From Arthrobacter sunyaminii (GTDB taxonomy: Bacteria; Actinomycetota; Actinomycetes; Actinomycetales; Micrococcaceae): a stretch of 64,000 bases of DNA. The notes below the pieces were generated by a model. That model saw nothing but the letters and a program-made list of their open reading frames with translations, was not told the origin of the DNA and did no database searches. The position numbers and the translations under genes were made by a program. Below, piece by piece: positions 1-64,000 of this stretch. Where the stretch lies: assembly GCF_018866305.1 (NCBI RefSeq), contig NZ_CP076456.1:806001-870000 (forward strand), given 5' to 3'. Position 1 is the stretch's first letter. Every line of letters begins with the position of its first letter.

Positions 1-2
1 GC

Positions 3-2705
3 ACTTCCACCGCAGCCCCTCCGGCAACTGGCCTCCTCCAGGTTTCCACCGGCCCCGTGCGTTACGTGGACATCACAGGCGTGGAGGGTGTGGAGTTTCT
101 GCCGTTGAGCCTGAAAATCCTGGTGGAGAATATGCTGCGGCACGGCGCCGGACCGGAGATGGTGGACGCCCTGGTCCAGGCGGCTGCAGGGATGACGGAA
201 ACGGCGCTGGAGATTCCCTTCCATCCTGCACGGGTGGTCATGCAGGACATGGCCGGAGCCCCCGTGATCCATGACCTGGTGACCCTGCGGGCGGCTGTCG
301 CCGCCCACGGCGGGAACCCGTCCCGGATCAAGCCGCTCATTCCGGCCGAGCTGGTGGTGGACCACTCAGTGATCGTGGACAGTTCCGGCAGCCGCGACGC
401 CTTCCGCCGCAATGCCTACCACGAGTTTGAACGTAATGAGGAACGCTTTCGCTTTCTCCGCTGGGCCCAGGATGCCTTCGAAGGTTTGCGGGTGGTCCCG
501 CCGGGCCGCGGAATCATCCACCAGGTCAACATCGAGCACCTCACGCGCGGGGTCATGACGGCCGAAGCCGACGGGGAACTGATCGCCTATCCGGATTCCT
601 GCATTGGCACCGACAGCCACACCACGATGGTCAACGGGCTGGGCGTCCTGGGCTGGGGAGTAGGCGGCATCGAGGCAGTGTCCGCACTGCTGGGCCACCC
701 GCTGTCTATGCTCGTTCCGCCGGTGGTGGGAGTGGAGTTCACCGGTAAGCTGCCGGCCGGAACCACCGCAACGGACCTCGTCCTGAGGATAACCGAACTG
801 CTGCGCGGGCACGGCGTGGTGGGCAAGATCGTGGAGTTCCACGGACCGGGCATGGTCGGGGTGCCGGTGGCGGACCGGGCAACCATAGCCAACATGTCCC
901 CGGAGTTCGGCTCCACGGCGGCCCTATTCCCGATGGACGCCGCCACTCTGGACTACTACCGGCTGACGGGCCGTCCCGAGGAGCAGGTGGAACTGATTGA
1001 GGCCTATGCCCGGGCCCAGGGGATGTTCAGCGACGGCGGCCGCTCTCCGGCACGGTACAGCGAATCCCTGCAGCTGGACCTCTCGGAGGTGGTGCCCTCG
1101 ATCGCCGGACCGTACCGGCCGCAGGACCGGATTCCGCTGAACCGCGCCCACACCACCTTCCGGCAGGACCTGGCAATCCTGCTGGAGAAGGACAGAGACA
1201 ACGGCCGCCCGGCCGGTGACACCGGGCTGGACGTGGCGCTTGGCGAGGCCACTGTCAGGCTGCAGCACGGGGCGCTGGCCATTGCCGCCATCACCAGCTG
1301 CACCAACACCTCCAATCCGCATGTGATGATGACCGCCGCACTCCTGGCCCGCAACGCCGTCGCACGCGGACTGAGCGTGCCGCCGTGGGTAAAGACGTCC
1401 CTTGCCCCGGGCTCGCAGGTGGTGACCCGCTATCTGGAACAGGCGGGGCTGATGCCTGATCTGGAAAAGCTGGGCTTTCACGTAGTGGGCTACGGCTGTA
1501 CCACCTGCATGGGCAACTCCGGGCCTCTGGCTGAACCGGTCTCCGCTGCGGCAAAGGACGTGGTCCTGACCTCCGTATTGTCAGGAAACCGGAACTTCGA
1601 GGGCCGGATCAGTCCCGACGTCCGCATGAACTACCTGGCCTCCCCGCCCCTGGTGATTGGCTACGCGCTCGCCGGGACCATGGACGTTGACCTGCTTCGG
1701 GACCCGCTGGGCCGGGAAGCGGACGGCTCTGCCGTTTACCTGCAGGACCTCTGGCCCGCACCCGGGGAGGTGGAACAGGAGCTCTCCCGGGCAGTCACCC
1801 GTTCCCTGTACCAGGAGACCTATGCCCAGGCCTTCGCCGGGACACCGCAGTGGGAGGCCCTGGATGTCCCGACTGCTTCAGCCTATGAATTCGGCGAGTC
1901 CACCTACATGCGCCGATCCCCTTTCTTGGACGGGGCCGGCACGGAACCGGCACCCATAACCGACCTGGCCGGAGCACGGGTGCTGCTGAAACTGGGGGAC
2001 TCGGTCACCACGGACCACATCAGTCCGGTGGGACAGATCCGGGCCGACAGCCCGGCGGGCCAGTACCTGCTGGCGCAGGGCATTTCCCGGCGGGACTTCA
2101 ATACGTACGGTTCCCGGCGCGGTAACCATGAGGTCATGGTGCGCGGCACCTTCGCCAACGTGCGGCTGCGGAACGAGCTGGCGAACGGACGCGACGGCGG
2201 CTACACCCGCACCCTGCCCGACGGCGCGGAGATGACGGTCTTCGACGCCGCGGAGCACTACCGGAACCGGAACGTCCCGCTCCTGATCCTGGCAGGACGC
2301 GAATACGGCAGCGGCTCGGCCCGCGACTACGCCGCCAAAGGCACCTATCTGCTGGGGGTCAGGGCAGTGCTCGCCGAGTCCTTTGAACGCATCCACCGCT
2401 CCAACCTTGTGGGGATGGGCGTCATTCCCCTGCAGTTCCGGCCGGGGAACAGCGCTTCCACCCTGGGCCTGGACGGCAGCGAGGAATACAGCGTGTCCGG
2501 TCTGGCCGGGTTCACCGACGGCGGATGGCCGCGCACTGTGCGCATCGACGCCCGGCGGGCCGACGGCGCGTGTGTGGCGTTCAACGTCGACGTCCGCGTG
2601 GACACGCCCGTAGAAGCCGAGTACATCCGCCACGGCGGAATCCTGCCCTTTGCCCTCAGGGCAGGACTGCGGGAGGAACCCGGAACAGCCGGTGCCGCCC
2701 GCTGA
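3..2705 (+). CDS. acnA: aconitate hydratase, 5' end outside window
   Basis: Aconitase converts citrate to isocitrate through cis-aconitate in the TCA cycle, using a [4Fe-4S] cluster. About 900 residues are visible. The frame stays open to the left edge of the window, so the GTG at 57 is internal and the real start lies upstream. The three cluster cysteines are present: one in SCTNTSNP (Cys codon at 1299) and two in GYGCTTCMGNSG (1497, 1506). The C-terminal swivel domain has GREYGSGSARDYAAKG. The protein is AcnA-like throughout but rather divergent from typical actinobacterial AcnA. Because it sits beside catabolic genes, it may be a second aconitase or act on a related hydroxy-tricarboxylate. 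The family call is secure; the substrate is inferred. Confidence 0.93.
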   Translation, partial: TSTAAPPATGLLQVSTGPVRYVDITGVEGVEFLPLSLKILVENMLRHGAGPEMVDALVQAAAGMTETALEIPFHPARVVMQDMAGAPVIHDLVTLRAAVAAHGGNPSRIKPLIPAELVVDHSVIVDSSGSRDAFRRNAYHEFERNEERFRFLRWAQDAFEGLRVVPPGRGIIHQVNIEHLTRGVMTAEADGELIAYPDSCIGTDSHTTMVNGLGVLGWGVGGIEAVSALLGHPLSMLVPPVVGVEFTGKLPAGTTATDLVLRITELLRGHGVVGKIVEFHGPGMVGVPVADRATIANMSPEFGSTAALFPMDAATLDYYRLTGRPEEQVELIEAYARAQGMFSDGGRSPARYSESLQLDLSEVVPSIAGPYRPQDRIPLNRAHTTFRQDLAILLEKDRDNGRPAGDTGLDVALGEATVRLQHGALAIAAITSCTNTSNPHVMMTAALLARNAVARGLSVPPWVKTSLAPGSQVVTRYLEQAGLMPDLEKLGFHVVGYGCTTCMGNSGPLAEPVSAAAKDVVLTSVLSGNRNFEGRISPDVRMNYLASPPLVIGYALAGTMDVDLLRDPLGREADGSAVYLQDLWPAPGEVEQELSRAVTRSLYQETYAQAFAGTPQWEALDVPTASAYEFGESTYMRRSPFLDGAGTEPAPITDLAGARVLLKLGDSVTTDHISPVGQIRADSPAGQYLLAQGISRRDFNTYGSRRGNHEVMVRGTFANVRLRNELANGRDGGYTRTLPDGAEMTVFDAAEHYRNRNVPLLILAGREYGSGSARDYAAKGTYLLGVRAVLAESFERIHRSNLVGMGVIPLQFRPGNSASTLGLDGSEEYSVSGLAGFTDGGWPRTVRIDARRADGACVAFNVDVRVDTPVEAEYIRHGGILPFALRAGLREEPGTAGAAR

Positions 2706-2734
2706 TCCGCCCACCACAGCAAGGAATGACAAAC

Positions 2735-3778
2735 ATGACCACCCCCATAAGCAACCAGGAATTCCAGGCGTACACCGAGGGTCGCCTCCCGGCACCCGAA
2801 AAGGTTGCCGACGGGGTGTGGACGCTGCCGCAGCGTAACCACCCGGGGCACATGCCCTTCACGCTGTCCTATCTCGTGGAAGATGCCGAGGGCGGGGTCC
2901 ATGTGGTGGACCCGGGATGGGACCTGGAGGATAACGCGGAGATCCTCGAAGCGGCACTCGCCCGGATCGGAGCCGGGAAGCCGGCACCAGTCTCCGCGCT
3001 TCTCACCCACCTGCATCCGGACCACACGGGACTGGCCCGGACCCTGCGCGAGCGTCACGGAACCCGGGTGGTCTTGCACCGCCGGGAGCACAAGGCGCAG
3101 CAGATGTACGCCCAGTGGGTAGCCGATGAGAGCCGGATCCGGGAGGATTTGGACGCCTGGGCCGTGCCGGCCGAACGCTACGGCGAGGTCCTGGGCTATG
3201 CAGCGGGCAGCGCGCGCGTGGTGGTGTCCGCGGACCAGCTGGTGGACGACGGCGACCTGCTGCAGGTGCCCGGCCGCCGGCTGCGGGTGCTGCACAGTCC
3301 GGGACATACCCCCGGGCATCTGTGCCTCGTGGACGAGGACCAGCGGCTGCTCTTTTCCGGGGATCACTTGCTGCCGCGGTTGACGCCCGGCATCGGCGCC
3401 GCCGGCGGTTTCCCGGAAAACCCGCTGGAGCTGTACCTGGAAAGCCTGCGCCGGCTGAGCGCCTACGATGACTGCCAGAACCTGTCCGGCCACCAGTACC
3501 GCTACCGCGGCATCGCGGACCGGGCACACGCCATCGCCTGGCGCCACCTGCACCGGACCGCCGAGGTGGAGCAGGTCCTGACGGATGACGCCGGCGCCAC
3601 GGTGTGGCAGACCGCAGAGCGGCTCAGCTGGGGGCGGGGATGGGAGGCGCTGACCCGCCATTACCTGGTCTCGGCCCTGCGCCAGACCGCCATGCACACT
3701 GCCCTGGTCCGCTCAGGCAGACACCACAACGCATTCGGGTCCTGGCAGCCAATGGCTCCCAGGACCCGAACGGCCTGA
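2735..3778 (+). CDS. MBL-fold metallo-hydrolase
   Basis: This is a metallo-beta-lactamase-fold hydrolase of about 347 residues. The binuclear zinc motif THLHPDHTG starts near residue 90, followed by the downstream histidine in HSPGHTPGHL and the aspartate in FSGDHLLPR. The helical C-terminal part resembles glyoxalase-II-like hydrolases that cleave thioesters or activated esters. I chose ATG 2735 because AAGGA lies 9 nt upstream; ATG 2726 is the alternative. The gene follows the aconitase by 29 nt and probably shares its transcript. A strong hairpin is embedded in its last codons. The substrate cannot be read from sequence; a thioester or lactone formed in the neighbouring catabolism is possible. 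Confidence 0.85.
   Translation: MTTPISNQEFQAYTEGRLPAPEKVADGVWTLPQRNHPGHMPFTLSYLVEDAEGGVHVVDPGWDLEDNAEILEAALARIGAGKPAPVSALLTHLHPDHTGLARTLRERHGTRVVLHRREHKAQQMYAQWVADESRIREDLDAWAVPAERYGEVLGYAAGSARVVVSADQLVDDGDLLQVPGRRLRVLHSPGHTPGHLCLVDEDQRLLFSGDHLLPRLTPGIGAAGGFPENPLELYLESLRRLSAYDDCQNLSGHQYRYRGIADRAHAIAWRHLHRTAEVEQVLTDDAGATVWQTAERLSWGRGWEALTRHYLVSALRQTAMHTALVRSGRHHNAFGSWQPMAPRTRTA
3734..3770. terminator. bidirectional terminator hairpin inside the end of the MBL-fold gene
   Basis: Arms 3734-3750 and 3754-3770 pair over 17 positions with one C-C mismatch and a 3-nt AAT loop. The structure ends 8 nt before the end of the MBL-fold gene, so it is translated. It lies between convergent genes and could end transcription from both sides. 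Confidence 0.6.
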
Positions 3779-3785
3779 ACTGCAG

Positions 3786-4640
3786 CTAGGCGCGGGCAAC
3801 CACTGGCATGGTTAGCTCGCCGATCTCGGGGATGGTCAGCACTACTGTCTCCCCGGGCAGGATCTGGCCCACGCCTTCCGGAGTTCCGGTGGCGATCACG
3901 TCACCGGGCTGGAGGGTCATGACCTCGGAATACACCTCAATGAGCTTGGCGATCCCATAGATGAGGTAGGAGGTATTGGAACGCTGGCGTTCCTCGCCGT
4001 CCACCGTCAGCCAGAAATCGAGGTTCTCCGGGTCAGGCACGTCATCCGCGGTGACAATGTACGGGCCAAGCGGAGTGAAGGTGTCAAACGACTTCCGGAA
4101 GGACCGGTCCTCCTCGCCGCGCAGGGTGATGTCCAGCAGCGGGGTGTAGCCGAAGACGTAGTCCAGGGCATCTTCCGCCGAAACCCGGCTGGCAGTCTTG
4201 CCGATGATGACGCCAATTTCGGCCTCGTGGTCAAACCGCCGGTCTTCCCACGGGAGCTCGATGGCGCCGTCCGGGCCGACGATGGAGGTCACTGCCTTCA
4301 GGAAGCCTTTCCGGACTTCGGCGGTGAGGATCTTGCGGTCGGCGTAAACACCGTTCTCGCCCCCCATTTCCTGCTGGTGCTTGTGATAGTTCACCGGGGC
4401 GGCAAACAGGTTGCGCGGCCTCGGCTGCGGGGCACGCAGCGTGACCTGGTCCTCCGGTGTTCCGCCGCCTGCGGCCACGCGCTCGGCCGCCGCGGACTTC
4501 AGTGCCGTCCAGTCCGAGATCAGGGCATTCATTCGGTCATCCGCCGGTGTGTGCTCGGAAACCAGATCCGTCAGGTCCACCACCGTGCCGTCCCCGGCCA
4601 GAGCGCCGAGCCGTTGGTCGTCGAAGACACAGACGCGCAT
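3786..4640 (-). CDS. fumarylacetoacetate hydrolase family protein (probable fumaryl-/maleylpyruvate hydrolase)
   Basis: This 284-residue FAH-fold hydrolase would cleave the C-C bond of a 2,4-dioxo acid. Family metal ligands appear in HEAEIGVIIGK, and the motif SFDTFTPLGPYI and the C-terminal region PGDVIATGTPEGVG are typical. The start ATG overlaps the stop of the gentisate dioxygenase gene by one base (TGATG), so the two are co-transcribed and probably translationally coupled. This context makes it the next gentisate-pathway enzyme, releasing pyruvate plus fumarate or malate. No maleylpyruvate isomerase is in the window, so either the protein hydrolyses maleylpyruvate directly or an isomerase is encoded elsewhere. 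The FAH family call is firm; the exact substrate is inferred. Confidence 0.87.
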   Translation of the reverse strand: MRVCVFDDQRLGALAGDGTVVDLTDLVSEHTPADDRMNALISDWTALKSAAAERVAAGGGTPEDQVTLRAPQPRPRNLFAAPVNYHKHQQEMGGENGVYADRKILTAEVRKGFLKAVTSIVGPDGAIELPWEDRRFDHEAEIGVIIGKTASRVSAEDALDYVFGYTPLLDITLRGEEDRSFRKSFDTFTPLGPYIVTADDVPDPENLDFWLTVDGEERQRSNTSYLIYGIAKLIEVYSEVMTLQPGDVIATGTPEGVGQILPGETVVLTIPEIGELTMPVVARA

Positions 4641-5668
4641 CAGTTGGCCCCCTGCTCACGCCAGAGACCGAGTGCCGTGATGGCCGGGCGGTCGGTGTAG
4701 GAGAAAAGCACGGCGTCCTCGCCGGACGGGTTGTGGTGGGAGTGCTCGTACCAGAGCGGCACGGCCAGGGTGTCGCCCTTGGTCCATTCAATCTTCCGGC
4801 CATCCACGATCGAGTACCCGCTGCCGCTGACCACGTGGTAGACGGTGCTGTGCGTGTGCCGGTGGGAGCGGGTGTCCACGCCGGGGCGGATGAGCTGCAG
4901 GTAGGCGGAGATGGTGGTCATCACCGGGCCGCCGGTGGTGGGGTTCTTGTACTCGACAATGATGTCGTCGTAGGGGTCGGCCTCGCCGTCGCGCAGGTAT
5001 TCCAGAGCCTCCAGGGCGTCTGCCAGCTTGTAGACGAGCGGCTGCTGCAACTGGTGGGGGGTGCCGTAGGTCTTGGCCAGCATGCCCTCCACATAGGCGG
5101 CGGGCATGGCCTTCTCCACCGGCTGCTCATCGCCGGACTCGTCAATGATGTACTGGTTCAGCCGGCTGATCAGCGGTGAATCCAGGCCGTCTAGCCAGAT
5201 CATGGGACCGTCGCCCTCGTGGCCGTGCTCATGCCAGTGCAGGGAAGGGGTGAGCAGGAAATCTCCCACCTCCATGGGGACCCGCTGGCCGTTCACCACG
5301 GTGTAGGCACCTTCGCCTTCGACAATGAACCGCAGAGCGGAAGGGGTATGACGGTGCGGCGGCGCCACTTCGCCGGGCATGACCAGCTGCAGCGCGGCCC
5401 AGAGCGAGTCCGTTGCGCCGGTGCGCTGGTCCGGGCGCGACCCCGGGTTGCGGAAGCCCAGCACGCGGCGCAGTGCGTCTTCGAGGGGAACCACCTGGCC
5501 GGCCTTGACCATGAGTTCACGGGCCTGCTCGTAGCGCCAGATGTGCGGCACCAAGTTTGTCTTGGCCTCAGGCCCGATGCCGCCCATCAGCTTCCATAGC
5601 GGCGAATAGTTGTTCTCAGCCAACTCGGCGTAGAACGCCTCATCGGCGGTGACTGTCTCAGTCGTCAT
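4640..5668 (-). CDS. gtdA: gentisate 1,2-dioxygenase (bicupin)
   Basis: This ring-cleavage dioxygenase converts gentisate and O2 to maleylpyruvate using Fe(II). The 342 residues form two cupin domains. The N-terminal one has the metal-binding HRHTPSALRF and HWHEHGH segments, which supply the iron histidines. The C-terminal one has SHRHTHSTVYHVVSG and YEHSHHN. The start is ATG 5668, with GGAG 5 nt upstream; a GTG directly before it would leave only 2 nt of spacing. A 37-bp imperfect palindrome (5678-5714) overlaps the promoter region and matches one in front of the 3-hydroxybenzoate 6-hydroxylase gene. This supports gentisate over 1-hydroxy-2-naphthoate or salicylate as substrate. Confidence 0.9.
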   Translation of the reverse strand: MTTETVTADEAFYAELAENNYSPLWKLMGGIGPEAKTNLVPHIWRYEQARELMVKAGQVVPLEDALRRVLGFRNPGSRPDQRTGATDSLWAALQLVMPGEVAPPHRHTPSALRFIVEGEGAYTVVNGQRVPMEVGDFLLTPSLHWHEHGHEGDGPMIWLDGLDSPLISRLNQYIIDESGDEQPVEKAMPAAYVEGMLAKTYGTPHQLQQPLVYKLADALEALEYLRDGEADPYDDIIVEYKNPTTGGPVMTTISAYLQLIRPGVDTRSHRHTHSTVYHVVSGSGYSIVDGRKIEWTKGDTLAVPLWYEHSHHNPSGEDAVLFSYTDRPAITALGLWREQGAN

Positions 5669-5677
5669 CACGGCTCC

Positions 5678-5714
5678 ATTCTGCAGGACAGATTTTAATT
5701 CCGCTTACTAGAAT
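5678..5714. promoter_or_regulatory. gentisate-regulon operator, copy A
   Basis: This 37-bp element has outer arms ATTCT and AGAAT and contains TTCTGCAGGA. It lies directly upstream of the minus-strand gentisate dioxygenase gene. It aligns without gaps to 24474-24510, with 24 of 37 identical positions, in the same orientation relative to its gene. A TAAAAT -10-like box on the minus strand (5692-5697) falls inside it, so a bound protein would affect promoter use. The binding protein is probably an IclR regulator, by inference. Confidence 0.6.
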
Positions 5715-5816
5715 GTGGCAGTCATCACCTCGCGTCAAGGCTTCTCTCGCTGGGTGAGAATACGGCCGGGCAGCGGCAAGGGCTGGAGGCGCTCGTTAGT
5801 GCCCGGTTTTGGGTGC

Positions 5817-6758
5817 CTAGGCGAACCCGCCGGCAACCCGGACGGAGTTGGGGGCCTGCGTATGCCGCGCCTGCACCGAGGACATGATGGTGTGGCGGAA
5901 CCATTCCATGTCAGCGGCCGGCAGTTCCCGCCGGAGCGTGTACAGCGCCACCTGGGTCACTGGAACGTCGAACGGCAGCCGGAAAGCGCGGACATCATGG
6001 CGCCGGATGAGCCTGCTGGCCACGCCCGTGGGTGCATAGGAGATCAGTTCTCCGCCCTCCAGCAGGTCCGGAAGCGAGCTGAAGGTGGGAATGACCACTG
6101 ACACCCGCCGGTTGATGCCCAGTTCCCGCACCCGCACATCCAGGGCCGTGTGCCCGGTGGAGATGGCAACGGCCACATGTTCCTCATCCTCATAGGCACC
6201 CAGTGCAGGTTCCTCCGAAATGCGCGGATGGTCCGCTGCACACAGCCCCACATATTCCTGGTTGAACAACAGGTCCCGGCGGATGTCGGACTCATCCAGC
6301 CGGGTGGTGCAGATGGCGGCATCCGCCGCACCGGTTCGCAGATCATGCAGCACCGTGGCCAGGTTGAGGGCTTCCACCTCGAGGGTCACTCCCGGCGCCT
6401 GGGTGCGCACGGAGCGCAGGATGGACGGCAGTAGCCCGCTCACGCCGACGTCCGTCATACGCAGCCGGAAGCGGCGGGTGGAGGTATCCGGCTGAAAGTC
6501 CCCGGGGGCCTCCATGATGTCATCCAGTGACTCCAGCAGGCGCCGCAGTTTGGGGTAGAGCTCATCCGCCAGCAGCGTGGGTTCGAGGTGGTGTCCCTTC
6601 CGCTGAAAAAGTGCGTCGCCGAAATGGGACCGCAGTTTGCGGAGGGTGTAACTCACCGAGGGCTGGCTGATGAACAACCGTTCGGAAGCGTGGGTGACGC
6701 TGCCCGTTTCGTAGACGAGCACGAAGACGCGGAGCATGCCGAGGTCGTAGTTGGCCAT
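5817..6758 (-). CDS. LysR family transcriptional regulator
   Basis: This 313-residue LysR-type regulator has an N-terminal winged HTH (MLRVFVLVYETGSVTHASER followed by the recognition helix around SQPSVSYTLRKLRSHFG) and a substrate-binding-like effector domain. It is transcribed divergently from the benzoylformate decarboxylase/ABC operon and very likely controls it in response to an aromatic acid. On the minus strand a near-consensus sigma-70 promoter, TTGATA-17 nt-TATAGT, ends 6 nt before ATG 6758. The transcript is therefore probably leaderless, and ATG 6758 is preferred over the overlapping GTG at 6761. Autoregulation is likely because a TCAA-N11-TTGA box overlaps its own -35. Confidence 0.9.
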   Translation of the reverse strand: MANYDLGMLRVFVLVYETGSVTHASERLFISQPSVSYTLRKLRSHFGDALFQRKGHHLEPTLLADELYPKLRRLLESLDDIMEAPGDFQPDTSTRRFRLRMTDVGVSGLLPSILRSVRTQAPGVTLEVEALNLATVLHDLRTGAADAAICTTRLDESDIRRDLLFNQEYVGLCAADHPRISEEPALGAYEDEEHVAVAISTGHTALDVRVRELGINRRVSVVIPTFSSLPDLLEGGELISYAPTGVASRLIRRHDVRAFRLPFDVPVTQVALYTLRRELPAADMEWFRHTIMSSVQARHTQAPNSVRVAGGFA

Positions 6759-6764
6759 CACCCG

Positions 6765-6793
6765 ACTATAAAGACCGTCTATGTCACTATCAA
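6765..6793 (-). promoter_or_regulatory. lysR promoter (TTGATA-N17-TATAGT)
   Basis: Read on the minus strand, the -35 TTGATA is at 6788-6793 and the -10 TATAGT at 6765-6770, separated by 17 nt. The ATG follows the -10 by 6 nt, the spacing expected for a leaderless mRNA. Confidence 0.7.
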
Positions 6794-6808
6794 GTATTCA
6801 TTGTTTGA
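6790..6808. promoter_or_regulatory. LysR-type box
   Basis: TCAA (6790-6793) and TTGA (6805-6808) form an inverted repeat separated by 11 nt, the T-N11-A layout of LysR boxes. It overlaps the -35 of lysR and abuts the -35 of the divergent decarboxylase promoter. Confidence 0.55.
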
Positions 6809-6832
6809 ATTTATTTGGCGCTCTCCTAGGGT
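6805..6832 (+). promoter_or_regulatory. promoter of the benzoylformate decarboxylase operon
   Basis: TTGAAT (6805-6810) and TAGGGT (6827-6832) are 16 nt apart. They give a leader of about 30 nt ending in the ribosome site AAGGGAG before ATG 6870. The weak -10 fits a promoter that needs the LysR activator. Confidence 0.5.
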
Positions 6833-6869
6833 GATATGAGACACATCTACTGATCTCAAAGGGAGCGAC

Positions 6870-8453
6870 ATGGCGGCGACAAACCGCGAAGCGACATACG
6901 AGCTGTTGCGGCGGAGGGGAATGACCAAGGTCTTCGGCAACCCCGGATCAAACGAGCTCCAGTTCCTCAAGGACTTTCCCGAGGACTTCCACTACATCCT
7001 CGGGCTCCATGAGGGAGCCGTGATGGCCATGGCCGACGGTTACGCCCAGGCATCCGGCGAAATTCCGCTGGTCAGCCTGCATTCCGCGGCCGGCACCGGC
7101 ACGTCCATGGGCGTACTGGCCAATACCGTGCAGTCCAAGTCCCCTGTGGTGGTGCTCTCCGGACAGCAGCTGCGGGACATGGTGGGCCAAGAGATCATGG
7201 TGAGCAGTGCCCATGCGGCCCAGCTGCCCCAGCCGTTGACCAAGTTCAGTGCCGAGCCTCTCTCAGCGAACGACGTCGTCCGGACCATGGCGCAGGCCAT
7301 CCACCTTGCCGGACTGCACCCCAAAGGACCGGCACACGTTTCGATCCCGCATGACGACTGGGACCGGCCCGTCGATGAGAACACCGACCTCACCATCTCC
7401 CGAACGGTGCAGGACGCCACCTCCCTGGCGCCCGGCCAGCTGCAGGAGCTCACCGATCTGCTGGACCGGGCCGTGTCCCCGGTGCTGGTGCTTGGCCCCG
7501 AGGTGGATGCCACTCACGCCAACGAGGCTGCGGTGGCCCTGTCCGAGCGGCTGGGAGCTCCGGCCTGGATTGCCCCCTCGCCGGCGCGCTGCCCGTTTCC
7601 CACGAACCACCCGAATTTTGCCGGTCTCCTGCCCGCCAACGTCGCGGACATCTCCAGCCTGCTCTCCCAGCATGACCTGGTTCTGGTGGTGGGAGCACCT
7701 GTTTTCCGGTACCACCATGACAAACCCGGACGTTACCTGGGCGAGGGCACCCGGCTTATCCATGTGTCCCAAGATCCGGAAGAGATTGCCCGGGCACCGT
7801 TCGGCGATGCCTACCTGGCGCCCGTCGCTGACACGCTTTCCGCTTTGGCCGAAGCGGTGCAGGTCCGCTCCGATACCACCGTGCCGGCGCGGAGCATCCC
7901 GGCTCCGGGCACCGACCAGCCCGGCCGCATGCACCCGGACACGGTGTTCCGGGCCATCCAGGAGATCGGGCCCGACGACGTCATCCATGTTGTCGAATCC
8001 ACCTCCACGGCGGAGTCCTTCTGGTCCCATGTGGAACTGAGCACCCAGGGCTCCTTCTACTCTGCGGCCGCCGGCGGTCTGGGTTTCGGACTGCCGGCCG
8101 CAGTGGGAATCCAGCTGGCACAGCCCGGGCGTCGTGTGGTTGCCGAGATCGGCGACGGATCGGCGAACTTCGGGATCACCGGGCTCTGGTCGGCGGCCCG
8201 ACACCAGCTGCCGGTGGTTTTTGTGATCTTCCGGAACGAGACATACGGAGCCCTTGTCAACTTCGGGCGGCGCCTCGACACCCTGGGCACCCCCCCCTTT
8301 GACCTTCCGGGAATCGATTTCGTAGCCATCGCAAAGGGCTACGGGGTACGGGCTGAATCCGCGACCAATGAGGCCGAGCTTCGCGCCGCACTGACCCGGG
8401 CGTTCAACGCCCAGGAGCCGGTGCTGATCGAAGCTTTCACTTACTTCGAATAG
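6870..8453 (+). CDS. mdlC: benzoylformate decarboxylase (ThDP-dependent)
   Basis: The enzyme decarboxylates benzoylformate (or a ring-hydroxylated form) to the aldehyde, a step of mandelate catabolism. The 527 residues match the known family closely in length and order. The near-N-terminal FGNPGSNELQFLKDFPEDF contains the active-site serine. The ThDP glutamate is in LHEGAV, an active-site histidine in SLHSAAGTG, and the second one in FRYHHDKPG near residue 282. The ThDP/Mg motif GDGSANF is in the C-terminal third. ATG follows AAGGGAG. The gene leads an operon with an ABC transporter 8 nt downstream. No mandelate racemase or classical mandelate dehydrogenase is adjacent. Confidence 0.93.
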   Translation: MAATNREATYELLRRRGMTKVFGNPGSNELQFLKDFPEDFHYILGLHEGAVMAMADGYAQASGEIPLVSLHSAAGTGTSMGVLANTVQSKSPVVVLSGQQLRDMVGQEIMVSSAHAAQLPQPLTKFSAEPLSANDVVRTMAQAIHLAGLHPKGPAHVSIPHDDWDRPVDENTDLTISRTVQDATSLAPGQLQELTDLLDRAVSPVLVLGPEVDATHANEAAVALSERLGAPAWIAPSPARCPFPTNHPNFAGLLPANVADISSLLSQHDLVLVVGAPVFRYHHDKPGRYLGEGTRLIHVSQDPEEIARAPFGDAYLAPVADTLSALAEAVQVRSDTTVPARSIPAPGTDQPGRMHPDTVFRAIQEIGPDDVIHVVESTSTAESFWSHVELSTQGSFYSAAAGGLGFGLPAAVGIQLAQPGRRVVAEIGDGSANFGITGLWSAARHQLPVVFVIFRNETYGALVNFGRRLDTLGTPPFDLPGIDFVAIAKGYGVRAESATNEAELRAALTRAFNAQEPVLIEAFTYFE

Positions 8454-8461
8454 GCAAAACA

Positions 8462-9577
8462 ATGAAGATTACTATCGAAAACCTCCAGCTGCGGTACGGC
8501 AAGTTCACCGCGATTGATGACATGAATGTCGAAATCGGAGACCGCGAATCCGTGGTGCTACTCGGCAAATCCGGCTGCGGAAAAACCAGCACCATGCGCT
8601 GCATCGCCGGGCTGGAACAGCCCACCGCAGGCCGGATCACCATTGGCGACACGGTCGTCTTCGATGCTGAAGCGGGGATCAACCTGCCGCCCAACAAACG
8701 CAACGTGGGCATGGTGTTCCAGTCCTATGCTGTCTGGCCGCACATGACTGTCTTCGAGAATGTGGCCTACTCGCTGAAAATCCAGGGCATCGGCAAGACG
8801 GAGATCAAACAGCGGGTCCATGAGGTCCTGGAGCTGGTGGGCCTGGAGGACTTTGCCTCCCGCGGTGCCAGCATGCTCTCGGGCGGGCAGATGCAGCGCG
8901 TTGCCCTGGCCCGCAGCCTAGTGATGCGCCCGGACGTGCTGCTCCTGGATGAACCGCTGTCCAACCTGGATGCGCGGCTGCGCGACCGCCTGCGCATTGA
9001 ACTGCGGGAGATTCAGCTGCAGCTGGGACTAACCACCGTCTACGTCACCCATGACCAGCAGGAAGCCTTCGCCCTGGCAGACCGGATTGCCCTGATGCAG
9101 GACGGGATCATCGTTCAGATGGAGGACCCCACCTCCATGTACCTGGAGCCGGCGAGCGCTTCGATAGCCCACTTCCTTGGTGTCTCCAATGTGCACCCCG
9201 TGAATCCGGCTGCGGACGGGATGTGGACCATTTCCGGCTCGAACCTCGTCCTGGCATCAGCCACGGAGGTGCGCCAGACGGGAGAAGACCTGCGGGCCTG
9301 TTTCCGCAGCGAGGATCTGCTGCTCTCCCGCGACGGCGTTCCGGGGGCCAACAGCTGGCGCGGCACCGTAAAGGTTTCCAGCTTCCAGGGAAGCAGCATC
9401 CGCTACGCGGTGGATGTGGGTGCCGGTGTTACCGAACTCGACGTCCTTGCGCCGCTCGGTGCCCGCGAGCGGTTCCAGCCCGGAGAGGAAGTCTGGGTGA
9501 CGATCAATGCGGGTGCCGTGCAGGTCCTGCCCCAGAGCCCCGCCCCCCAGGAGCTTCGCGCGGCGGTGGCAGCATGA
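8462..9577 (+). CDS. ABC transporter ATP-binding protein (Fe3+/spermidine type)
   Basis: This cytoplasmic ATPase powers uptake through the permease encoded next. The 371 residues carry Walker A (LLGKSGCGKTS), a Q-loop (MVFQSYAVWPHMT), the signature LSGGQMQRVALARSL, Walker B (VLLLDEPLSNLDA) and the switch histidine (YVTHDQQEA). A TOBE-like C-terminal domain starts near residue 240. It is most similar to FbpC/PotA subunits. The start lies 8 nt after the decarboxylase stop, and the stop overlaps the permease start as ATGA. Operon membership suggests uptake of an aromatic 2-oxo or 2-hydroxy acid rather than iron, which is inference. Confidence 0.92.
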   Translation: MKITIENLQLRYGKFTAIDDMNVEIGDRESVVLLGKSGCGKTSTMRCIAGLEQPTAGRITIGDTVVFDAEAGINLPPNKRNVGMVFQSYAVWPHMTVFENVAYSLKIQGIGKTEIKQRVHEVLELVGLEDFASRGASMLSGGQMQRVALARSLVMRPDVLLLDEPLSNLDARLRDRLRIELREIQLQLGLTTVYVTHDQQEAFALADRIALMQDGIIVQMEDPTSMYLEPASASIAHFLGVSNVHPVNPAADGMWTISGSNLVLASATEVRQTGEDLRACFRSEDLLLSRDGVPGANSWRGTVKVSSFQGSSIRYAVDVGAGVTELDVLAPLGARERFQPGEEVWVTINAGAVQVLPQSPAPQELRAAVAA

Positions 9578-11394
9578 CCTCCACACTTCCTTCAAGAAAG
9601 TCCGAAACGCCAGGGTCCCTGCCCGGCACAGACACATCGAAGCGAGCCCGGACCCGGCCGCCGGCCCCCTCCCGGATCCGGCGCGGCCTCGTCGCTATCA
9701 AGAACCTCCGCCGGGAGGTCCCCAGCGGAATCCTCGGGGTCCTGCTGTTCTTCCTGATCATCCTGCCCATCATCTTTATTGTCATTGCTGCATTCTCCAC
9801 AGCGGTGCCGCGGCCGGGAAACGCCCAGGTGGGCTCTTTCACCTGGGTGAACTTCGGAATCCTGGGGACGCCTGAGGGCATCCAGAGCATCATCAACTCC
9901 TTGATCATTGGCGCGGGAGCCGGTGTGCTGTCCCTCCTGATTGGAGCCCTGCTCGCGTTTATCGCTGCACGGACGGATGCCCCCTGGAAGCGGTTTATCT
10001 ACATCACCGGAATAGCCCCGATGTTCCTGCCGGCGCTCGTGGGTGCTTTGGCCTGGTCCATCCTGGCCAGCCCCACCGCCGGCCACCTGAACCTCTTCCT
10101 GGAAGCTATCGGGATCGGTGGATCGCTGAACATCTATTCCTACGGCGGCATTATCTTTGTCCTGGGCCTGTACTACGCGCCGTATGCCTTTATGCTCACC
10201 TACAGCTCGTTTTCCATGATGAACGCTGACCTGGAAGAAGCAGCCTCCGTCCACGGTGCCAGCCTCGGACGCCTGTTCCGGACCGTCACACTGCCGTTGT
10301 CCATCCCCGCCCTGGCCGGTGCCGCCATCCTTTGCTTTACCCTGGCGATGGAGAACTTTCCGGTTAACGCCATCCTGGGAAACCCGGCCGGCATCGAAAC
10401 GCTCCCCACCTACATTTACCGTCTGATGGCCGGTGACTCACGGCCGAATGCGGCTGCAGGCATAGCGATCGCCCTGACGGTGGCCGTGGTGGCAGTCACC
10501 TGGCTGCAGCAGCGGGTGGTCAACCGCAAGCGCTTCACGACCCTCACCGGCAAGGGCAACCGCCCGCGCACCATTCCGCTGCGCTGGCTGCGCTGGGTCG
10601 CGACCGGTTTCGCCACGGCCTACTTCGCCCTTGCCGTGGTTCTCCCCGTGGGTGCCCTGGTTTTCACGGCCATGGGGGAGAAGGTCTACATCAATCGGTT
10701 CACTGATCTTTTTGCCGGGTTCTCCGCTGACCGCTTGATCCAGGCAGTGGGCCAGGCGGACTTCCAACAGTCCACCTGGAACTCCATCCTGATGGCACTG
10801 GCTGCCGCTGCGGCGGGCACCCTCATTGCGTTCATGGCCTCCTACGTCCGCTTCCGGACCACTTCCAAGGCCGGTCAGCTGCTGGAACAGGTTTCCATGC
10901 TTCCGCTGGCTATCCCGCAGGTGGTGCTCGGCATGGGCATTCTCTGGGGATGGCTGACCCTGCCGTTCCCGGTCTTCGGCACGCTGCTGCTGCTGGTCAT
11001 AGCGACCGTTGCCGTCAATATGCCCCAGGGCTACCGCAGCATTTCCTCTTCCATGTTGCAGATGGACGGGGACCTGGAACACAGTGCCGTGATGCTTGGC
11101 GCGGGACGCCTTCGGGCCATCCGCGACATCACCCTCCCGCTGATGCGCACCGGTATGGTTTCCACACTTCTCCTGCTGCTGATGCTGGGCCTTCGGGAGA
11201 TGAGCGCGATCCTCTTCGTGTACACCTCGGATACCCGCGTGCTCTCCATCCTGGTGTTCCACAGCTTCGAAAACGGCAGCATCAGCTATTCCGCCGCCAT
11301 CAGCTTGGTGTTCGTCCTGCTGATTGCCATCGTGGCGGTTGCCACCCAGGTGATTGGTATGCGCGAAAAGAAATTCAAGGAACCCAGCAACTGA
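9574..11394 (+). CDS. ABC transporter permease, two fused transmembrane domains
   Basis: This 606-residue integral membrane protein is built as two permease domains in one chain, as in FbpB/SfuB importers. Each half has about six membrane segments and an EAA loop for the ATPase: EEAASVHGASLGRLFRTV in the first half and EHSAVMLGAGRLRAIRDI in the second. A polar cytoplasmic tail of about 45 residues precedes the first segment. ATG 9574 overlaps the stop of the ATPase gene (ATGA), so translation is coupled. It is the pore of the importer encoded with benzoylformate decarboxylase. An iron substrate cannot be excluded from sequence alone. Confidence 0.92.
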   Translation: MTSTLPSRKSETPGSLPGTDTSKRARTRPPAPSRIRRGLVAIKNLRREVPSGILGVLLFFLIILPIIFIVIAAFSTAVPRPGNAQVGSFTWVNFGILGTPEGIQSIINSLIIGAGAGVLSLLIGALLAFIAARTDAPWKRFIYITGIAPMFLPALVGALAWSILASPTAGHLNLFLEAIGIGGSLNIYSYGGIIFVLGLYYAPYAFMLTYSSFSMMNADLEEAASVHGASLGRLFRTVTLPLSIPALAGAAILCFTLAMENFPVNAILGNPAGIETLPTYIYRLMAGDSRPNAAAGIAIALTVAVVAVTWLQQRVVNRKRFTTLTGKGNRPRTIPLRWLRWVATGFATAYFALAVVLPVGALVFTAMGEKVYINRFTDLFAGFSADRLIQAVGQADFQQSTWNSILMALAAAAAGTLIAFMASYVRFRTTSKAGQLLEQVSMLPLAIPQVVLGMGILWGWLTLPFPVFGTLLLLVIATVAVNMPQGYRSISSSMLQMDGDLEHSAVMLGAGRLRAIRDITLPLMRTGMVSTLLLLLMLGLREMSAILFVYTSDTRVLSILVFHSFENGSISYSAAISLVFVLLIAIVAVATQVIGMREKKFKEPSN

Positions 11395-11456
11395 CTTTTC
11401 AGCCGGGAGAGCATAGGCGCTGCCCCGGTCCCCCCACAACAATGAAAGGCACTCAC

Positions 11457-12560
11457 ATGAAGAAGCGCACTGGCAGTGTGGCCTCGCTTGCCGCCCTGAT
11501 GCTGGCCCTGACCGCATGTTCCACTGCCACCGCCACCTCCGTGGTCAAGGAGGGCGCCGAGGTGGACACCAGCAACGGCAGCCTCACGATCAACGGGGAG
11601 GAAATCGCCGATCAGGAGACCTACGAAGCGGCGAAGGGGCAGACCCTTACGGTCTACACCGGCTATCAGGAAGCCAACCAGCACGTCCTCAACGAAGCTT
11701 TCACCGAGGACACCGGGATCAAGGTCCAGTATGTCCGTGACGTGACCAATAAGCTCTCCGAACGGGTCCTGTCCGAGGCAGGAGCCGGTCAGCTGGGCGC
11801 CGATGTGCTGATCACCTCCGATTACAAAGTGGCCAACGGATTCGACGAGGCCGGGATCTGGGACACCTTCATTCCGGCTGCCGTTGAGGACATGCCCGAG
11901 GTGCAGCACAACGACGGCAAGTTTGTCACCTTCGCCAACGTGCCGGTGACCTTCGCCTACAACACCAACAACGTTGCAGAAGAGGACGCACCCACCTCCT
12001 GGATGGACCTGCTCGATCCGGCCAACGCGGGCAAGATCGGCATCGTGCAGGGAAGCGCCGGCGGATCCTCCATCGCCCTGAACCGGTTCATCCAGGAAGA
12101 AGTGGATCCGGACTACTGGACCAAGATGGCGGCTCTCAAGCCGACCGTCTACGACAGCGGCGGACAGCGCCAGGAAGCCCTGGCCCGCGGCGAGCTCAAC
12201 GTGGCCACGGCCGGCACCTCCGCAGTGAACGTTGCGGTCACGGAGGACGGCGCCCCGATCCAATTCGTGGTGCCGGAGGAGGGCATAGTCCTGTTCAGCT
12301 TCTTTGCCGGCAAGACGGCGGACACCAAGAATCCGGAGGCCGCCGAGGTCTACCTTAACTACGCGCTGTCAGAGCGCGGACAATCGGTGATCCAGCAGGT
12401 GGGCGACTACTCGGTCCGGACCGACGTTGAACCGCCCGTGGCGGCAGGCCGCTCACTGCCGGCGCTGGACTCGGACCTGGTCTGGCTGATGCCGGCCGAG
12501 GACGAGCTGAAATACGCCTCGGATGATGCAGCACTCTGGCGCAGCGCCTTCGGCCGCTAA
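11457..12560 (+). CDS. ABC transporter substrate-binding lipoprotein
   Basis: This 367-residue extracellular binding protein is anchored as a lipoprotein: the signal MKKRTGSVASLAALMLALTA is followed by the lipobox cysteine. The mature part starts with a Ser/Thr-rich linker and then the binding fold (LTVYTGYQEANQHVLNEAF), as in Fe3+/polyamine/thiamine-type binding proteins. I chose ATG 11457, with AAAGG 7 nt upstream, over ATG 11442. It closes the decarboxylase/ABC operon. I do not see the pair of adjacent tyrosines that binds iron in classical FbpA proteins, which would be consistent with a non-iron ligand, but this reading is weak without an alignment. Confidence 0.88.
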   Translation: MKKRTGSVASLAALMLALTACSTATATSVVKEGAEVDTSNGSLTINGEEIADQETYEAAKGQTLTVYTGYQEANQHVLNEAFTEDTGIKVQYVRDVTNKLSERVLSEAGAGQLGADVLITSDYKVANGFDEAGIWDTFIPAAVEDMPEVQHNDGKFVTFANVPVTFAYNTNNVAEEDAPTSWMDLLDPANAGKIGIVQGSAGGSSIALNRFIQEEVDPDYWTKMAALKPTVYDSGGQRQEALARGELNVATAGTSAVNVAVTEDGAPIQFVVPEEGIVLFSFFAGKTADTKNPEAAEVYLNYALSERGQSVIQQVGDYSVRTDVEPPVAAGRSLPALDSDLVWLMPAEDELKYASDDAALWRSAFGR

Positions 12561-12807
12561 CGGCTAACCGCCAGCCGCCGGCTCATTAGCCGCTGGTTCA
12601 TTAGCGGCCGGCGCGCTAACCACCGGCCGCCGGAACCAGGGCCCGTCAGCAGGGTCCACCGGGAAAGCTTCCCGGCACTTTGAATAACCAGGCAGAGCCC
12701 GGCGCGGAATCCGTGCCGGGCTCTCGCCGTCGTTCCCGCCGACATTCCATCCGCAGCCACCGGCCCGCCCTCCGTGCCCGGGGCACCAAACCCTCAATGG
12801 AGATCCC
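12561..12807. other. intergenic region with short repeats and a terminator
   Basis: No gene is visible. Positions 12570-12640 hold short imperfect repeats (CATTAGC twice, GCTAA and CCGCCGG several times) in mixed orientation, and 12695-12723 is a terminator-like hairpin. GGAG near the right end is the ribosome site of the MFS gene. Confidence 0.5.
12695..12723 (+). terminator. terminator hairpin after the decarboxylase/ABC operon
   Basis: A 13-bp stem (with one G-U pair) closes an AAT loop: GAGCCCGGCGCGG pairs with CCGTGCCGGGCTC. No T-tract follows, as is common in high-GC actinobacteria. Confidence 0.6.
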
Positions 12808-14100
12808 ATGGCAACCCCCGCTTCCGGCCCTGCCCGGCAAGGACATCCGTTTGCCGCCCTCCGCCACCGCGGCTTCGCCCTGTTCTTCAGCGGTGCTTTG
12901 GTCTCCAATACCGGGACGTGGCTGGGCAACCTGACCGTTCCCTACGTGCTTTATCAAAACACCGGCAGCGCAGTCTGGGTTGGCTTTGCCGCAGCAGCGC
13001 AGTTCGGTCCGGCGCTGCTGCTCTCTCCGCTGGGAGGACTCCTGGCCGATTCCTTGGACCGGCGGCTGCTCCTGCTGTGGACCCAGGTGGCTATGGGCGG
13101 TGTGGCCGTAGCCATGTGGATGCAGTGGGCCTCCGGGCTGCATTCTCCCGTCCTGCTGATCGGCCTGCTGACACTCTTCGGCATCTTCAACGGTCTCAAC
13201 AACCCGGCCTGGCAGTCACTGGTCAATGACCTGGTGCCCCGGCGGGACGTGCTCTCAGCCGTGACCTTGAATTCCCTGCAGTTCAACCTGGCCCGTGCCG
13301 TGGGACCAGCCCTGGCCGGAGTGCTGCTGGCGACGATGGGCGCGACCTGGGCCTTCTTTTTCAATGCTGTCTCGTTTGCGGTGGTGGTGGTAACCCTGCT
13401 CTTTGTTCGCCCCTGCCGGACAGTGGTCAAACCAGCACACCGCCAGGGGTTCGCAGCGCAGTGGCGTCAGGCCGGGTCTCATCTGGCATCCAGCCGGCCG
13501 CTGCTGCTGGCCGTGGCTTTGTGCTGCTTGGCGGGGATGCTCAGCAACCCCATTTTCAGTTTGACCGTGGTGTTCGCCGAGACGGTTTACTTCACGGATA
13601 CCGTGGGTCTGGGGCTGTTGACCGCGGCCTTGGGCGCCGGGTCGGTGGTGTATGCCCTGACCGGTTTGCTGGCCGGAGGCCGCCGGCCTGACTTCGCCCG
13701 GCGCGCGGTCCTGGGGATCACCGGGCTGGGGATCGGCCACATGCTGCTGAGTGTGCTGCCCGGCCTGGGATGGGGGCTGGCCTCCGCCGTCCTGATCGGA
13801 GCAGCCTTCCTCGCCGTCATGTCCACCCTCAACTCAGTGATCCAGCTACTGGCCCCGGACCGGCTCAGGGGGCGCATCCTTGCGGTGCGGCATATGGCCT
13901 TCTCCACGTCCGTGGCCGCCGGCTCTCTCGCCGCGGGTTACCTCACCGACGCGGTGGGAGTGCAGACAACCTGCCTGCTGATCGGCGTCGTGCTTCTGCT
14001 CGCCGGGGCGGCGCTGCTGTGCCTGCCGCGCGTAACCGCGCTCCTGGACCGGGCGGCGGCAGGCGAGAAAGAAAGTCCGGGCCCGAATTCCATCCGGTGA
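12808..14100 (+). CDS. MFS transporter (EntS/MFS_3-like)
   Basis: This 430-residue membrane protein has about 12 hydrophobic segments and an MFS motif A-like loop (GGLLADSLDRRLLLLWTQ) between segments 2 and 3. It belongs to the group of enterobactin-exporter-like efflux permeases, usually proton-driven exporters. ATG 12808 follows GGAG by 5 nt. It stands between the aromatic ABC operon and the CoA-catabolism genes. The 65-nt gap to the acyl-CoA dehydrogenase gene allows but does not prove co-transcription. Substrate unknown; export of a toxic intermediate would fit the setting. Confidence 0.85.
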   Translation: MATPASGPARQGHPFAALRHRGFALFFSGALVSNTGTWLGNLTVPYVLYQNTGSAVWVGFAAAAQFGPALLLSPLGGLLADSLDRRLLLLWTQVAMGGVAVAMWMQWASGLHSPVLLIGLLTLFGIFNGLNNPAWQSLVNDLVPRRDVLSAVTLNSLQFNLARAVGPALAGVLLATMGATWAFFFNAVSFAVVVVTLLFVRPCRTVVKPAHRQGFAAQWRQAGSHLASSRPLLLAVALCCLAGMLSNPIFSLTVVFAETVYFTDTVGLGLLTAALGAGSVVYALTGLLAGGRRPDFARRAVLGITGLGIGHMLLSVLPGLGWGLASAVLIGAAFLAVMSTLNSVIQLLAPDRLRGRILAVRHMAFSTSVAAGSLAAGYLTDAVGVQTTCLLIGVVLLLAGAALLCLPRVTALLDRAAAGEKESPGPNSIR

Positions 14101-14165
14101 TACATCCGGTTCCACCGTGCCGCTGGCTTCGCTTCACTGGTTCCAACCCGACTTTAGGAGTAACC

Positions 14166-15353
14166 ATGGCAGATTTTATTGAGTCATCGGCATTCGGCCT
14201 CACCGAGGACCAGCTGATGATCCGCAAGGCCATCGATGACCTGTGTGCCCCGTTCGACAACGAGTACTGGCGCAAGCACGACGCCGAGCACACCTACCCG
14301 GAAGAGTTCGTCGACGCACTCTACGATGCCGGGTGGATGAGCATGCTCATTCCGGAGGAATACGGCGGAGGCGGCGCCGACATCCGCGACGCGGCCGTAG
14401 TGCTTGAGCAGATCGAACGCAACGGTGGCCACGCCGGCGCTGCCCGTGCCGGTATGTACACCATGGGCGCCATCCTCCGCCACGGCTCAGAGGAGCAGAA
14501 AGCCGAGTTCCTCCCGAAGATTGCCTCCGGGGAACTGCGCCTGCAGTCCTTCGGAGTGACGGAACCGGACGCGGGCAGCGATACCACCCGCATCAAGACC
14601 TTCGCCGTACGTGACGGCGACGACTACGTGGTGAACGGGAACAAGATGTTCATCTCCCGGGTCCAGCACTCGGACCTGCTGCTGCTGCTGACCCGCACAG
14701 CCAAGCGCGAGGACGGGGCCAAGCCGACGGACGGCTTCACCGTGCTGCTGGTGGACCTGCGCACGGCCATCGCAAACGGCCAGATTGTTGCCACCCCCAT
14801 CAAGACCATGGTCAACCATGAGACCAATGAACTGGCCATCCGTGACCTTCGGGTGCCGGTGGCCAACCGCATCGGCGAGGAGGGTAAAGGCTTCCGCGTC
14901 ATCCTCTCCGGCATGAACTCCGAGCGGGTCATCGTCACCAGCGAATACATCGGTGCCGGTTTCTACCTGCTGGACCGTGCGGTGCAGTACGCAAACGAAC
15001 GCGAGGTCTTTGGCCGCAAGATCGGCCAGAACCAGGCCCTGCAGGTGCCGCTGGCCCGCGCCTACGCCCAGCTGCAGGCAGCCTCGCTGATGCGCTGGCG
15101 GGCCGCAGAAATGTACGCGGCGGGTGAGAACCCGCGTTTCGAAGTCAACGGTGCCAAGCTCCTGGCTTCCGAAGCGCTGTGGGCCGCCGCCGACGCCGCT
15201 TTCGATACCTTCGGCGGATACGCCGCAGCCGAGGAATACGGCATTGAACGCAAGTGGCGCGAAGCGCGGTTGCCGCGCACCGCTCCCATTAGCAACAACC
15301 TGGTGCTGGCGGGTATCGCTCACGGCACCCTCGGCCTGCCCAAGTCGTTCTAA
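14166..15353 (+). CDS. acyl-CoA dehydrogenase family protein
   Basis: This FAD-dependent dehydrogenase of 395 residues introduces a double bond into an acyl-CoA and passes electrons to ETF. The N-terminal helices, the central FAD/substrate segment (LQSFGVTEPDAGSDTTRIKT) and the REVFGRKIGQNQ segment are typical. The C-terminal region, where many family members have a catalytic glutamate (EGT motif), reads RTAPISNNLVLAGIAHGTLG instead. The base may therefore sit elsewhere, as in isovaleryl-CoA dehydrogenase. ATG 14166 has AGGAG 5 nt upstream. It is the first gene of a tight CoA-catabolism run, and EtfBA is encoded 9 kb downstream. Confidence 0.9.
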   Translation: MADFIESSAFGLTEDQLMIRKAIDDLCAPFDNEYWRKHDAEHTYPEEFVDALYDAGWMSMLIPEEYGGGGADIRDAAVVLEQIERNGGHAGAARAGMYTMGAILRHGSEEQKAEFLPKIASGELRLQSFGVTEPDAGSDTTRIKTFAVRDGDDYVVNGNKMFISRVQHSDLLLLLTRTAKREDGAKPTDGFTVLLVDLRTAIANGQIVATPIKTMVNHETNELAIRDLRVPVANRIGEEGKGFRVILSGMNSERVIVTSEYIGAGFYLLDRAVQYANEREVFGRKIGQNQALQVPLARAYAQLQAASLMRWRAAEMYAAGENPRFEVNGAKLLASEALWAAADAAFDTFGGYAAAEEYGIERKWREARLPRTAPISNNLVLAGIAHGTLGLPKSF

Positions 15354-15363
15354 CGCCTTGGCC

Positions 15364-16758
15364 GTGTACACAGCGGAGATGGGCGCCACTGAGGTCCTCG
15401 CGTCCTATGCCGTAACGGGCTCCGGCGCCGCGGCGGACCACAGTGCGGAGGTCGCCAGGGCGCTGATCGACACCGTTGCGGTGGCGCTGGGCAGCACCGG
15501 GTCCGACGGCGAGAAGATCCTGCGCGACTGGGCCCGGACCCAGTCGCCGTCGGGACCGGCCACGGTGTGGACTTCAGGGGAGCGGACTTCGACCTCCAAC
15601 GCGGCACTGGTCAACGGAACCGTGGCGCACCTGTTGGATTTCGATGACATCTCCCCGTCCATGCCGCTGCACCCCAGTGCGGTGCTGATGCCGGCACTGG
15701 TGGCTGCCGCAGAGGCGTGGGGCGGCCAGGCCGCGGAACCGGAACACTTCACCGGCGCTTACGACGTCGGCGCTGCAGCGTTCCGCGCTCTGGCGGACCT
15801 GCTGCCCCAGCACGTCCACTACGCCCGTGGCTGGCACAGCACGTCCACCATCGGCAGGCTCGCCGCCGTCGCCGCCCTGGCCAGGCTGGGCGGACTGGAT
15901 GTGGGCACTACCCGGCACGCGCTGGGTCTGGTGTCTTCGCTGGCGGCCGGCTCGCGGCCAAACTTCGGGTCCATGACCAAACCGCTGCACGCCGGTGCGG
16001 CGGCGCGCGATGCGGTGATGGCGGTGGAACTGGCCCGTGCGGGGTTCACCGCGAACCCGGAAGAACTGGAGGCACCCAACGGGTTCCTGGAACGCTACGG
16101 CGATCCGCTGTTGGCACCGATCGGATCCGCATCACAGACCCTGGACGAGCGTCTGGAGTATTGGACCGACGCATGGATCCAGGACTGGGGGCTCAAACGC
16201 TACGCCAGCTGCTACGGAACCCACCGCGGCATCGACGCCATGCTGGAACTCCGGCGCCGGCATCCGCAGGACCCGCCAACGTCCGTGAAAGCCACGCTGC
16301 ACCGCCGCGGCACCCGGCCGCTGCGCCGGACCGCCCCGACGTCGGGCACGGAGGCGAAGTTCAGCCTGGAATACGTGCTCGCCGTCGCGTACCTGCGCGG
16401 CCGGGTCACATTGGATGACTTCACCGAGCAGGCCTTCGCCGACGCACAGGTCCAGTCCATGATGAGCCGGGTCAGCGTAGGCGAGAGCGACACTCCGCCA
16501 GTGGGCCCGGAAGAATACGCCACCGGATTCACCGTGGTGGAAGCGTCCTTTGCGGACGGATCCAGCGAGGCGGCACGCGTGGAAATCACCCACGGCCAGT
16601 ATGCCGACCCCCTGACGGACGCCGAGCTGCGCGAGAAAAGCGTGGAGTGCGTCCTGGCCGGCGGATACCCCGCCCATCTGGCAGACCAAATCATCGAGGC
16701 GGTCCAGGGAGCTCCTGGTCCAGCCTTCACACTCCTCATTCCCGGAAGGAACACATGA
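15364..16758 (+). CDS. MmgE/PrpD family protein
   Basis: This 464-residue protein belongs to the family of 2-methylcitrate dehydratase, cis-aconitate decarboxylase and iminodisuccinate epimerase, which act on small di- and tricarboxylates. Recognisable segments are LVNGTVAHLLDFDD near residue 85 and RGWHSTSTIGRLAAVAA near 155. The start is uncertain: GTG 15364 (used here) and ATG 15379 are both in frame and neither has a well-placed ribosome site, so translation may be coupled to the dehydrogenase gene that stops at 15353. The 3' end overlaps the next gene as ATGA. The reaction within this pathway is not known. Confidence 0.85.
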   Translation: MYTAEMGATEVLASYAVTGSGAAADHSAEVARALIDTVAVALGSTGSDGEKILRDWARTQSPSGPATVWTSGERTSTSNAALVNGTVAHLLDFDDISPSMPLHPSAVLMPALVAAAEAWGGQAAEPEHFTGAYDVGAAAFRALADLLPQHVHYARGWHSTSTIGRLAAVAALARLGGLDVGTTRHALGLVSSLAAGSRPNFGSMTKPLHAGAAARDAVMAVELARAGFTANPEELEAPNGFLERYGDPLLAPIGSASQTLDERLEYWTDAWIQDWGLKRYASCYGTHRGIDAMLELRRRHPQDPPTSVKATLHRRGTRPLRRTAPTSGTEAKFSLEYVLAVAYLRGRVTLDDFTEQAFADAQVQSMMSRVSVGESDTPPVGPEEYATGFTVVEASFADGSSEAARVEITHGQYADPLTDAELREKSVECVLAGGYPAHLADQIIEAVQGAPGPAFTLLIPGRNT

Positions 16759-17900
16759 GCAAGGGCATGCCCACCCTGGTAATCCAAGAGGAAGGCATGC
16801 GCGAAGGCATGCAGATCGAAAGCCGCGACATTCCTGTTGCCGCCAAGATCCGCCTGTTGGACGCATTGTCCCGGACCGGGCTGAAACACATTATTGTGGG
16901 CTCGTTCGTGAGCCCAAAATGGACACCGCAGATGGCCGAAGTGGAGGCCGTCATTGACGGGTTCACCCCGGCGGAAGGCGTGGAGTACACGGCCATCGTG
17001 CTCAACCGGAAAGGTGCCGAGCGGCGGGCGGCTTACGCCCACAAGCTCAGCCTCCCGGATCCCTCACTGGGGCGCATCAAAGTCCATCTCTGCGACGTCT
17101 TTGTCCGGCGCAACACCAACCGCAGCCAGCAGGACGAAATCGACGCCCTGGAAAGCGCCGTGGCCGCGGCCCGCGACGCCGGCATCACGCACGCGGAGAT
17201 CTCCGTCAACGCAGCCTGGGGCTCGAACTGGCTGGGCGAATTCACTGAAGATGAGCGGATGCGCCTGCTGCAGCTGCAGTACGACGCCTGGACCTCCGCC
17301 GGCATCCCGGTCACCCGCATCCAGATCGGCGACCCGATGAGCTGGAACACCCCGGCGGCCGTGCGGTCCATGATGCGCCGCGTGGTCCGGACCTTCCCCG
17401 AGGTCCGCAACTACCACCTTCACCTGCACGACGCGCGGGGGATGGCGATGCTGTCGGCCTACGTGGCGATGGAGGAACTCGACGAGCGGCACACCCTGCT
17501 CATTGACACCGCCATCGGCGGCATGGGCGGCTGCCCCTACTGCGGCAACGGCCGGGCCACCCGAATGATCCCCACGGAGGACTTTGTGCACCTGCTCGAA
17601 TCCGAAGGGATCGAAACCGGAATCAACCTGCCCCTGCTGATCGAGGCAGGCAAGATCGCCGAAGAAGTGGTGGGGCATCCGCTGTGGTCCAAGGTGACTG
17701 CCGCAGGCCCGCGGCCCACCGGGGCTGACGTCTATCCGATGGACATGCCGTTCATCGAAACCTTCGAAGAAGCCCAGCATTTCCGGCTGGGGCCATCCGT
17801 CTACCAGGGGGCGCTTTCACCCTGGCGCGAGCCGGTGCAGTCCCCGGCCCGGGAGAATTACGACGCGCGGCTCGCCGCAGGAAAGGAACCGGCGCTATGA
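16755..17900 (+). CDS. HMG-CoA lyase-like DRE-TIM metallolyase
   Basis: This 381-residue protein of the DRE-TIM superfamily probably cleaves a 3-hydroxyacyl-CoA to a ketone body or keto acid plus an acyl-CoA. The N-terminal motif is REGMQIE, where classical lyases have RDGLQ. The metal-binding HLHDARG and the catalytic-cysteine motif GGMGGCPYCGNG are conserved. ATG 16755 overlaps the preceding stop (ATGA), with GGAAGGA upstream. The stop overlaps the CoA-transferase start. The REGMQ variant and slightly greater length suggest a substrate related to, but not the same as, HMG-CoA. Citramalyl- or branched 3-hydroxyglutaryl-CoA species are possible. Confidence 0.82.
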   Translation: MSKGMPTLVIQEEGMREGMQIESRDIPVAAKIRLLDALSRTGLKHIIVGSFVSPKWTPQMAEVEAVIDGFTPAEGVEYTAIVLNRKGAERRAAYAHKLSLPDPSLGRIKVHLCDVFVRRNTNRSQQDEIDALESAVAAARDAGITHAEISVNAAWGSNWLGEFTEDERMRLLQLQYDAWTSAGIPVTRIQIGDPMSWNTPAAVRSMMRRVVRTFPEVRNYHLHLHDARGMAMLSAYVAMEELDERHTLLIDTAIGGMGGCPYCGNGRATRMIPTEDFVHLLESEGIETGINLPLLIEAGKIAEEVVGHPLWSKVTAAGPRPTGADVYPMDMPFIETFEEAQHFRLGPSVYQGALSPWREPVQSPARENYDARLAAGKEPAL

Positions 17901-19132
17901 GCACCCAGGGATCCCTCGAGGGAATCCGGATCATCGAAATCGGCACCAGCGTGGCAGTGCCCTACGGCTGCCAGATCCTGGCCGATTTCGGAGCCGAGGT
18001 CATCAAGGTGGAACGCCTGGGCGGCGGCGACGACGCCCGCACCTGGGCGCCGCTCAGCGGAGGCATCTCCATCACGTTCCTGTCCCTGAACCGGAACAAA
18101 AAGTCCGTCGTCCTGAATTACAAGGACCCGTCGGGTGCGGAACTGCTTGAAGAGCTGCTGGAATCCGCCGACGTCCTGGTCCAGAACCTGCGTCCGGGCG
18201 CGCTGGCGGCAGCCGGATTCTCCTGGGAACGGATCCGGGAAATCAATCCGCGCCTGGTCTACGTGGAAATGACCGGGTACGGACGCACCGGCCCCCGCAG
18301 CCAGCAGCCTGCCTATGACGCCATGCTGCAGGCCTACGCCGGCGTGGTGGCCATGACCGGCTCCGACGACGGCCCACCGGCCCGGGTGCCGCTGTCCATG
18401 ATGGACATGGGTACCGGCATGTGGCTGGCACTGGGCGTTTTCGACGCCCTCCGCCGCCGCGAACAGACCGGTGAGGGAACCCACGTGGAGGTCTCGCTGC
18501 TGCAGACCGCCCTGGCCTGGGTCAACACCCCGCTGATGAGCGTCGCCGCCGGCGGGGCCGTCCCCGAACGGCTCGGCTCGGGGTTCCGCGGCAACGTCCC
18601 CAACGGCGCCTTCCCGGCGTCGGACGGCTACGTGTTCCTCTCCGTGGGCAACAACGAGAGTTTTTACCGGCTGCTGGACGCCCTTGAGGCCCCGCATCTG
18701 CGGGATGAACCGGGGTTCGAGGACAACCTGGCCCGCGTGAAGAACCGGCACGTGGTCAATGAACGGCTCAGCGAAGCCACCGCGAAGTTTCCCATGGATG
18801 ACCTGCTGCAGCGCCTGGACCGGGCCAAGGTTCCGCACTCGGCGGTCAACACCCTGGACCGGGTCCTGGCCGACCCCCAGGTGGCTGCCCTCGGCCAGCT
18901 TGAGGACGTGCAGCATCCGGTCCTGGGCGACGTCACCGTAGTGAACACCCCGGTCACCTTCAACGGCGAGTACCTGGCCCAGCGCAGCACACCGCCCGAA
19001 CTCGGCTCGGACACCGCCGAGGTGCTCACGGCCCTGGGGCTCACCAGCGAGCAGATCGACGGCCTGCTGGCCGCCGGCGTGATCGAGACCGGCACCGACC
19101 GCACCGCCGCCACAGAAGGAGCAAACGCATGA
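17897..19132 (+). CDS. CaiB/BaiF (class III) CoA transferase
   Basis: This 411-residue class III CoA transferase moves CoA between carboxylic acids without a ping-pong enzyme-CoA release. Typical features are LEGIRIIEIGTSVAVPYGCQ at the N-terminus, FGAEVIKVE, LNRNKKSVVLN, the catalytic aspartate region PAYDAMLQAYAG near residue 140, and GNVPNGAFPASDGYVFLSVG. It overlaps the upstream lyase and the downstream enoyl-CoA hydratase genes by 4 bp each. Its probable job is to activate the pathway acid, since no acyl-CoA ligase is in the cluster. Donor and acceptor cannot be told from sequence. Confidence 0.9.
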   Translation: MSTQGSLEGIRIIEIGTSVAVPYGCQILADFGAEVIKVERLGGGDDARTWAPLSGGISITFLSLNRNKKSVVLNYKDPSGAELLEELLESADVLVQNLRPGALAAAGFSWERIREINPRLVYVEMTGYGRTGPRSQQPAYDAMLQAYAGVVAMTGSDDGPPARVPLSMMDMGTGMWLALGVFDALRRREQTGEGTHVEVSLLQTALAWVNTPLMSVAAGGAVPERLGSGFRGNVPNGAFPASDGYVFLSVGNNESFYRLLDALEAPHLRDEPGFEDNLARVKNRHVVNERLSEATAKFPMDDLLQRLDRAKVPHSAVNTLDRVLADPQVAALGQLEDVQHPVLGDVTVVNTPVTFNGEYLAQRSTPPELGSDTAEVLTALGLTSEQIDGLLAAGVIETGTDRTAATEGANA

Positions 19133-19932
19133 GCGACGGACTGATCACCGGAAGCCCCGAGGAAGTCCTCTACGAGGTCCGGGACTCGGTAGCCTGGATC
19201 ACCATCAACCGCCCGGAACGGCGCAACGCCATCAGCCGGCACACCGTGCAGCTCCTGGTCCAGGCCTTTGTGGAGGCCGAGGCGGATCCGGATGTCTGGG
19301 CCGTGGTCATCACCGGCACCGGTGACAAGGCGTTCTGCGCCGGCGGGGACATGAAGGAAATGGACAGCGTTGCCCGCGCCGGACGGCAGGTGCACACCCC
19401 CATGACCGGCGAGTACCGTGCGCTGCTGGAAGTGATGCTGGAGACCTACAAACCCGTGATAGCCGCCATCAACGGCCATGCCCTGGCCGGCGGCTGCGAA
19501 ATAGCCCTGGCCTGCGACATCCGGATTGCGGTGGAAGGAGCCACCATTGGCCTCACCGAGGCCAAGCGCGGCATGGGCGCCAACTTCGGCTCCGTGGTGC
19601 TGCCACGGCTGATTCCCCGCGCCCTTGCCATGGACATGCTCTACACCGCCCGGATGGTGCCGGTGGAGGAAGCCCGGCAGATCGGGTTGGTCAACAACGT
19701 GGTGCCGCGCGAGGAGTTCGACGCCGCGGTGAAGGACTACGTGGCCGGCATTGTCGCCAACTCCCCGGTGTCCCTGCGCCGCTACAAGGAAATGGCCACC
19801 AAGAGCTGGGGGCTGCCCGTCAGCTCGGCGCTGCGCCTGAACGTGGGCCCGAACCCGTACACCAGCGAGGACCGTGCAGAGGGGGTACGCGCGTTCCTGG
19901 AGAAGCGCGCCCCGCAGTGGAAGAACAGGTAG
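19129..19932 (+). CDS. enoyl-CoA hydratase/isomerase family protein
   Basis: This 267-residue crotonase-fold enzyme probably hydrates the enoyl-CoA formed by the upstream dehydrogenase. The oxyanion-hole segments are seen at GDKAFCAGGDMKEM and INGHALAGGCEIALACD. The family glutamate position falls in the segment LTEAKRGMGANFGS. It overlaps the CoA-transferase gene by 4 bp. With a dehydrogenase, a CoA transferase and an HMG-CoA-lyase-like enzyme, the set fits degradation of a branched dicarboxylate by hydration and then retro-Claisen or aldol cleavage. Confidence 0.9.
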   Translation: MSDGLITGSPEEVLYEVRDSVAWITINRPERRNAISRHTVQLLVQAFVEAEADPDVWAVVITGTGDKAFCAGGDMKEMDSVARAGRQVHTPMTGEYRALLEVMLETYKPVIAAINGHALAGGCEIALACDIRIAVEGATIGLTEAKRGMGANFGSVVLPRLIPRALAMDMLYTARMVPVEEARQIGLVNNVVPREEFDAAVKDYVAGIVANSPVSLRRYKEMATKSWGLPVSSALRLNVGPNPYTSEDRAEGVRAFLEKRAPQWKNR

Positions 19933-19940
19933 GGAACGGC

Positions 19941-21431
19941 ATGGGTGTCCTGGACGCTGAGACATGGACCGGCAAGGTTCATTTGGACGGAGCCTGGGTA
20001 ACAGGCGGCGGGGCGCCGCTGCAGGTGCGTGAAGCCGCCAGCGGCGACGTTATCGCCGAGCTGGGAACCGCGTCCGTCGGGCAGGTGGAGGAAGCTGCGC
20101 GCACGGCGGCCCGGGCCCAGCGGGACTGGGCCGTGCTGCCGCCGGCGGCCCGCGCAGCAGTGCTCCGCCGTGCCAGTGACCTGTTTTCCAAGCATGCGGA
20201 CGACATCACCCCGTGGATTGTCCGGGAGAGCGGGGGGACCTGGGCCAAGGCCGCCACCGAGGTACTTGCTGCGGTTGCTGAATGCGGCGAGGCGTCGGCG
20301 CTGCCCACCCATCCCCACGGGGACACTTTGGCCACCAACAAGGAGCGGTGGTCCCTGTCGCGGCGGCTGCCGGCCGGGGTGGTCTCCGTGATTGCTCCGT
20401 TCAACTATCCGCTGACCCTGGCGATCCGCTCCGTGGCGCCGGCGCTCGCCCTCGGCAATGCGGTGCTGCTGAAACCGGACCCGCGCACATCGGTGTGCGG
20501 CGGCGTCGTCCTCCAGCGGATTTTCGAAGAAGCCGGGCTGCCGGCCGGTGTGCTGCAGGTGCTCCCCGGAGGATCGGAGATCGGTGCGGCTGTGGTGAAC
20601 GCGCCGGAAGTCCGCATTATCTCCTTCACCGGTTCGACGGCGGCCGGCCTCAAGGTGGGGGAAGCAGCGGCGCAGCAGATGAAGCGGGCGCACCTGGAGC
20701 TGGGCGGCAACAATGCGGTCATGGTACTGCCGGGGGCGGACGTGGCGGCTGCTGCCGCGGCAGGAGCGTTTGCGTCCTTCCTCCATCAGGGCCAAATCTG
20801 CCAGGCCGCCGGCCGGCATCTGGTGCACGAGTCCCAAGCGGAGCAGTACATCTCGGAACTGGCGAGGATCGCGGCCTCCCTGGTGGTGGGTGACCCGTAC
20901 CGGCAGGAGGGCGTGCAGATTGGACCGGTCATCGACGAACGCCAGCTGACCGCCATCGGGGCACTGGTGGACAAAGCCGTGGCGGCGGGCGCCGAGGTGC
21001 GCGCTGGAGGACGTGCAGAGGGCCGCTGTTACCTGCCCACAGTGCTGACCGGCCTGGATCAGCGGATGCCCGTGTGGCAGGACGAGATCTTTGGGCCTGT
21101 GGCTCCGGTGCTGTCCTACAGGACCGTGGATGAAGCAGTGGACCTGGTCAATTCGAGCCCGTACGGCCTGTCCGTGGCAGTGCTCGGCGATGTTGGCACG
21201 GCAATGACGGTGGCTGACCGCATCCGCAGCGGCATTGTGCACATCAACGAACAAACCGTGGGGGACGAAGCCATGGCCCCGTTCGGCGGCATGGGTGCTT
21301 CCGGCAACGGCGCCCGTTTTGGAGGCCCGGAAGCAAACTATGAAGCGTTCACGGAGACACAATGGGTCACAGTACGGCCAACCATTGAGACTTACGCCGT
21401 GCCGTCCGGACGGGCACCGCTCAACGGATAG
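19941..21431 (+). CDS. aldehyde dehydrogenase (benzaldehyde dehydrogenase-like)
   Basis: This NAD(P)-dependent aldehyde dehydrogenase has 496 residues. It has the NAD-site FTGSTAAGLKVGEAAA, the catalytic-base segment LELGGNNAVMVL and the catalytic cysteine in HQGQICQAAGRHL, a context typical of XylC/MdlD-like benzaldehyde dehydrogenases. ATG 19941 lies 8 nt after the enoyl-CoA hydratase stop with AGGGAA close upstream; an in-frame GTG at 19917 would overlap that gene. It could oxidise the (hydroxy)benzaldehyde made by the decarboxylase encoded 12 kb upstream, or an aldehyde in the CoA pathway. Confidence 0.88.
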   Translation: MGVLDAETWTGKVHLDGAWVTGGGAPLQVREAASGDVIAELGTASVGQVEEAARTAARAQRDWAVLPPAARAAVLRRASDLFSKHADDITPWIVRESGGTWAKAATEVLAAVAECGEASALPTHPHGDTLATNKERWSLSRRLPAGVVSVIAPFNYPLTLAIRSVAPALALGNAVLLKPDPRTSVCGGVVLQRIFEEAGLPAGVLQVLPGGSEIGAAVVNAPEVRIISFTGSTAAGLKVGEAAAQQMKRAHLELGGNNAVMVLPGADVAAAAAAGAFASFLHQGQICQAAGRHLVHESQAEQYISELARIAASLVVGDPYRQEGVQIGPVIDERQLTAIGALVDKAVAAGAEVRAGGRAEGRCYLPTVLTGLDQRMPVWQDEIFGPVAPVLSYRTVDEAVDLVNSSPYGLSVAVLGDVGTAMTVADRIRSGIVHINEQTVGDEAMAPFGGMGASGNGARFGGPEANYEAFTETQWVTVRPTIETYAVPSGRAPLNG

Positions 21432-21485
21432 AATCGCCGGGTGGCGGGTCGAACTGGCCCCGTCAACGGGATAGACGGAGTTTTT

Positions 21486-22355
21486 ATGGCAGGCAGTGCA
21501 ACGGCGGACCAGAACGAGGAAGCCAAACGGTCGGTTCTGGGGAGGGCCTTCGAGATCCTGGACTGCTTTGAGGGTGGACAGGAAATGACGGTCTCCGGGA
21601 TCTGCGAACAGACCGGACTCCCGCCCGCCACGGTTCACCGCATGCTGGCCGCACTGGTGGAGTGGGAGGGAGTGGAACGCCTTGCCCGCGGACGCTACCG
21701 GCTGGGAGCCCGCATCTGGCGGTTGGGAGTCAGCGCTCCCCAGGTCCGCCGTCTGCGTGAACTTGCCCAGCCGTATCTGGTCAACCTGCACATGGCCACC
21801 CGCGGCACCGTGTACCTGGGGGTCCGGGACGGCCAGGACGCAGTCTTCGGCGACCGGATTACCCGGGTCAAGCCCACAGCGGCCTCATCCTTCGTGACCC
21901 GGCGGATGCCGCTGCAGAGTACTGCAGGCGGCCGGGTGCTCCTGGCCTACAGCGACGACGCCTGGCAGCAGGTGCGGCGGAACGCAGCGCTGGCGGCAGG
22001 CGCCTGCGCGACGCCACTATCCGACGACGACGGCGACGCACAGTCCGGGGACGGCCTTACCCGGTATCCGGGCGGCCTGGCTGCCCTGGAGCGGGAACTG
22101 GCAGCCATCAGGGCGCAGGGCTACGGAGTCATTCGGGATGACGGGCTGCCCGGCCGGACCTCCGTGGCAGCGCCTGTGTTCGGCGAACTGGGCACGGCGG
22201 TGGCCAGCCTGACCGTTTCCTTCCCTGAAACGCGGATCCCGGAGCCGCGCACCATCCTTCCCCATGTGCTGGGGACTGCCCGCGCCATCAGTGCCGACCT
22301 GTCTCGGCATTCCCTGCCAGCATCTGCCGCTGGTCCGGCGGAATCTGCGCCCTGA
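21486..22355 (+). CDS. IclR family transcriptional regulator (first)
   Basis: This 289-residue IclR regulator has an N-terminal winged HTH (LGRAFEILDCF, then MTVSGICEQTGLPPATVHRM) and a C-terminal ligand-binding domain. The end of that domain is recognisable at GYGVIRDDGLPGRTSVAAPV. ATG 21486 has GGAG 5 nt upstream. A TAGAAT box at 21429-21434 is spaced for a leaderless start at the in-frame GTG 21441, which would add 15 residues, so both starts remain possible. It follows the CoA-catabolism operon by 54 nt on the same strand and is its likely local regulator. Confidence 0.88.
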   Translation: MAGSATADQNEEAKRSVLGRAFEILDCFEGGQEMTVSGICEQTGLPPATVHRMLAALVEWEGVERLARGRYRLGARIWRLGVSAPQVRRLRELAQPYLVNLHMATRGTVYLGVRDGQDAVFGDRITRVKPTAASSFVTRRMPLQSTAGGRVLLAYSDDAWQQVRRNAALAAGACATPLSDDDGDAQSGDGLTRYPGGLAALERELAAIRAQGYGVIRDDGLPGRTSVAAPVFGELGTAVASLTVSFPETRIPEPRTILPHVLGTARAISADLSRHSLPASAAGPAESAP

Positions 22356-22373
22356 GTTTTTAAGCGACACCTC

Positions 22374-22394
22374 GCAGAACCGCGTTCTGCAGGA
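22374..22394. promoter_or_regulatory. operator at second iclR, with partial match to the gentisate-regulon site
   Basis: GCAGAAC (22374-22380) and GTTCTGC (22384-22390) form a perfect 7-bp inverted repeat. The right arm runs on into TTCTGCAGGA, a 10-mer also found in the operator at 5678-5714. It covers the expected -35 region of the leaderless promoter (-10 TAAGGT at 22406-22411), which suggests autorepression. Confidence 0.6.
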
Positions 22395-22405
22395 TGAGAT
22401 CCAGC

Positions 22406-22411
22406 TAAGGT
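22406..22411 (+). promoter_or_regulatory. -10 box of a leaderless transcript (second iclR)
   Basis: TAAGGT ends 7 nt before ATG 22419, and no Shine-Dalgarno sequence lies between them. This spacing puts the transcription start at the ATG. Confidence 0.5.
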
Positions 22412-22418
22412 CGGACGT

Positions 22419-23168
22419 ATGACAGTCAAGCGTGACAACGACGAGCCGACCTATCCGATCGGTTCCGTTGACAAGGCCCTGCGCCTGGTGGTGCTGGTTT
22501 CCGAGCACCCGTCGGGGATCCGGATTGGCGAGGTCGCTGCCGTTCTTGGAGTGGCGCCGTCCACCGCCCACCGGCTGCTGCAAATGCTGGTGCACCGCGG
22601 GTTCGCCCGTCAGGACCCGCAAACCAGGGCCTACTATCCCGGGGAGACCCTGGACCGCCTCTCGGATCAGCGCGAGCGGGTGCGGCAGCTGGCCCGGCCC
22701 ATCCTCGCCGGCCTGGTGCAGGAATTCGGTGAGACCGTGCACCTGAGCATGCTGGACGGATGGTCCGCCCTGACCATCGCATCGGCGGAAAGCCCGCATC
22801 TGCTGCGGGTAGGTAACCGGGAGGGCCATGCCCAGCCTGCAGTCCGCAGCGGCATGGGCCGGGTGCTGCTTTCCAGTACCGACACGCCTGTTCCTACTCC
22901 TGTCCTCGAGTCTGCCGGAGTTGACCGTGAGCGCTTCGAGGCGCACCTGGCGGAAGTTGAGGCGAACGGCTACGTGCTCCAGCACGGAGAAGTGGAGCAT
23001 GGGGTGAGTGCGCTTGCCGTCCCCGTGCACGGCCGGGACGGAGAATCTGTGGACTACGCGATCGGGATCACCTATCCCACCGGGCGCATCGGGGATGAAG
23101 CGGTGCCGCATGTGGTGGAGGTATTAAAGACGGCAGCGGTGCAGCTCGGGAACGAACTGCACCGCTGA
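22419..23168 (+). CDS. IclR family transcriptional regulator (second; probable gentisate/3-hydroxybenzoate regulator)
   Basis: This 249-residue IclR regulator has a winged HTH near the N-terminus (IRIGEVAAVLGVAPSTAHRL) and an effector domain whose C-terminal signature (EHGVSALAVPVHG) is shorter than usual. It is convergent with the 3-hydroxybenzoate 6-hydroxylase gene. Its own promoter shares TTCTGCAGGA with the operator of the gentisate dioxygenase gene, so I infer that it controls both. The mRNA is probably leaderless. IclR proteins often govern aromatic catabolism in this group (established); the ligand here is inferred to be 3-hydroxybenzoate or gentisate. Confidence 0.88.
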   Translation: MTVKRDNDEPTYPIGSVDKALRLVVLVSEHPSGIRIGEVAAVLGVAPSTAHRLLQMLVHRGFARQDPQTRAYYPGETLDRLSDQRERVRQLARPILAGLVQEFGETVHLSMLDGWSALTIASAESPHLLRVGNREGHAQPAVRSGMGRVLLSSTDTPVPTPVLESAGVDRERFEAHLAEVEANGYVLQHGEVEHGVSALAVPVHGRDGESVDYAIGITYPTGRIGDEAVPHVVEVLKTAAVQLGNELHR

Positions 23169-23199
23169 CGCGGCTGCGGCGGGTTGCCGCTTAGGGGGT

Positions 23200-24411
23200 T
23201 TAGGCCGGGTAACTGCGCTCCTGCGGTGCCCGGTCCAGCGGCATGAACATCCAGTCCAGGTTCGAATAATCCTTCGGGTCATGGTTCTGGAACGCGTAGT
23301 TGCGCACGTTCCGGGCTACTCCCTCGATGTGGAAGAGCTCGCCGGCGGCCCGTGCCAGTCGCTGGATGTTGCCCGCGTGCAACAGGCGGCGGTCCTGATA
23401 TGCCGCGAAGGCCCGCTCGACGTCGTCCGTGCGGGTGAGTTCCTCTGAAATCGCGAGGGCGTCATCGATCGACTGAGCGCCGCCCTGGGCCAGATACTGC
23501 AGCATCGGATGGGCGGCGTCGCCCAGCAGTGCCACATGCCCGTCCACCCAGACGCCTGCCGGCTCACGGTCGTACATGGGCCAGCGGATATCGCGGCTAA
23601 GGTACTGCCCGGCGTTCTTCACGGCGTCACAGCAGGCGGCGAACCGCGCGTCCAGCTCTTCCGGAGTTCCCCAATTATCGTGATCGGGCGAATAGGCGTC
23701 CGATTTGAAGACCGCCACATTGTTGTACAGCTTCCCGCCGCGCAGGGGGTACTGGATCAGGTGCATATTGGGGCCCAGCCAGCACAGTACCGCGGGGGAA
23801 GACGTGACGTCCTCTCCCACTGCCTCAATGGGCACAGTCCCTCGGTAGGCCACGTACTTGGAGGGCACCAGGGTGTCGTCGATGATCGCTCCGCGCAGGT
23901 TGGACCGCACGCCGTCGGCGCCAATCACGGCGTCGGCGATGTACTGTGCGCCGGCGAGGGTCTTCACCAGGACTGTTCCGTCAGCCTGATTCGTGGCGCT
24001 GAGCACCTCTGCGTTGGTCTCCAGCCTGACCAATCCGCTCTCCTGGCAGGCTTCCAGCAATGCTGTATGAAGATCCGCCCGGTGCGTGACGATGTACGGG
24101 TATCCGTAGTGCTCCTGAAACTCCTCACCCAGATCGATGGTTGCGATGGTCTGGCCGGTGACGGCATCGATGTAGATTTTCCGCTCCGGGACAACGGCAT
24201 CCTTCTTCACCTTGTCCAGTACGCCCAGCCGGTCAAGGGCTGACAAGGCGTTGGGTGCAAGCTGGATGCCGGCACCAACCTCGGCGAATTGGGGTGCGCG
24301 TTCCAGGACGAGGACGTCCTTCCCGCCGCGGGCGAGGCCAGCGGCGGCGGCGAGACCGCCGATTCCTCCGCCTACCACCAGGGTCTGGACCTTCGTTGGC
24401 TCCTGCGTCAT
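23200..24411 (-). CDS. 3-hydroxybenzoate 6-monooxygenase (FAD)
   Basis: This 403-residue group A flavoprotein monooxygenase probably converts 3-hydroxybenzoate to gentisate with NADH and O2. The N-terminal FAD site is VVGGGIGGLAAAAG. The middle motif IGADGVRSNLR and the second FAD motif LLGDAAHPMLQYLAQGG are intact. Segments HLIQYPLRGG and RWPMYDREP closely resemble the characterised rhodococcal enzyme. ATG 24411 has GGAGGAG upstream. The 37-bp regulon operator lies about 60-100 bp upstream. Salicylate-type hydroxylases are related, but the co-occurrence with gentisate dioxygenase supports this assignment. Confidence 0.88.
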   Translation of the reverse strand: MTQEPTKVQTLVVGGGIGGLAAAAGLARGGKDVLVLERAPQFAEVGAGIQLAPNALSALDRLGVLDKVKKDAVVPERKIYIDAVTGQTIATIDLGEEFQEHYGYPYIVTHRADLHTALLEACQESGLVRLETNAEVLSATNQADGTVLVKTLAGAQYIADAVIGADGVRSNLRGAIIDDTLVPSKYVAYRGTVPIEAVGEDVTSSPAVLCWLGPNMHLIQYPLRGGKLYNNVAVFKSDAYSPDHDNWGTPEELDARFAACCDAVKNAGQYLSRDIRWPMYDREPAGVWVDGHVALLGDAAHPMLQYLAQGGAQSIDDALAISEELTRTDDVERAFAAYQDRRLLHAGNIQRLARAAGELFHIEGVARNVRNYAFQNHDPKDYSNLDWMFMPLDRAPQERSYPA

Positions 24412-24473
24412 GTCTTACTCTCCTCCGGCGCCCAATCCGCGGCACCCAAGCGGGACCACGATTCTGGAACGGT

Positions 24474-24510
24474 ATTCTGTAGGGCGGAACTGCATTCGTT
24501 CCACCAGAAT
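24474..24510. promoter_or_regulatory. gentisate-regulon operator, copy B
   Basis: This 37-bp element upstream of the minus-strand hydroxylase gene begins ATTCTGTAGG and ends CCAGAAT. It aligns without gaps to 5678-5714, with 24 of 37 identities. A further ATTCTGG at 24461-24467 makes a wider inverted repeat with the CCAGAAT end. Confidence 0.6.
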
Positions 24511-24670
24511 AGGGATAGGTGCCTTGCGCGTCAATGGTGGGGGCACCGCGCTATCAGTCAGTGAGAGGACGAGTGCCCAGGTCTCTGCTCCGCCCCTAGG
24601 CTGACGGTGATCAGACTTAGTGTTGCCCGCGGGATGGGCACCCGAAGCACCCGCACATGAAGGAGCCGTA

Positions 24671-25447
24671 ATGAGAATCGTTGTCCTGGTCAAGGAAGTG
24701 CCTGACACTTACGGGGAGCGCAAGCTGTCTCTGGAGACCGGATTGGCCGACCGTGCGGCCAGCGACGCCGTCATGGACGAGATCGGTGAGCGAGCCCTCG
24801 AAACGGCCCTGGCTCATGCGGACAGCAGCCCGGGGACCGAAGTCATCCTGCTGACCATGGGTCCGGCGTCTGCCCAGGCGACGATTCGCAAGGGCCTCGC
24901 CGCGGGTGCCGGATCCGCAGTGCATGTGGCCGACGAGACCCTCCTGGGTGCGGACCTGGGCCTGACCTCGGAGGTGCTTGCAGCTGCGATTCAGAGAATC
25001 GGTGCTGATCTGGTTATCACGGGAAATCAATCCACTGACGGCTCCGGCGGTGTCATGGCAGCCATGCTGGCCGAACGGCTCGGCCTGCCCCAGCTGACGT
25101 TCCTGTCCTCCGTGGAACTTTCCGAAACCGAGGTCTCCGGTACCCGGATGACGGACGCCGGGGTGGCCCGGGTTTCAGCGGATTTGCCTGCAGCCATCTC
25201 CGTGACCGAAGCAATGCCTCCCTGCCGGTTTCCCAACTTCAAGGGGATCATGGCCGCCAAGAAGAAGCCGGTCGAAGTGCTCACTGCCTCCGACCTGGGT
25301 GTTGATGCTGAGCGCCTGGATGTTCCCCGATCCATCCTCACCCAGGTGGCCGCACGCCCTGCAAGGGGCACAGGCGTGAAGATCGTGGACGAAGGCGACG
25401 GCGGGCGGCTGCTGGCGGAGTACCTAATCGACAACAAACTGGCCTGA
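24671..25447 (+). CDS. etfB: electron transfer flavoprotein subunit beta
   Basis: The ETF beta subunit (258 residues) forms a heterodimer with EtfA and carries electrons from acyl-CoA dehydrogenases to the membrane. The N-terminus [15 protein letters not shown], the [20 protein letters not shown] segment and the C-terminal [21 protein letters not shown] region are typical. ATG 24671 follows AGGAG by 5 nt. EtfA is encoded 11 nt downstream. A TAGGCT box near 24596 may be the -10 of the operon. The acyl-CoA dehydrogenase at 14166 is a plausible donor. Confidence 0.94.
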
Positions 25448-25458
25448 GGGGCACCATC

Positions 25459-26451
25459 ATGACTGAATTTGCAACTGACTCCATCCTCGTGCTGCTGGAC
25501 ACCCTTCCCGGTGGAACTCTGGCAAAGAGTGCAGCGGCGCTCCTGGGTGCCGCGGACGGCATCGGTACACCCGTGGCCTTGCTGGCAGGCACGCCGGCTG
25601 AACTGGCGGAGGCTGCCGAGGCGGCTGCCGGCTTTGGCGCCGCACAGGTTCTGATGGCGGACACCTCCGCCGGCGCAGACGAAGTGACCGTTCCCGTCGT
25701 GGACGCACTGGAGGCCGCCGCACACCTCGTGAGGCCCGATGCCGTGCTGATCTCCAACTCGGTGGAGGGGCGGGACGTGGCTGGCCGGTACGCGGTGCGG
25801 GCCGGGACCGGGTTGGCCGTTGACGCCGTGGGCGTCTCGAGGGACGCCGAGGGCGTTGTGGCGCAGCACTCCGTGTACGGCGGTGAATACCTGGCCGCGT
25901 CTGCTCTGACCTTTGGAACTCCTGTGGTGACGATCCGCCAGGGGGCGGTGGAGGCCCGGGCCGCAGGACGTCCGCTGCAGCGGCAGGAGTTGGACTTCAC
26001 CCTCCGCGGATCGCGTGCCGGCCGTGTGCAGTCGTTCGACCCGGCCGAGGTTCACACCTCCCGTCCGGAGCTGCGCGGAGCTGCCAAAGTGGTGTCAGGT
26101 GGCCGCGGTCTGGGATCGGCAGAACAGTTCGCGCTTGTCGAGGAGTTGGCCGACACCCTCGGGGCAGCAGTGGGGGCATCCCGGGCCGCCGTCGACGCCG
26201 GTTACGTACCCTACTCGCAGCAGGTGGGCCAGACGGGCGTGTCCGTTTCTCCCCAGCTCTATGTGGCGCTGGGGATTTCCGGCGCCATCCAGCACAAGGC
26301 TGGTATGCAGACCGCCAAGACCATTGTGGCCGTGAATCAGGACGCCGATGCGCCCATCTTCGAAGTGGCGGATTTTGGCGTGGTGGGTGATCTGTTCGCC
26401 GTGATTCCGCAGGCAATCAAGGAGCTGCAGGCGAAGAAGGCGGCCTCCTAG
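25459..26451 (+). CDS. etfA: electron transfer flavoprotein subunit alpha
   Basis: The ETF alpha subunit (330 residues) holds most of the FAD site. The C-terminal domain contains [50 protein letters not shown] and [17 protein letters not shown], all typical for FAD binding in ETF. It follows etfB by 11 nt. Its stop overlaps the GTG start of the cytochrome-b-like membrane protein by one base, so the three genes form one operon. That arrangement suggests that the membrane protein receives or relays ETF electrons. Confidence 0.94.
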
Positions 26452-28070
26452 TGAATACCGCCGCCAAAGTTCAGCGCCGGGGGCTGCCCCGGCGGCCGGG
26501 AGGAGAATCCTGGCCCGACGTGGACGGGGTTGCGGCTGTGGGCGCGGCCCCGGCGAGGAAGCCCGATGCGCCGGCCATGGACGCTGTCGAACTGCCTGCA
26601 CATCAGCCGCCCGCCGCAGCCCCGGCGGGCAGCCATCAGTCCCCTCCGAGCGCCGGACCGGTGACTGCCACCTCCGCTCCATTACGCCGCGGATTGCCCC
26701 GCAGCCCGGACGGCAAGCCGTGGCCTGCGGTCTCACCTGCGGCCTCAACGGTTACTGCCGCAACGGAGACGGAAGTGCCTGCCGCAGAATCCGCCGTCGA
26801 AGGTGCGCAATCACAGACTCTCAAAGGGCCGGGGGATGTGAGGACCGAAACCCAGCGGATACGGCAGGGGTTGCCCCGGATGGCCGGTGCCGGCTCCTGG
26901 CCGCTGGCGTCCGAAGTCAGTGTGCAGAAAGCAACTCTGTCCGCGCAGTCTGCTGCCGACCCGGCGCCTGTACCGGACGCGTCCGCGCACTCGGCCGCCC
27001 CCACCGGCCTGGATGCTCCTTCGATGGAGTCTGTGGAGAAGTCTTCGGTCGAGCCGATGGCGGAGTCCTCGCCGACCTCCAGCTCCGGGCCGGCGGATTC
27101 GGCAGTTCGCACTTCGGCGACGCCCGCGGAGCGCGGTTCTTCCACAGCACAGGGGATGCCTCGGCTGCCGAAACGGTGGGTCAGGCTTGGGCTGGCCGCT
27201 GCCGCGCTGGTGGTTTTTGCTGCCGCTGCCGTGGGAATCTCGCGCTGGTTCCTTGGCAGTGACAGGGGAGTGTCCTTCCTCGAGGCGTATCCGGGGGAGT
27301 ATCACTTGCCGGAGGGTGCCCCCGTCGGTCTGCCTGCCTGGCTGGGGTGGCAGCACTTTATGAACGTGTTCCTCATGGTGCTGATAATCCGCTCCGGCCT
27401 GCTGATCCGGAAGGAAAAGCGGCCCGCCGCATACTGGACCCCGAAGGGACGAAACGGAGCGAAGGTCAGCCTGACGGTATGGTTCCACCAGTCCCTGGAC
27501 CTGCTGTGGCTGGTGAATGGCGCCGTCTTCATCGTCCTGCTTTTCGCGACGGGCCAATGGATGCGCGTTATCCCCACATCCTGGGAAGTGTTCCCCAATG
27601 CTGCCTCGGCCGGTCTGCAGTACATGTCTTTGGACTGGCCTACGGACAACGGGTGGGTGAATTACAACTCCCTGCAGCAGCTGGCGTACTTTGCCACCAT
27701 CTTTATTGCTGCGCCGCTCGCTGCGGCTACCGGCTTCCGGATGTCCGGGCTGTGGCCCAAGACGGCACCGAGGATGAGCCGGTGGTTCCCCATCGAAGCG
27801 GCGCGAAAAGTCCACTTCCCGGTAATGCTCTACTTTGTGGCCTTCATTGCCGTGCACGTCATCCTGGTTTTCGCCACAGGTGCACTGCGTAACCTCAACC
27901 ATATGTACGCCGCGCAGGGTTCCACCGATCCCGCGGTGTATGCCTCCAACTGGGCCGGCTTTTGGTTGTTCGTCCTGTCGCTTGCCGTTATTGGTGCGGC
28001 GGTGGCGGCAAGCAGGCCGTTCATCCTGGCGCCGGCGGCGTCGCTGTTCGGCAAGGTCAGCTCCCGGTAA
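26451..28070 (+). CDS. cytochrome b-like membrane protein with repeated GLPR...WP motifs
   Basis: This 539-residue protein starts at GTG 26451, overlapping the etfA stop by one base. Residues 1-245 are a low-complexity Ala/Pro/Ser-rich cytoplasmic region. It holds the motif R(R/Q)GLPRxxxGxxWP at about residues 9-22, 79-92 and 138-151, plus a degenerate copy near 234. A first membrane helix (about 246-266) is followed by a four-helix cytochrome-b-like domain with candidate haem histidines in GWQHFMNVFL, VWFHQSLDLLW, KVHFPVMLYF and AVHVILVF. Related b-type domains are membrane anchors of formate dehydrogenase and molybdo-enzymes. Here it may pass ETF electrons to quinone. The repeat function is unknown. 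Confidence 0.8.
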   Translation: MNTAAKVQRRGLPRRPGGESWPDVDGVAAVGAAPARKPDAPAMDAVELPAHQPPAAAPAGSHQSPPSAGPVTATSAPLRRGLPRSPDGKPWPAVSPAASTVTAATETEVPAAESAVEGAQSQTLKGPGDVRTETQRIRQGLPRMAGAGSWPLASEVSVQKATLSAQSAADPAPVPDASAHSAAPTGLDAPSMESVEKSSVEPMAESSPTSSSGPADSAVRTSATPAERGSSTAQGMPRLPKRWVRLGLAAAALVVFAAAAVGISRWFLGSDRGVSFLEAYPGEYHLPEGAPVGLPAWLGWQHFMNVFLMVLIIRSGLLIRKEKRPAAYWTPKGRNGAKVSLTVWFHQSLDLLWLVNGAVFIVLLFATGQWMRVIPTSWEVFPNAASAGLQYMSLDWPTDNGWVNYNSLQQLAYFATIFIAAPLAAATGFRMSGLWPKTAPRMSRWFPIEAARKVHFPVMLYFVAFIAVHVILVFATGALRNLNHMYAAQGSTDPAVYASNWAGFWLFVLSLAVIGAAVAASRPFILAPAASLFGKVSSR

Positions 28071-28075
28071 GAGGT

Positions 28076-28108
28076 GGGCGGCCAGCTGATTCGTTTAGCC
28101 GGCCGCCC
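28076..28108. terminator. bidirectional terminator
   Basis: Perfect 8-bp arms GGGCGGCC and GGCCGCCC, extended inward by partial AGCT pairing, lie between the convergent cytochrome-b-like gene and the ribulose-phosphate epimerase gene. Confidence 0.6.
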
Positions 28109-28126
28109 GCTCCCGGTGCACTGTTC

Positions 28127-28849
28127 CTAGTGCTGCCCGTACACGTTCTGGTACCGGTTATACAGGGAGTCGATCTGCGCCTGCCCAATCGGCAGCGGCG
28201 CCCCGAGCTGCCGGGAAATGTGCACGGTCCGTGCCACTTCCTCACACAGCACCGCAGCCTTCACTGCAGCACGCGCATCGCGGCCCACCGTGAACGGGCC
28301 GTGGTTCTGCATGAGCACGGCGGGGGAGCGGGAGCCGGACAGGGTCTGCACAATGCCCTGCCCGATCGAATCATCGCCGATGAGCGCAAACGGCCCCACC
28401 GGAATTTCCCCGCCGAACTCGTCCGCCATCATGGTCAGCACGCAGGGAATGGCTTCTCCGCGGGCGGCCCACGCGGTGGCGTAGGTGGAATGGGTGTGCA
28501 CCACGCCGCCGATGTGTTCCATGTGCCGGTACACGTAGGCGTGCGCGGCGGTGTCCGACGACGGCGCGAAGTCCCCTTCCACCAGCGTCCCGAACAAGTC
28601 GGTGACCACCATGTTTTCGGCGGTCAGGTCCGCGTAGGCCACGCCGGAGGGCTTGATCACCATCAGGTCCGCCCCGGGAACGCGGGCAGACACGTTGCCG
28701 GCCGTCCACACCACCAGCTCGCTGGCGGTCAGCTCCCCGTGCAGGGCCGCCACCTCCGCCTTGAGCCGGTCGACGTCGTCCCGCAGGTGTGCGGGAATGC
28801 CGGCTGCGGCACCGGCCGCGGAATCGGGAGTGGAAACGTGCTGGGTCAT
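28127..28849 (-). CDS. araD: L-ribulose-5-phosphate 4-epimerase
   Basis: This class II aldolase-fold epimerase interconverts L-ribulose 5-phosphate and D-xylulose 5-phosphate. It has 240 residues, slightly longer than the usual 230. The zinc histidines are in VVHTHSTYATAWA and in MQNHGPFTVG, and the phosphate-site segments TAGNVSARV and IKPSGVAY are conserved. ATG 28849 has GGAG 6 nt upstream and overlaps the ribulokinase stop as ATGA. It is the last gene of the minus-strand pentose operon. Other class II aldolases are possible, but pairing with ribulokinase makes AraD the best name. Confidence 0.88.
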   Translation of the reverse strand: MTQHVSTPDSAAGAAAGIPAHLRDDVDRLKAEVAALHGELTASELVVWTAGNVSARVPGADLMVIKPSGVAYADLTAENMVVTDLFGTLVEGDFAPSSDTAAHAYVYRHMEHIGGVVHTHSTYATAWAARGEAIPCVLTMMADEFGGEIPVGPFALIGDDSIGQGIVQTLSGSRSPAVLMQNHGPFTVGRDARAAVKAAVLCEEVARTVHISRQLGAPLPIGQAQIDSLYNRYQNVYGQH

Positions 28850-30540
28850 GACGAAACTCCAATCGGGGAGGTGGTGCGGCCGGCAACGGCGGCGCGGCGC
28901 ATGGCTTTGAGCCGGTGCATTACGTTGTTGCCGCCGCGGCCAAAGTAGTCATGCAGCGTCCGGTATTCCTCGAACAGCTGCTGGTAGGCCCGGGCGTTCT
29001 CCGGGTCCGGGAGGTAGGCGTTGCGTTGCACGTTGCCCATGGCTTCGGCGGCGGTGCGGATGTCCGGATAGGCTCCGGCCGCCACGGCCGCGTGGATGGC
29101 CGAGCCCAGTGCCGGTCCCTGCTCCGAGGCGATCACGGAGATGGGCATGTTCAGCACGTCGCAGTAAATCTGCATCAGCAGGCGGTTCTTCAACAGGCCG
29201 CCGGCGACAGTCAGTTCGCGGACCGGAACGCCGCTGTCCCGGAAGGCTTCCACGATCACGCGGGTGCCGAAAGCGGTGGCTTCCAGCAGGGCCCGGTACA
29301 TGTCCTCCGGCTTGGTGGCCAGGGTCTGGCCCACAAAGACGCCGGAGAGTTCATGGTCCACCAGCACTGACCGGTTGCCGCTGTGCCAGTCCAGGGCCAG
29401 CAGCCCGTGCTCGCCGATGGCCTGCCGGGACGCCACCTCGGTCAGGTACTGGTGCACGTCCAGACCGCGTTCCGCGGCGGCGGAGACGTAGGCCGGCGGA
29501 ACGCAGGTGCGCACAAACCAGCCGAAGATGTCACCCACGCCGCTCTGCCCGGCCTCAAAGCCCCAGAGCCCGTCCACAATGCCGCCGTCCACGGCCCCGC
29601 ACATGCCCGGCACGTCGGCCGGACCCTCGGCGCTCATCACATGGCAGGTGGAGGTGCCCATGATGGCCACCATCTGGCCTGGTTCCACGGCCTTCGCGGC
29701 CGGGGCGGTGACGTGGGCGTCCACGTTGCCCACCGCCACGGCAATGCCCTCGGGCAGTCCCGTCCAGGCCGCAGCCTGCGCCGAGAGGGTTCCGGCCGAA
29801 TCGCCGAGCTGCCCGATCCGGTGTTCCAGCTTGTCAGTCACAAACCCGGCAAAGTCCGGGTTCAGGGCGGCCAGGAAGTCTGCGGAAGGGTAGCGGCCGT
29901 CCTGGTAGATGCCCTTGTAGCCGGCGGTGCAGGCGTTGCGCACGTAGCTGCCGGTCAGCTGCCAGACAATCCAGTCAGCGGCCTCCACCCAGTGCTCCAT
30001 GGCGGCATAGACTTCCGGATCCTCTTCCAGGACCTGCAGACCCTTGGCGAATTCCCATTCGGAGGAAATCAGCCCGCCGTAGCGGGAGAGCCAGGGCTCG
30101 CCCCGCTCGGTCGCGAGTTCATTGATGCGGTCCGCCTGCGCCTGGGCGGCGTGGTGGCGCCACAGTTTTACATAGGCGTGCGGACGGTTGGCGAAGCGGG
30201 GCTGCTCACACAGCGGCACGCCGTCGGCCGTCACCGGCACCATGGTGCAGGCCGTGAAGTCGGTGGCCAGCCCCACCACCCGGGCAGGATCGATGCCGGC
30301 TTTGCGCACGGCCTCGGGGACCGCGTGCTGCAGCACCTGTACGTAGTCGCGCGGCACCTGCAGGGCCCACTCCGGCGGCAGCTGCGGGCCGCCGTCGGGC
30401 AGTGCGTCGGTGAGAACGGCGTGCGGATAGGGATAGGCGGCGTCGGCGAGCTCGGTGCCGTCGGACACCCGGACCACCACGGCCCGGCCGGAGAGGGTGC
30501 CGTAGTCGACACCGATGACATAGCTGTCTGCAAGATTCAT
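28846..30540 (-). CDS. araB: ribulokinase
   Basis: This FGGY kinase of 564 residues phosphorylates L-ribulose (AraB enzymes also accept other 2-ketopentoses). The N-terminal phosphate motif GVDYGTLSGRAVVVRV is the AraB-specific form, and the ATP-site segment VAGGLLKNRLLMQIYCDV is near residue 440. It is translationally coupled to the epimerase gene (ATGA overlap). It lies 91 nt downstream of the sugar permease gene, with a GC-rich hairpin in the gap that may lower its expression relative to the transporter. No arabinose isomerase gene is in the window, which is unusual for an arabinose operon. Confidence 0.92.
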   Translation of the reverse strand: MNLADSYVIGVDYGTLSGRAVVVRVSDGTELADAAYPYPHAVLTDALPDGGPQLPPEWALQVPRDYVQVLQHAVPEAVRKAGIDPARVVGLATDFTACTMVPVTADGVPLCEQPRFANRPHAYVKLWRHHAAQAQADRINELATERGEPWLSRYGGLISSEWEFAKGLQVLEEDPEVYAAMEHWVEAADWIVWQLTGSYVRNACTAGYKGIYQDGRYPSADFLAALNPDFAGFVTDKLEHRIGQLGDSAGTLSAQAAAWTGLPEGIAVAVGNVDAHVTAPAAKAVEPGQMVAIMGTSTCHVMSAEGPADVPGMCGAVDGGIVDGLWGFEAGQSGVGDIFGWFVRTCVPPAYVSAAAERGLDVHQYLTEVASRQAIGEHGLLALDWHSGNRSVLVDHELSGVFVGQTLATKPEDMYRALLEATAFGTRVIVEAFRDSGVPVRELTVAGGLLKNRLLMQIYCDVLNMPISVIASEQGPALGSAIHAAVAAGAYPDIRTAAEAMGNVQRNAYLPDPENARAYQQLFEEYRTLHDYFGRGGNNVMHRLKAMRRAAVAGRTTSPIGVSS

Positions 30541-30577
30541 GGTTTGTCCTGGACATGAGAAGGATAGGGATAAAACG

Positions 30578-30613
30578 CGGGCCCGCCCCCTGCCTCAGCA
30601 GGGGACAGGCCCG
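30578..30613 (-). promoter_or_regulatory. intra-operon hairpin between permease and ribulokinase genes
   Basis: CCCCTG pairs with CAGGGG around a CCTCAG loop, with an outer CGGGCC/GGCCCG stem and a few unpaired bases. It could be an mRNA-stability or attenuation element. Confidence 0.4.
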
Positions 30614-30631
30614 GACGTGCAGGAAAAGGGA

Positions 30632-31621
30632 TCAGGCGCGCTTGAAGTTCTTCAGCCCGTCGATGCCTACGGCGAGGACAATCACAATGCCCTTGACCAC
30701 CAGCTGGTAGAAGAACGGAACGTTCATCAGCACCAGCCCGTTGCTGAGCACGCCGATGATCAGGGCACCGATGAGGGTGCCCACAATCCGGCCGCGGCCG
30801 CCGGCCAGGGCGGTGCCGCCGAGGACGACGGCGGCAATGGCGTCCAGTTCGTAGCCTTCGCCGGCCTTGGGCTGGCCGGATTCCACGCGGGCGGCGAAGA
30901 TGACGCCGGCCAGGCCGGCGCAGGCGCCCATGATCAGGTAGACGCGGACCAGGGTCCACTTGACCTTGATGCCGGCCAGGCGGGCGGCTTCGGCGTTGCC
31001 GCCGATGGCGTAAATGTGCCGGCCGAAGGTGGTGCGCTCCAGGACAAACCAGAGGACGGCGTAGACCGCGATCATCAGGACCACCGGCGTCGGAATCCCG
31101 GCAATGCCGCCGTTGCCCAGGGCGCGGAAGCCGAGGTCGCTGGCGATCAGCGGCTGCGCGTCGGTGAGCGAGTAGGAGAACCCGCGGATGTAGGTCAGGG
31201 CGCCGAGGGTGATGATGAATGCGGGCAGGCCTAGGTAGGCAATCAGGCTGCCGTTGATCAGGCCGGTGGCAGCGCCCACCACAATGCCGCCGAGGACGGC
31301 GACGATGGCGGGGGCGCCGGCGGTCCAGAGCAGGATGGAGCTGACGCCGGTCAGGGCGACGACGGAACCCACCGACAGGTCAATGCCGCCGGTGAGGATC
31401 ACCAGGGTCATGCCGGCAGCGAGGATGGCGTTGATGGAGACGGCGCGGGCCACGTTGAGGCCGTTGTCCACGCTGAGGAAGTTCGGCGCGAACATGCTCA
31501 TCATCACCACGAGGATGACCAGCACGGCCAGGATGCCGTACCGGTCCCAGAGCCAGGGCAGGTCCGGGCCTTTCTTGGCGGCGGGAGCGGAGGAGGACGG
31601 GTTTTTTGTAAGTGTGGACAT
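30632..31621 (-). CDS. sugar ABC transporter permease (RbsC type)
   Basis: This 329-residue inner-membrane permease of the ribose/xylose/AI-2 importer type has about 10 hydrophobic segments. Recognisable family segments are LTGGIDLSVGSVVALTGV, AFIITLGALTYIRGFSY, GRHIYAIGGNAEAARLAGI and VVLGGTALAGGRGRIVGTL. I chose ATG 31621 (MSTLTKN...), 1 nt after the ATPase stop, over an upstream in-frame codon 16 residues earlier. It acts with the ATPase and binding protein encoded upstream on the same strand. Confidence 0.93.
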   Translation of the reverse strand: MSTLTKNPSSSAPAAKKGPDLPWLWDRYGILAVLVILVVMMSMFAPNFLSVDNGLNVARAVSINAILAAGMTLVILTGGIDLSVGSVVALTGVSSILLWTAGAPAIVAVLGGIVVGAATGLINGSLIAYLGLPAFIITLGALTYIRGFSYSLTDAQPLIASDLGFRALGNGGIAGIPTPVVLMIAVYAVLWFVLERTTFGRHIYAIGGNAEAARLAGIKVKWTLVRVYLIMGACAGLAGVIFAARVESGQPKAGEGYELDAIAAVVLGGTALAGGRGRIVGTLIGALIIGVLSNGLVLMNVPFFYQLVVKGIVIVLAVGIDGLKNFKRA

Positions 31622-31622
31622 G

Positions 31623-33149
31623 TTACTTTTCCCCCAGGAGCTGGGATTCGGCGGATCCTTCGGTGGCAACGCCGGTGGCGTACATCATGACGGATTGTTC
31701 GGTTGCTTCTGCACGGCTGAATTCCTTCACCAGCTGGCCGTCGCGCACGGCGAAGACGCGGTCGCTGATGCCCAGTGCCTCGGGCAGGTCGGAGGAAATC
31801 ACCAGCACCGCCACGCCCCGGGCAACCAGGTCATTGATGATGCGGTAGATCTCCTGCTTGGCGCCGATATCGACGCCGCGGGTGGGTTCATCGAGGATGA
31901 GCACCTTCGGTTCGAGCATCAGCCAGCGCGAAAGCACCACCTTTTGCTGGTTGCCGCCGGAGAGGCCGCGTACCAGCTGGTCGATGGAGGTGCTGCGCAC
32001 GCGCAGGGAGGCAACTTCACCCTTGACGGCGTCGCGGAGGCTGCGCCGTTTGATGAGGCCGGCGGAACTGAACTTCCCGAAGGTGCTCATGGCGGCGTTG
32101 TCGCGGATAGACATGTCAAGGAACAGGGCCTGTTCCTTGCGGCTTTCCGGCAGCAGGCCAATCCGGTGGGCGATGGCGTCGCCGGGGCTGCTGATCTGCA
32201 CCTCGTTGCCGTCGATGCTGACGGTGCCGCCGGTCTTGGCGTCGGCGCCAAAGATCATCCGGGCCAGTTCGGTGCGGCCGGCACCGACCAGGCCCACCAG
32301 GCCCACGACTTCGCCGGCACGGATGTCCAGATCCACGGGGCCAATGCCCTTGCCGTTGGTCAGTCCGCGGACGGACAGGACGGTGGCGCCCGGCTCCCGG
32401 TCCTCGTGGACGTAGAGATTGTCGACGTCGCGGCCCACCATCCGGTTCACGATGTCTTCGGGGGTGGCTTCGCTGCGGCCGGTGGTGGAGACCCAGCGGC
32501 CGTCGCGCAGCACGGTGATCCGGTCCGAGAGTTTCCAGACTTCTTCCATCCGGTGGCTGATGTAGGCCAGGGCCATGCCGCGGCCGCGCATGTCCTCCAC
32601 CAGTTCGAAGAGCCGTTCCGCTTCGGCCTGGGAGAGGGAGGCGGTGGGTTCGTCCAGGACCAGGATCTTGGCGTTTTCGGCGACGGCGCGGGCAATTTCC
32701 ACCATCTGCTGCATGCCTACGGAGAGGCGGCCGATGGGCAGGTCTACCGGAATGTCGGCGCCGATCCGGTCCAGTTTCTCCCGGGCCGAGCGGCGCAGTT
32801 CCCTGCGGTTGAGGATGCCGCCGCGGTTCGGCTCGCTGCCCAGGGACAGGTTCTCCGCCACGGTCATGTCCGGAACGGTGTTCAGTTCCTGATGGATGAT
32901 GGCGATGCCCTTGGCCAGGGCGTCGCGGGGGTTGGCGATGGAGATCTGCTCGCCGTTGAGCTCAATCGTGCCTGCATCCGGGGTGTACACGCCGGACAGG
33001 ATTTTCATGAGGGTGGACTTGCCGGCCCCGTTTTCCCCCATCAGCGCGTGAACTTCGCCCGCATGCAGTTCCAGGTGAACGTCTTCGAGGGCTACGGCGC
33101 CGCCGAATTTCTTGCTGACTCCGCTCATGCGCAGTAATGGATTAGTCAT
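31623..33149 (-). CDS. sugar ABC transporter ATP-binding protein (RbsA/AraG type)
   Basis: This 508-residue protein has two fused ATPase domains. The first has Walker A MGENGAGKSTLMKIL, an atypical signature RLSVGMQQMVEIARAV and Walker B ILVLDEPTAS. The second has a degenerate Walker A (GLVGAGRTELARMIFG), the signature GLSGGNQQKVVLSRWL and Walker B ILDEPTRGVD. This asymmetry is the rule in the ribose-type family. ATG 33149 has no strong ribosome site. It follows the binding-protein gene after an intra-operon hairpin and is 1 nt from the permease start. Confidence 0.94.
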   Translation of the reverse strand: MTNPLLRMSGVSKKFGGAVALEDVHLELHAGEVHALMGENGAGKSTLMKILSGVYTPDAGTIELNGEQISIANPRDALAKGIAIIHQELNTVPDMTVAENLSLGSEPNRGGILNRRELRRSAREKLDRIGADIPVDLPIGRLSVGMQQMVEIARAVAENAKILVLDEPTASLSQAEAERLFELVEDMRGRGMALAYISHRMEEVWKLSDRITVLRDGRWVSTTGRSEATPEDIVNRMVGRDVDNLYVHEDREPGATVLSVRGLTNGKGIGPVDLDIRAGEVVGLVGLVGAGRTELARMIFGADAKTGGTVSIDGNEVQISSPGDAIAHRIGLLPESRKEQALFLDMSIRDNAAMSTFGKFSSAGLIKRRSLRDAVKGEVASLRVRSTSIDQLVRGLSGGNQQKVVLSRWLMLEPKVLILDEPTRGVDIGAKQEIYRIINDLVARGVAVLVISSDLPEALGISDRVFAVRDGQLVKEFSRAEATEQSVMMYATGVATEGSAESQLLGEK

Positions 33150-33181
33150 TGCATTGCAGCCTTTGTGTGGTGCGGTGGGGA

Positions 33182-33211
33182 ACGACGGCGGCCGGTGACG
33201 GCCGCCGTCGT
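33182..33211 (-). promoter_or_regulatory. intra-operon hairpin after the binding-protein gene
   Basis: Perfect 12-bp arms ACGACGGCGGCC and GGCCGCCGTCGT surround a 6-nt loop in the gap between the binding-protein and ATPase genes. Such hairpins often let the binding protein be made in excess by stabilising the upstream mRNA or by partial termination. Confidence 0.55.
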
Positions 33212-33232
33212 CGTTGATACTGCCGGGCCTTG

Positions 33233-34192
33233 TTACTTCCAGCCCTTGTAGGACGAGAGGTTCGCGGCGTCAACCAAAGAGCTGGGCACCAGCACGGTGT
33301 CCTCTTCTAGGGTTTCGCCGGCGCGCAGTTTCACGGCCATTTCCAGCGCGGTGGAGCCGAGCAGGTTCGGGTCCTGGGCGGCGGTGCCCTTGAACATGGA
33401 GGTTCCCTTGCCCATTTCAGCCACGGCCTCGGGGGAGCCGTCCACGCCGGTGATGATCAGGTCCGTTTTGCCGGCCTGCTGGGCGGCCAGGTTGGCGCCC
33501 AGCGCGGTGGGGTCATTGACGCCGAAGATGCCCGCGATGTTCGGGGACGCGGTGAGCATATCGGTGGTCAGGGTCAGGGCCTTCTCGCGGCCGTTGTCAC
33601 CGTTCTGCTGTCCGACCACCTTGACGTCCGGCGCGGCGGCCAGGGCTTCCTCGCAGCCGGTGACGCGGTCCTGGATGGAGGTGGTGGGGGTGCCGTCCAC
33701 AATCAGGATTTCGCCCTTGCCGCCGATCTGCTCGATCAGGCTTTCGCAGGCCAGCCGGCCTGCCTGCACGTTGTCCGTGGTGACGGTGGCTTCAGCGTTC
33801 TTGGCTCCCACGTCCACGGCGACGACGGTGATGCCGGCGTCGCGGGCACGCTGGACGGCGGGCCCAACGCCCTCGGAATCCACCGCGTTGATCAGCAGTA
33901 CATCGATACCCTGCTGGATGAAGGCATCGATCTGGTCATTCTGCGCGGCAAGGTCCTGGCGCCCGTCCTGTGCGGAGAAGGTTGCGCCCAGATCCTTGGC
34001 GGCTGCCTCCACGCCGTTCTTCATCGAGTTGAAGAACGGATTGCCCAGGTCCTGAACCATCAGGCCCACTGCCTTGACCTCGGTGCTCTGCTCGCCGCCG
34101 GCCGAGGCGTTCATGTCCTCGGTGCAGGCGGAGAGGGAGAGGGCGCTCAGTGCCAAGGCTCCGAGCAGTGCGGCGCTCTTGAGTGCCTTCAT
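33233..34192 (-). CDS. sugar ABC transporter substrate-binding lipoprotein (RbsB type)
   Basis: This 319-residue periplasmic-binding-protein type 1 fold is made as a lipoprotein: MKALKSAALLGALALSALSL is followed by SAC with the lipid-anchored cysteine. The segments VQDLGNPFFNSMKNGVEAAA, IDVLLINAVDSEGV and GIFGVNDPTALGANLAAQQA are typical of ribose/pentose binders. ATG 34192 has AAAGGAG upstream on the minus strand. It is the first gene of the transporter-kinase-epimerase operon, opposite the LacI gene. The two LacI-type palindromes at 34306-34351 lie in its promoter. Confidence 0.92.
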   Translation of the reverse strand: MKALKSAALLGALALSALSLSACTEDMNASAGGEQSTEVKAVGLMVQDLGNPFFNSMKNGVEAAAKDLGATFSAQDGRQDLAAQNDQIDAFIQQGIDVLLINAVDSEGVGPAVQRARDAGITVVAVDVGAKNAEATVTTDNVQAGRLACESLIEQIGGKGEILIVDGTPTTSIQDRVTGCEEALAAAPDVKVVGQQNGDNGREKALTLTTDMLTASPNIAGIFGVNDPTALGANLAAQQAGKTDLIITGVDGSPEAVAEMGKGTSMFKGTAAQDPNLLGSTALEMAVKLRAGETLEEDTVLVPSSLVDAANLSSYKGWK

Positions 34193-34305
34193 GTAGATAC
34201 TCCTTTGTAGTCTCTTCTGACGCGTCCGGACGGCGGGCGTAATCCGGCTCCGCAGCGTCCGCTTCTTCGCGGAGACCAGGGCCGAGGGAGTGACGCACGA
34301 CATTC

Positions 34306-34319
34306 GGACAACGTTGTCC
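34306..34319. promoter_or_regulatory. LacI-type operator O1
   Basis: GGACAACGTTGTCC is a perfect 14-bp palindrome with the central CG step usual for LacI/GalR operators. It lies between the divergent lacI and transporter genes. Confidence 0.75.
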
Positions 34320-34337
34320 CGTCATGTTATACATGTG

Positions 34338-34351
34338 AGACAACGTTGTCT
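34338..34351. promoter_or_regulatory. LacI-type operator O2
   Basis: AGACAACGTTGTCT is a perfect 14-bp palindrome sharing the core GACAACGTTGTC with O1. The centres are 32 bp apart, about three helical turns, so two dimers could bind on one face. A TATACA box at 34328-34333 lies between them. Confidence 0.75.
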
Positions 34352-34398
34352 AAACCACACACTTCAGCAACAGCCACGTCACGCAACAAGGGGGTCAC

Positions 34399-35463
34399 AT
34401 GAACGCCGACAGCCATCACCAGGGGCGCCGACCCACTATGACGGACGTGGCGCAGCGCGCCGGAGTCAGCCTGAAAACCGTGTCCCGGGTGGTCAACGGC
34501 GTGCAGAGCGTGGATGCACAGATGGCCAGCCGCGTGCAGGAGGCCGCCGAGGAGCTGGGCTACCGGCCCAATTTCGCTGCAGCGGTGCTGCGCTCGGGCT
34601 CCAGTACCGCCACCATCGGGCTGCTCATCAAGGACCTGCGCAACGAGTTTTACGCCACCATCGCCGCAGCGGTGGCTGACGTTGCCCGGGCCAACGGCTT
34701 TCAGCTGATCACCTCCTACTCCGGAGAAAACGCCGACGACGAGCTCGAGGCGGTGCAGGACCTGTGCCGCCGCCGGGTGGACGGGCTGCTGATTGTGCCC
34801 ACCTCCGGAGACCACGCCGGCCTGCAAAAGGAAATGGACCTGGGCACGCCCATGGTCTTCCTGGACCGCCGCCCCGAAGGGCTGGACGCGGACGCGGTGG
34901 TGCTGGACAACTTTGCCGGCGCCCGCGCCGGCGCCGGGCTGCTCCTGGACGAGGGGCACACCCGGATCGGGATCCTGATCGACACCCTGAAGATGCCCAC
35001 CATGGGCCAACGGCTCGACGGCGTCCGCCAGGCCTATGCGGACCGCGGACTGCCCTTCGACGAGTCCCAGGTGGTCCACAACGTGGCCACACCGGAAAAG
35101 GCCGCGCGGCGGATGGACGCCATCCTGGCGGAGGAACAGCCGCCCACCGCCTTCTTCTGCGGCAACAACCGCTCGGGGGTGGGAGCACTGCGCGCGCTCT
35201 GGGCCCACCGCCGCGCCGAACCCCTGGTCTGCTTTGACGACTTCCACCTCTCCGACCTCATGCCGCGGCCGCTGACGGTGATCAGCTACGACAACTACGC
35301 CCTGGGCGCGCTGGGAGCCGAACTGCTCTTCCGCCGGATCCGCGGCGAGGACTTTGACCCTGAAACCGTAGTGCTCCCCACGCAGCTGAGCCGCCGCGGC
35401 ACCAGCACCGACTGTCCGCCTGACCCGGGCACCGCAAGCCAGCCAACCGAAGGAATCCAGTGA
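34399..35463 (+). CDS. LacI family transcriptional regulator
   Basis: This 354-residue LacI/GalR repressor has the HTH TMTDVAQRAGVSLKTVSRVV near residue 14, a hinge helix (SGSSTATIGLLI region) and a type 1 sugar-binding domain. It is divergent from the pentose transporter operon. Two perfect palindromes in the shared 206-bp promoter region are its probable operators. The GTGA overlap with the following cupin gene makes lacI, the isomerase-like gene and perhaps xylulokinase one unit. The effector is probably the imported pentose or a phosphorylated derivative. Confidence 0.92.
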   Translation: MNADSHHQGRRPTMTDVAQRAGVSLKTVSRVVNGVQSVDAQMASRVQEAAEELGYRPNFAAAVLRSGSSTATIGLLIKDLRNEFYATIAAAVADVARANGFQLITSYSGENADDELEAVQDLCRRRVDGLLIVPTSGDHAGLQKEMDLGTPMVFLDRRPEGLDADAVVLDNFAGARAGAGLLLDEGHTRIGILIDTLKMPTMGQRLDGVRQAYADRGLPFDESQVVHNVATPEKAARRMDAILAEEQPPTAFFCGNNRSGVGALRALWAHRRAEPLVCFDDFHLSDLMPRPLTVISYDNYALGALGAELLFRRIRGEDFDPETVVLPTQLSRRGTSTDCPPDPGTASQPTEGIQ

Positions 35464-36452
35464 CTGCCCCGATCTTTCTGCCCAGCAACCAGCCCGCGGA
35501 CAGGTTCTACCGCGGCGGCGAAAAAATCCGTGCCTTCCGCGGCACCGCCGCATCCGGTGAACGGGTTCCCGAGGACTGGGTAGGGTCCACCACCACCCTC
35601 TTCGGCGAACCCGTGCTGGGCCTGAGCGAAGTTTCGACGGGCCGGCTGCTCCGGGACGAAATCAGTGCCGACCCCGCCTCCTGGCTGGGCCCGGAGCACC
35701 TGGCCCGCTACGGCGCGGACACCATGGTGCTGGTCAAACTGCTCGACGCCGGGCAGCGGCTGCCGGTGCACCTGCACCCCGAGCAGGATTTCGCCGCCGA
35801 ACACCTGGGCCGCAGGCACGGCAAGGCCGAAGCCTGGTACATCCTGGAGGGCGGCTCGGTGCACCTGGGCTTCAACCGGGCGGTCAGCGCGGAGGAACTG
35901 CGCAGCTGGGTGGACTGCCAGGAGGTGGAAGCCATGCTGGCCGCCATGCACCGCGTGGACGTCCGCCCCGGTGACAGCGTGTACGTGCCGCCGGGCTGCC
36001 CGCACGCGATCGGCAGCGGGATTTTCCTCGTGGAGGTCCAGGAGCCGGAGGACCTCTCCATCCTGCTGGAGTGGAAGGACTTCGCGATCGAGGGCACCAC
36101 CCAGGGCCATCTGGGCCTGGGCTTCGACACGGCACTGCAGGCTACGGACACTCGCGCGCTCAGTACGGCGGACCTCGACGCGCTGGTGGTGCGCGGCGGC
36201 ACCGGCGACTCCACCCTGGCGGCCGCCGCCGGTCCATATTTCCGGGCCGAGCGCACCGACGTCGCCGGCACTGCCGTCCTGGACCCCGGGTTCAGCGTCC
36301 TGGTGGTGCTGGACGGCGCCGGAACCCTGACCACGGCTGACGGCGCCTGGCCGCTTGCCGCCGGCGACACCGTACTGCTGCCGTTTTCCGCCGGCGAACT
36401 GCAGGTGGCGGGCACCCTGTCGCTGATGCGCTGCCGGCCGCCGCGGGCCTGA
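35460..36452 (+). CDS. class I mannose-6-phosphate isomerase-like cupin
   Basis: This 330-residue protein has the metal-site motif of type I phosphomannose isomerases (GQRLPVHLHPEQDFAAEHLG near residue 100) and a second cupin strand set with SVYVPPGCPHAIGSGIFLVE. It is shorter than the classical enzyme of about 400 residues. GTG 35460 overlaps the lacI stop (GTGA). Between a LacI regulator and xylulokinase, it may isomerise a pentose or a pentose phosphate instead of mannose 6-phosphate. That would supply the isomerase step otherwise missing from this locus. The fold is certain, the substrate open. Confidence 0.75.
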   Translation: MTAPIFLPSNQPADRFYRGGEKIRAFRGTAASGERVPEDWVGSTTTLFGEPVLGLSEVSTGRLLRDEISADPASWLGPEHLARYGADTMVLVKLLDAGQRLPVHLHPEQDFAAEHLGRRHGKAEAWYILEGGSVHLGFNRAVSAEELRSWVDCQEVEAMLAAMHRVDVRPGDSVYVPPGCPHAIGSGIFLVEVQEPEDLSILLEWKDFAIEGTTQGHLGLGFDTALQATDTRALSTADLDALVVRGGTGDSTLAAAAGPYFRAERTDVAGTAVLDPGFSVLVVLDGAGTLTTADGAWPLAAGDTVLLPFSAGELQVAGTLSLMRCRPPRA

Positions 36453-36509
36453 ACTGCACCTGCCCGCTTTTCGCCGTCATCCTTCCGCTTTCCCTGAAAG
36501 GTCCAAGCC

Positions 36510-37928
36510 ATGCCCCTGGTCGCCGGAGTGGACAGCTCCACGCAGTCCTGCAAAATTGTCATCCGTGACGCCGAAAGCGGAGCCGTGCTGCGCCGAGGCA
36601 CCGCCCGGCATGCCCCCGGCACCGAAGTGGATCCGGAGTCCTGGTGGACCGCGCTGCAGGCAGTCGTCACTGCGGCCGGCGGCATCGAGGACGTGGCCGC
36701 CATTGCCGTATCCGGCCAGCAGCACGGCATGGTGTGCCTGGATGCGGACGGCGCCGTGGTCCGCCCGGCCCTGCTCTGGAATGACGTCCGCTCCGCCGCC
36801 GCGGCCCGGGCCATGATCGACGACGCCGCAGCCTCCGGTGGGCTGGACGGCGCGGAGTACTGGGCCCGGGCCACCGGGACCGTGCCGGTGGCGTCCATTA
36901 CTGCCGCCAAGCTGCGCTGGCTGGCGGAGAACGAGCCCGAAAATGCGGCCCGCACCGCCGCCGTCTGCCTGCCCCATGACTGGTTGAGCTGGCGGCTGGC
37001 CGGCTACGGCCCGGGCTCCGGCGCCGCCGGTCTTGCCGCTTTGTGCACCGACCGCTCCGATGCATCCGGCACCGGTTACTGGTCTCCGGCCACCGGGAAG
37101 TACCTGCCGGAAGTGCTGGAGCAAACCCTCGGCCACGTTCCGGTGCTGCCCCGGGTGCTGGGACCGCTGGAAGCGGAACTGCGCACGCCGGCCGGGCAGC
37201 TGATCGGTGCCGGCAGCGGGGACAACGCCGGTGCTGCGCTGGGCGTGGGCGCGGAAGTGGGCGACGTCGTCGTCTCCGTAGGCACCTCCGGAACGGTTTT
37301 TGCGGTATCAGCCGCACCGACGTCGGATCCCACCGGCCTGGTTGCGGGCTTCGCCGACGCCACCGGCCACTACCTGCCGCTGGTGTGCACCCTGAACGGA
37401 TCCCGGGTGCTGGACGCCACTGCGGCCCTGCTGAACGTGGACCTGCCTGCGCTGACTGAACTGGCGCAGGCCGCCGGCGACGGAGCCGGCGGCCTGACCA
37501 TGGTGCCCTACTTCGAGGGTGAACGCACACCCAATCTGCCCGACGCCACCGGATCCCTGCACGGCATGACGCTGCAGAACTTCACCCCGGAAAACCTGGC
37601 CCGCGCGGCCGTGGAAGCCATCGCCTGCTCGCTGGCTGACGGTCTGGCCGCCCTGACCGCCGTCGGGACCGACGTCCGCCGGGTCATCCTCGTGGGCGGT
37701 GCCGCCCGGTCAGCCGCGCTGCAGCACGCAGTATCGGCGGTCTTCGGGCTGCCCGTGACGGTTCCCGAACCCGACGAATATGTGGCCAACGGCGCCGCCA
37801 AGCAGGCCGCCGGAGTGCTGGCGGGCAGCTGGCCGCAGTGGGCACAGTCCGGCACCAGCACTGTGGAAGCCGCTCCGGCGCCTGAGATCCTGCAGCGGTA
37901 CCGGGCGGCCGCGGCCACCGTCCGGTGA
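36510..37928 (+). CDS. xylB: xylulokinase
   Basis: This FGGY kinase of 472 residues phosphorylates D-xylulose to xylulose 5-phosphate for the pentose phosphate pathway. It has the N-terminal GVDSSTQSCKIVIRD, the XylB-type VSGQQHGMVCLD and LLWNDVRS segments, the substrate loop DRSDASGTGYW and the ATP-site GSGDNAGAALGVG. ATG 36510 has AAAGG 8 nt upstream. It follows the isomerase-like gene by 57 nt and is probably under the same LacI regulator. Together with AraB and AraD on the other strand it feeds xylulose 5-phosphate into central metabolism. Confidence 0.92.
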   Translation: MPLVAGVDSSTQSCKIVIRDAESGAVLRRGTARHAPGTEVDPESWWTALQAVVTAAGGIEDVAAIAVSGQQHGMVCLDADGAVVRPALLWNDVRSAAAARAMIDDAAASGGLDGAEYWARATGTVPVASITAAKLRWLAENEPENAARTAAVCLPHDWLSWRLAGYGPGSGAAGLAALCTDRSDASGTGYWSPATGKYLPEVLEQTLGHVPVLPRVLGPLEAELRTPAGQLIGAGSGDNAGAALGVGAEVGDVVVSVGTSGTVFAVSAAPTSDPTGLVAGFADATGHYLPLVCTLNGSRVLDATAALLNVDLPALTELAQAAGDGAGGLTMVPYFEGERTPNLPDATGSLHGMTLQNFTPENLARAAVEAIACSLADGLAALTAVGTDVRRVILVGGAARSAALQHAVSAVFGLPVTVPEPDEYVANGAAKQAAGVLAGSWPQWAQSGTSTVEAAPAPEILQRYRAAAATVR

Positions 37929-37962
37929 CGCTGCAGGCCTGAGCTGGCTCCGAGGCCACGGA

Positions 37963-37968
37963 TAGGAT
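37963..37968 (+). promoter_or_regulatory. -10 box of a leaderless transcript (small CxxC protein)
   Basis: TAGGAT ends 6 nt before ATG 37975 and no convincing ribosome site is present. Confidence 0.45.
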
Positions 37969-37974
37969 TGACGC

Positions 37975-38232
37975 ATGAGCTCAGAGGAAGTCGCATGCGT
38001 CATCTGTGGGCGTCCCGGGGTACTCACCTGGACGATCGACGGCGCGGCCGGTGCCGGCGTCGTCGATTTGTGTGTTGTGCACAGCAAGCCACTCACGGAC
38101 GCCTTGGCCGCAGCGGCAGCAAAGCCGCGGAGCGAAGAAGCATCCGGGCAGAAGGCGCCGGAGCTGCCGCGGCGGGTGGCCCGGCGCGCGTCCTTTGAAC
38201 CCCTGGACTGGGCCCCGCCGGCCGGCAGTTGA
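37975..38232 (+). CDS. small CxxC protein of unknown function
   Basis: I do not recognise this 85-residue protein. Its N-terminus has one CVICG motif (residues 8-12), a later cysteine and histidine in DLCVVHSKPLTDAL, and a basic, Pro-rich tail. The CxxC...C-x2-H spacing could bind one zinc ion. The transcript is probably leaderless. Codon bias in this frame and a perfect terminator hairpin directly downstream support a real gene. It stands alone between xylB and a convergent HTH gene. Confidence 0.65.
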   Translation: MSSEEVACVICGRPGVLTWTIDGAAGAGVVDLCVVHSKPLTDALAAAAAKPRSEEASGQKAPELPRRVARRASFEPLDWAPPAGS

Positions 38233-38240
38233 AACCGTCT

Positions 38241-38264
38241 GCCGGGACGCTGCTGCGTCCCGGC
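38241..38264. terminator. bidirectional terminator
   Basis: Perfect 10-bp arms GCCGGGACGC and GCGTCCCGGC with a TGCT loop lie between two convergent genes. Confidence 0.7.
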
Positions 38265-38274
38265 CGTACGGCGC

Positions 38275-38715
38275 TTAGCCGGCGGCTGTGCCGGGTTCCC
38301 TAATCAGCCACTGATCCGCGTCGGTGCGGGGGACGTAATAGAAGCCGCCCTTCCTGCTGGCTGCGTTGGGCGGTGCGTCCTTGTGATAGTTCACCACGAC
38401 GTCGTTGTCGGCGAGCTCGCGAAGCCAATCAGCGAGCAGCCGATCTTCTTCCGGACTCAGTTTTCCGCCGCTCTTCTGCTTGGCGATGGCGCGGAAGCGG
38501 TCCATGACGGCGGTGGTCTTGTGCTCGTCCGCGATCTCCCAGGGCAGGACATCCTTGTACGTTGCCCGTTCCTTGGTGAAGCCGGCGCGGTCCAGGGCCC
38601 TCCAGACTGCAGCCTCAGTGACTCCGTACTGTTCGGCGATATCGATCAGGCGCAGGCCCTGTTTGCGGAGCTGGCGAAGGGTGGTGCTGTCGGGGAGCTT
38701 GCGTTCTGCGGGCAA
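38275..38715 (-). CDS. HTH DNA-binding protein of unknown function
   Basis: This 146-residue basic protein has an N-terminal helix-turn-helix (LRKQGLRLIDIAEQYGVTEA, then AVWRALDRAGF), a helical middle part with a KLSPEEDRLLADWLREL segment, and a C-terminal strand region (GGFYYVPRTDADQWLI). The start is TTG 38715, with AAGGAAA 5 nt upstream. A TTGACC/TAACTT promoter lies about 60 nt further up on the minus strand. It follows transketolase on the same strand. The HTH resembles those of resolvase-like and phage small proteins, but no mobile-element genes are nearby. Targets are unknown. Confidence 0.7.
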   Translation of the reverse strand: MPAERKLPDSTTLRQLRKQGLRLIDIAEQYGVTEAAVWRALDRAGFTKERATYKDVLPWEIADEHKTTAVMDRFRAIAKQKSGGKLSPEEDRLLADWLRELADNDVVVNYHKDAPPNAASRKGGFYYVPRTDADQWLIREPGTAAG

Positions 38716-38828
38716 TGAATTTCCTTTGTTTCAGTGAACGTTGTTGCAAGATCTAAGTTAAACCTTCGGGGGCTTGAAGGTCAAGTCGTAGATTTGACCG
38801 TATCGCCGTGTTGCTCCCCGGACGGAGG

Positions 38829-40856
38829 TTATCCCCGCAGGGTTTCCCGGGCCGCAGCAAGGACGTTGTCCAGATGGATGCCGCGAAGATGCAGAATTTC
38901 GCTGCCCGAGCCGGACTCCCCGAACCGGTCGATGGAAACCACCCGGCCGCCGCTGCCGGCCCACCGGTACCAGGCGTCTCCGCGTCCGGCTTCGACCGTC
39001 ACCCGGGCTGTCAGCCGGGCCGGGAGGACATGTTCGCGGTAGTCCGGGTCCTGCTCGCTGAACCATTCAACGCAGGGCATGGACACAACGCGCGAAGAAA
39101 TGCCTTCGCCTTCGAGGACCTGCGCGGCCTCGACGGCGAGGGAGACTTCGCTGCCCGTGGCGATGAACGCCAGATCCTCCCCGCCGCCGTTCTGCCAGCG
39201 AACATATCCGCCCCGGCCGGCGCCGTCGTCGGCCGCCAGCGCGAACGGCAGAACGGGAAGCTTCTGCCGGCTCAGGGCAAGTGCCACCGGCCGGTCCGCA
39301 GACGCGAGCATGCGTCTCCACACGGCGAGCACTTCCACGGAGTCTGCGGGCCGGACCACATCCAGCCCGGGGACGGCCCGCAGCGAGGCGAGCTGTTCCA
39401 CGGGCTGGTGCGTCGGCCCGTCTTCGCCCACCGCCACGGAGTCATGGGAGAAAACGTAAATCACCCCCAGCCCCATCAGCGCCGCGAGGCGAATGCTGGG
39501 ACGCATGTAGTCGCTGAACACGAGGTAGGTGGAGCCAAAGGGCCGCCACGGTCCGTGCAGGGCAATGCCGCTCAGAGCCGCCGCCATGGCATGTTCCCGA
39601 ACACCGAAGCGGATGAACTCACCGGACGGGTTCTGCGCGGAGAACGGTTCGCCGGGAACGGCCACGCTGGTGGAACCGCTCAGATCCGCCGAACCGCCCC
39701 AGAGAGCTGCAGTGGACCGCAGAGCCTGGAGAACCTCACCGTTGGTGGTGCGGGTGGCGATGAGGTCGCCTTGATTCCCCGCTGAAACTCCTGACAGCGC
39801 CGATGCATCGACTTCACCGGCGCGGAACCTGGTCCACCGCTCGGCGTCACCCGGGTGCTCCGCCGCCCACTGACCGTAGGCGCGTTCCCACTCGGAATAC
39901 TGGTGGGCTCCGCGGTGGGTGGCCTTGCGGGTGTGCCGCAGTAACTCGTCGTCGACCAGGTCCTTGAGTCCGGCGTCGGGGGCATACCCCAGTGCTTTCT
40001 TCACCTCCGCCACTTCCTCGGCTCCGAACCCGCCGGAGTGGGCGGCAGGCGTGCCGCCAAACTTGCGGGAGGGAGCACCGATAACCGTCTTCACGGCAAC
40101 AAAGGTGGGCCGGCCGGTCCTCTCGGCGGCCTGTCGAAGCACGGCTTCAACGGTGTCGAGATCGGTGATGTCGTCAATTTCGAGAACCCGCCAGTTGTAC
40201 GACGCGTAGCGGGCGCGGACATCTTCGGAGAACGTTTCGCTCGTGGGGGAGTCGATGGTCACGCCGTTGTCATCCCAGATCATCACCAGGTTGTCCAGGC
40301 CCAGGGTGCCGGCGAGGCTCGAGGCTTCGGCCGATATGCCCTCCTGCAGGCAGCCGTCACCGGCAAGCGTCCAAACGGTGTGGTCCAGAAGGTCGGAACC
40401 GGGAGTGAAGACCGCCTGTTCATGGCGTGCGGCCGCTGCCATGCCGACGGCGGAGGCCACACCCTGCCCCAGCGGCCCGGTGCTCATTTCGACGCCGGGA
40501 GTGTGGTGAACCTCCGGGTGCCCCGGAGTCTTCGATCCCAGGGAACGACCGGCGGCCAGATCGGCCAGCGTCAGCCCGTAGCCCGTAAAGAAAAGCTGGA
40601 TGTACAGCAGGAGGCTCGCATGTCCTGCGGACAGGACAAAGCGGTCCCTGGCAGGCCAGTCCGGGTGTGCGGGACAGTGGCGCAGGACCCTGGAGAACAA
40701 GACATAGGACAACGGCGCCATCGCCATGGCGGTTCCGGCGTGCCCGTGCCCCTTTTCCTGCACCAAGTGAGCGGGAATGGCCCGGGCAGCTGCGACCGCC
40801 CTCTGATCCAGGGAAAAATCGGACCCGGACTGTTCAGGCAAGCGGTTCTCAGTCAC
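38829..40856 (-). CDS. tkt: transketolase
   Basis: This ThDP enzyme of 675 residues transfers two-carbon ketol units between sugar phosphates. It has GHAGTAMAMAPLSYVLF and LSAGHASLLLYIQLF at the N-terminus, the ThDP motif GDGCLQEGISAEASSLAG continuing into WDDNGVTIDS, the pyrimidine-domain glutamate in FGVREHAMAAALSG, and SVAVGEDGPTHQPVEQLASL. I placed the start at GTG 40856 because the preceding codons do not look like transketolase; the ribosome site there is weak. It is divergent from an ascorbate-family PTS, a pairing seen in other bacteria. That suggests a role in the catabolism of the imported sugar rather than housekeeping. Confidence 0.92.
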   Translation of the reverse strand: MTENRLPEQSGSDFSLDQRAVAAARAIPAHLVQEKGHGHAGTAMAMAPLSYVLFSRVLRHCPAHPDWPARDRFVLSAGHASLLLYIQLFFTGYGLTLADLAAGRSLGSKTPGHPEVHHTPGVEMSTGPLGQGVASAVGMAAAARHEQAVFTPGSDLLDHTVWTLAGDGCLQEGISAEASSLAGTLGLDNLVMIWDDNGVTIDSPTSETFSEDVRARYASYNWRVLEIDDITDLDTVEAVLRQAAERTGRPTFVAVKTVIGAPSRKFGGTPAAHSGGFGAEEVAEVKKALGYAPDAGLKDLVDDELLRHTRKATHRGAHQYSEWERAYGQWAAEHPGDAERWTRFRAGEVDASALSGVSAGNQGDLIATRTTNGEVLQALRSTAALWGGSADLSGSTSVAVPGEPFSAQNPSGEFIRFGVREHAMAAALSGIALHGPWRPFGSTYLVFSDYMRPSIRLAALMGLGVIYVFSHDSVAVGEDGPTHQPVEQLASLRAVPGLDVVRPADSVEVLAVWRRMLASADRPVALALSRQKLPVLPFALAADDGAGRGGYVRWQNGGGEDLAFIATGSEVSLAVEAAQVLEGEGISSRVVSMPCVEWFSEQDPDYREHVLPARLTARVTVEAGRGDAWYRWAGSGGRVVSIDRFGESGSGSEILHLRGIHLDNVLAAARETLRG

Positions 40857-40934
40857 ACCGTCACTGTGGCGCCGCAGCCGGACATAAGTCAACGGGGCGC
40901 GGATCCCCCGGGTTTTTTGGGGGCGAAGGCCCAC

Positions 40935-40956
40935 TTGTCCTGAGTTCCATGGACAA
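40935..40956. promoter_or_regulatory. inverted repeat in the tkt-PTS divergent region
   Basis: TTGTCC (40935-40940) and GGACAA (40951-40956) are separated by 10 nt between the divergent transketolase and PTS genes. It is a candidate operator for an unlinked regulator, since no regulator gene lies beside this locus. Confidence 0.4.
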
Positions 40957-41026
40957 CGCTTCGTCACGATGGCACGGTGAAGAACGATGCATGGATCAGG
41001 ACCTCCCAGTTTCCTAAGGATTCACC

Positions 41027-41482
41027 GTGGCCATGAACCTCGAAAATTCACTGTTTTCCATCAACCTCAAGGCGCCCGCAGCCGACTGGCGGGACGCGAT
41101 TCGCCTGGCGGGCGATGGACTTGTTGCGGCCGGAGTCACCACCGGGGACTACACCGACCAGATGATCGCAGCAGTTGAAGAACACGGTCCGTACATCGTC
41201 ATTGCTCCCGGTATAGCCCTTGCCCACGCGCGGCCCTCCGAAGCTGTCCTGAAGGGCGGGCTGAGCTGGGTAAGTCTCAAGGATCCGGTCAACTTCGGCC
41301 ACGCGAAGAATGACCCGGTGACCCTGGTGATTGGCCTGGCCGCCACGGACCACACCGCACACATTGAAGTTCTCAAGGCGCTCGCCGGGGTCCTTGCCAA
41401 CAAGGAACTCCGCGGCAGGCTGGAAGCGGCGACCACGGAAACGGAAGTGCGGGACCTGCTGAAAAGTTTGGACACCAACTAA
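41027..41482 (+). CDS. PTS EIIA component (ascorbate/mannitol-fructose type)
   Basis: This 151-residue cytoplasmic phosphocarrier accepts phosphate from HPr and passes it to EIIB. The phosphorylated histidine is probably in IAPGIALAHARPSEAV near residue 66, the classical EIIA motif of the fructose/mannitol/ascorbate superfamily. GTG 41027 is preferred, since AAGGA lies 6 nt upstream; ATG 41033 is the alternative. It is the first gene of a three-gene PTS operon with EIIB 24 nt downstream. Confidence 0.9.
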   Translation: MAMNLENSLFSINLKAPAADWRDAIRLAGDGLVAAGVTTGDYTDQMIAAVEEHGPYIVIAPGIALAHARPSEAVLKGGLSWVSLKDPVNFGHAKNDPVTLVIGLAATDHTAHIEVLKALAGVLANKELRGRLEAATTETEVRDLLKSLDTN

Positions 41483-41506
41483 TCGCTCTCGATGGAAAGG
41501 CACCCC

Positions 41507-41779
41507 ATGAAAATAGTTGCCGTTTGCGGCATGGGCATTGGAACCTCGGTGCTGTTGAAGATGAACGCGGAACAGGTCCTGAGGGACCTCGGCGTGGAAG
41601 GCGACGTCGAAGCAGCCGACATCGGTGTTGCCAGGGGCGCAGCCCAGTCCGCGGACATCGTCCTGACGAGTGATGAGCTCGCAGGGGAGATCGGCGAGGT
41701 CCCGGCCAAAGTGATCATTATCGACAACTTCGTCGACATGGACGAAATCAAAGAGAAACTCTCAGCAGCCATCGAATAG
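41507..41779 (+). CDS. PTS EIIB component (ascorbate family)
   Basis: This 90-residue EIIB protein has the phosphorylated cysteine in the P-loop-like AVCGMGIGTSVLLKM near residue 8, as in UlaB/SgaB. ATG 41507 follows GGAAAGG by 6 nt, which excludes the earlier in-frame ATG. It receives phosphate from EIIA and phosphorylates the sugar during passage through EIIC. Confidence 0.92.
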   Translation: MKIVAVCGMGIGTSVLLKMNAEQVLRDLGVEGDVEAADIGVARGAAQSADIVLTSDELAGEIGEVPAKVIIIDNFVDMDEIKEKLSAAIE

Positions 41780-41838
41780 CCGCGTTCCCTGCCACCTAAA
41801 AGGCGTTTGCTGCCACCCCAAAAAAAGGAGTGCCTACG

Positions 41839-43362
41839 ATGGACTGGCTTGTCGTCATTTTGAATTTCATCGGGCAACAAATTCTCAACGTACCGGCCTA
41901 CCTCATTGGCATCATCACCGCTATCGGCCTGATCGCACTGCGCCGCAACTCCGGCCAGGTGGTGGGTGGGGCGCTGAAGGCCGCCCTGGGCTTCCTGATC
42001 CTCGGTGCGGGAGCAACGGTGGTGACGAACTCCCTGGATCCCCTCGGAACGCTCATCCTCGCGGTAACCGGTGCGCAGGGTGTGATTCCCACCAACGAGG
42101 TCATCACGGCTATTGCCCAGGAGGACTTCGGTGCCCAGAGCGCCTATGTCCTGACGCTTGGTTTTTTGGTGATGCTGTTGCTTGCCCGGTTCACGCCGCT
42201 GAAGTACGTCTTCCTCACGGGACACCACATGGTTTTTATGGCCACCATGCTCACCGTGGTGCTGTCGGTCGGTCTGGGCGAAGACCTGAGCTGGCTGGTG
42301 GTGATCATCGGAGCGGTTCTCCTGGGCGTTGTCATGGTGGTGATGCCGGCCTTTGTCCATCCCTGGACCAAAAAAGTTACCGGTAATGACACCATCGCCA
42401 TCGGACACTTCGGAACTCTCGGATACATTGCGGCCGGTGCCGCAGGCCAGGCGGTGGGCCGCCGCAGCAAATCGACCGAGGACATCAAATTCCCGCAGGG
42501 CCTACGTTTCCTCCGGGATTCCATGGTGGCAACCGCTCTGTCCATGGTCCTGATCTACCTCGTCTTTTCCATTTGGGGTTTGATAGCTCTTCCCCGTGAC
42601 GAGGCACTGGCCATCTTTGACGTTGCCGATGCCGGGGCGTTCATCATGGCCGGTTTTGGTTTGGCACTTCAGTTCGGCGTGGGCGTGGCCATCATTCTTT
42701 ACGGTGTGCGCACCGTTTTGGGGGAGCTGGTTCCAGCGTTCCAGGGAATCGCCAATAAAGTTGTTCCCGGTGCCAAGGCGGCCCTGGACATCCCCATCGT
42801 TTTTCCCTTCGGTCAGAACGCTGTACTGATCGGGTTCCTCAGTTCATTCGCGGGCGGTCTGGTTGCCCTCGGGCTCCTGGCTGTTTGGCTCAACCCGGTC
42901 TTTGGGCTCGCCCTGATTCTTCCCGGCATGGTGCCCCACTTCTTCACCGGAGGCGGCGCCGGCGTTTACGGCAACGCCACCGGCGGACGCCGAGGTGCGA
43001 TGGCCGGCGGCTTCATCAACGGGGTCATCATCACGATCCTGCCCGCAATCCTGCTCCAGGTGCTCGGCGAATTCGGTTTCGCGAACAGCACCTTCGGCGA
43101 TGCGGACTTCGGCTGGTTCGGAACCATCATTGGGCTCAGCCTCCGGACCGGGACTGCAGGCGGAATTGTTCTCACCGTCCTGATCGCGTTGGTGCTCGTG
43201 GTCGCTGCGAGCATCTACCAACGCAAGGTCGTGGATGCGGGCTGGGTTCCCGGGGCCAAACGCGACAAATGGCTTGAGGAAGAAAAGGCAGCCGAGAAAG
43301 CACGTGCCGATGCCGCCAAAGCTGCCGCCAAGGATGCTGCCGACAAAGAGAAGGACGTGTAA
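41839..43362 (+). CDS. PTS EIIC component (UlaA/SgaT family)
   Basis: This 507-residue membrane transporter of the L-ascorbate PTS family has about 10-11 hydrophobic segments. Typical segments are ILNFIGQQILNVPAYLIGII near the start, TGHHMVFMATM, IAIGHFGTLGYIAAGAAGQ, NKVVPGAKAALDIPIVFPFG and GMVPHFFTGGGAGVYGNATG. ATG 41839 has AAAGGAG 8 nt upstream. The last 35 residues are a charged Ala/Lys/Asp-rich cytoplasmic tail, which I would not expect to be part of the transport core. No UlaD, UlaE, UlaF or UlaG genes are near, so the sugar is probably not ascorbate or uses another route. Confidence 0.92.
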   Translation: MDWLVVILNFIGQQILNVPAYLIGIITAIGLIALRRNSGQVVGGALKAALGFLILGAGATVVTNSLDPLGTLILAVTGAQGVIPTNEVITAIAQEDFGAQSAYVLTLGFLVMLLLARFTPLKYVFLTGHHMVFMATMLTVVLSVGLGEDLSWLVVIIGAVLLGVVMVVMPAFVHPWTKKVTGNDTIAIGHFGTLGYIAAGAAGQAVGRRSKSTEDIKFPQGLRFLRDSMVATALSMVLIYLVFSIWGLIALPRDEALAIFDVADAGAFIMAGFGLALQFGVGVAIILYGVRTVLGELVPAFQGIANKVVPGAKAALDIPIVFPFGQNAVLIGFLSSFAGGLVALGLLAVWLNPVFGLALILPGMVPHFFTGGGAGVYGNATGGRRGAMAGGFINGVIITILPAILLQVLGEFGFANSTFGDADFGWFGTIIGLSLRTGTAGGIVLTVLIALVLVVAASIYQRKVVDAGWVPGAKRDKWLEEEKAAEKARADAAKAAAKDAADKEKDV

Positions 43363-43412
43363 ACAAGGCAGTACTGCGCTCCATAAAGACAGGCAGAAGA
43401 AATATCAGCAAT

Positions 43413-43468
43413 AAGCGGCCGTTGGCTATGCGGAATCCGAACAGGATCTGCGTAGCCAACGGCCGCTT
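43413..43468 (+). terminator. terminator of the PTS operon
   Basis: Perfect 16-bp arms (43413-43428 and 43453-43468; AAGCGGCCGTTGGCTA and its complement) enclose a 24-nt loop, and TTTGG follows the stem. It is the longest perfect stem I found in this window. Confidence 0.75.
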
Positions 43469-43603
43469 TGGTGCGTGGTGCCACTCCCGGCTTGGACCCG
43501 CTGCCGCACCCGCTTGAGGACGCCGCAACACAGGCGAAATGAATAAGGTGCTGCACGCCCGTCATGCTTACGCTGGCCTTTCCGGACGTGAGGAGCACCA
43601 GCC

Positions 43604-44812
43604 ATGAAACGCAGAATTCCCCAGTACAAAGAACTCCGAGACCTGGTCCAGTTCAAACCCTTTGATCTGGACCGGCGGCGGGCACGGCTGGCGAAAGCCA
43701 CCAATGTCTGGGAACTGCGCGACATCGCGAAGCGGCGGATTCCCGCGGCAGCCTTCGACTACGTGGACGGCGGCTCGTTCGGCGAGCACGCCCTGAACCG
43801 CAACCGCGCCGCGTTCGATGACGTCGAATTTGTTCCGCACGTGCTGCGCGACGTCACCGGCGTGGACCTGCGCACCAAGATCGCCGGCACGGAGTCGGCG
43901 CTGCCCGTGGGCATCGGGCCCACCGGCCTGACCCGGCTCATGCACACTGAAGGCGAGATCGGAGGAGCCCAGGCCGCGGCCGCGTTCGGCATTCCGTTTT
44001 CACTGTCCACCATGGGCACGGCCTCGATCGAGGAGCTCGCCGCTGAAGTGCCCGACGCCGCCAAATGGTTCCAGCTCTACCTCTGGAAGGACCGCGGCCG
44101 GTCCCGGGAACTGGTGAACCGTGCCGCCGCCGCAGGCTACGGCGCGCTGATCGTCACGGTGGACACCCCCGTGGCTGGCGCCCGGCTGCGGGACACCCGC
44201 AACGGCATGACCATGCCGCCCACCCTCACGCCCAAGACCGTCCTGGACGCGTCCTACCGGCCCGAGTGGTGGTTCAACTTCCTCACCACCAAACCGCTGG
44301 GTTTCGCGAACTTCGAGGGCGAGCGGGTCTCCCTGGCAGAGACCGTCAACACCATGTTTGAGCCCTCCCTGAACTTCGAAGATCTGGGATGGCTGCGCGA
44401 GACCTGGCCCGGAAAACTGATCGTCAAGGGCATCCAGTCACCACAGGACGCGGTGGAATCCTTCGCCCGCGGCGCCGACGCCATTGTGGTGTCCAACCAC
44501 GGCGGCCGGCAGTTGGACCGGGCCCCGGTGCCGCTGCGGATCCTGCCCGAGATCCGCTCCGCCGTCGGGCCCGACGCCGAAATCATTCTGGACTCGGGCA
44601 TCATGTCCGGCGGCGACATCGTGGCCGCGATCGCCGCCGGGGCTGACTTCACGCTGATCGGCCGGGCCTATCTCTACGGGCTGATGGCCGGCGGCCGGCA
44701 GGGCGCCGAACGGACGCTGGAGCTGCTGCGCACCGAAATGACAGTGGTGATGCAGCTGCTCGGGGTCACCAGTTTGGCCGAGCTGACGCCGGAGCATGTG
44801 CGCCGGGTCTAG
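43604..44812 (+). CDS. FMN-dependent alpha-hydroxy-acid dehydrogenase (LldD-like)
   Basis: This 402-residue flavoprotein oxidises an L-2-hydroxy acid to the 2-oxo acid, probably L-lactate to pyruvate. It has the N-terminal FDYVDGGSFGEHALNRNRAAF, the FMN segment FSLSTMGTASIEELA, the active-site histidine in SNHGGRQLDRAPVPL, and the flavin-phosphate region DSGIMSGGDIVAAIAAGAD. ATG 43604 has GAGGAG upstream. It is monocistronic. The family also contains (S)-mandelate dehydrogenase, so it could supply benzoylformate to the decarboxylase at 6870. The sequence looks closer to actinobacterial LldD and the distance of 35 kb argues for lactate. Confidence 0.87.
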   Translation: MKRRIPQYKELRDLVQFKPFDLDRRRARLAKATNVWELRDIAKRRIPAAAFDYVDGGSFGEHALNRNRAAFDDVEFVPHVLRDVTGVDLRTKIAGTESALPVGIGPTGLTRLMHTEGEIGGAQAAAAFGIPFSLSTMGTASIEELAAEVPDAAKWFQLYLWKDRGRSRELVNRAAAAGYGALIVTVDTPVAGARLRDTRNGMTMPPTLTPKTVLDASYRPEWWFNFLTTKPLGFANFEGERVSLAETVNTMFEPSLNFEDLGWLRETWPGKLIVKGIQSPQDAVESFARGADAIVVSNHGGRQLDRAPVPLRILPEIRSAVGPDAEIILDSGIMSGGDIVAAIAAGADFTLIGRAYLYGLMAGGRQGAERTLELLRTEMTVVMQLLGVTSLAELTPEHVRRV

Positions 44813-44817
44813 GCGCC

Positions 44818-45633
44818 TTATTCCTTGACCGCCCCTTCGAGCATGCCCTTGATGAAGTGCCGCTGCAGGATGAAGTAGAGCACCACCACGGGCAGCGCCA
44901 CCAGCACGGCACCGGCTGCCAGCAGGGCGGTGCCCTGCGTGTACTGGCCCTGGAAAAACGCCAGGCCCAGCGGAGCCGTGCGGAACGCGCCGGTGGGGGA
45001 CATGACCAGGGGAATCAGGAATTCGTTCCAGGTCCACATGAACACCAGCACCACCATGGTGGTGATTGCCGGGCGGCCCATGGGCATCAGGATGGACCAC
45101 AAAATGCGTCCCGGGGAGGCGCCGTCCATCCGCGCCGCGTCCACGATCGCCGGGCTGACGCCGCGGAAATAGGTGCGCATCCAGTACGTCCCGAAGGCCA
45201 CCGACTGCGCCACCTGCGGCATGGCCACCGCCCACACCGTATCCGTCAGGCCCAGGGCCCGCAGGTCGAAGAAGAGTGGAACCACTATGGCTTCGGCCGG
45301 CACCATGATGCCCAGCAGGAACAGGTAGAACAGGGCCTGGCTGCCGCGGAACGTCATGGTGCCGAAGGCGTAACCGGCCAGCACCGAGAGCACCACGGTC
45401 AGGGACACCACAATCACAGCCACCAGGACCGAGGTCCCCATGTACTGCCCGAAGCGGCCCTCTTCCCAGGCCGCCAGGAAGTTGCCGGGATGAAAGGCTC
45501 CGTCCCGGCCCGCCGCGGCATCCCGGGGGCCGAAGGCCTCCGCCAGGATGGTCAGCATGGGCGCCAGGACCAGCAGGGAAAAGACAATCAAAACGGCATA
45601 GTTGAGGAAGCGTTCAGTGCTGCTGACCTTCAC
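44818..45633 (-). CDS. carbohydrate ABC transporter permease (MalG type)
   Basis: This 271-residue inner-membrane permease has six hydrophobic segments and an EAA loop reading IVDAARMDGASPGRILWSIL. The C-terminal FILQRHFIKGMLEGAVKE ending is typical of MalG-like sugar permeases. GTG 45633 overlaps the stop of the partner permease (GTGA). It is the last gene of a kinase/binding protein/permease operon. No dedicated ATPase gene is present, as is usual for such systems, which borrow a shared MsmK-type ATPase. Confidence 0.92.
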   Translation of the reverse strand: MKVSSTERFLNYAVLIVFSLLVLAPMLTILAEAFGPRDAAAGRDGAFHPGNFLAAWEEGRFGQYMGTSVLVAVIVVSLTVVLSVLAGYAFGTMTFRGSQALFYLFLLGIMVPAEAIVVPLFFDLRALGLTDTVWAVAMPQVAQSVAFGTYWMRTYFRGVSPAIVDAARMDGASPGRILWSILMPMGRPAITTMVVLVFMWTWNEFLIPLVMSPTGAFRTAPLGLAFFQGQYTQGTALLAAGAVLVALPVVVLYFILQRHFIKGMLEGAVKE

Positions 45634-46565
45634 GGGTTCCGCTCTCCGATCCGGTTCACAACCGCGGTAATGGCAAAAATCAGGACGGTCAGGGTGACGC
45701 CCACGGCGGCTGCGGATCCCACCTCGCCCAGCTCAAAGGCCCGCCGGTACACCTCATAGCTGGGCACCGTGGTGGAACTGCCCGGTCCGCCGCTGGTGGT
45801 CACGTAAATCAGGTCAAAGGTCTTGAGCGAGGCCACAATGGTCAGGGTCAGGGCCACGGTGATCTCGGCCCGCACCGACGGCACGATGATGGCGAAAAAC
45901 TCCCGCATCGCTCCGGCGCCGTCCAGCCGGGCGGACTCAAACTGCTCCACCGGAATGCGCGCCATTCCCGCCAGCAGCAGCACCGTCACCAAACCGGTGG
46001 ACACCCAGGTCCCAATGAGCCCGACGGCGGGAAGCGAGAAGGTGTAGTCGCCCAGCCAGGGGCGGGTCAGGGCCTCCAGCCCCACAAACCGCAGAAAGGT
46101 GTTCAGGGTGCCGTCGGGAGCGTAAATCTGCCGCCACGCCACGGCCACCACCACCATGGCAATGACCTGGGGCAGGAACACGATGGTGCGGAACACGGAC
46201 AAACCGTGCACCTTTGCCCGGGTCAGGACCGCCGCGAGCACCAGGCCCAGGCAGACGGGCAGAACGGCGTAGAAGAAGATGAACACCAGTGCGTGGCCAA
46301 AGGCGGAGCGCAGCCGGTCGTCGGAGAAAATGTCCGTGTAATTCTCCAGGCCCACAAAGGTGGCCAGCGTCAGTCCGTCCCAGTCGAACAGGGACAGATG
46401 CGCCGCCCGGCCCAGCGGATAGAGCATGAACGCCGCGTAGACGAGGAACGCGGGCAGGATAAACAGGTACGGCACGTACCAGCGCCCGCCGCGGCCGGTG
46501 CGGGACTTGCCGCCCCGGCCGGCCGCCGCCGTCGTACTCTCAGCCCGCGTTAGTGAAGTCGGCAT
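45630..46565 (-). CDS. carbohydrate ABC transporter permease (MalF type)
   Basis: This 311-residue permease has a polar basic N-terminus of about 30 residues and six membrane segments (first at WYVPYLFILPAFLVYAAFML). The EAA-loop segment is FESARLDGAGAMREFFAIIV. ATG 46565 overlaps the end of the binding-protein gene by 26 nt; I see no later acceptable start before the first membrane helix. It pairs with the MalG-type subunit. Confidence 0.88.
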   Translation of the reverse strand: MPTSLTRAESTTAAAGRGGKSRTGRGGRWYVPYLFILPAFLVYAAFMLYPLGRAAHLSLFDWDGLTLATFVGLENYTDIFSDDRLRSAFGHALVFIFFYAVLPVCLGLVLAAVLTRAKVHGLSVFRTIVFLPQVIAMVVVAVAWRQIYAPDGTLNTFLRFVGLEALTRPWLGDYTFSLPAVGLIGTWVSTGLVTVLLLAGMARIPVEQFESARLDGAGAMREFFAIIVPSVRAEITVALTLTIVASLKTFDLIYVTTSGGPGSSTTVPSYEVYRRAFELGEVGSAAAVGVTLTVLIFAITAVVNRIGERNP

Positions 46566-47910
46566 AATCCGTTTCCAGGGCCTGGGTGAATTCCTGCGGG
46601 GAAACCCTGCCGTCCAGCACGCCCTGAAGCGCCTCACCCATGGTGTCCGCCATGGTGGGGGTGGCGTAGTCCAGATAGGGGAGCAGCGCGCCGTCGGCGC
46701 TGACGGACCCGAACTCGGAGTAAACGTCCTGCAGCACGCCCGACTCCGGGGCGTACTTCTGCGTGTCAACGACGGGCAGGTTGCCCGTTTCGGCCAGGAT
46801 GGCCATGGCCTCGTCGCTGGTGATGAAGTTGATGTATGCCGCGGCAAGGTCCGGGTTTTCGGATTCGCTGGTGACCGTGAACGGCAGCCCGGTGCCGCCG
46901 GTGGTCTTGGGCGCTTCACCGGCGGCATCGGCGGGGACAAAGAATCCGACGTCATCGCCCATGGCGTCCTGCAGGTCCGCGGCCAGCCACGAACCTCCCA
47001 TGAGGAACACGCCGTCACCGGCGGCGAGTGACTGCCACGCGGCGTCGTAGTCGGTGCCGTTCACGCCGTCGTTGAAATATCCCTTGGACTGCCAGTCGGC
47101 CAGTTTCTGCGCCGCGGCCTCGTTTTCCGGCGTGGTCCAGGACGCGCCTGCGTTGCCGAAGCCCAGCTTCTGCACGTCCTCCGTGGACACCATGGATCCC
47201 TGCACCGGTCCGAACACGTGCAGCGCCGGCCACTTCTCAATGTTGCCCAGCAGCATCGGCGTCTCGCCGGCGTCCTTGGCGGTTTCCATCGCCGCTTCAA
47301 AACCCGCCCAGTCCTCGGGCACGTCCAGGCCCAGCTCGGCCAGTTTGGACTTGCTGTAGAAAACGCCCACCACTTCGCCCACCTGCGGCAGCCCGTACAG
47401 GCTGCCGCTGCCGAAGGTCTTGCCGTCCTCGCTGTACTTCGAATACTGCAGCACGCTCGCCGGGTAGCGGTCCTCCCAGCCGTATAACCCGGCCCAGGGA
47501 TCAAGCGGCAGCAGCTGCCCGGCGGCCACAAAGGCACCCATGGCGTTGCGGCCGTTGTTGGCCTCGACCACGTCCGGGGCGTCGTCACCGCTGAGCGCCA
47601 GCCGCAGCGTGGTGGCCAGATCGTCGAAGGACTGCGAATTCCGTTCAATGGTGATGTTGGGGTACTTGGCCATGAACGCCTCGTTGAGCTGGGTCATCTG
47701 CTCGTTCTGGCCGCCGCGCACCTCCTGGTCCCAGACCGTGAGGGTCTGCTCGCCCATGGCCGAGACATCGGTCTGGATGGTGGCGCTGGGGTCGCGTTCC
47801 TCGGGGGCGTCACTGCCCGATCTGGGAGTGCAGGCGGTGAGGGACAGGGCGGCGGCGGACAGGGCGGCAGTAAGCCCCATGCCCAGTCGGCGACGGCGGG
47901 AAGTAGTCAT
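46540..47910 (-). CDS. extracellular sugar-binding lipoprotein (ABC transporter)
   Basis: This 456-residue binding protein of the maltose/multiple-sugar family has a Tat-like or Sec lipoprotein signal (MTTSRRRRLGMGLTAALSAA, then LSLTAC with the lipid cysteine). The mature part has LTVWDQEVRGGQNEQMTQLN, DAPDVVEANNGRNAMG and the GVFLMGGSWLAADLQDAMG segment. ATG 47910 has AAGGAAG upstream. An in-frame ATG at 47964 overlaps the kinase stop as ATGA and is an alternative that would add 18 residues. The ligand is probably an oligosaccharide or glycoside, judged from the neighbouring GH4 enzyme. Confidence 0.9.
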   Translation of the reverse strand: MTTSRRRRLGMGLTAALSAAALSLTACTPRSGSDAPEERDPSATIQTDVSAMGEQTLTVWDQEVRGGQNEQMTQLNEAFMAKYPNITIERNSQSFDDLATTLRLALSGDDAPDVVEANNGRNAMGAFVAAGQLLPLDPWAGLYGWEDRYPASVLQYSKYSEDGKTFGSGSLYGLPQVGEVVGVFYSKSKLAELGLDVPEDWAGFEAAMETAKDAGETPMLLGNIEKWPALHVFGPVQGSMVSTEDVQKLGFGNAGASWTTPENEAAAQKLADWQSKGYFNDGVNGTDYDAAWQSLAAGDGVFLMGGSWLAADLQDAMGDDVGFFVPADAAGEAPKTTGGTGLPFTVTSESENPDLAAAYINFITSDEAMAILAETGNLPVVDTQKYAPESGVLQDVYSEFGSVSADGALLPYLDYATPTMADTMGEALQGVLDGRVSPQEFTQALETDYADFTNAG

Positions 47911-47960
47911 GGAATCTTCCTTACTGGACAGGCGGCTAAAGATGAGCCGGGATGCGGTGT

Positions 47961-49040
47961 TCATGAAAAGGCCTCCACCTCGGTGAGCAGGCCAAAGGTT
48001 GCCTCCGCGCGGCGGACGGCGTTTTGGGCTTTGTCGGTCAGGACCTCATCGAGGAAGCCGTAACGGCGGACGACGTCGGCGGCCTCCTCGCCGCGGGAAG
48101 CGCTGGCTTTGGCGGCTTTCCACCAGTCCACGATGTCGCCCCAGCCGGGCGCGGCAAGGGAACCGCCGAAGTGCTGCACGGCCAGGGCCGAACACAGCGA
48201 AGCGAAGAGCAGCCGCTGGCGCAGCGGCCACTGGTCCAGGGTGCCCACCACCATGGCGGCAGCGAACACGTCACCGGCACCGGTGGGATCCAGGGCGTTG
48301 ACGCGCAGGCCCGGCACGGAGGCGGTTTCACCGGTGGAGGCATCGGAGGCAATGGCCCCGGCGGCGCCCTTGGTGACGACGGCGAGCGGAACCTGGTCGG
48401 AGAGCTTCCCCAGGGCATCCTCTGCGGAGTCCGTGCGGGTGTACGCCATGGCCTCAATGTCATTGGGCAGGAAGGCATGGCACAGGTGCAGATCCGCGAG
48501 CACGGCCGGGTCCCACGCCCCCGAGGGATCCCAGCCCACGTCCGCGAAGACCAGGGTTTCGCCCGTGCCGTAGTCCTTCCACCAGGGCTCCTGCCCGTCC
48601 GGCCGGACCAGTTCGCCAAAGACGGCGCGGGCGGGCGGGGGAACACCGATCAGCTCCCGCTGCGTCACGGGGATGGGATGGCCGTGGGTCACCATGCTCC
48701 GGTCGCCCTGCCAGGAGAGTGACACAGTGACGGCGGAGTGCCAGCCGCGGAACGTGCGGGAACGGCCGAGGTTGATCTTTTCCTGCTCGGCAAGCAGTGT
48801 CCAGGCCCACGCACCGTAGGCGTCGTCACCGAATCCTGCAGCCAAACCGGTGTCCAGTCCCAGCCGGGAGGCGGCCACGGCAAGGTTGGCAATGCCGCCG
48901 GGGAGCGAGCCCATGCCGTCTGCCCACACCTCGGTTCCGGGCCTGGGGGCGGCGGGGAGTCCGGTAAAGACGATGTCGAAGAACAAGGACCCGGTGAGGA
49001 ACAGGTCCAGTTGCGCTTCGGAGCTGCCGGCAGTTGTCAC
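47961..49040 (-). CDS. PfkB family carbohydrate kinase
   Basis: This 359-residue ribokinase-fold kinase has the N-terminal sugar-site segment GSLPGGIANLAVAASRLGLD and the C-terminal PfkB signature NALDPTGAGDVFAAAMVVG, which holds the catalytic aspartate. GTG 49040 has GAGGAA 6 nt upstream. It is the first gene of the glycoside transporter operon and is divergent from the DeoR/GH4 pair. Because GH4 6-phospho-glycosidases need a phosphorylated substrate and no PTS is here, this kinase may phosphorylate the imported glycoside or the released sugar. Confidence 0.87.
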   Translation of the reverse strand: MTTAGSSEAQLDLFLTGSLFFDIVFTGLPAAPRPGTEVWADGMGSLPGGIANLAVAASRLGLDTGLAAGFGDDAYGAWAWTLLAEQEKINLGRSRTFRGWHSAVTVSLSWQGDRSMVTHGHPIPVTQRELIGVPPPARAVFGELVRPDGQEPWWKDYGTGETLVFADVGWDPSGAWDPAVLADLHLCHAFLPNDIEAMAYTRTDSAEDALGKLSDQVPLAVVTKGAAGAIASDASTGETASVPGLRVNALDPTGAGDVFAAAMVVGTLDQWPLRQRLLFASLCSALAVQHFGGSLAAPGWGDIVDWWKAAKASASRGEEAADVVRRYGFLDEVLTDKAQNAVRRAEATFGLLTEVEAFS

Positions 49041-49149
49041 CCGGTTCCTCTTCCTTGTCCTTGTCCGCAGTCCTGCGCCGGCATCTGTGGCGGCTGGGCT
49101 GCAGGAGGATGCTGTGACTGATGTTGCATTGCCCTTGGGACGCTAACAC

Positions 49150-49161
49150 GCACAATTGTGC
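49150..49161. promoter_or_regulatory. palindromic operator 1 in the kinase-deoR region
   Basis: GCACAATTGTGC is a perfect 12-bp palindrome, 110 bp before the kinase start and 60 bp before deoR. It is a candidate DeoR operator. Confidence 0.5.
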
Positions 49162-49165
49162 AGAA

Positions 49166-49186
49166 CAAGCACGAATAAAGTGCTTG
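49166..49186. promoter_or_regulatory. palindromic operator 2 and deoR -35 region
   Basis: CAAGCAC (49166-49172) and GTGCTTG (49180-49186) form a perfect inverted repeat around 7 nt. The right arm overlaps TTGAAG (49184-49189), the -35 of a promoter whose -10 TAGGGT (49208-49213) lies 18 nt on. Binding should repress deoR. Confidence 0.55.
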
Positions 49187-49207
49187 AAGCTGGCTGATTT
49201 TGACTGT

Positions 49208-49213
49208 TAGGGT
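49208..49213 (+). promoter_or_regulatory. -10 box of a leaderless transcript (deoR)
   Basis: TAGGGT ends 7 nt before ATG 49221, and no ribosome site is present. The spacing indicates a leaderless mRNA. Confidence 0.5.
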
Positions 49214-49220
49214 CACTTGC

Positions 49221-50000
49221 ATGCTCACTGACAGCAGGCGGTCCGCCATTCTGCACCGGGTGCGGGAGGCCGGAAGCGCTTCGGTGGCGGACCTTGCCCG
49301 GCTGGTGGACGCCAGTGAATCCACCATCCGGCGGGACCTGAACACTCTTCACGGGCAGGGCCTGCTGCGCCGGGTCCGCGGCGGAGGCACCGGCGTCGAG
49401 CACCCCGGCGCAGAAGCCATCCCGGAACCCGACGCGGTGCCCTTCGCTGAGGTGGCTGCGCATTCGTCCTCCACCAAACAGCGGATCGCCGTCCGCGCCG
49501 CGCAGCTGGTGGGCGACGGCGACGTCGTCGTCCTGGACATTGGAACCACCACCGCCCTGATCGCCCGCGAACTCCGCGGCCGCCCGGTCACCGTGATCAC
49601 CGCCAGCGTTGCCGTTCTGGATGAACTGCGCGGCGATCCGGCCACCGAACTGATCCTGCTCGGCGGAGTGCTGCGCCGTTCCTACCATTCGCTGGTGGGA
49701 ACACTGACCGAGGAAGCGCTGCACCGGCTGCGCGCCACCATCTGCTTCCTGGGCACGTCCGGAGTGCAGCCGGACGGCACCGTCATGGACACCACCGGCA
49801 CGGAGGTGCCGGTCAAACGGGCCATTCTCGGTACGGCTCCGCATGTTGTGCTGGTGGCTGATGAAACCAAATTCCCCGGGACCGGCGTCCTGCCGGTCTG
49901 TGCCGCGGCAGCCGTCTCCACGGTGGTCACTGCGGCTTCCTCCCACCAGCCCACCCTGGACGTGTTCCGGCGGGCAGGAAGTGACGTCATCACCGTATGA
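49221..50000 (+). CDS. DeoR family transcriptional regulator
   Basis: This 259-residue DeoR regulator has an N-terminal HTH (SVADLARLVDASESTIRRDL) and a sugar-phosphate sensor domain with DIGTTTALIARELRG and RSYHSLVGTLTEEAL. I chose ATG 49221 because it matches the usual N-terminus of the family and follows a -10 box by 7 nt. The stop overlaps the GH4 start as ATGA. Its probable effector is a sugar phosphate from the glycoside pathway, and its probable sites are the two palindromes upstream. Confidence 0.9.
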   Translation: MLTDSRRSAILHRVREAGSASVADLARLVDASESTIRRDLNTLHGQGLLRRVRGGGTGVEHPGAEAIPEPDAVPFAEVAAHSSSTKQRIAVRAAQLVGDGDVVVLDIGTTTALIARELRGRPVTVITASVAVLDELRGDPATELILLGGVLRRSYHSLVGTLTEEALHRLRATICFLGTSGVQPDGTVMDTTGTEVPVKRAILGTAPHVVLVADETKFPGTGVLPVCAAAAVSTVVTAASSHQPTLDVFRRAGSDVITV

Positions 50001-51340
50001 AACTGACCCTGATTGGCGGCGGAGGCTTCCGCGTGCCGCAGATTTTCGAAGCCCTCGCTGCCGAGGATGCCGCGGCCCGCGTCAGCGAGCTGTGCCTTTA
50101 TGACACGGCGCCTGATCGGCTGGAGGTCATGCGTGCAGTCCTGGCGCAGCTGGCCGGAAACACCCCTCGTCCGCCCCGGATCACTGTGGAAACCGACCTG
50201 GATGCCGCACTGCGCGGAGCGGCCTTCATCTTTTCTGCGATGCGGGTGGGCGGCGCTGCCGGTCGCATTACGGACGAGCGGGTGGCCCTGGACCTGGGCG
50301 TTCTGGGCCAGGAAACGGTGGGCCCCGGCGGGCTGGCGTATGCCCTGCGCACCCTGCCCGCCGCCCGGAGGCTGGCCGAACGCGCCGCGGTGCTGGCCCC
50401 GGACGCCTGGGTCATCAACTTCACCAATCCCGCGGGCATGGTCACCGAGGCCATGCGGGCATCCCTGGGGGACCGGGTGATCGGCATCTGCGATACTCCG
50501 ATCGGGCTGATGCGCCGCGCCGTGCACGCCGTGGGGTCCACCCCCGATGCGGTGGACTTTGACTACGTGGGCCTGAACCATCTTGGCTGGCTGCGCCGGA
50601 TCTCGGTGGCGGGCGAGGACCTGCTCCCGGCCCTGCTGGCTAATGACGCGGCGCTGGGACAGATGGAAGAGGCCCGGCTGATGGGCTTGGACTGGGTGCG
50701 CGCCCTGGGCGCGGTGCCCAACGAGTACCTCTATTACTACTACTTCCAGCGTGAAGCCACCGAGCGCATCCGCACCTCCGCCGAAACCCGCGGCGAGTTC
50801 CTGGAACGGCAGCAGGCAGGTTTTTACCGGCAGGCACATCTGCACCCTGACAGTGCCCTGGAACTGTGGGAGCGCACCAAGCATGAACGGGAGGCCAGCT
50901 ACATGGCCGAAAGCCGCCCGGAGGAGGAGCGCAACGGCCGGCAGGAGAGCGACGTCGACGGCGGCGGATACCAGGGCGTGGCCCTGGACCTCATGGGCGG
51001 ACTGACCAACGGCCGGGCGGCAACCATGATCCTGAACGTCGCCAACCGGGGCACCGTGGCGGAACTGCCGGACGACGCCGTGATCGAGGTGGTGTGCGAC
51101 GTGGACGCGGCAGGGGTTGCGGCACGCAAAGTGGCGCCGGTCCGGGGAGACATGCTCGGACTGCTTCAGCAGGTCAAGGCCGCGGAACAGCTGACCCTTT
51201 CCGCCTCACTGCACCGCGATCCCGTGCTCGCCTGGCGGGCGCTCGCCGCACACCCGCTGGTGGATTCGGTCACCGTGGCCCGCAAACTGCTGGACACGTA
51301 CCGGCAGGCCATACCGGGGGTGGCTGCAGCGTTTGACTGA
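49997..51340 (+). CDS. GH4 family 6-phospho-beta-glucosidase-like enzyme
   Basis: This 447-residue family 4 glycoside hydrolase uses NAD+ and a divalent metal in a redox-elimination mechanism on 6-phospho-glycosides. It has the Rossmann start MKLTLIGGGGFRVPQIFEAL, NFTNPAGMVTEAM, the metal-site cysteine in GICDTPIG and the metal-site histidine in GLNHLGWLRR. It is translationally coupled to deoR (ATGA). The nearest transport genes are an ABC system with a PfkB kinase, not a PTS, which is unusual for a 6-phospho-glycosidase. Confidence 0.92.
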   Translation: MKLTLIGGGGFRVPQIFEALAAEDAAARVSELCLYDTAPDRLEVMRAVLAQLAGNTPRPPRITVETDLDAALRGAAFIFSAMRVGGAAGRITDERVALDLGVLGQETVGPGGLAYALRTLPAARRLAERAAVLAPDAWVINFTNPAGMVTEAMRASLGDRVIGICDTPIGLMRRAVHAVGSTPDAVDFDYVGLNHLGWLRRISVAGEDLLPALLANDAALGQMEEARLMGLDWVRALGAVPNEYLYYYYFQREATERIRTSAETRGEFLERQQAGFYRQAHLHPDSALELWERTKHEREASYMAESRPEEERNGRQESDVDGGGYQGVALDLMGGLTNGRAATMILNVANRGTVAELPDDAVIEVVCDVDAAGVAARKVAPVRGDMLGLLQQVKAAEQLTLSASLHRDPVLAWRALAAHPLVDSVTVARKLLDTYRQAIPGVAAAFD

Positions 51341-51371
51341 GGTGGCGCAACGCAGGCGGTGGCCTCTGGCC

Positions 51372-51377
51372 TAGAAT
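51372..51377 (+). promoter_or_regulatory. -10 box of a leaderless transcript (first PAP2-like gene)
   Basis: TAGAAT ends 6 nt before ATG 51384 and no ribosome site is present. Confidence 0.5.
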
Positions 51378-51383
51378 CGAGTG

Positions 51384-51983
51384 ATGTCTCAAACCCAGCA
51401 GATCCCTGCCACCGGCGTGTCCACCGTGGCCCGCATCGTCACCGAAACCACGGCACCTGCCGTACTGGTGGGGATTCTTCTGCTTCTGCAGCCCCTGCTC
51501 AGCCCCGGCGTCACCTGGCTGCAGGGCATCGTGGCCGCGGGATTCACCGTTGGCCTGCCCTTTCTCGGGATTCTCTGGCTGAAGCGGCGCGGTGCCGTGA
51601 CCGACCATCATGTGGGAGTGCGTTCCCAGCGGGCACCGATCCTGGCCGCGTCCGCGGTGTCCATCGGCATCGGTGCGCTGGTCCTGGTTCTGCTAAACGC
51701 CCCGGCAGTGCTCTTCGGCGAAATCGGCGGAGTGTTTATCGGGCTGATGCTGTGCATGGCGGCAAATCTGGTGTGGAAGCTGTCCGTCCACTCCGCTGTG
51801 GCCGCCTATGTTGGCCTAACGCTGTTGGCGCCCATCCCGGTCTTCGGACCCGCGCTGGCCCTGATGCTGGCATCGGCAACGGGGTGGTCCCGGGTGAAGC
51901 TCGGGGACCACACGCCCACGCAGGTGCTCGCGGGGCATCTGGCCGGCTGCGTGGCCTTCGCCGCCGCGCTTCTGCTGCCCTGA
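51384..51983 (+). CDS. PAP2-like membrane protein, degenerate (paralogue 1)
   Basis: This 199-residue integral membrane protein has about six hydrophobic segments. Its C-terminal part SRVKLGDHTPTQVLAGHLAG resembles PAP2 phosphatase motif C3 (SRxxxxxHxxxD), with Gln in place of Asp. KLSVH stands where motif C2 (PSGH) is expected, and motif C1 is not evident, so catalysis is doubtful. A second protein of the same design is encoded at 53523. ATG 51384 lies 6 nt after a TAGAAT box, so the mRNA is probably leaderless. It opens the ImmA/EspR-like cassette but has its own promoter. Confidence 0.75.
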   Translation: MSQTQQIPATGVSTVARIVTETTAPAVLVGILLLLQPLLSPGVTWLQGIVAAGFTVGLPFLGILWLKRRGAVTDHHVGVRSQRAPILAASAVSIGIGALVLVLLNAPAVLFGEIGGVFIGLMLCMAANLVWKLSVHSAVAAYVGLTLLAPIPVFGPALALMLASATGWSRVKLGDHTPTQVLAGHLAGCVAFAAALLLP

Positions 51984-52042
51984 CAGTAACTTTTCCGGTT
52001 GTGGAACATCGGTTTTGGGATAAAGTCCTAACATCCAGTCTC

Positions 52043-52068
52043 TTCACAGGCGCGCATCACCGTGTGAA
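52043..52068. promoter_or_regulatory. inverted repeat upstream of the ImmA gene
   Basis: TTCACA (52043-52048) and TGTGAA (52063-52068) face each other across 14 nt, 17 bp before ATG 52086. The half-site TCACA recurs in the perfect palindrome at 54607-54620 at the other end of the cassette. Confidence 0.4.
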
Positions 52069-52085
52069 ACAACGATGGGGAATTA

Positions 52086-52583
52086 ATGGCAGTGCGTTTT
52101 AGGAAGTCCGACGGCGGGGAACGGACGGCCTCGAAAGCAGCGGTCGCGGCCCTGAACCTGGGCGGACACGTAACGTTCGATGAATTGCTGGAAGTGGTCA
52201 CGGAAGCCCACGGAAAGCCGATTGAACTGCGCGACATTGACCATTCAATCATTCCCGCCGTCACGGGGCTCTGGATTGAAAAGGACAAAAAGTCCATCAT
52301 CCTGCTGCCCGCCGGCGACAACCGGCTGCACCGCACCCACGCCGCGTGCCACGAGTTTGGGCACATTCTCCTGCGCCACCAGGGGTGCGGCGGGGTGGAG
52401 ACGGCCATGCCGTCCGTCTTCCAGCACGTTGGCAGCCGCAAGGGCATCAAGCGGATGCTGGCCCGGTCCCTGGACTGGAACGAGACCGAGCGGGCCGCCG
52501 AGCACGTTGCCTACCTTCTGTCGCTGGCGCTGCTGCCCAACGGAAGCGAAAGCCCCAGCGACTTTGAGCGGACGTTCATGTGA
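52086..52583 (+). CDS. ImmA/IrrE family metallo-endopeptidase
   Basis: This 165-residue zinc peptidase has the HExxH motif in AACHEFGHILLRHQG near residue 88 and a likely third ligand in the helix ETERAAEHVAYLLSLALL. Family members cleave XRE-type repressors to switch on phage, mobile-element or stress genes (established for ImmA and IrrE). ATG 52086 has GGGGA 6 nt upstream. The stop overlaps the next gene as GTGA. The obvious partner here is the EspR-like regulator encoded 1.5 kb downstream in the same cassette, but no phage or integrative-element genes are present. Confidence 0.85.
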   Translation: MAVRFRKSDGGERTASKAAVAALNLGGHVTFDELLEVVTEAHGKPIELRDIDHSIIPAVTGLWIEKDKKSIILLPAGDNRLHRTHAACHEFGHILLRHQGCGGVETAMPSVFQHVGSRKGIKRMLARSLDWNETERAAEHVAYLLSLALLPNGSESPSDFERTFM

Positions 52584-53572
52584 CGCTCCTGCAAATCCTT
52601 CCGATCATCGTTCTCTGGGTGATGGTCGCAATCCGGCTGCTGGGCCTGTGTTTCGGCTGGCGCCCGGGCATCCTGCCAGCGGTTTTCCTGGTGGCACTGG
52701 GCGCAACCCTGAACATCGACCCGGTGTACCTGGCGGTGGACCGGCTCCTGGGCGGCTGGAACCTGCTCAACCTCATGGTCCACCTGCTCATGGGACTGGG
52801 CATGACGGAGCTGAGCCGGCTGCTGCTGCGGGTTACCGGCCGTTCGAACCACGTGAAAGTGCTCATCAGCGTGGGGATTGTCCTTGCCTTGGCGCAGATC
52901 GTGCTCCTGGTTGTCTCGGATACCGAAGGATCTGCGGCCAGTTTCACGGACACCTTCGGTGACATCCCGACCGTGGCTTTATACCAGGCCAGCTTCTTTG
53001 CCTGGTTTGGCATCATCACCGGGTACACAGGCGTGGAAACCCTGCGCCGCAACCGGCGGGGAGAGTCACGGCCCTTCCGGATCGGTTTCGACATTCTCTG
53101 TGCCGGGTGCATGGCCGGCGTCCTGGCGGCCGGCACCAAAATGATCCAGATCGGCCTGGAGATCGGCGGCGGCGACAGATACAACAATGGACTGATCACC
53201 GGATACCACGTTCTGCTCGCTCTCATGACCGTGGGATTTGCGGTGGGCTTCATCCTTCCGTCCTACGAACGCATTCGGCAAACCTTCCGGGCACGGACCG
53301 ACTGCGAAAGGGACCTTGCCGCGCTGCGGCCCATTATGGGTCGTCTGGTGCAGACACCTGAAGGCCGCCGGTCCATGGGAGCCGCCAACATTGTCCTCGA
53401 CGCCCGCGCGTCCAAGGCCCAGCTGTACCGCTGGTTCATTTTCATAGGCGATATCCGGGTCTTGGATCCCGGGCTGCTGTCGCCGCAGGAAATCCGAGTC
53501 ATTGATGAGATAGGCAGAAGAATTGAGCACAACAGTCCATCGGCGCAGCGTCCGGCTGTCCCTCGCCGCTAG
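52580..53572 (+). CDS. MAB_1171c-like multi-spanning membrane protein
   Basis: This 330-residue protein has about seven hydrophobic segments, including the first at LLQILPIIVLWVMVAIRLLG. The cytoplasmic C-terminal domain of about 90 residues (from SYERIRQTFRARTDCERDLA) contains conserved-looking LRPIMGRL and IRVLDPG segments. The layout matches actinobacterial proteins called MAB_1171c-type putative transporters, whose function is not known. It has no ATPase or MFS motif. GTG 52580 overlaps the ImmA stop. It could be a membrane sensor controlling the peptidase. Confidence 0.72.
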   Translation: MTLLQILPIIVLWVMVAIRLLGLCFGWRPGILPAVFLVALGATLNIDPVYLAVDRLLGGWNLLNLMVHLLMGLGMTELSRLLLRVTGRSNHVKVLISVGIVLALAQIVLLVVSDTEGSAASFTDTFGDIPTVALYQASFFAWFGIITGYTGVETLRRNRRGESRPFRIGFDILCAGCMAGVLAAGTKMIQIGLEIGGGDRYNNGLITGYHVLLALMTVGFAVGFILPSYERIRQTFRARTDCERDLAALRPIMGRLVQTPEGRRSMGAANIVLDARASKAQLYRWFIFIGDIRVLDPGLLSPQEIRVIDEIGRRIEHNSPSAQRPAVPRR

Positions 53573-54104
53573 CTGCTCCAAAATACTGCCGCCGGCTCTG
53601 GTGCTGACCATTCTGGTGCTCCTGGCAGGGATCAAGGCAGGGCTGGGGGCAGGCGGGGTGTTCCTGCTGGTGGCCGGCATCGTCGGCATTCCCGGTGCAA
53701 TTTACAAAGGCACCAAGCCCGTGTTCCGGCGCCGCGGCCTGCCGGACAGCTGGCGGACCAACATCGTGGCGGTCCTGATGCTTCTCGGCACCGTTATCTG
53801 CTGGGCTATCCCTCTGAAGGCGCCGATTCCGCTGACCGTGGGGGCCTTGCTTCTCGGCAATGTAGGACTGGTGTTCTTCCGCCGCTGGCTTGACGTGTCA
53901 GCCCATGTGTCGGTCATGACCTTCGCCGTTCTGTGGATTCCGACATTGTTCGGGGGAGCCTGGGCATGGCTGTTGATACTATCGCCGTTGATGATGTTTA
54001 GCCGGGTTGTACTGCGCGAACACACCCGGAGTGAGGCGTTGTCAGGCGCAGCACTGGGAGTGGCAACTTTCTGCTGTTTTCTCGTAGCAATGACTTGGAG
54101 CTGA
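53523..54104 (+). CDS. PAP2-like membrane protein (paralogue 2)
   Basis: This 193-residue membrane protein has about six hydrophobic segments. The C-terminal SRVVLREHTRSEALSGAALG fits PAP2 motif C3 with Glu for Asp, and DVSAH stands at the position of motif C2. It has the same overall design as the 51384 protein: the same length, the histidine segment and SRV...HT...G at matching places. The start is TTG 53523, overlapping the preceding gene by 50 nt, because no other start precedes the first membrane helix. It has no strong ribosome site, so translation may depend on coupling. Confidence 0.7.
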   Translation: MSTTVHRRSVRLSLAASCSKILPPALVLTILVLLAGIKAGLGAGGVFLLVAGIVGIPGAIYKGTKPVFRRRGLPDSWRTNIVAVLMLLGTVICWAIPLKAPIPLTVGALLLGNVGLVFFRRWLDVSAHVSVMTFAVLWIPTLFGGAWAWLLILSPLMMFSRVVLREHTRSEALSGAALGVATFCCFLVAMTWS

Positions 54105-54109
54105 ACTAA

Positions 54110-54541
54110 GTGGACGATTTTGGTCTTTCCCCGGAACGAGCCGCCGGCATCCGACGAGCCGAGACGCTCGCCAGAAAGATCAACCTCCTCTTGGACGTCA
54201 TCATGTCCGACTCGGGAAAGCCGTATGACTACCCGGCCATCAGGGACGGCGCCCAGAAAGAGGGCTACTACCTTTCCCGTACCCGGTGGTCCCTGCTGAA
54301 GTCCGGAAAGGAGCAGGTTGTCCCGGACGAGGCGCTGCGCGCCATTGCCGCGGTCTTTGACGTGGACCCCGAATACCTGCTGCAGGAAGGCGGAAAGCTG
54401 CCCGAGAGGGTGGAGGCCGAGCTGGAATTGCTCCGCAGTATGCGCCGCGCCGAGGTCCGCAACTTCGCCGCCCGCGCCCTGGGCCCCGTTGACCCGGAGG
54501 CGCTGAGGGCCATCGCCAAAATCCTGGACGAGGACGAGTAG
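54110..54541 (+). CDS. EspR-like HTH regulator
   Basis: This 143-residue regulator resembles mycobacterial EspR along its length. It has an N-terminal helix (KINLLLDVIM), an HTH with the recognition segment EGYYLSRTRWSLLKSGKEQV, a segment AIAAVFDVDPEYLLQEG, and a C-terminal dimerisation region (ELELLRSMRRAEVRNFAARA). GTG 54110 has GGAG 9 nt upstream and lies 5 nt after the preceding gene. It ends the cassette with ImmA and the membrane proteins and is the likely ImmA substrate. EspR itself binds DNA as a dimer of dimers at distant sites (established). Confidence 0.82.
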   Translation: MDDFGLSPERAAGIRRAETLARKINLLLDVIMSDSGKPYDYPAIRDGAQKEGYYLSRTRWSLLKSGKEQVVPDEALRAIAAVFDVDPEYLLQEGGKLPERVEAELELLRSMRRAEVRNFAARALGPVDPEALRAIAKILDEDE

Positions 54542-54566
54542 TCCGCAAAATTTCCCCAAAAAAACT

Positions 54567-54595
54567 TTGACCGCACGGGGGTCCACTGTTATCGT
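54567..54595 (+). promoter_or_regulatory. sigma-70 promoter TTGACC-N17-TATCGT
   Basis: The -35 TTGACC (54567-54572) and -10 TATCGT (54590-54595) are exactly 17 nt apart. It is one of the best-spaced promoters in the window. No gene starts within the 300 bp that follow, so it probably makes an RNA ending at the hairpin 54779-54811. Confidence 0.65.
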
Positions 54596-54606
54596 TCAAT
54601 CATGTT

Positions 54607-54620
54607 TCACACATGTGTGA
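54607..54620. promoter_or_regulatory. perfect palindrome at +6 of the candidate small RNA
   Basis: TCACACATGTGTGA is a perfect 14-bp palindrome just downstream of the predicted transcription start, well placed for a repressor. The TCACA half-site also occurs before the ImmA gene. Confidence 0.5.
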
Positions 54621-54778
54621 GACTTGTTTGAACCATATAGCTGCAGGCGGGGACGGCGGTCGACTGGGGGGTCACCTTCGTCCACGCCTGGGCTTATGGC
54701 GGCATCCGAGCTAAAGGCTTGGTGGACCACTAATAGTGGAACATCTGCTGCCTGTGGGGGGTCAGTGTGATGTTGCAT

Positions 54779-54811
54779 GCGAAGCCAGCGGATTTCATCC
54801 GCTGGCTTCGC
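54779..54811 (+). terminator. terminator hairpin of the candidate small RNA
   Basis: Perfect 15-bp arms GCGAAGCCAGCGGAT and ATCCGCTGGCTTCGC flank a TTC loop. Confidence 0.75.
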
Positions 54812-54889
54812 TGCGTTCTGGGCCTAATTCACGCCTGACCTCGCCCGCGGCGCGCCGCCGCCCGTCGTCGTCGTTCGGTGATGGGGTAG

Positions 54890-54895
54890 TAGAAT
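54890..54895 (+). promoter_or_regulatory. -10 box of a leaderless transcript (flavin oxidoreductase)
   Basis: TAGAAT ends 7 nt before GTG 54903; no ribosome site is present. Confidence 0.5.
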
Positions 54896-54902
54896 TCATA
54901 AA

Positions 54903-57014
54903 GTGAAACTCAATTCCTTTTCCCATCTGATGGCACCGGGCACCATCGGTCCGATGGAAGCCCACAACCGCATCGTTCTGCCCGCAATGGATATGAACGT
55001 CTCCGAGCACGGCGAGATTGAACAGGCTGAGATTGACCACTATGTGGCACGGGCTGCCGGTGGCGCCGGCCTGATCATCACCGGCGCGTGTGCAATTGCC
55101 TTCCCCCATGGCGCGGCTTCCATGAAGGAACCGGGTCTGTCGGATGACAAGTACATTCCCGGGCTCAAAGCGCTGGCCGACGCCGTCCACGCTGCGGGCA
55201 GCAAGCTGTGCATCCAGTCCACCCACCACGGCAAGGTAGCCCGCGTGGACGTGGCCAATGACCGTCCGGTGCTCGCCCCGAACCAGCCGGGCTACAGCTA
55301 TGACATGTCCGCACTGGCGGACAGCACCCCCACGGAACTCGGCAAGATGGGTGCCGCCACGGCCGGCAAGAAGATCATCTACCGTGACATGACCGCCGAG
55401 GACATTTCCTGGCTGGTCTCCACCTGGGTCGATGCCGCCGAGCGCATTGCCAAGGCCGGAGCCGACGCCATCGAGATCCACGCAGCCCACGGCTACATTC
55501 TCGGCGTGTTCCTGAACCAGCGCGACAACAAGCGCACGGACGAATACGGCGGATCGCTGGCCAACCGTGCCCGTCTGGCATGCGAAGTCATCAGCGCCGT
55601 GAAGGAACGCGTCGGCAATAAGCTGGCCATCCTGGTCCGCGTTGCCGGCGAGGAATACGGCCAGGAGGGTGGCCTGACCCTGCCCGAGGCCATTGAGGCC
55701 TCGAAGCTGTTTGAGCAGGCTGGCGCGGATGCCATCCACGTCACCGGCTGGGGACGGAACCCGTTCGACAACTTCACCGACGGCCCGCTGCCCAACAAGG
55801 TGGGGGCCTATCTGGAGAACGCCGCGGAGATCAAGAAGCACGTCAAGGTGCCGGTCATCGCCGTCGGCCGGATGCTGCCGAAGGTCGCCGAGAAGGCGCT
55901 GGCCGCCGGGCAGATCGACTTCGCCGCCATGGGACGCCAGCTGCTGGCCGACCCCGAGCTGCCGAACAAGATCCGTGACGGCAAGTTCGATCAGGTTCGT
56001 CCCTGCATCAACTGCTACCTCTGCGTCGCCGAGAACTTCTTTGACGACACTCCCTTCTGCGCGGTCAATCCCGCCCTGGGCAACGAGGCGCTGCTGCCGC
56101 TCAAGCCCGCTTCGCTGACCAAGCACGTCGTCGTCGTCGGCGCCGGGCCCGCGGGCCTGGAAACCGCACGGGTCCTGACCGAACGCGGCCACCGCGTCAC
56201 CATCGTTGACAAGGCTGACCGGCTGGGCGGCACCATGTGGTTTTCCACCATGACCACGCCGGATAACGAACGCCTGCTGCGCTGGTTCAAGTCCGAAATC
56301 AAGCGGCTGAACATTGCGGTCAAACTGAACACTCCGGCCACCGTGGACACCATCCGCGCCCTGCACCCGGACCACGTCATTGTGGCCACCGGCGCCGTCC
56401 GCCCCAAGCCTGACTTCCCCGGCGGCGACCTGCCGAACGTGCAGACCGGTGACACGCTGCGCGCCATGATGCTCGGTACAGCCACGGCGGAGGAAGCCGG
56501 CGCGGTGCTCAGTACCCTGGGTAAGCTTGGCCGCCTTTCCGGCGTGACCAAGAGCCCCGAGTTTGTCCGCCAGTTCACCAAGTTCTGGCTGCCCATGGGC
56601 AAGGACGTCGTTGTTATCGGCGGGTCCCTGGTGGGCCTGGAGCTGGCAGAATTCCTGGCCGAGCGGGGCCGCAGAGTGACGCTGCTGCACGAAACGCAGC
56701 AGCTTGGCCTGCCGCTGGCCATGCCGCGCCGCTGGACCGCTGTGAAGGATGCCAAGGACCACGGCGTCAAGATCCACCGCAACGTGAAGATCACCCGCAT
56801 CACGGAGAAGACCGTGGAGTGGACCGAGGGGGAGCAGAGCTTCAGCGCACCCGCCTCCATGGTGGTCTACGCGGACGGCACGACGTCGGCGGCCCCGCTC
56901 GCGGACGAGCTGCGTGCGGCGGACATCAGCTGCGACGTCGTTGGCGACGCCGGCGCAGTCAATTACATCCACGGCGCCATCCACTCCTCGTGGAAGGTCA
57001 GCACCGAGCTCTAG
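54903..57014 (+). CDS. NADH:flavin oxidoreductase / 2,4-dienoyl-CoA reductase family protein
   Basis: This 703-residue multidomain reductase has an N-terminal old-yellow-enzyme TIM barrel with FMN (HNRIVLPAMDMN; AGADAIEIHAAHGYILGVFL), a [4Fe-4S] site (CINCYLC with a further Cys 11 residues later) and two C-terminal dinucleotide-binding folds (VVVVGAGPAGLETARVLTER and VVVIGGSLVGLELAEFLAER). This is the FadH/enoate-reductase layout. The cluster spacing C-x2-C-x2-C-x11-C is one residue shorter than in E. coli FadH (x2, x3, x11). GTG 54903 follows a TAGAAT box by 7 nt, so it is probably leaderless. It is monocistronic. Likely substrates are enoates or unsaturated acyl-CoAs. Confidence 0.9.
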   Translation: MKLNSFSHLMAPGTIGPMEAHNRIVLPAMDMNVSEHGEIEQAEIDHYVARAAGGAGLIITGACAIAFPHGAASMKEPGLSDDKYIPGLKALADAVHAAGSKLCIQSTHHGKVARVDVANDRPVLAPNQPGYSYDMSALADSTPTELGKMGAATAGKKIIYRDMTAEDISWLVSTWVDAAERIAKAGADAIEIHAAHGYILGVFLNQRDNKRTDEYGGSLANRARLACEVISAVKERVGNKLAILVRVAGEEYGQEGGLTLPEAIEASKLFEQAGADAIHVTGWGRNPFDNFTDGPLPNKVGAYLENAAEIKKHVKVPVIAVGRMLPKVAEKALAAGQIDFAAMGRQLLADPELPNKIRDGKFDQVRPCINCYLCVAENFFDDTPFCAVNPALGNEALLPLKPASLTKHVVVVGAGPAGLETARVLTERGHRVTIVDKADRLGGTMWFSTMTTPDNERLLRWFKSEIKRLNIAVKLNTPATVDTIRALHPDHVIVATGAVRPKPDFPGGDLPNVQTGDTLRAMMLGTATAEEAGAVLSTLGKLGRLSGVTKSPEFVRQFTKFWLPMGKDVVVIGGSLVGLELAEFLAERGRRVTLLHETQQLGLPLAMPRRWTAVKDAKDHGVKIHRNVKITRITEKTVEWTEGEQSFSAPASMVVYADGTTSAAPLADELRAADISCDVVGDAGAVNYIHGAIHSSWKVSTEL

Positions 57015-57100
57015 GGAGTTCCGGTGGAGGGGCGGGCAGCGAACGTTGCATTCGGACTGACCGCCCCTTGCACGCGCCTCCTCCTCGGCGCGCTCTGGGC

Positions 57101-57132
57101 GGGAGGCTCGGTTCATTCGAACCGGGCCTCCC
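57101..57132 (+). terminator. terminator hairpin after the flavin oxidoreductase gene
   Basis: GGGAGGCTCGGTTC pairs with GAACCGGGCCTCCC (one wobble pair) around an ATTC loop. Confidence 0.65.
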
Positions 57133-57205
57133 GTCGTTGGGCGGGGGATCACCGCCCGGCTTCCCTGCGCGCGGGAGACTACCGTCACCGGTAAAGCGCT
57201 CGTTC

Positions 57206-57243
57206 GGGTGCGTGGGCAGAGGGAACGCCTTGCCCGCGCACCC
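57206..57243. terminator. second hairpin, possible terminator or leader structure
   Basis: GGGTGCGTGGGCA pairs with TGCCCGCGCACCC (one wobble) around a 12-nt loop. It lies 105 nt before the next gene. Confidence 0.45.
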
Positions 57244-57348
57244 AGGCGCTCCTACGGTTGAAACACCTGGACAAACCGACCCCGCAGCCCGGCAGGGACC
57301 GATGGATGTTCCCGCTTTCTGCAGCGTCCGAACCCGTGCGAGGCGATT

Positions 57349-58242
57349 ATGGGAACACAGCCGAACGATCCGATGCCCGACTACGGCCAGGGATATCCGC
57401 CTCCGCCGGAGCCAGCCAATGATGGCAGGGGCCTCGGGCTGGCAGGCTTAATCCTTGGAGTCATTGCACTGGTGCTGTTCTGGCTTCCGCTGCTGAACTA
57501 CGTGTCGCTGGTCCTGGCTTTGGTAGGTCTGGGGCTCTCGATTGCTTCGCTGGTGATTGTCCGGCGGAGAGGAACCCCGCAGGGCATGTCCGTTGCTGCT
57601 GTGATTGTCTCCTCGGTGGCCTTGTTGGCAGCCATCCTTGCCACCGTTTTCTGGAGCGCTTTGTTCAACTCGGTCGACGAAGAACTCGACAATCCATTGA
57701 CCCCGGTCACTGTGACGCCAACAACCACCGCCACGGTCACCCAAACCGCCGCGCCAACGGCCACGGCTGATCCAACCATTCCGACGACAGGAAATCCGCC
57801 CGGCGCCGCCACGGCCGTTCCCAACAGGGAAATCCTTCCGCTGGGCACAGCCGCCGAAGTGGGAGATTACACCGTGACAGTTTCAGATGTAGAGCTCGAC
57901 GCGACGGACTCAATTCTCGGCGTCAGCGAATTCAATGACCCGCCCGACGGCCAGTACGTGCTCATCACGCTCGACGTCGTCTACAACGGCACCGAGGAAG
58001 GTGACCCCTGGATCGATCTGGCCACCAGGTTTGTTGGGTCGGACAGCCGCCAGTACAGTCCATCGACCTGCCTCGCCATACTCGACCTCCCGGCGACGGA
58101 CGTGCCAACTCTGGAAAACGGCGGTTCAGGCCAGTACGAAGTCTGCATGGATGTTCCCGCGGCAGCTATTCCCGGACAACGGGTATTCGTGGAGGACAAC
58201 ACCAGCTTTGACGGGTCGGAGGCCAGCTGGCAGACCCAGTAA
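57349..58242 (+). CDS. membrane protein with DUF4190-like segments and a DUF4352-like extracellular domain
   Basis: This 297-residue protein has a Pro-rich cytoplasmic N-terminus (MGTQPNDPMPDYGQGYPPPP) and three hydrophobic segments (about residues 31-50, 52-72 and 80-105). A Thr/Pro-rich linker follows, then a C-terminal beta domain of about 130 residues from LPLGTAAEVGDYTVTVSDVE. This arrangement recalls actinobacterial DUF4190 plus DUF4352 (telomeric-repeat-factor-2-like immunoprotective) proteins. Two cysteines in the domain (STCLAILD, YEVCMDVP) could form a disulfide outside the cell. The function is unknown. ATG 57349 has a weak AGGCG upstream. It is monocistronic. Confidence 0.75.
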   Translation: MGTQPNDPMPDYGQGYPPPPEPANDGRGLGLAGLILGVIALVLFWLPLLNYVSLVLALVGLGLSIASLVIVRRRGTPQGMSVAAVIVSSVALLAAILATVFWSALFNSVDEELDNPLTPVTVTPTTTATVTQTAAPTATADPTIPTTGNPPGAATAVPNREILPLGTAAEVGDYTVTVSDVELDATDSILGVSEFNDPPDGQYVLITLDVVYNGTEEGDPWIDLATRFVGSDSRQYSPSTCLAILDLPATDVPTLENGGSGQYEVCMDVPAAAIPGQRVFVEDNTSFDGSEASWQTQ

Positions 58243-58294
58243 ACAACCTACGGCTGACTGACTAAACCTCCACCGGCGTCACCAGCGGGGATCA

Positions 58295-58792
58295 CTAACG
58301 GCGGCGAACGGGACGGCGCGACGGGCGCTGGCCGGGTTTCGCCGTCGAACGCTCACCCGGCGGCAGGCCGCGCACCCGGCGCCGTCCGTCGCTGAGCAGG
58401 CGCACACCGTCGTCCAGGGTTTCGCGCAGTTCCATGAGTGCGAACTGATAGCGCTCCGGCTCACGGCTGGCTGAGCGGAGGTAGACAGTGCAGGCTGCCG
58501 CCATGCGCATGAGCACTCCGGTGTTGGCAGAGCCGCTGCGCAGGTGGGTGAGGGTTTCCAGGATCCTGTCGCGGGCGTCCAGCACCGTGGGACGCAGCCG
58601 GGCTTCGCCGTCGGACCCCTCGACCGTCTGCGGTTGAATCGCGGCTAGGGACCGCTTCAAATGCAGGTCCATGATCAGCGCGTTCAGAGCAACCGACTCG
58701 TCGCGGCGGTCGATGCCCGAACGGGTGCACCAGCCGGCGCCGATTCCCACGATGAGGCCGAGGACGGGCGCGGTAAATGCCAACCATTCCAT
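58295..58792 (-). CDS. membrane-anchored protein of unknown function
   Basis: I do not recognise this 165-residue protein. It starts with one membrane segment (MEWLAFTAPVLGLIVGIGAG), continues with a helical cytoplasmic part (LNALIMDLHLKRSLAAIQP and MELRETLDDGVRLLSDG) and ends in a very basic Arg/Pro-rich tail. ATG 58792 has GGAGGG 5 nt upstream, which decides the start over upstream in-frame codons. It is convergent with the DUF4352-like gene. The basic tail could touch nucleic acid or phospholipid. Confidence 0.65.
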   Translation of the reverse strand: MEWLAFTAPVLGLIVGIGAGWCTRSGIDRRDESVALNALIMDLHLKRSLAAIQPQTVEGSDGEARLRPTVLDARDRILETLTHLRSGSANTGVLMRMAAACTVYLRSASREPERYQFALMELRETLDDGVRLLSDGRRRVRGLPPGERSTAKPGQRPSRRPVRRR

Positions 58793-58872
58793 GGGAGCCC
58801 TCCGGAAGAAGCGTCCTTCGACGGTACCTGCGGGCACCGATGGTGAGCCAGCGTTCGGGCAGGTTCCAAGAC

Positions 58873-58906
58873 ATGCGGGGACGAGATTCGCAGTGTCGTT
58901 CCCGGT
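58873..58906. repeat. 34-bp dispersed repeat, copy 1
   Basis: The copy begins CATGCGGGGACGAG and ends TCGTTCCCGG. It matches 63290-63323 at 33 of 34 positions. The ends CGGGGACGA and TCGTTCCCG form an imperfect inverted repeat, so it can fold like a REP element. Confidence 0.7.
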
Positions 58907-59021
58907 CCGCCGCAGGATTGCTGCTCGCGGGTTAAGCGAAAGGATGTGCCACAGGCCCGAAGTAATCCCGGTCTGCGGCACATCCTTGGTTGCCGAGCCC
59001 TCCTGACTGCGTAGGGAGGGG

Positions 59022-60833
59022 TTAGGGGAGGGCGAGCACTGTCTTCAATGCCGCACGGAGCCGCTCTTGTGCAGTATCGGTTTCCCATTCCGCAGACTTT
59101 TGCCGCCACGCCACATAACCGTCGGGACGGACCAGAAGCGCCCCGGCCTCTTCGATTTCCGCAACCCGTCCCCAGTTCGCGTAGGGATCCTCAAAGCCCG
59201 GCTCCCCTATGACCACCGTGCGCAGATATGGCAGGTCAAGCCTTTCGGCGGCAGTCTTCCAAGCCTGGCCTGACAGCCCTGTGAAGAGGGTGAACTTTCC
59301 CCTACCCGAAACGTCCAGTGTCGAGACTCGGTGTCCGCCGGTGTTTACCAACCACGTGTGGGGGAGTTTGGCACCGGGCCGGGTCGTCGGCTGAACATAC
59401 AGCTGGGGATCGCGGAGGAAAACCTCTTCACCCGCCTCCGGCTCCGGAATTACGGCAGCACTGGAATAACGCTGATTGAGTTCTACACCATGGGCATTGA
59501 ATTCATAGTTTTTCAGCTCCAACGCCTTGCCTACTTCTGCCCGTAAAGCTGCGCCCTCGGGTGATGCCGCGCGAAGACGCTCGAGCCCGGCGTCCACAGT
59601 GTGCGTGCCGTCCTCCGCCAGCGTGTCGAAGCACTCGCGCAGAGGCGCATAGTCCAGCCGTGACTGGTTGGCCCGTGCGACAATCTGAGCACCCACGGGG
59701 ACACGCTCCTCGTCATACGTCGCTAGCAGTCCTTCCCCTGCGTATCCCTTGACGGCATACGCCAGTTTCCACGCCAAGTTGAAGGCGTCCTGCATGCACG
59801 TGTTGGAACCGAGCCCGCTGCTCGGCGGGTGCCGGTGTGTAGCATCTCCGCCGCAGAAGACTCGCCCCGAGGACATGGTTAGGGCGTGCTGTTGATTGAC
59901 GTACCACGTCGAAACGCCGTCTACCTCGACCTTCAGGTCGGGGTCACCGACCAGGGTTCTGATTTGCTGCGTGACGGCATCCAGGGACAGATCGGGTTCG
60001 CCCGCGTCCTTGTCGAATCCCCAGCCAGCAATCCACTCATTCCAGGGACGAACACAGCGAAGCAATCCCATCCCGATTTCGCCGAAGTTGGCCGCCGGGT
60101 TCATGATCCAGTGCAGAATGCTTGGCCGGTGGGCCACATACTGAGACAAATCGGCGCGGAACCTGACGTAAGCGGTGCCGGCGCGTGCAGTGTGCCCCAC
60201 CAACTCAAGCCCAAGCTCCTGGGCAATCTGGCTCTTGGCTCCGTCGGCGCCGATCAAGTATCGTGCCCGCAGACTGTATTCGTGCCCGGTAGTGCGGTCC
60301 TGCAATTGGACGGTGACGCCGGAGTCATCTTGTTCATGCCCCAAATAACGAGTGGAAAATGCCACCTTCGCTCCCCGCTCGGCAGCATTTCGCACCAGCA
60401 GAGGCTCCATAAGGGTCTGGGGAATGTCAAGCATTGTGCATGGACTCGACAACAGATAGTCGCCGGAACGTTCGTCGCCGGTTCCCCAAGTCCGAAGGCG
60501 GGCAATTTCGGGCCCGGCCAGCGACGTAGTGAAAAGCGTGTCGCCCATCTGGTCCCAAGGTACGGCGTGTTGTTTTGCCTCATTCTCCAGCCCGAGGTCC
60601 CGCAGGACCTCCATGGTGCGCTGGTTGGTGATGTGGGCACGCGGTGTGTTGGCGAGCCATGACCATTGGGAGATCATCATGGTCCGCACTCCCAAGGTGG
60701 CCAGAGCCAACGCTGCCGTTGCTCCGGTCGGTCCGGTGCCCACAATGAACACGTCCGTGTCGTAAGCATCTGACGCGGTCGCCTGGTCCAAGCGGTCGGC
60801 GGCACCGGAGATGTCGGTGAAGTTCTGAGCCAC
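59022..60833 (-). CDS. FAD-dependent phenol monooxygenase (TfdB-like)
   Basis: This 603-residue group A flavin monooxygenase resembles 2,4-dichlorophenol 6-monooxygenases in length and order. It has an FAD site VFIVGTGPTGATAALAL near residue 29, the NTPRAHITNQRTMEVLRDLGL segment, the DG motif IGADGAKSQIAQELG, the GD motif FCGGDATHRHPPSSGLGSN and a C-terminal thioredoxin-like domain. GTG 60833 follows AGGAG by 5 nt. It probably hydroxylates a phenol, resorcinol or hydroxy-aromatic acid. The divergent MHS transporter likely imports the substrate, and the GntR regulator and CTAGCATGC(T/C)AG sites probably control both. Confidence 0.88.
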   Translation of the reverse strand: MAQNFTDISGAADRLDQATASDAYDTDVFIVGTGPTGATAALALATLGVRTMMISQWSWLANTPRAHITNQRTMEVLRDLGLENEAKQHAVPWDQMGDTLFTTSLAGPEIARLRTWGTGDERSGDYLLSSPCTMLDIPQTLMEPLLVRNAAERGAKVAFSTRYLGHEQDDSGVTVQLQDRTTGHEYSLRARYLIGADGAKSQIAQELGLELVGHTARAGTAYVRFRADLSQYVAHRPSILHWIMNPAANFGEIGMGLLRCVRPWNEWIAGWGFDKDAGEPDLSLDAVTQQIRTLVGDPDLKVEVDGVSTWYVNQQHALTMSSGRVFCGGDATHRHPPSSGLGSNTCMQDAFNLAWKLAYAVKGYAGEGLLATYDEERVPVGAQIVARANQSRLDYAPLRECFDTLAEDGTHTVDAGLERLRAASPEGAALRAEVGKALELKNYEFNAHGVELNQRYSSAAVIPEPEAGEEVFLRDPQLYVQPTTRPGAKLPHTWLVNTGGHRVSTLDVSGRGKFTLFTGLSGQAWKTAAERLDLPYLRTVVIGEPGFEDPYANWGRVAEIEEAGALLVRPDGYVAWRQKSAEWETDTAQERLRAALKTVLALP

Positions 60834-60869
60834 AATTTCTCCTCAAATGGTCAAGCAACAGCCTGAGAT

Positions 60870-60883
60870 ACTAGCATGCTAGT
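60870..60883. promoter_or_regulatory. GntR-type operator 1 (perfect palindrome)
   Basis: ACTAGCATGCTAGT is a perfect 14-bp palindrome 37 bp before the monooxygenase start. Confidence 0.65.
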
Positions 60884-60962
60884 TGGCGGATTTGTGATCC
60901 ATGCCTCACGCCATGTCTGTTTTGCATCATGTGATCGGCGCCACTATGCTGGGCCACTGCAC

Positions 60963-60976
60963 GCTAGCATGCCAGT
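60963..60976. promoter_or_regulatory. GntR-type operator 2
   Basis: GCTAGCATGCCAGT repeats 12 of the 14 positions of operator 1. It lies 90 bp before the MHS transporter start, and the two centres are 93 bp apart. One site per divergent promoter is the likely reading. Confidence 0.6.
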
Positions 60977-61065
60977 GAATGGGTACGTGCTTTGCGCGGC
61001 ACTTTGTATCCAGCCCTTATGCCCAAGCTGACATCTCAGCGCATCTCAGCACCTGAAGGAGAATC

Positions 61066-62424
61066 ATGTCGAAGACGACGCCGGCTTCCGCCCTTGGCGC
61101 AAGCCCCAGAAAGGTGGCAACGGCCAGCCTGATCGGCACCACGGTTGAGTACTACGACTTCTTTATCTATGGAACGGCCGCCGCGCTCGTATTTCCCAAG
61201 CTGTTCTTTCCCGAGTCCAGTCCTCTCGTGGCCACGATGTTGGCCTTCGCCACCCTCGGCGTGGGATTCCTTGCCCGTCCGCTCGGCGGTGTTGTTTTTG
61301 GTCATTTCGGGGATCGGGTGGGCCGCAAAAAAATGCTTGTCATTTCCTTGGTGGGAATGGGAGCAGCCACCTGCCTAATGGGCGTCCTGCCCACATACGC
61401 CCAGATCGGCATAGCAGCACCGATTTTGCTTACCTTGCTGCGGTTGGTTCAGGGTTTCATGGTTGGCGGCGAATGGGGCGGCGCGGTGCTCATGGCCGTT
61501 GAGCATGCACCGCCGGGTAAAAGGGGCTTCTATGGTGCCTTCCCGCAGACCGGTGCGCCGGCTGGGGTCGGGCTGGCGACAGTCGCGTTCCTGATTGTGT
61601 CCCAACTGCCCGACGACGAGTTTCTTGCCTGGGGCTGGCGCATACCCTTTCTGATCAGCGCCGTCCTCGTTATCGTTGGCCTCTTTATTCGCCTTAGCAT
61701 CTCCGAAAGTCCTGCCTTTGCCGCTGCACGCGAGGAGCAGGAACTCGTGAAGATGCCCTTTGTGGAGGCCTTCCGGCGCCATTCAAAAGAGATTTTCCTG
61801 GTTGCCGGCACATACCTGAGCCAGGGCGTGTTTGCCTACATCTGCATGTCCTATTTCGTTAACTACGGCACCACGGTTACTGATATCACTCGGACGCAAG
61901 CGCTCGGCGGTGTTTTTGTGGCAGCGGTGGTCGCATCCATCCTCTATCCGCTGTTCGGCGCGTTGTCGGACGCGATTGGCCGCAAAACGGTTTACCTGAT
62001 CGGTGCCCTGGCCATGGGGTTGTGCATCTGGCCCGCATTCACGCTCATCAATACGGGAAACCCGTGGCTTTTCATGCTCGCGGTGGTACTGGTCTTTGGT
62101 GTTGCCATGTCTCCCGCCGGTGGAGCAACCGGCGCGTTGTTTTCCATGGTCTTCTCACCGGAGGTGCGCTATACGGGGTCCTCTGTCGGATACACCATTT
62201 CTCAGATCTGCGGAGCTGCCTTCGCGCCCATGATTGCCACTGCTCTGCTGGCTTCCACCGGGACCAGCAACTCGATCGTGATCTACATGGTTGTGGCTTC
62301 GCTTATTTCGGTGCTCTCCGTAGCAGCGCTCCCTGGCGGTTGGGGCCGCAGGGAAGCCCTTCGGCAGCTGCAGCAGGGTGAAGCGGAAACCTCCGGGGCC
62401 GCAGCTTCCCTCAGCAGAGTCTGA
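61066..62424 (+). CDS. MHS-family MFS transporter
   Basis: This 452-residue metabolite:proton symporter has 12 membrane segments. It has the MHS-type N-terminus RKVATASLIGTTVEYYDFFI, motif A in GHFGDRVGRKKMLVISLV and the second-half copy ALSDAIGRKTVYLIGALAMG. The family includes transporters for shikimate, 4-methyl-o-phthalate, proline/betaine and aromatic acids. ATG 61066 follows AAGGAGA. It is divergent from the TfdB-like monooxygenase, so an aromatic acid or phenolic compound is the probable cargo. Confidence 0.92.
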   Translation: MSKTTPASALGASPRKVATASLIGTTVEYYDFFIYGTAAALVFPKLFFPESSPLVATMLAFATLGVGFLARPLGGVVFGHFGDRVGRKKMLVISLVGMGAATCLMGVLPTYAQIGIAAPILLTLLRLVQGFMVGGEWGGAVLMAVEHAPPGKRGFYGAFPQTGAPAGVGLATVAFLIVSQLPDDEFLAWGWRIPFLISAVLVIVGLFIRLSISESPAFAAAREEQELVKMPFVEAFRRHSKEIFLVAGTYLSQGVFAYICMSYFVNYGTTVTDITRTQALGGVFVAAVVASILYPLFGALSDAIGRKTVYLIGALAMGLCIWPAFTLINTGNPWLFMLAVVLVFGVAMSPAGGATGALFSMVFSPEVRYTGSSVGYTISQICGAAFAPMIATALLASTGTSNSIVIYMVVASLISVLSVAALPGGWGRREALRQLQQGEAETSGAAASLSRV

Positions 62425-62449
62425 GCATTTCATTCGAGCGCGTCCCAGC

Positions 62450-62486
62450 GTGCGGCGGAAGCGGAGATGTCCGGCTTCCGCCGCAC
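62450..62486 (+). terminator. terminator of the MHS transporter gene
   Basis: Perfect 13-bp arms GTGCGGCGGAAGC and GCTTCCGCCGCAC, with an inner GGA/TCC stem, are followed by TTT. Confidence 0.75.
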
Positions 62487-62504
62487 TTTGGAGATACTGG
62501 TTCC

Positions 62505-63236
62505 ATGACTCATGAGCTCCAACCGGCATCGCCCAGGCCCTTGCGCACCAGAGGCCGGCTGTCCGGGCACATGTACGAGACCATCAAAACAAGGCTTTTG
62601 CAGGGAGCCGTGCCTGCGGGCGGACGGTTGTCCGTGGAAGCACTGCGCCACGAGTTCGGGGTCAGCAAGCAACCGGTAATGGAGGCGCTTCGCCTGCTGG
62701 CAGGCGACGGCCTGGTGGAGATTTTTCCCCAGATAGGATGCGTGGTCTCCACCTATTCGGCTCAGGAAGCCAGCGATTTCTTCCTGATGTTTGCAGGGCT
62801 GGAGGGGGCCGTTGCTGCCGTTGCAGCCAGTCGCTGCACGCCCGCAGCATTGACGGAGCTCGATTCTGTGTCCGTCCGGATCCGGGAACTGAGCCGGAAT
62901 CCTGACCCGCGGGTTCAATCACAGGGCTATCTGACGCTCAACCGGGAGTTTCACGAGAGCATCCACCGGATGTCCGGTTCGCGGATTATTTCCGATACGA
63001 GCCGCCGGATGTGGGATCTCAGCGACTTCCTGATCAACACGGGCGCAGAAACCCCACTGGCCTTCGCTTCCGTTGAGACGCGTCAGGACGATCATGACGG
63101 AATCCGGCAGGCTCTGGCGGCGCGGGATCCTGAAGCTGCGAAGTCAGAAATGGAACGCCACATTCTGGAAACCGTGGATCTCCTTCATCCGCGCTCACTC
63201 CAGGCTGCCGGCAAAGAAGTCACAAACCTCGAGTGA
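62505..63236 (+). CDS. GntR family transcriptional regulator (FCD domain)
   Basis: This 243-residue FadR-subfamily regulator has an N-terminal winged HTH (RLSVEALRHEFGVSKQPVME) and a C-terminal helical FCD domain. Candidate metal-binding histidines lie in NREFHESIHRM, DDHDGIRQAL and MERHILETV. ATG 62505 follows a GATACT box by 7 nt (possible leaderless start), with GGAG 11 nt upstream as a weak alternative. It follows the transporter after a terminator. Its likely targets are the two CTAGCATGC(T/C)AG sites between the monooxygenase and transporter genes, and an aromatic acid is the probable effector. Confidence 0.9.
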   Translation: MTHELQPASPRPLRTRGRLSGHMYETIKTRLLQGAVPAGGRLSVEALRHEFGVSKQPVMEALRLLAGDGLVEIFPQIGCVVSTYSAQEASDFFLMFAGLEGAVAAVAASRCTPAALTELDSVSVRIRELSRNPDPRVQSQGYLTLNREFHESIHRMSGSRIISDTSRRMWDLSDFLINTGAETPLAFASVETRQDDHDGIRQALAARDPEAAKSEMERHILETVDLLHPRSLQAAGKEVTNLE

Positions 63237-63289
63237 GTTCTGGCGCCCGGCAAGACTTTGACACTGGGCGTGTAGCTGAGCCACACCGG

Positions 63290-63323
63290 CATGCGGGGAC
63301 GAGATTCGCAGTGTCATTCCCGG
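63290..63323. repeat. 34-bp dispersed repeat, copy 2
   Basis: This is the second copy of the 58873-58906 element, in the same orientation, with one substitution (TCATTCC for TCGTTCC). It lies between the GntR gene and a small gene. Confidence 0.7.
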
Positions 63324-63418
63324 AAGTTACGGCTCAGGACAGAACCTGTCCGCAACTCTCTCTGCTGCGCCTTCGGGCAGGCCTAGCGTGAATTATCCGG
63401 GCCGAGGAGGTGAGACAG

Positions 63419-63649
63419 ATGGGCCTGATGGAAATAGAAGTGGCGAAGACGCTGCAACAGGAGCACCTGGCGGCAGCGGATCGCCGGCGGAGGCTAAGAG
63501 ACCGCCAGCGCATGGCACATGAGCAGCAGGACCTTGTGGGCGGATCAAACACGAGCACGAGAAGGCCGAAGGTGGACTGGCCGGTGTTCTCCGTCCGGAT
63601 TGGCGGGTTCGAACTGGTTGCGTTCCGAACCGTGCAGCTTGGACCTTGA
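63419..63649 (+). CDS. small basic protein of unknown function
   Basis: This 76-residue protein begins MGLMEIEVAKTLQQEHLAAA, continues with a very Arg-rich helix (DRRRRLRDRQRMAHEQQD) and ends in a short hydrophobic segment (VDWPVFSVRIGGFELVAF). ATG 63419 has GGAGG 8 nt upstream, the main support for it being real. I recognise no domain. It is probably monocistronic. Confidence 0.55.
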   Translation: MGLMEIEVAKTLQQEHLAAADRRRRLRDRQRMAHEQQDLVGGSNTSTRRPKVDWPVFSVRIGGFELVAFRTVQLGP

Positions 63650-63969
63650 GACCCTCCGGTACAGCAGCGGCCGGCGCATGCATCATTTGCCGACAATTTA
63701 CTTATTCCGATGCTTCTCGAATTCCAGGACGGGTTCCTGCGGCGCCTGTTTTCCTGCTGAGGGGTGGAATCCTGTTAGGCTCCTCGCTGGAATAGTTTTG
63801 TGTTGTTGGGGGAACGCACTCGTCGTTTCCCCGTTTTGCTGGGGAAATGCAAAACGAGTTTCCCCAAGGTGCCTACGCTCAGACGCGGGCGGCTGCCCGG
63901 CTATTCCCCGAAGGTTTTTGTGCGCATGCCGGACCTTCGAATGACCAACCATCATCAAGGGGGATTGCC
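63650..63969. other. gene-free stretch with inverted-repeat leader
   Basis: No coding region is convincing. The right half holds the GGGGAAA/TTTCCCC structure at 63806-63867. A ribosome site, AGGGGG, lies before ATG 63970. Confidence 0.5.
63806..63867. promoter_or_regulatory. compound inverted repeat upstream of the zinc-ribbon gene
   Basis: TTGGGGGAA (63806-63814), GTTTCCCC (63825-63832), GGGGAAA (63841-63847) and GTTTCCCCAA (63858-63867) can pair in alternative ways. A perfect CGTTTTGC/GCAAAACG stem (63832-63839, 63849-63856) lies inside. Mutually exclusive hairpins or two adjacent operators are both possible. Confidence 0.5.
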
Positions 63970-64000
63970 ATGAAATTCTGCGGTCAATGCGGGCAACAAC
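63970..64000 (+). CDS. zinc-ribbon protein, 3' end outside window
   Basis: Only the first ten residues (MKFCGQCGQQ) are visible. CGQCG is the first half of a zinc ribbon, as in many actinobacterial zinc-ribbon membrane or FHA proteins. ATG 63970 has AGGGGG 7 nt upstream. Confidence 0.6.
   Translation, partial: MKFCGQCGQQ

Follow-up and report, generated by a model that had tools for sequence, protein, structure and literature searches.

An ImmA/EspR-like cassette of Arthrobacter and a conserved G-loop small RNA proposed as its output

In the ImmR/ImmA pair of ICEBs1 and in CapH/CapP, a regulator is reportedly cleaved by a peptidase, and the locus described here resembles both in placing an IrrE-fold peptidase beside an HTH regulator. 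EspR of Mycobacterium tuberculosis is a nucleoid-type regulator with many sites; the regulator of the present locus is homologous to it across the HTH and the greater part of the C-terminal region. Three groups of RNAs also invite comparison. RosA of Bacillus subtilis is a stand-alone sRNA whose G-rich regions pair with the C-rich sRNAs RoxS and FsrA, and the likeness of the present RNA to RosA and to RsaI of Staphylococcus aureus (PMC8216469) lies in a stand-alone, G-rich sRNA and in pairing with C-rich sRNA, here a proposed one, with no sequence relation claimed. The 6C, or B11, RNA of actinobacteria (RF01066; PMC10470900) forms hairpins with C-rich loops, and the C-rich loops of sX13 of Xanthomonas act on G-rich motifs near translation starts (PMC3771888), as is proposed below for a C-loop RNA.

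The window, a 64,000-nucleotide stretch of the Arthrobacter sunyaminii genome, carries a peptidase, a membrane protein and an EspR-like regulator in one cassette. With a probability of roughly 0.45, we read this cassette as a switch that responds to a signal by producing a G-loop sponge sRNA, which would titrate a 6C-like C-loop RNA.

The cassette and its proteins

The core cassette is composed of four genes (ImmA, MAB, PAP2B and EspR) and a downstream RNA unit (Table 1). The five open reading frames of the first-pass annotation were confirmed in order and overlap, with a GTGA overlap at 52580-52583, a 50-nt overlap of MAB and PAP2B at 53523-53572 and a 5-nt gap before 54110. The four-gene core is real, but the fifth member, PAP2A, is not obligate, as it lies upstream in 13 of 17 Arthrobacter genomes and a different gene takes its place in the other four. 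Of the 29 Arthrobacter genomes examined, 17 encode a MAB protein with an identity of 58% or more, and because ImmA, MAB, PAP2B and EspR are collinear in all 17, the cassette is not a chance arrangement; the objection that these genes might not co-occur in other genomes is thus rejected within the genus. EspR is the best conserved of the cassette proteins across these genomes (88-97%). A second cassette type, ImmA2-MAB2-hydrolase-EspR2, has an alpha/beta hydrolase in the PAP2B slot, and inspection by eye of nine such loci revealed no G-loop sRNA downstream. ImmA and EspR are not strictly tied to each other, since genome G016 retains ImmA and PAP2A while MAB, PAP2B, EspR, the operator and the sRNA are all absent together, and 7 of 18 EspR loci in other genera have no cassette gene within ~1.5 kb.

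Table 1. Positions of the cassette genes and of the associated RNA features within the window
Feature	Position	Strand	Basis or remark
PAP2A, PAP2-like membrane protein	51384..51983	+	22.7 bits, gathering 27.2; non-obligate neighbour
ImmA/IrrE-like zinc peptidase	52086..52583	+	
MAB_1171c-like multi-TM protein, proposed sensor	52580..53572	+	NF042915, E 3.4e-15
PAP2B, PAP2-like membrane protein in variable 'enzyme' slot	53523..54104	+	
EspR-like XRE regulator	54110..54541	+	EspR 3qf3, E 2.5e-9
sRNA promoter -35 box TTGACC	54567..54572	+	alignments of 17 loci
sRNA promoter -10 box TATCGT	54590-54595	+	spacing 17 from -35 box
Palindrome TCACACATGTGTGA, proposed EspR operator at sRNA start	54607..54620	no strand	
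G-loop small RNA, proposed output	54602..54812	+	alignment, covariation, fold z
First G6 loop region GACUGGGGGGUC	54662..54673	+	
Second, conserved G-loop hairpin CUGCCUGUGGGGGGUCAG	54748..54765	+	in 17/17 loci
Terminator hairpin	54780..54810	+	14 pairs in alignment, 6 with both-sided changes

The names first given to these proteins hold to differing degrees. The peptidase was rightly placed with ImmA/IrrE: residues H89, E90 and H93 of its HExxH motif are invariant in 21 and in 66 sequences and its fold matches IrrE/PprI and CapP, despite the lack of a Pfam PF06114 match to the window protein and a score of 16.2 bits, against a gathering score of 22, for a plasmid relative (E 0.0094). Fold and motif thus support the designation ImmA/IrrE-like, which the Pfam profile misses. 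The MAB protein is related to NCBIfam MAB_1171c, but at 56 bits it does not reach the curated cut-off of 100 bits and is best called MAB_1171c-like. It has 108 relatives among 8000 scored candidates; the label 7TM reflects the picture of the family. A hydropathy count of transmembrane segments split helices and was set aside. A literature search found MAB_1171c scarcely represented and DUF6545 absent. The description of twin PAP2-like proteins stands as to their weak similarity to each other and their invariant His and SR...H residues (H136, S169, R170 and H176 in 17 sequences), although PAP2B, at 19.2 bits, falls below the Pfam PAP2 gathering score as PAP2A does. We take these residues to be the conserved catalytic-type PAP2 motif, with activity putative. 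The EspR-like naming was borne out by a profile match to the solved EspR structure that spans positions 17-125, covering the HTH and C-terminal region.

The operator-like site and the G-loop small RNA

The exact 14-mer TCACACATGTGTGA occurs as one copy per genome in 16 of the 29 Arthrobacter genomes, always downstream of espR, and the seventeenth cassette genome has a one-letter variant at the same place. None of the 12 Arthrobacter genomes without the cassette contains it (Fisher p 2.5e-7 for site against cassette presence, uncorrected for kinship), and the sole exact copy in the window genome lies at the start of the sRNA. Promoter-like boxes are found downstream of espR in 17 of 17 loci, in diverged form in L015 and L016. 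Among EspR-type genes of other genera, 4 of the 18 loci read (L178, L189, L192 and L193) have a perfect palindrome centred on ACATGT downstream, and the other 14 have no such palindrome. The g8 cassettes L178 and L180 retain the operator or a variant without a G-loop sRNA match downstream; L178 has a single weak R1 match (E 0.07) upstream of espR.

The first-pass annotation saw no effector attached to these genes, a statement overturned by the non-coding RNA downstream of espR, which is the likely output. This unit follows espR in 17 of 17 cassette loci, is covarying and carries loops of five or six G. In the alignment of the 17 loci, 93.3% of cells are paired and 8 of 22 pairs show both-sided change, a result equalled by none of 500 shuffles; for further pair types in the core, the signal does not exceed chance (185 of 500 shuffles). 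Fold z-scores are -4.47 for 54602-54745 and -6.81 for 54738-54815. The G-loop is among the most conserved parts of the molecule, and an additional G-loop element is found in 14 of the 17 loci, with a stem of four pairs in the window copy and of six to eight in the other 13. In predicted folds, part of the G-run is paired with a CCU of its own loop. No Rfam 15 family matched the RNA region of the window at E 1. A search with the hairpin pattern in genera other than g1 and g32 gave 62 matches, nearly all with two mismatches, against 35 for the reversed-pattern control, and these are mostly attributable to chance.

The core locus and its C-loop RNA

A core paralogue of the G-loop sRNA is present in 29 of 29 Arthrobacter genomes, where it follows an HTH243–7TM operon composed of HTH243 and MAB244, with no ImmA gene beside it. 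Named loci number 79, since L250 was dropped from an initial 80 when its organism label did not fit its sequence. In 78 of the 79 a C-loop RNA is encoded on the other strand upstream of the HTH243 operon, and in 78 of 79 the G unit lies downstream, the latter by a pattern search run without a shuffled control. In the window genome the C-loop RNA occupies genome coordinates 126519-126585 of the minus strand. In a broader set, the C-loop hairpin was found at 23 of 30 HTH243 loci; all five g25 loci in that set are without the hairpin, and in g25 the G unit stands beside HTH243-MAB with no C-loop hairpin nearby. In two g20 genomes approximately 190-230 nt separate the C- and G-RNAs, and this interval gives no match to HTH or 7TM. 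Both-sided change occurs in 15 of the 17 pairs of the C-loop stem (0 of 500 shuffles), and among 26 sequences no stretch other than CCCCCA is invariant. One hairpin is present in the genus of the window, and two in g23 and in the g25 loci L322 and L323.

A search with Rfam 6C (RF01066) at E 0.001 found nothing in the 29 Arthrobacter genomes, and the idea of an anti-6C function was dropped on that negative, to be revived by the finding of the C-loop RNA beside HTH243. Applied to 13 C-loop loci, Rfam returned tRNAs, weak matches, 6C at two loci of g23 and F6 at a single g25 locus, L323. The 6C model covers the C-loop RNA in two of three scanned g23 loci, at 35.2 and 30.9 bits against a gathering score of 47, and F6 is likewise below gathering (30.8 of 46 bits). 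Of the weak matches to our own C-loop model that were read, 10 of 12 within the family (all but L321 and L331) and one of four outside it (L336) hold the C-run in the loop; family and order tallies of the model are upper bounds, because some weak matches lack the run.

In silico, a G-rich part of the sRNA is complementary to the C-loop RNA, as is expected of a sponge, and the predicted duplex of the second loop of the window with the C-loop is -17.9 kcal/mol. Pairing across 21 loci is no stronger within genera (mean -18.85 kcal/mol) than between them (-18.3), and covariation in trans of the two loops is thus unsupported beyond their G/C core.

The proposed switch, its alternatives and known systems

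In the proposed switch, the multi-TM protein would sense a membrane or envelope signal and, together with it, the IrrE-like ImmA would inactivate EspR; cleavage of EspR by ImmA is an idea supported by gene anatomy and conservation. EspR would bind the palindrome overlapping the sRNA start and so control the sRNA, most likely by repression, though it could be an activator instead. Inactivation of EspR would release transcription of the sRNA, which would display one or two G5-6 loops and, in the cell, may sequester the core 6C-like RNA by its complementary C6 loop. Titration of this C-loop RNA would free G-rich ribosome-binding sites that such RNAs block. Sponging is the most likely action because the genome itself encodes a core RNA whose C6 loop is complementary to the G-loops. 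The relay suggested at first, from membrane to proteolysis to transcription, agrees with the tight link of the multi-TM, IrrE-like and EspR-like proteins in anatomy and conservation, but left out the RNA. More tentatively, the Micrococcaceae may possess a system of two layers: a core pair of C- and G-loop RNAs flanking an HTH-7TM operon, and an accessory plasmid or chromosomal cassette that adds a further G-loop RNA, controlled from a single operator of the cassette. Through this cassette a membrane signal would, via EspR proteolysis, reset a 6C-like RNA controlling the translation of many genes.

ImmA might have another substrate, in which case the membrane protein and EspR would form the switch by themselves, as may HTH243 and MAB244 in the core locus. 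The core locus, with no adjacent ImmA gene, and G016, with ImmA but no cassette-1 EspR, would fit this arrangement, yet the fixed order of ImmA, membrane protein and EspR in 17 of 17 loci, met again in the second cassette type, makes it somewhat unlikely. It is unlikely, too, that the same switch and sRNA act by the G-loop directly on C-rich mRNA sites. Any C-run could serve as partner for a G-run loop, the loop ranks among the best conserved parts of the RNA, and the g25 G unit lacks a nearby C-loop hairpin; against this, CCCCCCACRG has nine sites in the genome, two of them the antisense strand of the sRNAs themselves, compared with 18 for the reversed pattern, and the contexts of the remaining seven offer no clear mRNA target, so that mRNA targets were rejected as a candidate. 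The frequent pairing of the G unit with a C-loop RNA locus favours the sponge.

The picture of a locus unconnected with mobile elements needs correction, as relatives of the cassette are plasmid-borne in Paenarthrobacter ureafaciens and, in partial form, in Arthrobacter sp. Rue61a. These have ParA-family genes within a few kb and retain the palindrome or a sequence close to it, in P. ureafaciens on both sides of the genes. Together with the patchy occurrence in 17 of 29 genomes, they could suggest a classical ImmA-repressor switch of the immunity type serving plasmid or element maintenance, the sRNA being a by-product or a controller of element genes. We judge this distinctly improbable: a paralogue of the sRNA belongs to the core chromosome, the sRNA itself sits at the only exact operator, and the flanking genes tested by Pfam encode a glycosidase of family 4 and an FMN/NAD oxidoreductase. 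The reading of the region downstream of espR as a gene for a small protein or peptide can be discarded almost entirely. In the window genome a frame that follows the palindrome stays open for ~30 codons, with no ATG, GTG or TTG near its beginning. Against such a gene, the distance from palindrome to end varies from 115 to 305 nt with many indels, and conservation lies in stems that show compensatory changes.

Under the sponge reading, ImmA-type switches would gain a possible non-protein output, and a candidate antagonist is named for a 6C-like RNA in Actinobacteria; a literature search on possible sponges or decoys of 6C found no bacterial RNA antagonist of 6C among the titles and abstract openings that it covered. 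All the elements concerned, from the operator to the C-loop RNA and the two G-loop forms, are short and conserved.

Unlike ImmR/ImmA and CapH/CapP, the present operon includes multi-TM and PAP2-like proteins and has a proposed sRNA output, and unlike EspR of M. tuberculosis, its regulator has one exact palindromic site per genome. The C-loop RNA differs from 6C in scoring below the gathering threshold of 47, in its single hairpin in the genus of the window and in its linkage to HTH243-MAB244. The RNA sX13 is proteobacterial, and the available part of its description mentions no G-loop partner RNA (PMC3771888). RosA has a sigma-A promoter, with no partner-gene link in the corresponding part of its own account (PMC8216469), whereas the G- and C-RNAs here usually flank an HTH-7TM operon, and the accessory G-loop copy is tied to the ImmA/EspR cassette.

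Organization and conservation of the cassettes

The window (G000:C1:806001-870000) lies in a 3.91-Mb genome assembled as a single contig. The five open reading frames described in the first-pass annotation, with their overlaps and gap, are borne out by reading the window's ORFs, and the co-occurrence of the cassette genes is upheld by a neighbourhood check within the genus. A protein search found the MAB_1171c-like membrane protein (MAB) at an identity of at least 58% in 17/29 Arthrobacter genomes, and the order ImmA-MAB-PAP2B-EspR (cassette 1) is kept in all 17. PAP2A is located upstream in 13 of these, and a different gene takes its place in the other four. The ImmA match of genome G023 (L005 2481-2980) consists of two overlapping pieces, possibly owing to a frameshift or sequencing error. 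Genome G016 (L317) carries intact ImmA and PAP2A genes followed by another gene; MAB, PAP2B, EspR, the candidate operator and the putative small RNA (sRNA) are all absent. This joint absence is consistent with cassette 1 being a functional unit, and the retention of ImmA warns that it may have a role other than in the cassette switch.

A second cassette type, ImmA2-MAB2-alpha/beta hydrolase-EspR2, is present in the window's genome and in eight further genomes of the genus, with an EspR that is 45-50% identical. As the hydrolase replaces PAP2B, the enzyme slot between the membrane protein and EspR is variable. At L002, immA2 is preceded by the palindrome GGAACATGTTCC. EspR relatives extend to 66/245 genomes and 13/32 genera of the Micrococcaceae, and 7 of the 18 EspR loci read in other genera have no cassette gene within ~1.5 kb. 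Cassette 1 also has plasmid-borne relatives, in P. ureafaciens and, partially, in Arthrobacter sp. Rue61a.

Coordinates of the principal features
Feature	Position	Content
Second ImmA-MAB-EspR cassette	L002 / G000:C1:3359510-3362750	alpha/beta hydrolase in the PAP2 position
Core locus	L090 6490-8514 (genome ~126519-128513)	C-loop RNA (minus strand), HTH243, MAB244, G-loop RNA, then convergent ptsH

The palindrome and sRNA downstream of espR

The relay from membrane signal through proteolysis to transcription proposed in the first-pass annotation is partly supported, and a part of it had been missed: downstream of espR, all 17 loci share a layout of promoter-like boxes, which have diverged in L015 and L016, then a palindrome where the start site is expected, then a unit closed by a terminator hairpin. 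The span from the palindrome to the end of the unit is 115-305 nt. The palindrome TCACACATGTGTGA occurs once per genome in 16/29 genomes of the genus, each time downstream of espR in cassette 1; in G024, the remaining cassette genome, one letter differs, and the 12 genomes of the genus lacking the cassette have none. It is also retained, exactly or in closely similar form, by the plasmid cassettes, with a further copy ahead of immA in P. ureafaciens, and perfect palindromes centred on ACATGT (others, or TCACACATGTGTGA) lie downstream in 4/18 EspR loci of other genera. This distribution ties the palindrome to EspR as its candidate operator.

Within the 3' core of the sRNA, 93.3% of cells are paired and 8/22 pairs show both-sided change, either value being matched by 0/500 shuffles; further pair types are no more frequent than by chance (185/500). 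A G-run sits in the conserved loop, and 14/17 loci contain a second G-loop element; its stem is 4 pairs long in the window and 6-8 pairs long in the remaining 13 loci. On the Rue61a plasmid p232 (L139 4640-4775), a G5-loop hairpin (GCUUUGGGGGA) lies 3' of the plasmid EspR gene and an operator-like site; the overall fold there is no better than shuffles (z -0.83).

The core HTH243-MAB244 locus and its two RNAs

A covariance model search located a second copy of the sRNA, which in several genomes lies near 125-128 kb, and the sRNA hairpin is found at 0 mismatches in 29/29 genomes of the genus. The core copy follows a two-gene operon encoding HTH243, which has no match in Pfam or the PDB and is read from its HTH-like segments as a DNA-binding protein, and MAB244, a MAB-like membrane protein of 244 aa. 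HTH243, MAB244, sRNA and ptsH stand in constant order at 13/13 loci inspected, and HTH243 is distributed over 43/120 family genomes and 14/32 genera. At the core locus (L090), the loops of the C-loop and G-loop RNAs are complementary.

The C-loop RNA lies upstream of HTH243 on the minus strand as a hairpin with a C5-6 loop, followed in several genera by a U tract. It is present in 23/30 HTH243 loci of a broader survey, and was found at none of the five loci of genus g25, nor at L159 or L161. CCCCCA is the only invariant stretch among 26 aligned sequences, in which both-sided change is seen at 15/17 stem pairs and 94.1% of cells are paired (0/500 shuffles). The derived model matches 24/24 genomes sampled within the genus, with one strong copy each, and 125/295 family genomes in 16/32 genera, some weak matches not being C-loop RNAs (2 of 12 read). 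The named set comprises the best 80 HTH243 loci by similarity less L250, a locus Arthrobacter-like in its HTH243 (66% identity to the query) from an assembly labelled Vibrio cholerae and probably mislabelled or contaminated. In 78 of the remaining 79, from species overlapping the model's training set, the minus strand carries the C-loop RNA, which is absent from L266; weaker mirror matches fall on the plus strand in 33. Genus g23 (L327, L330, L332) has a C-loop RNA with two C5 hairpins, and Rfam 6C matches two of these three loci below its gathering score.

A MAB-like gene follows HTH243 in 79/79 named loci, and a G-run unit is found in 78, by a pattern count made without a shuffled control: 65 within 420 nt and 13 farther, by eye mostly behind tandem MAB or HTH copies. 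The exception is L295 (Paenarthrobacter sp. DKR-5). At L295 and at L151 (genus g19), both with HTH243-MAB244 and a C-loop RNA and no G-run unit found, the next sequence is by eye a convergent PAP2-like gene. In genera other than g1 and g32, most G units belong to a second type, in which UUGGGGG(G) stands ahead of a GAGUGGUGG terminator hairpin; this type is 94.4% paired with a covariation score reached by 0/500 shuffles, and by other measures by 60/500 (both-sided-change pairs) and 70/500 (further types). In two g20 genomes (L325, L326) the C- and G-RNAs are divergent neighbours, and the ~190-230 nt that separate them contain no HTH or MAB match.

A putative route from membrane signal to C-loop RNA

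The ImmR/ImmA and CapH/CapP pairs are family precedents for cleavage of a neighbouring regulator by an ImmA-type peptidase, and putative cleavage of EspR by ImmA follows only from family and gene order. The signal would pass from the membrane protein to ImmA, EspR, the sRNA and ultimately the C-loop RNA, a chain plausible in outline and putative at every biochemical step, with cassette 1 contributing a proposed second, switchable sponge RNA. The predicted G-loop/C-loop duplex has an energy of -17.9 kcal/mol. Against a sponge, predicted pairing energies of the G and C loops show no genus specificity, part of the G-run is bound in predicted folds, and g25 has a G unit without a C hairpin nearby.

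The proposal that the G-loop RNAs may act as sponges of the C-loop RNA is drawn by analogy with known systems. The known C-loop RNAs B11/6C and sX13 target G-rich sites in the vicinity of translation starts (PMC10470900; PMC3771888), and RosA is described as a G-rich sponge for C-rich RNAs (PMC8216469).
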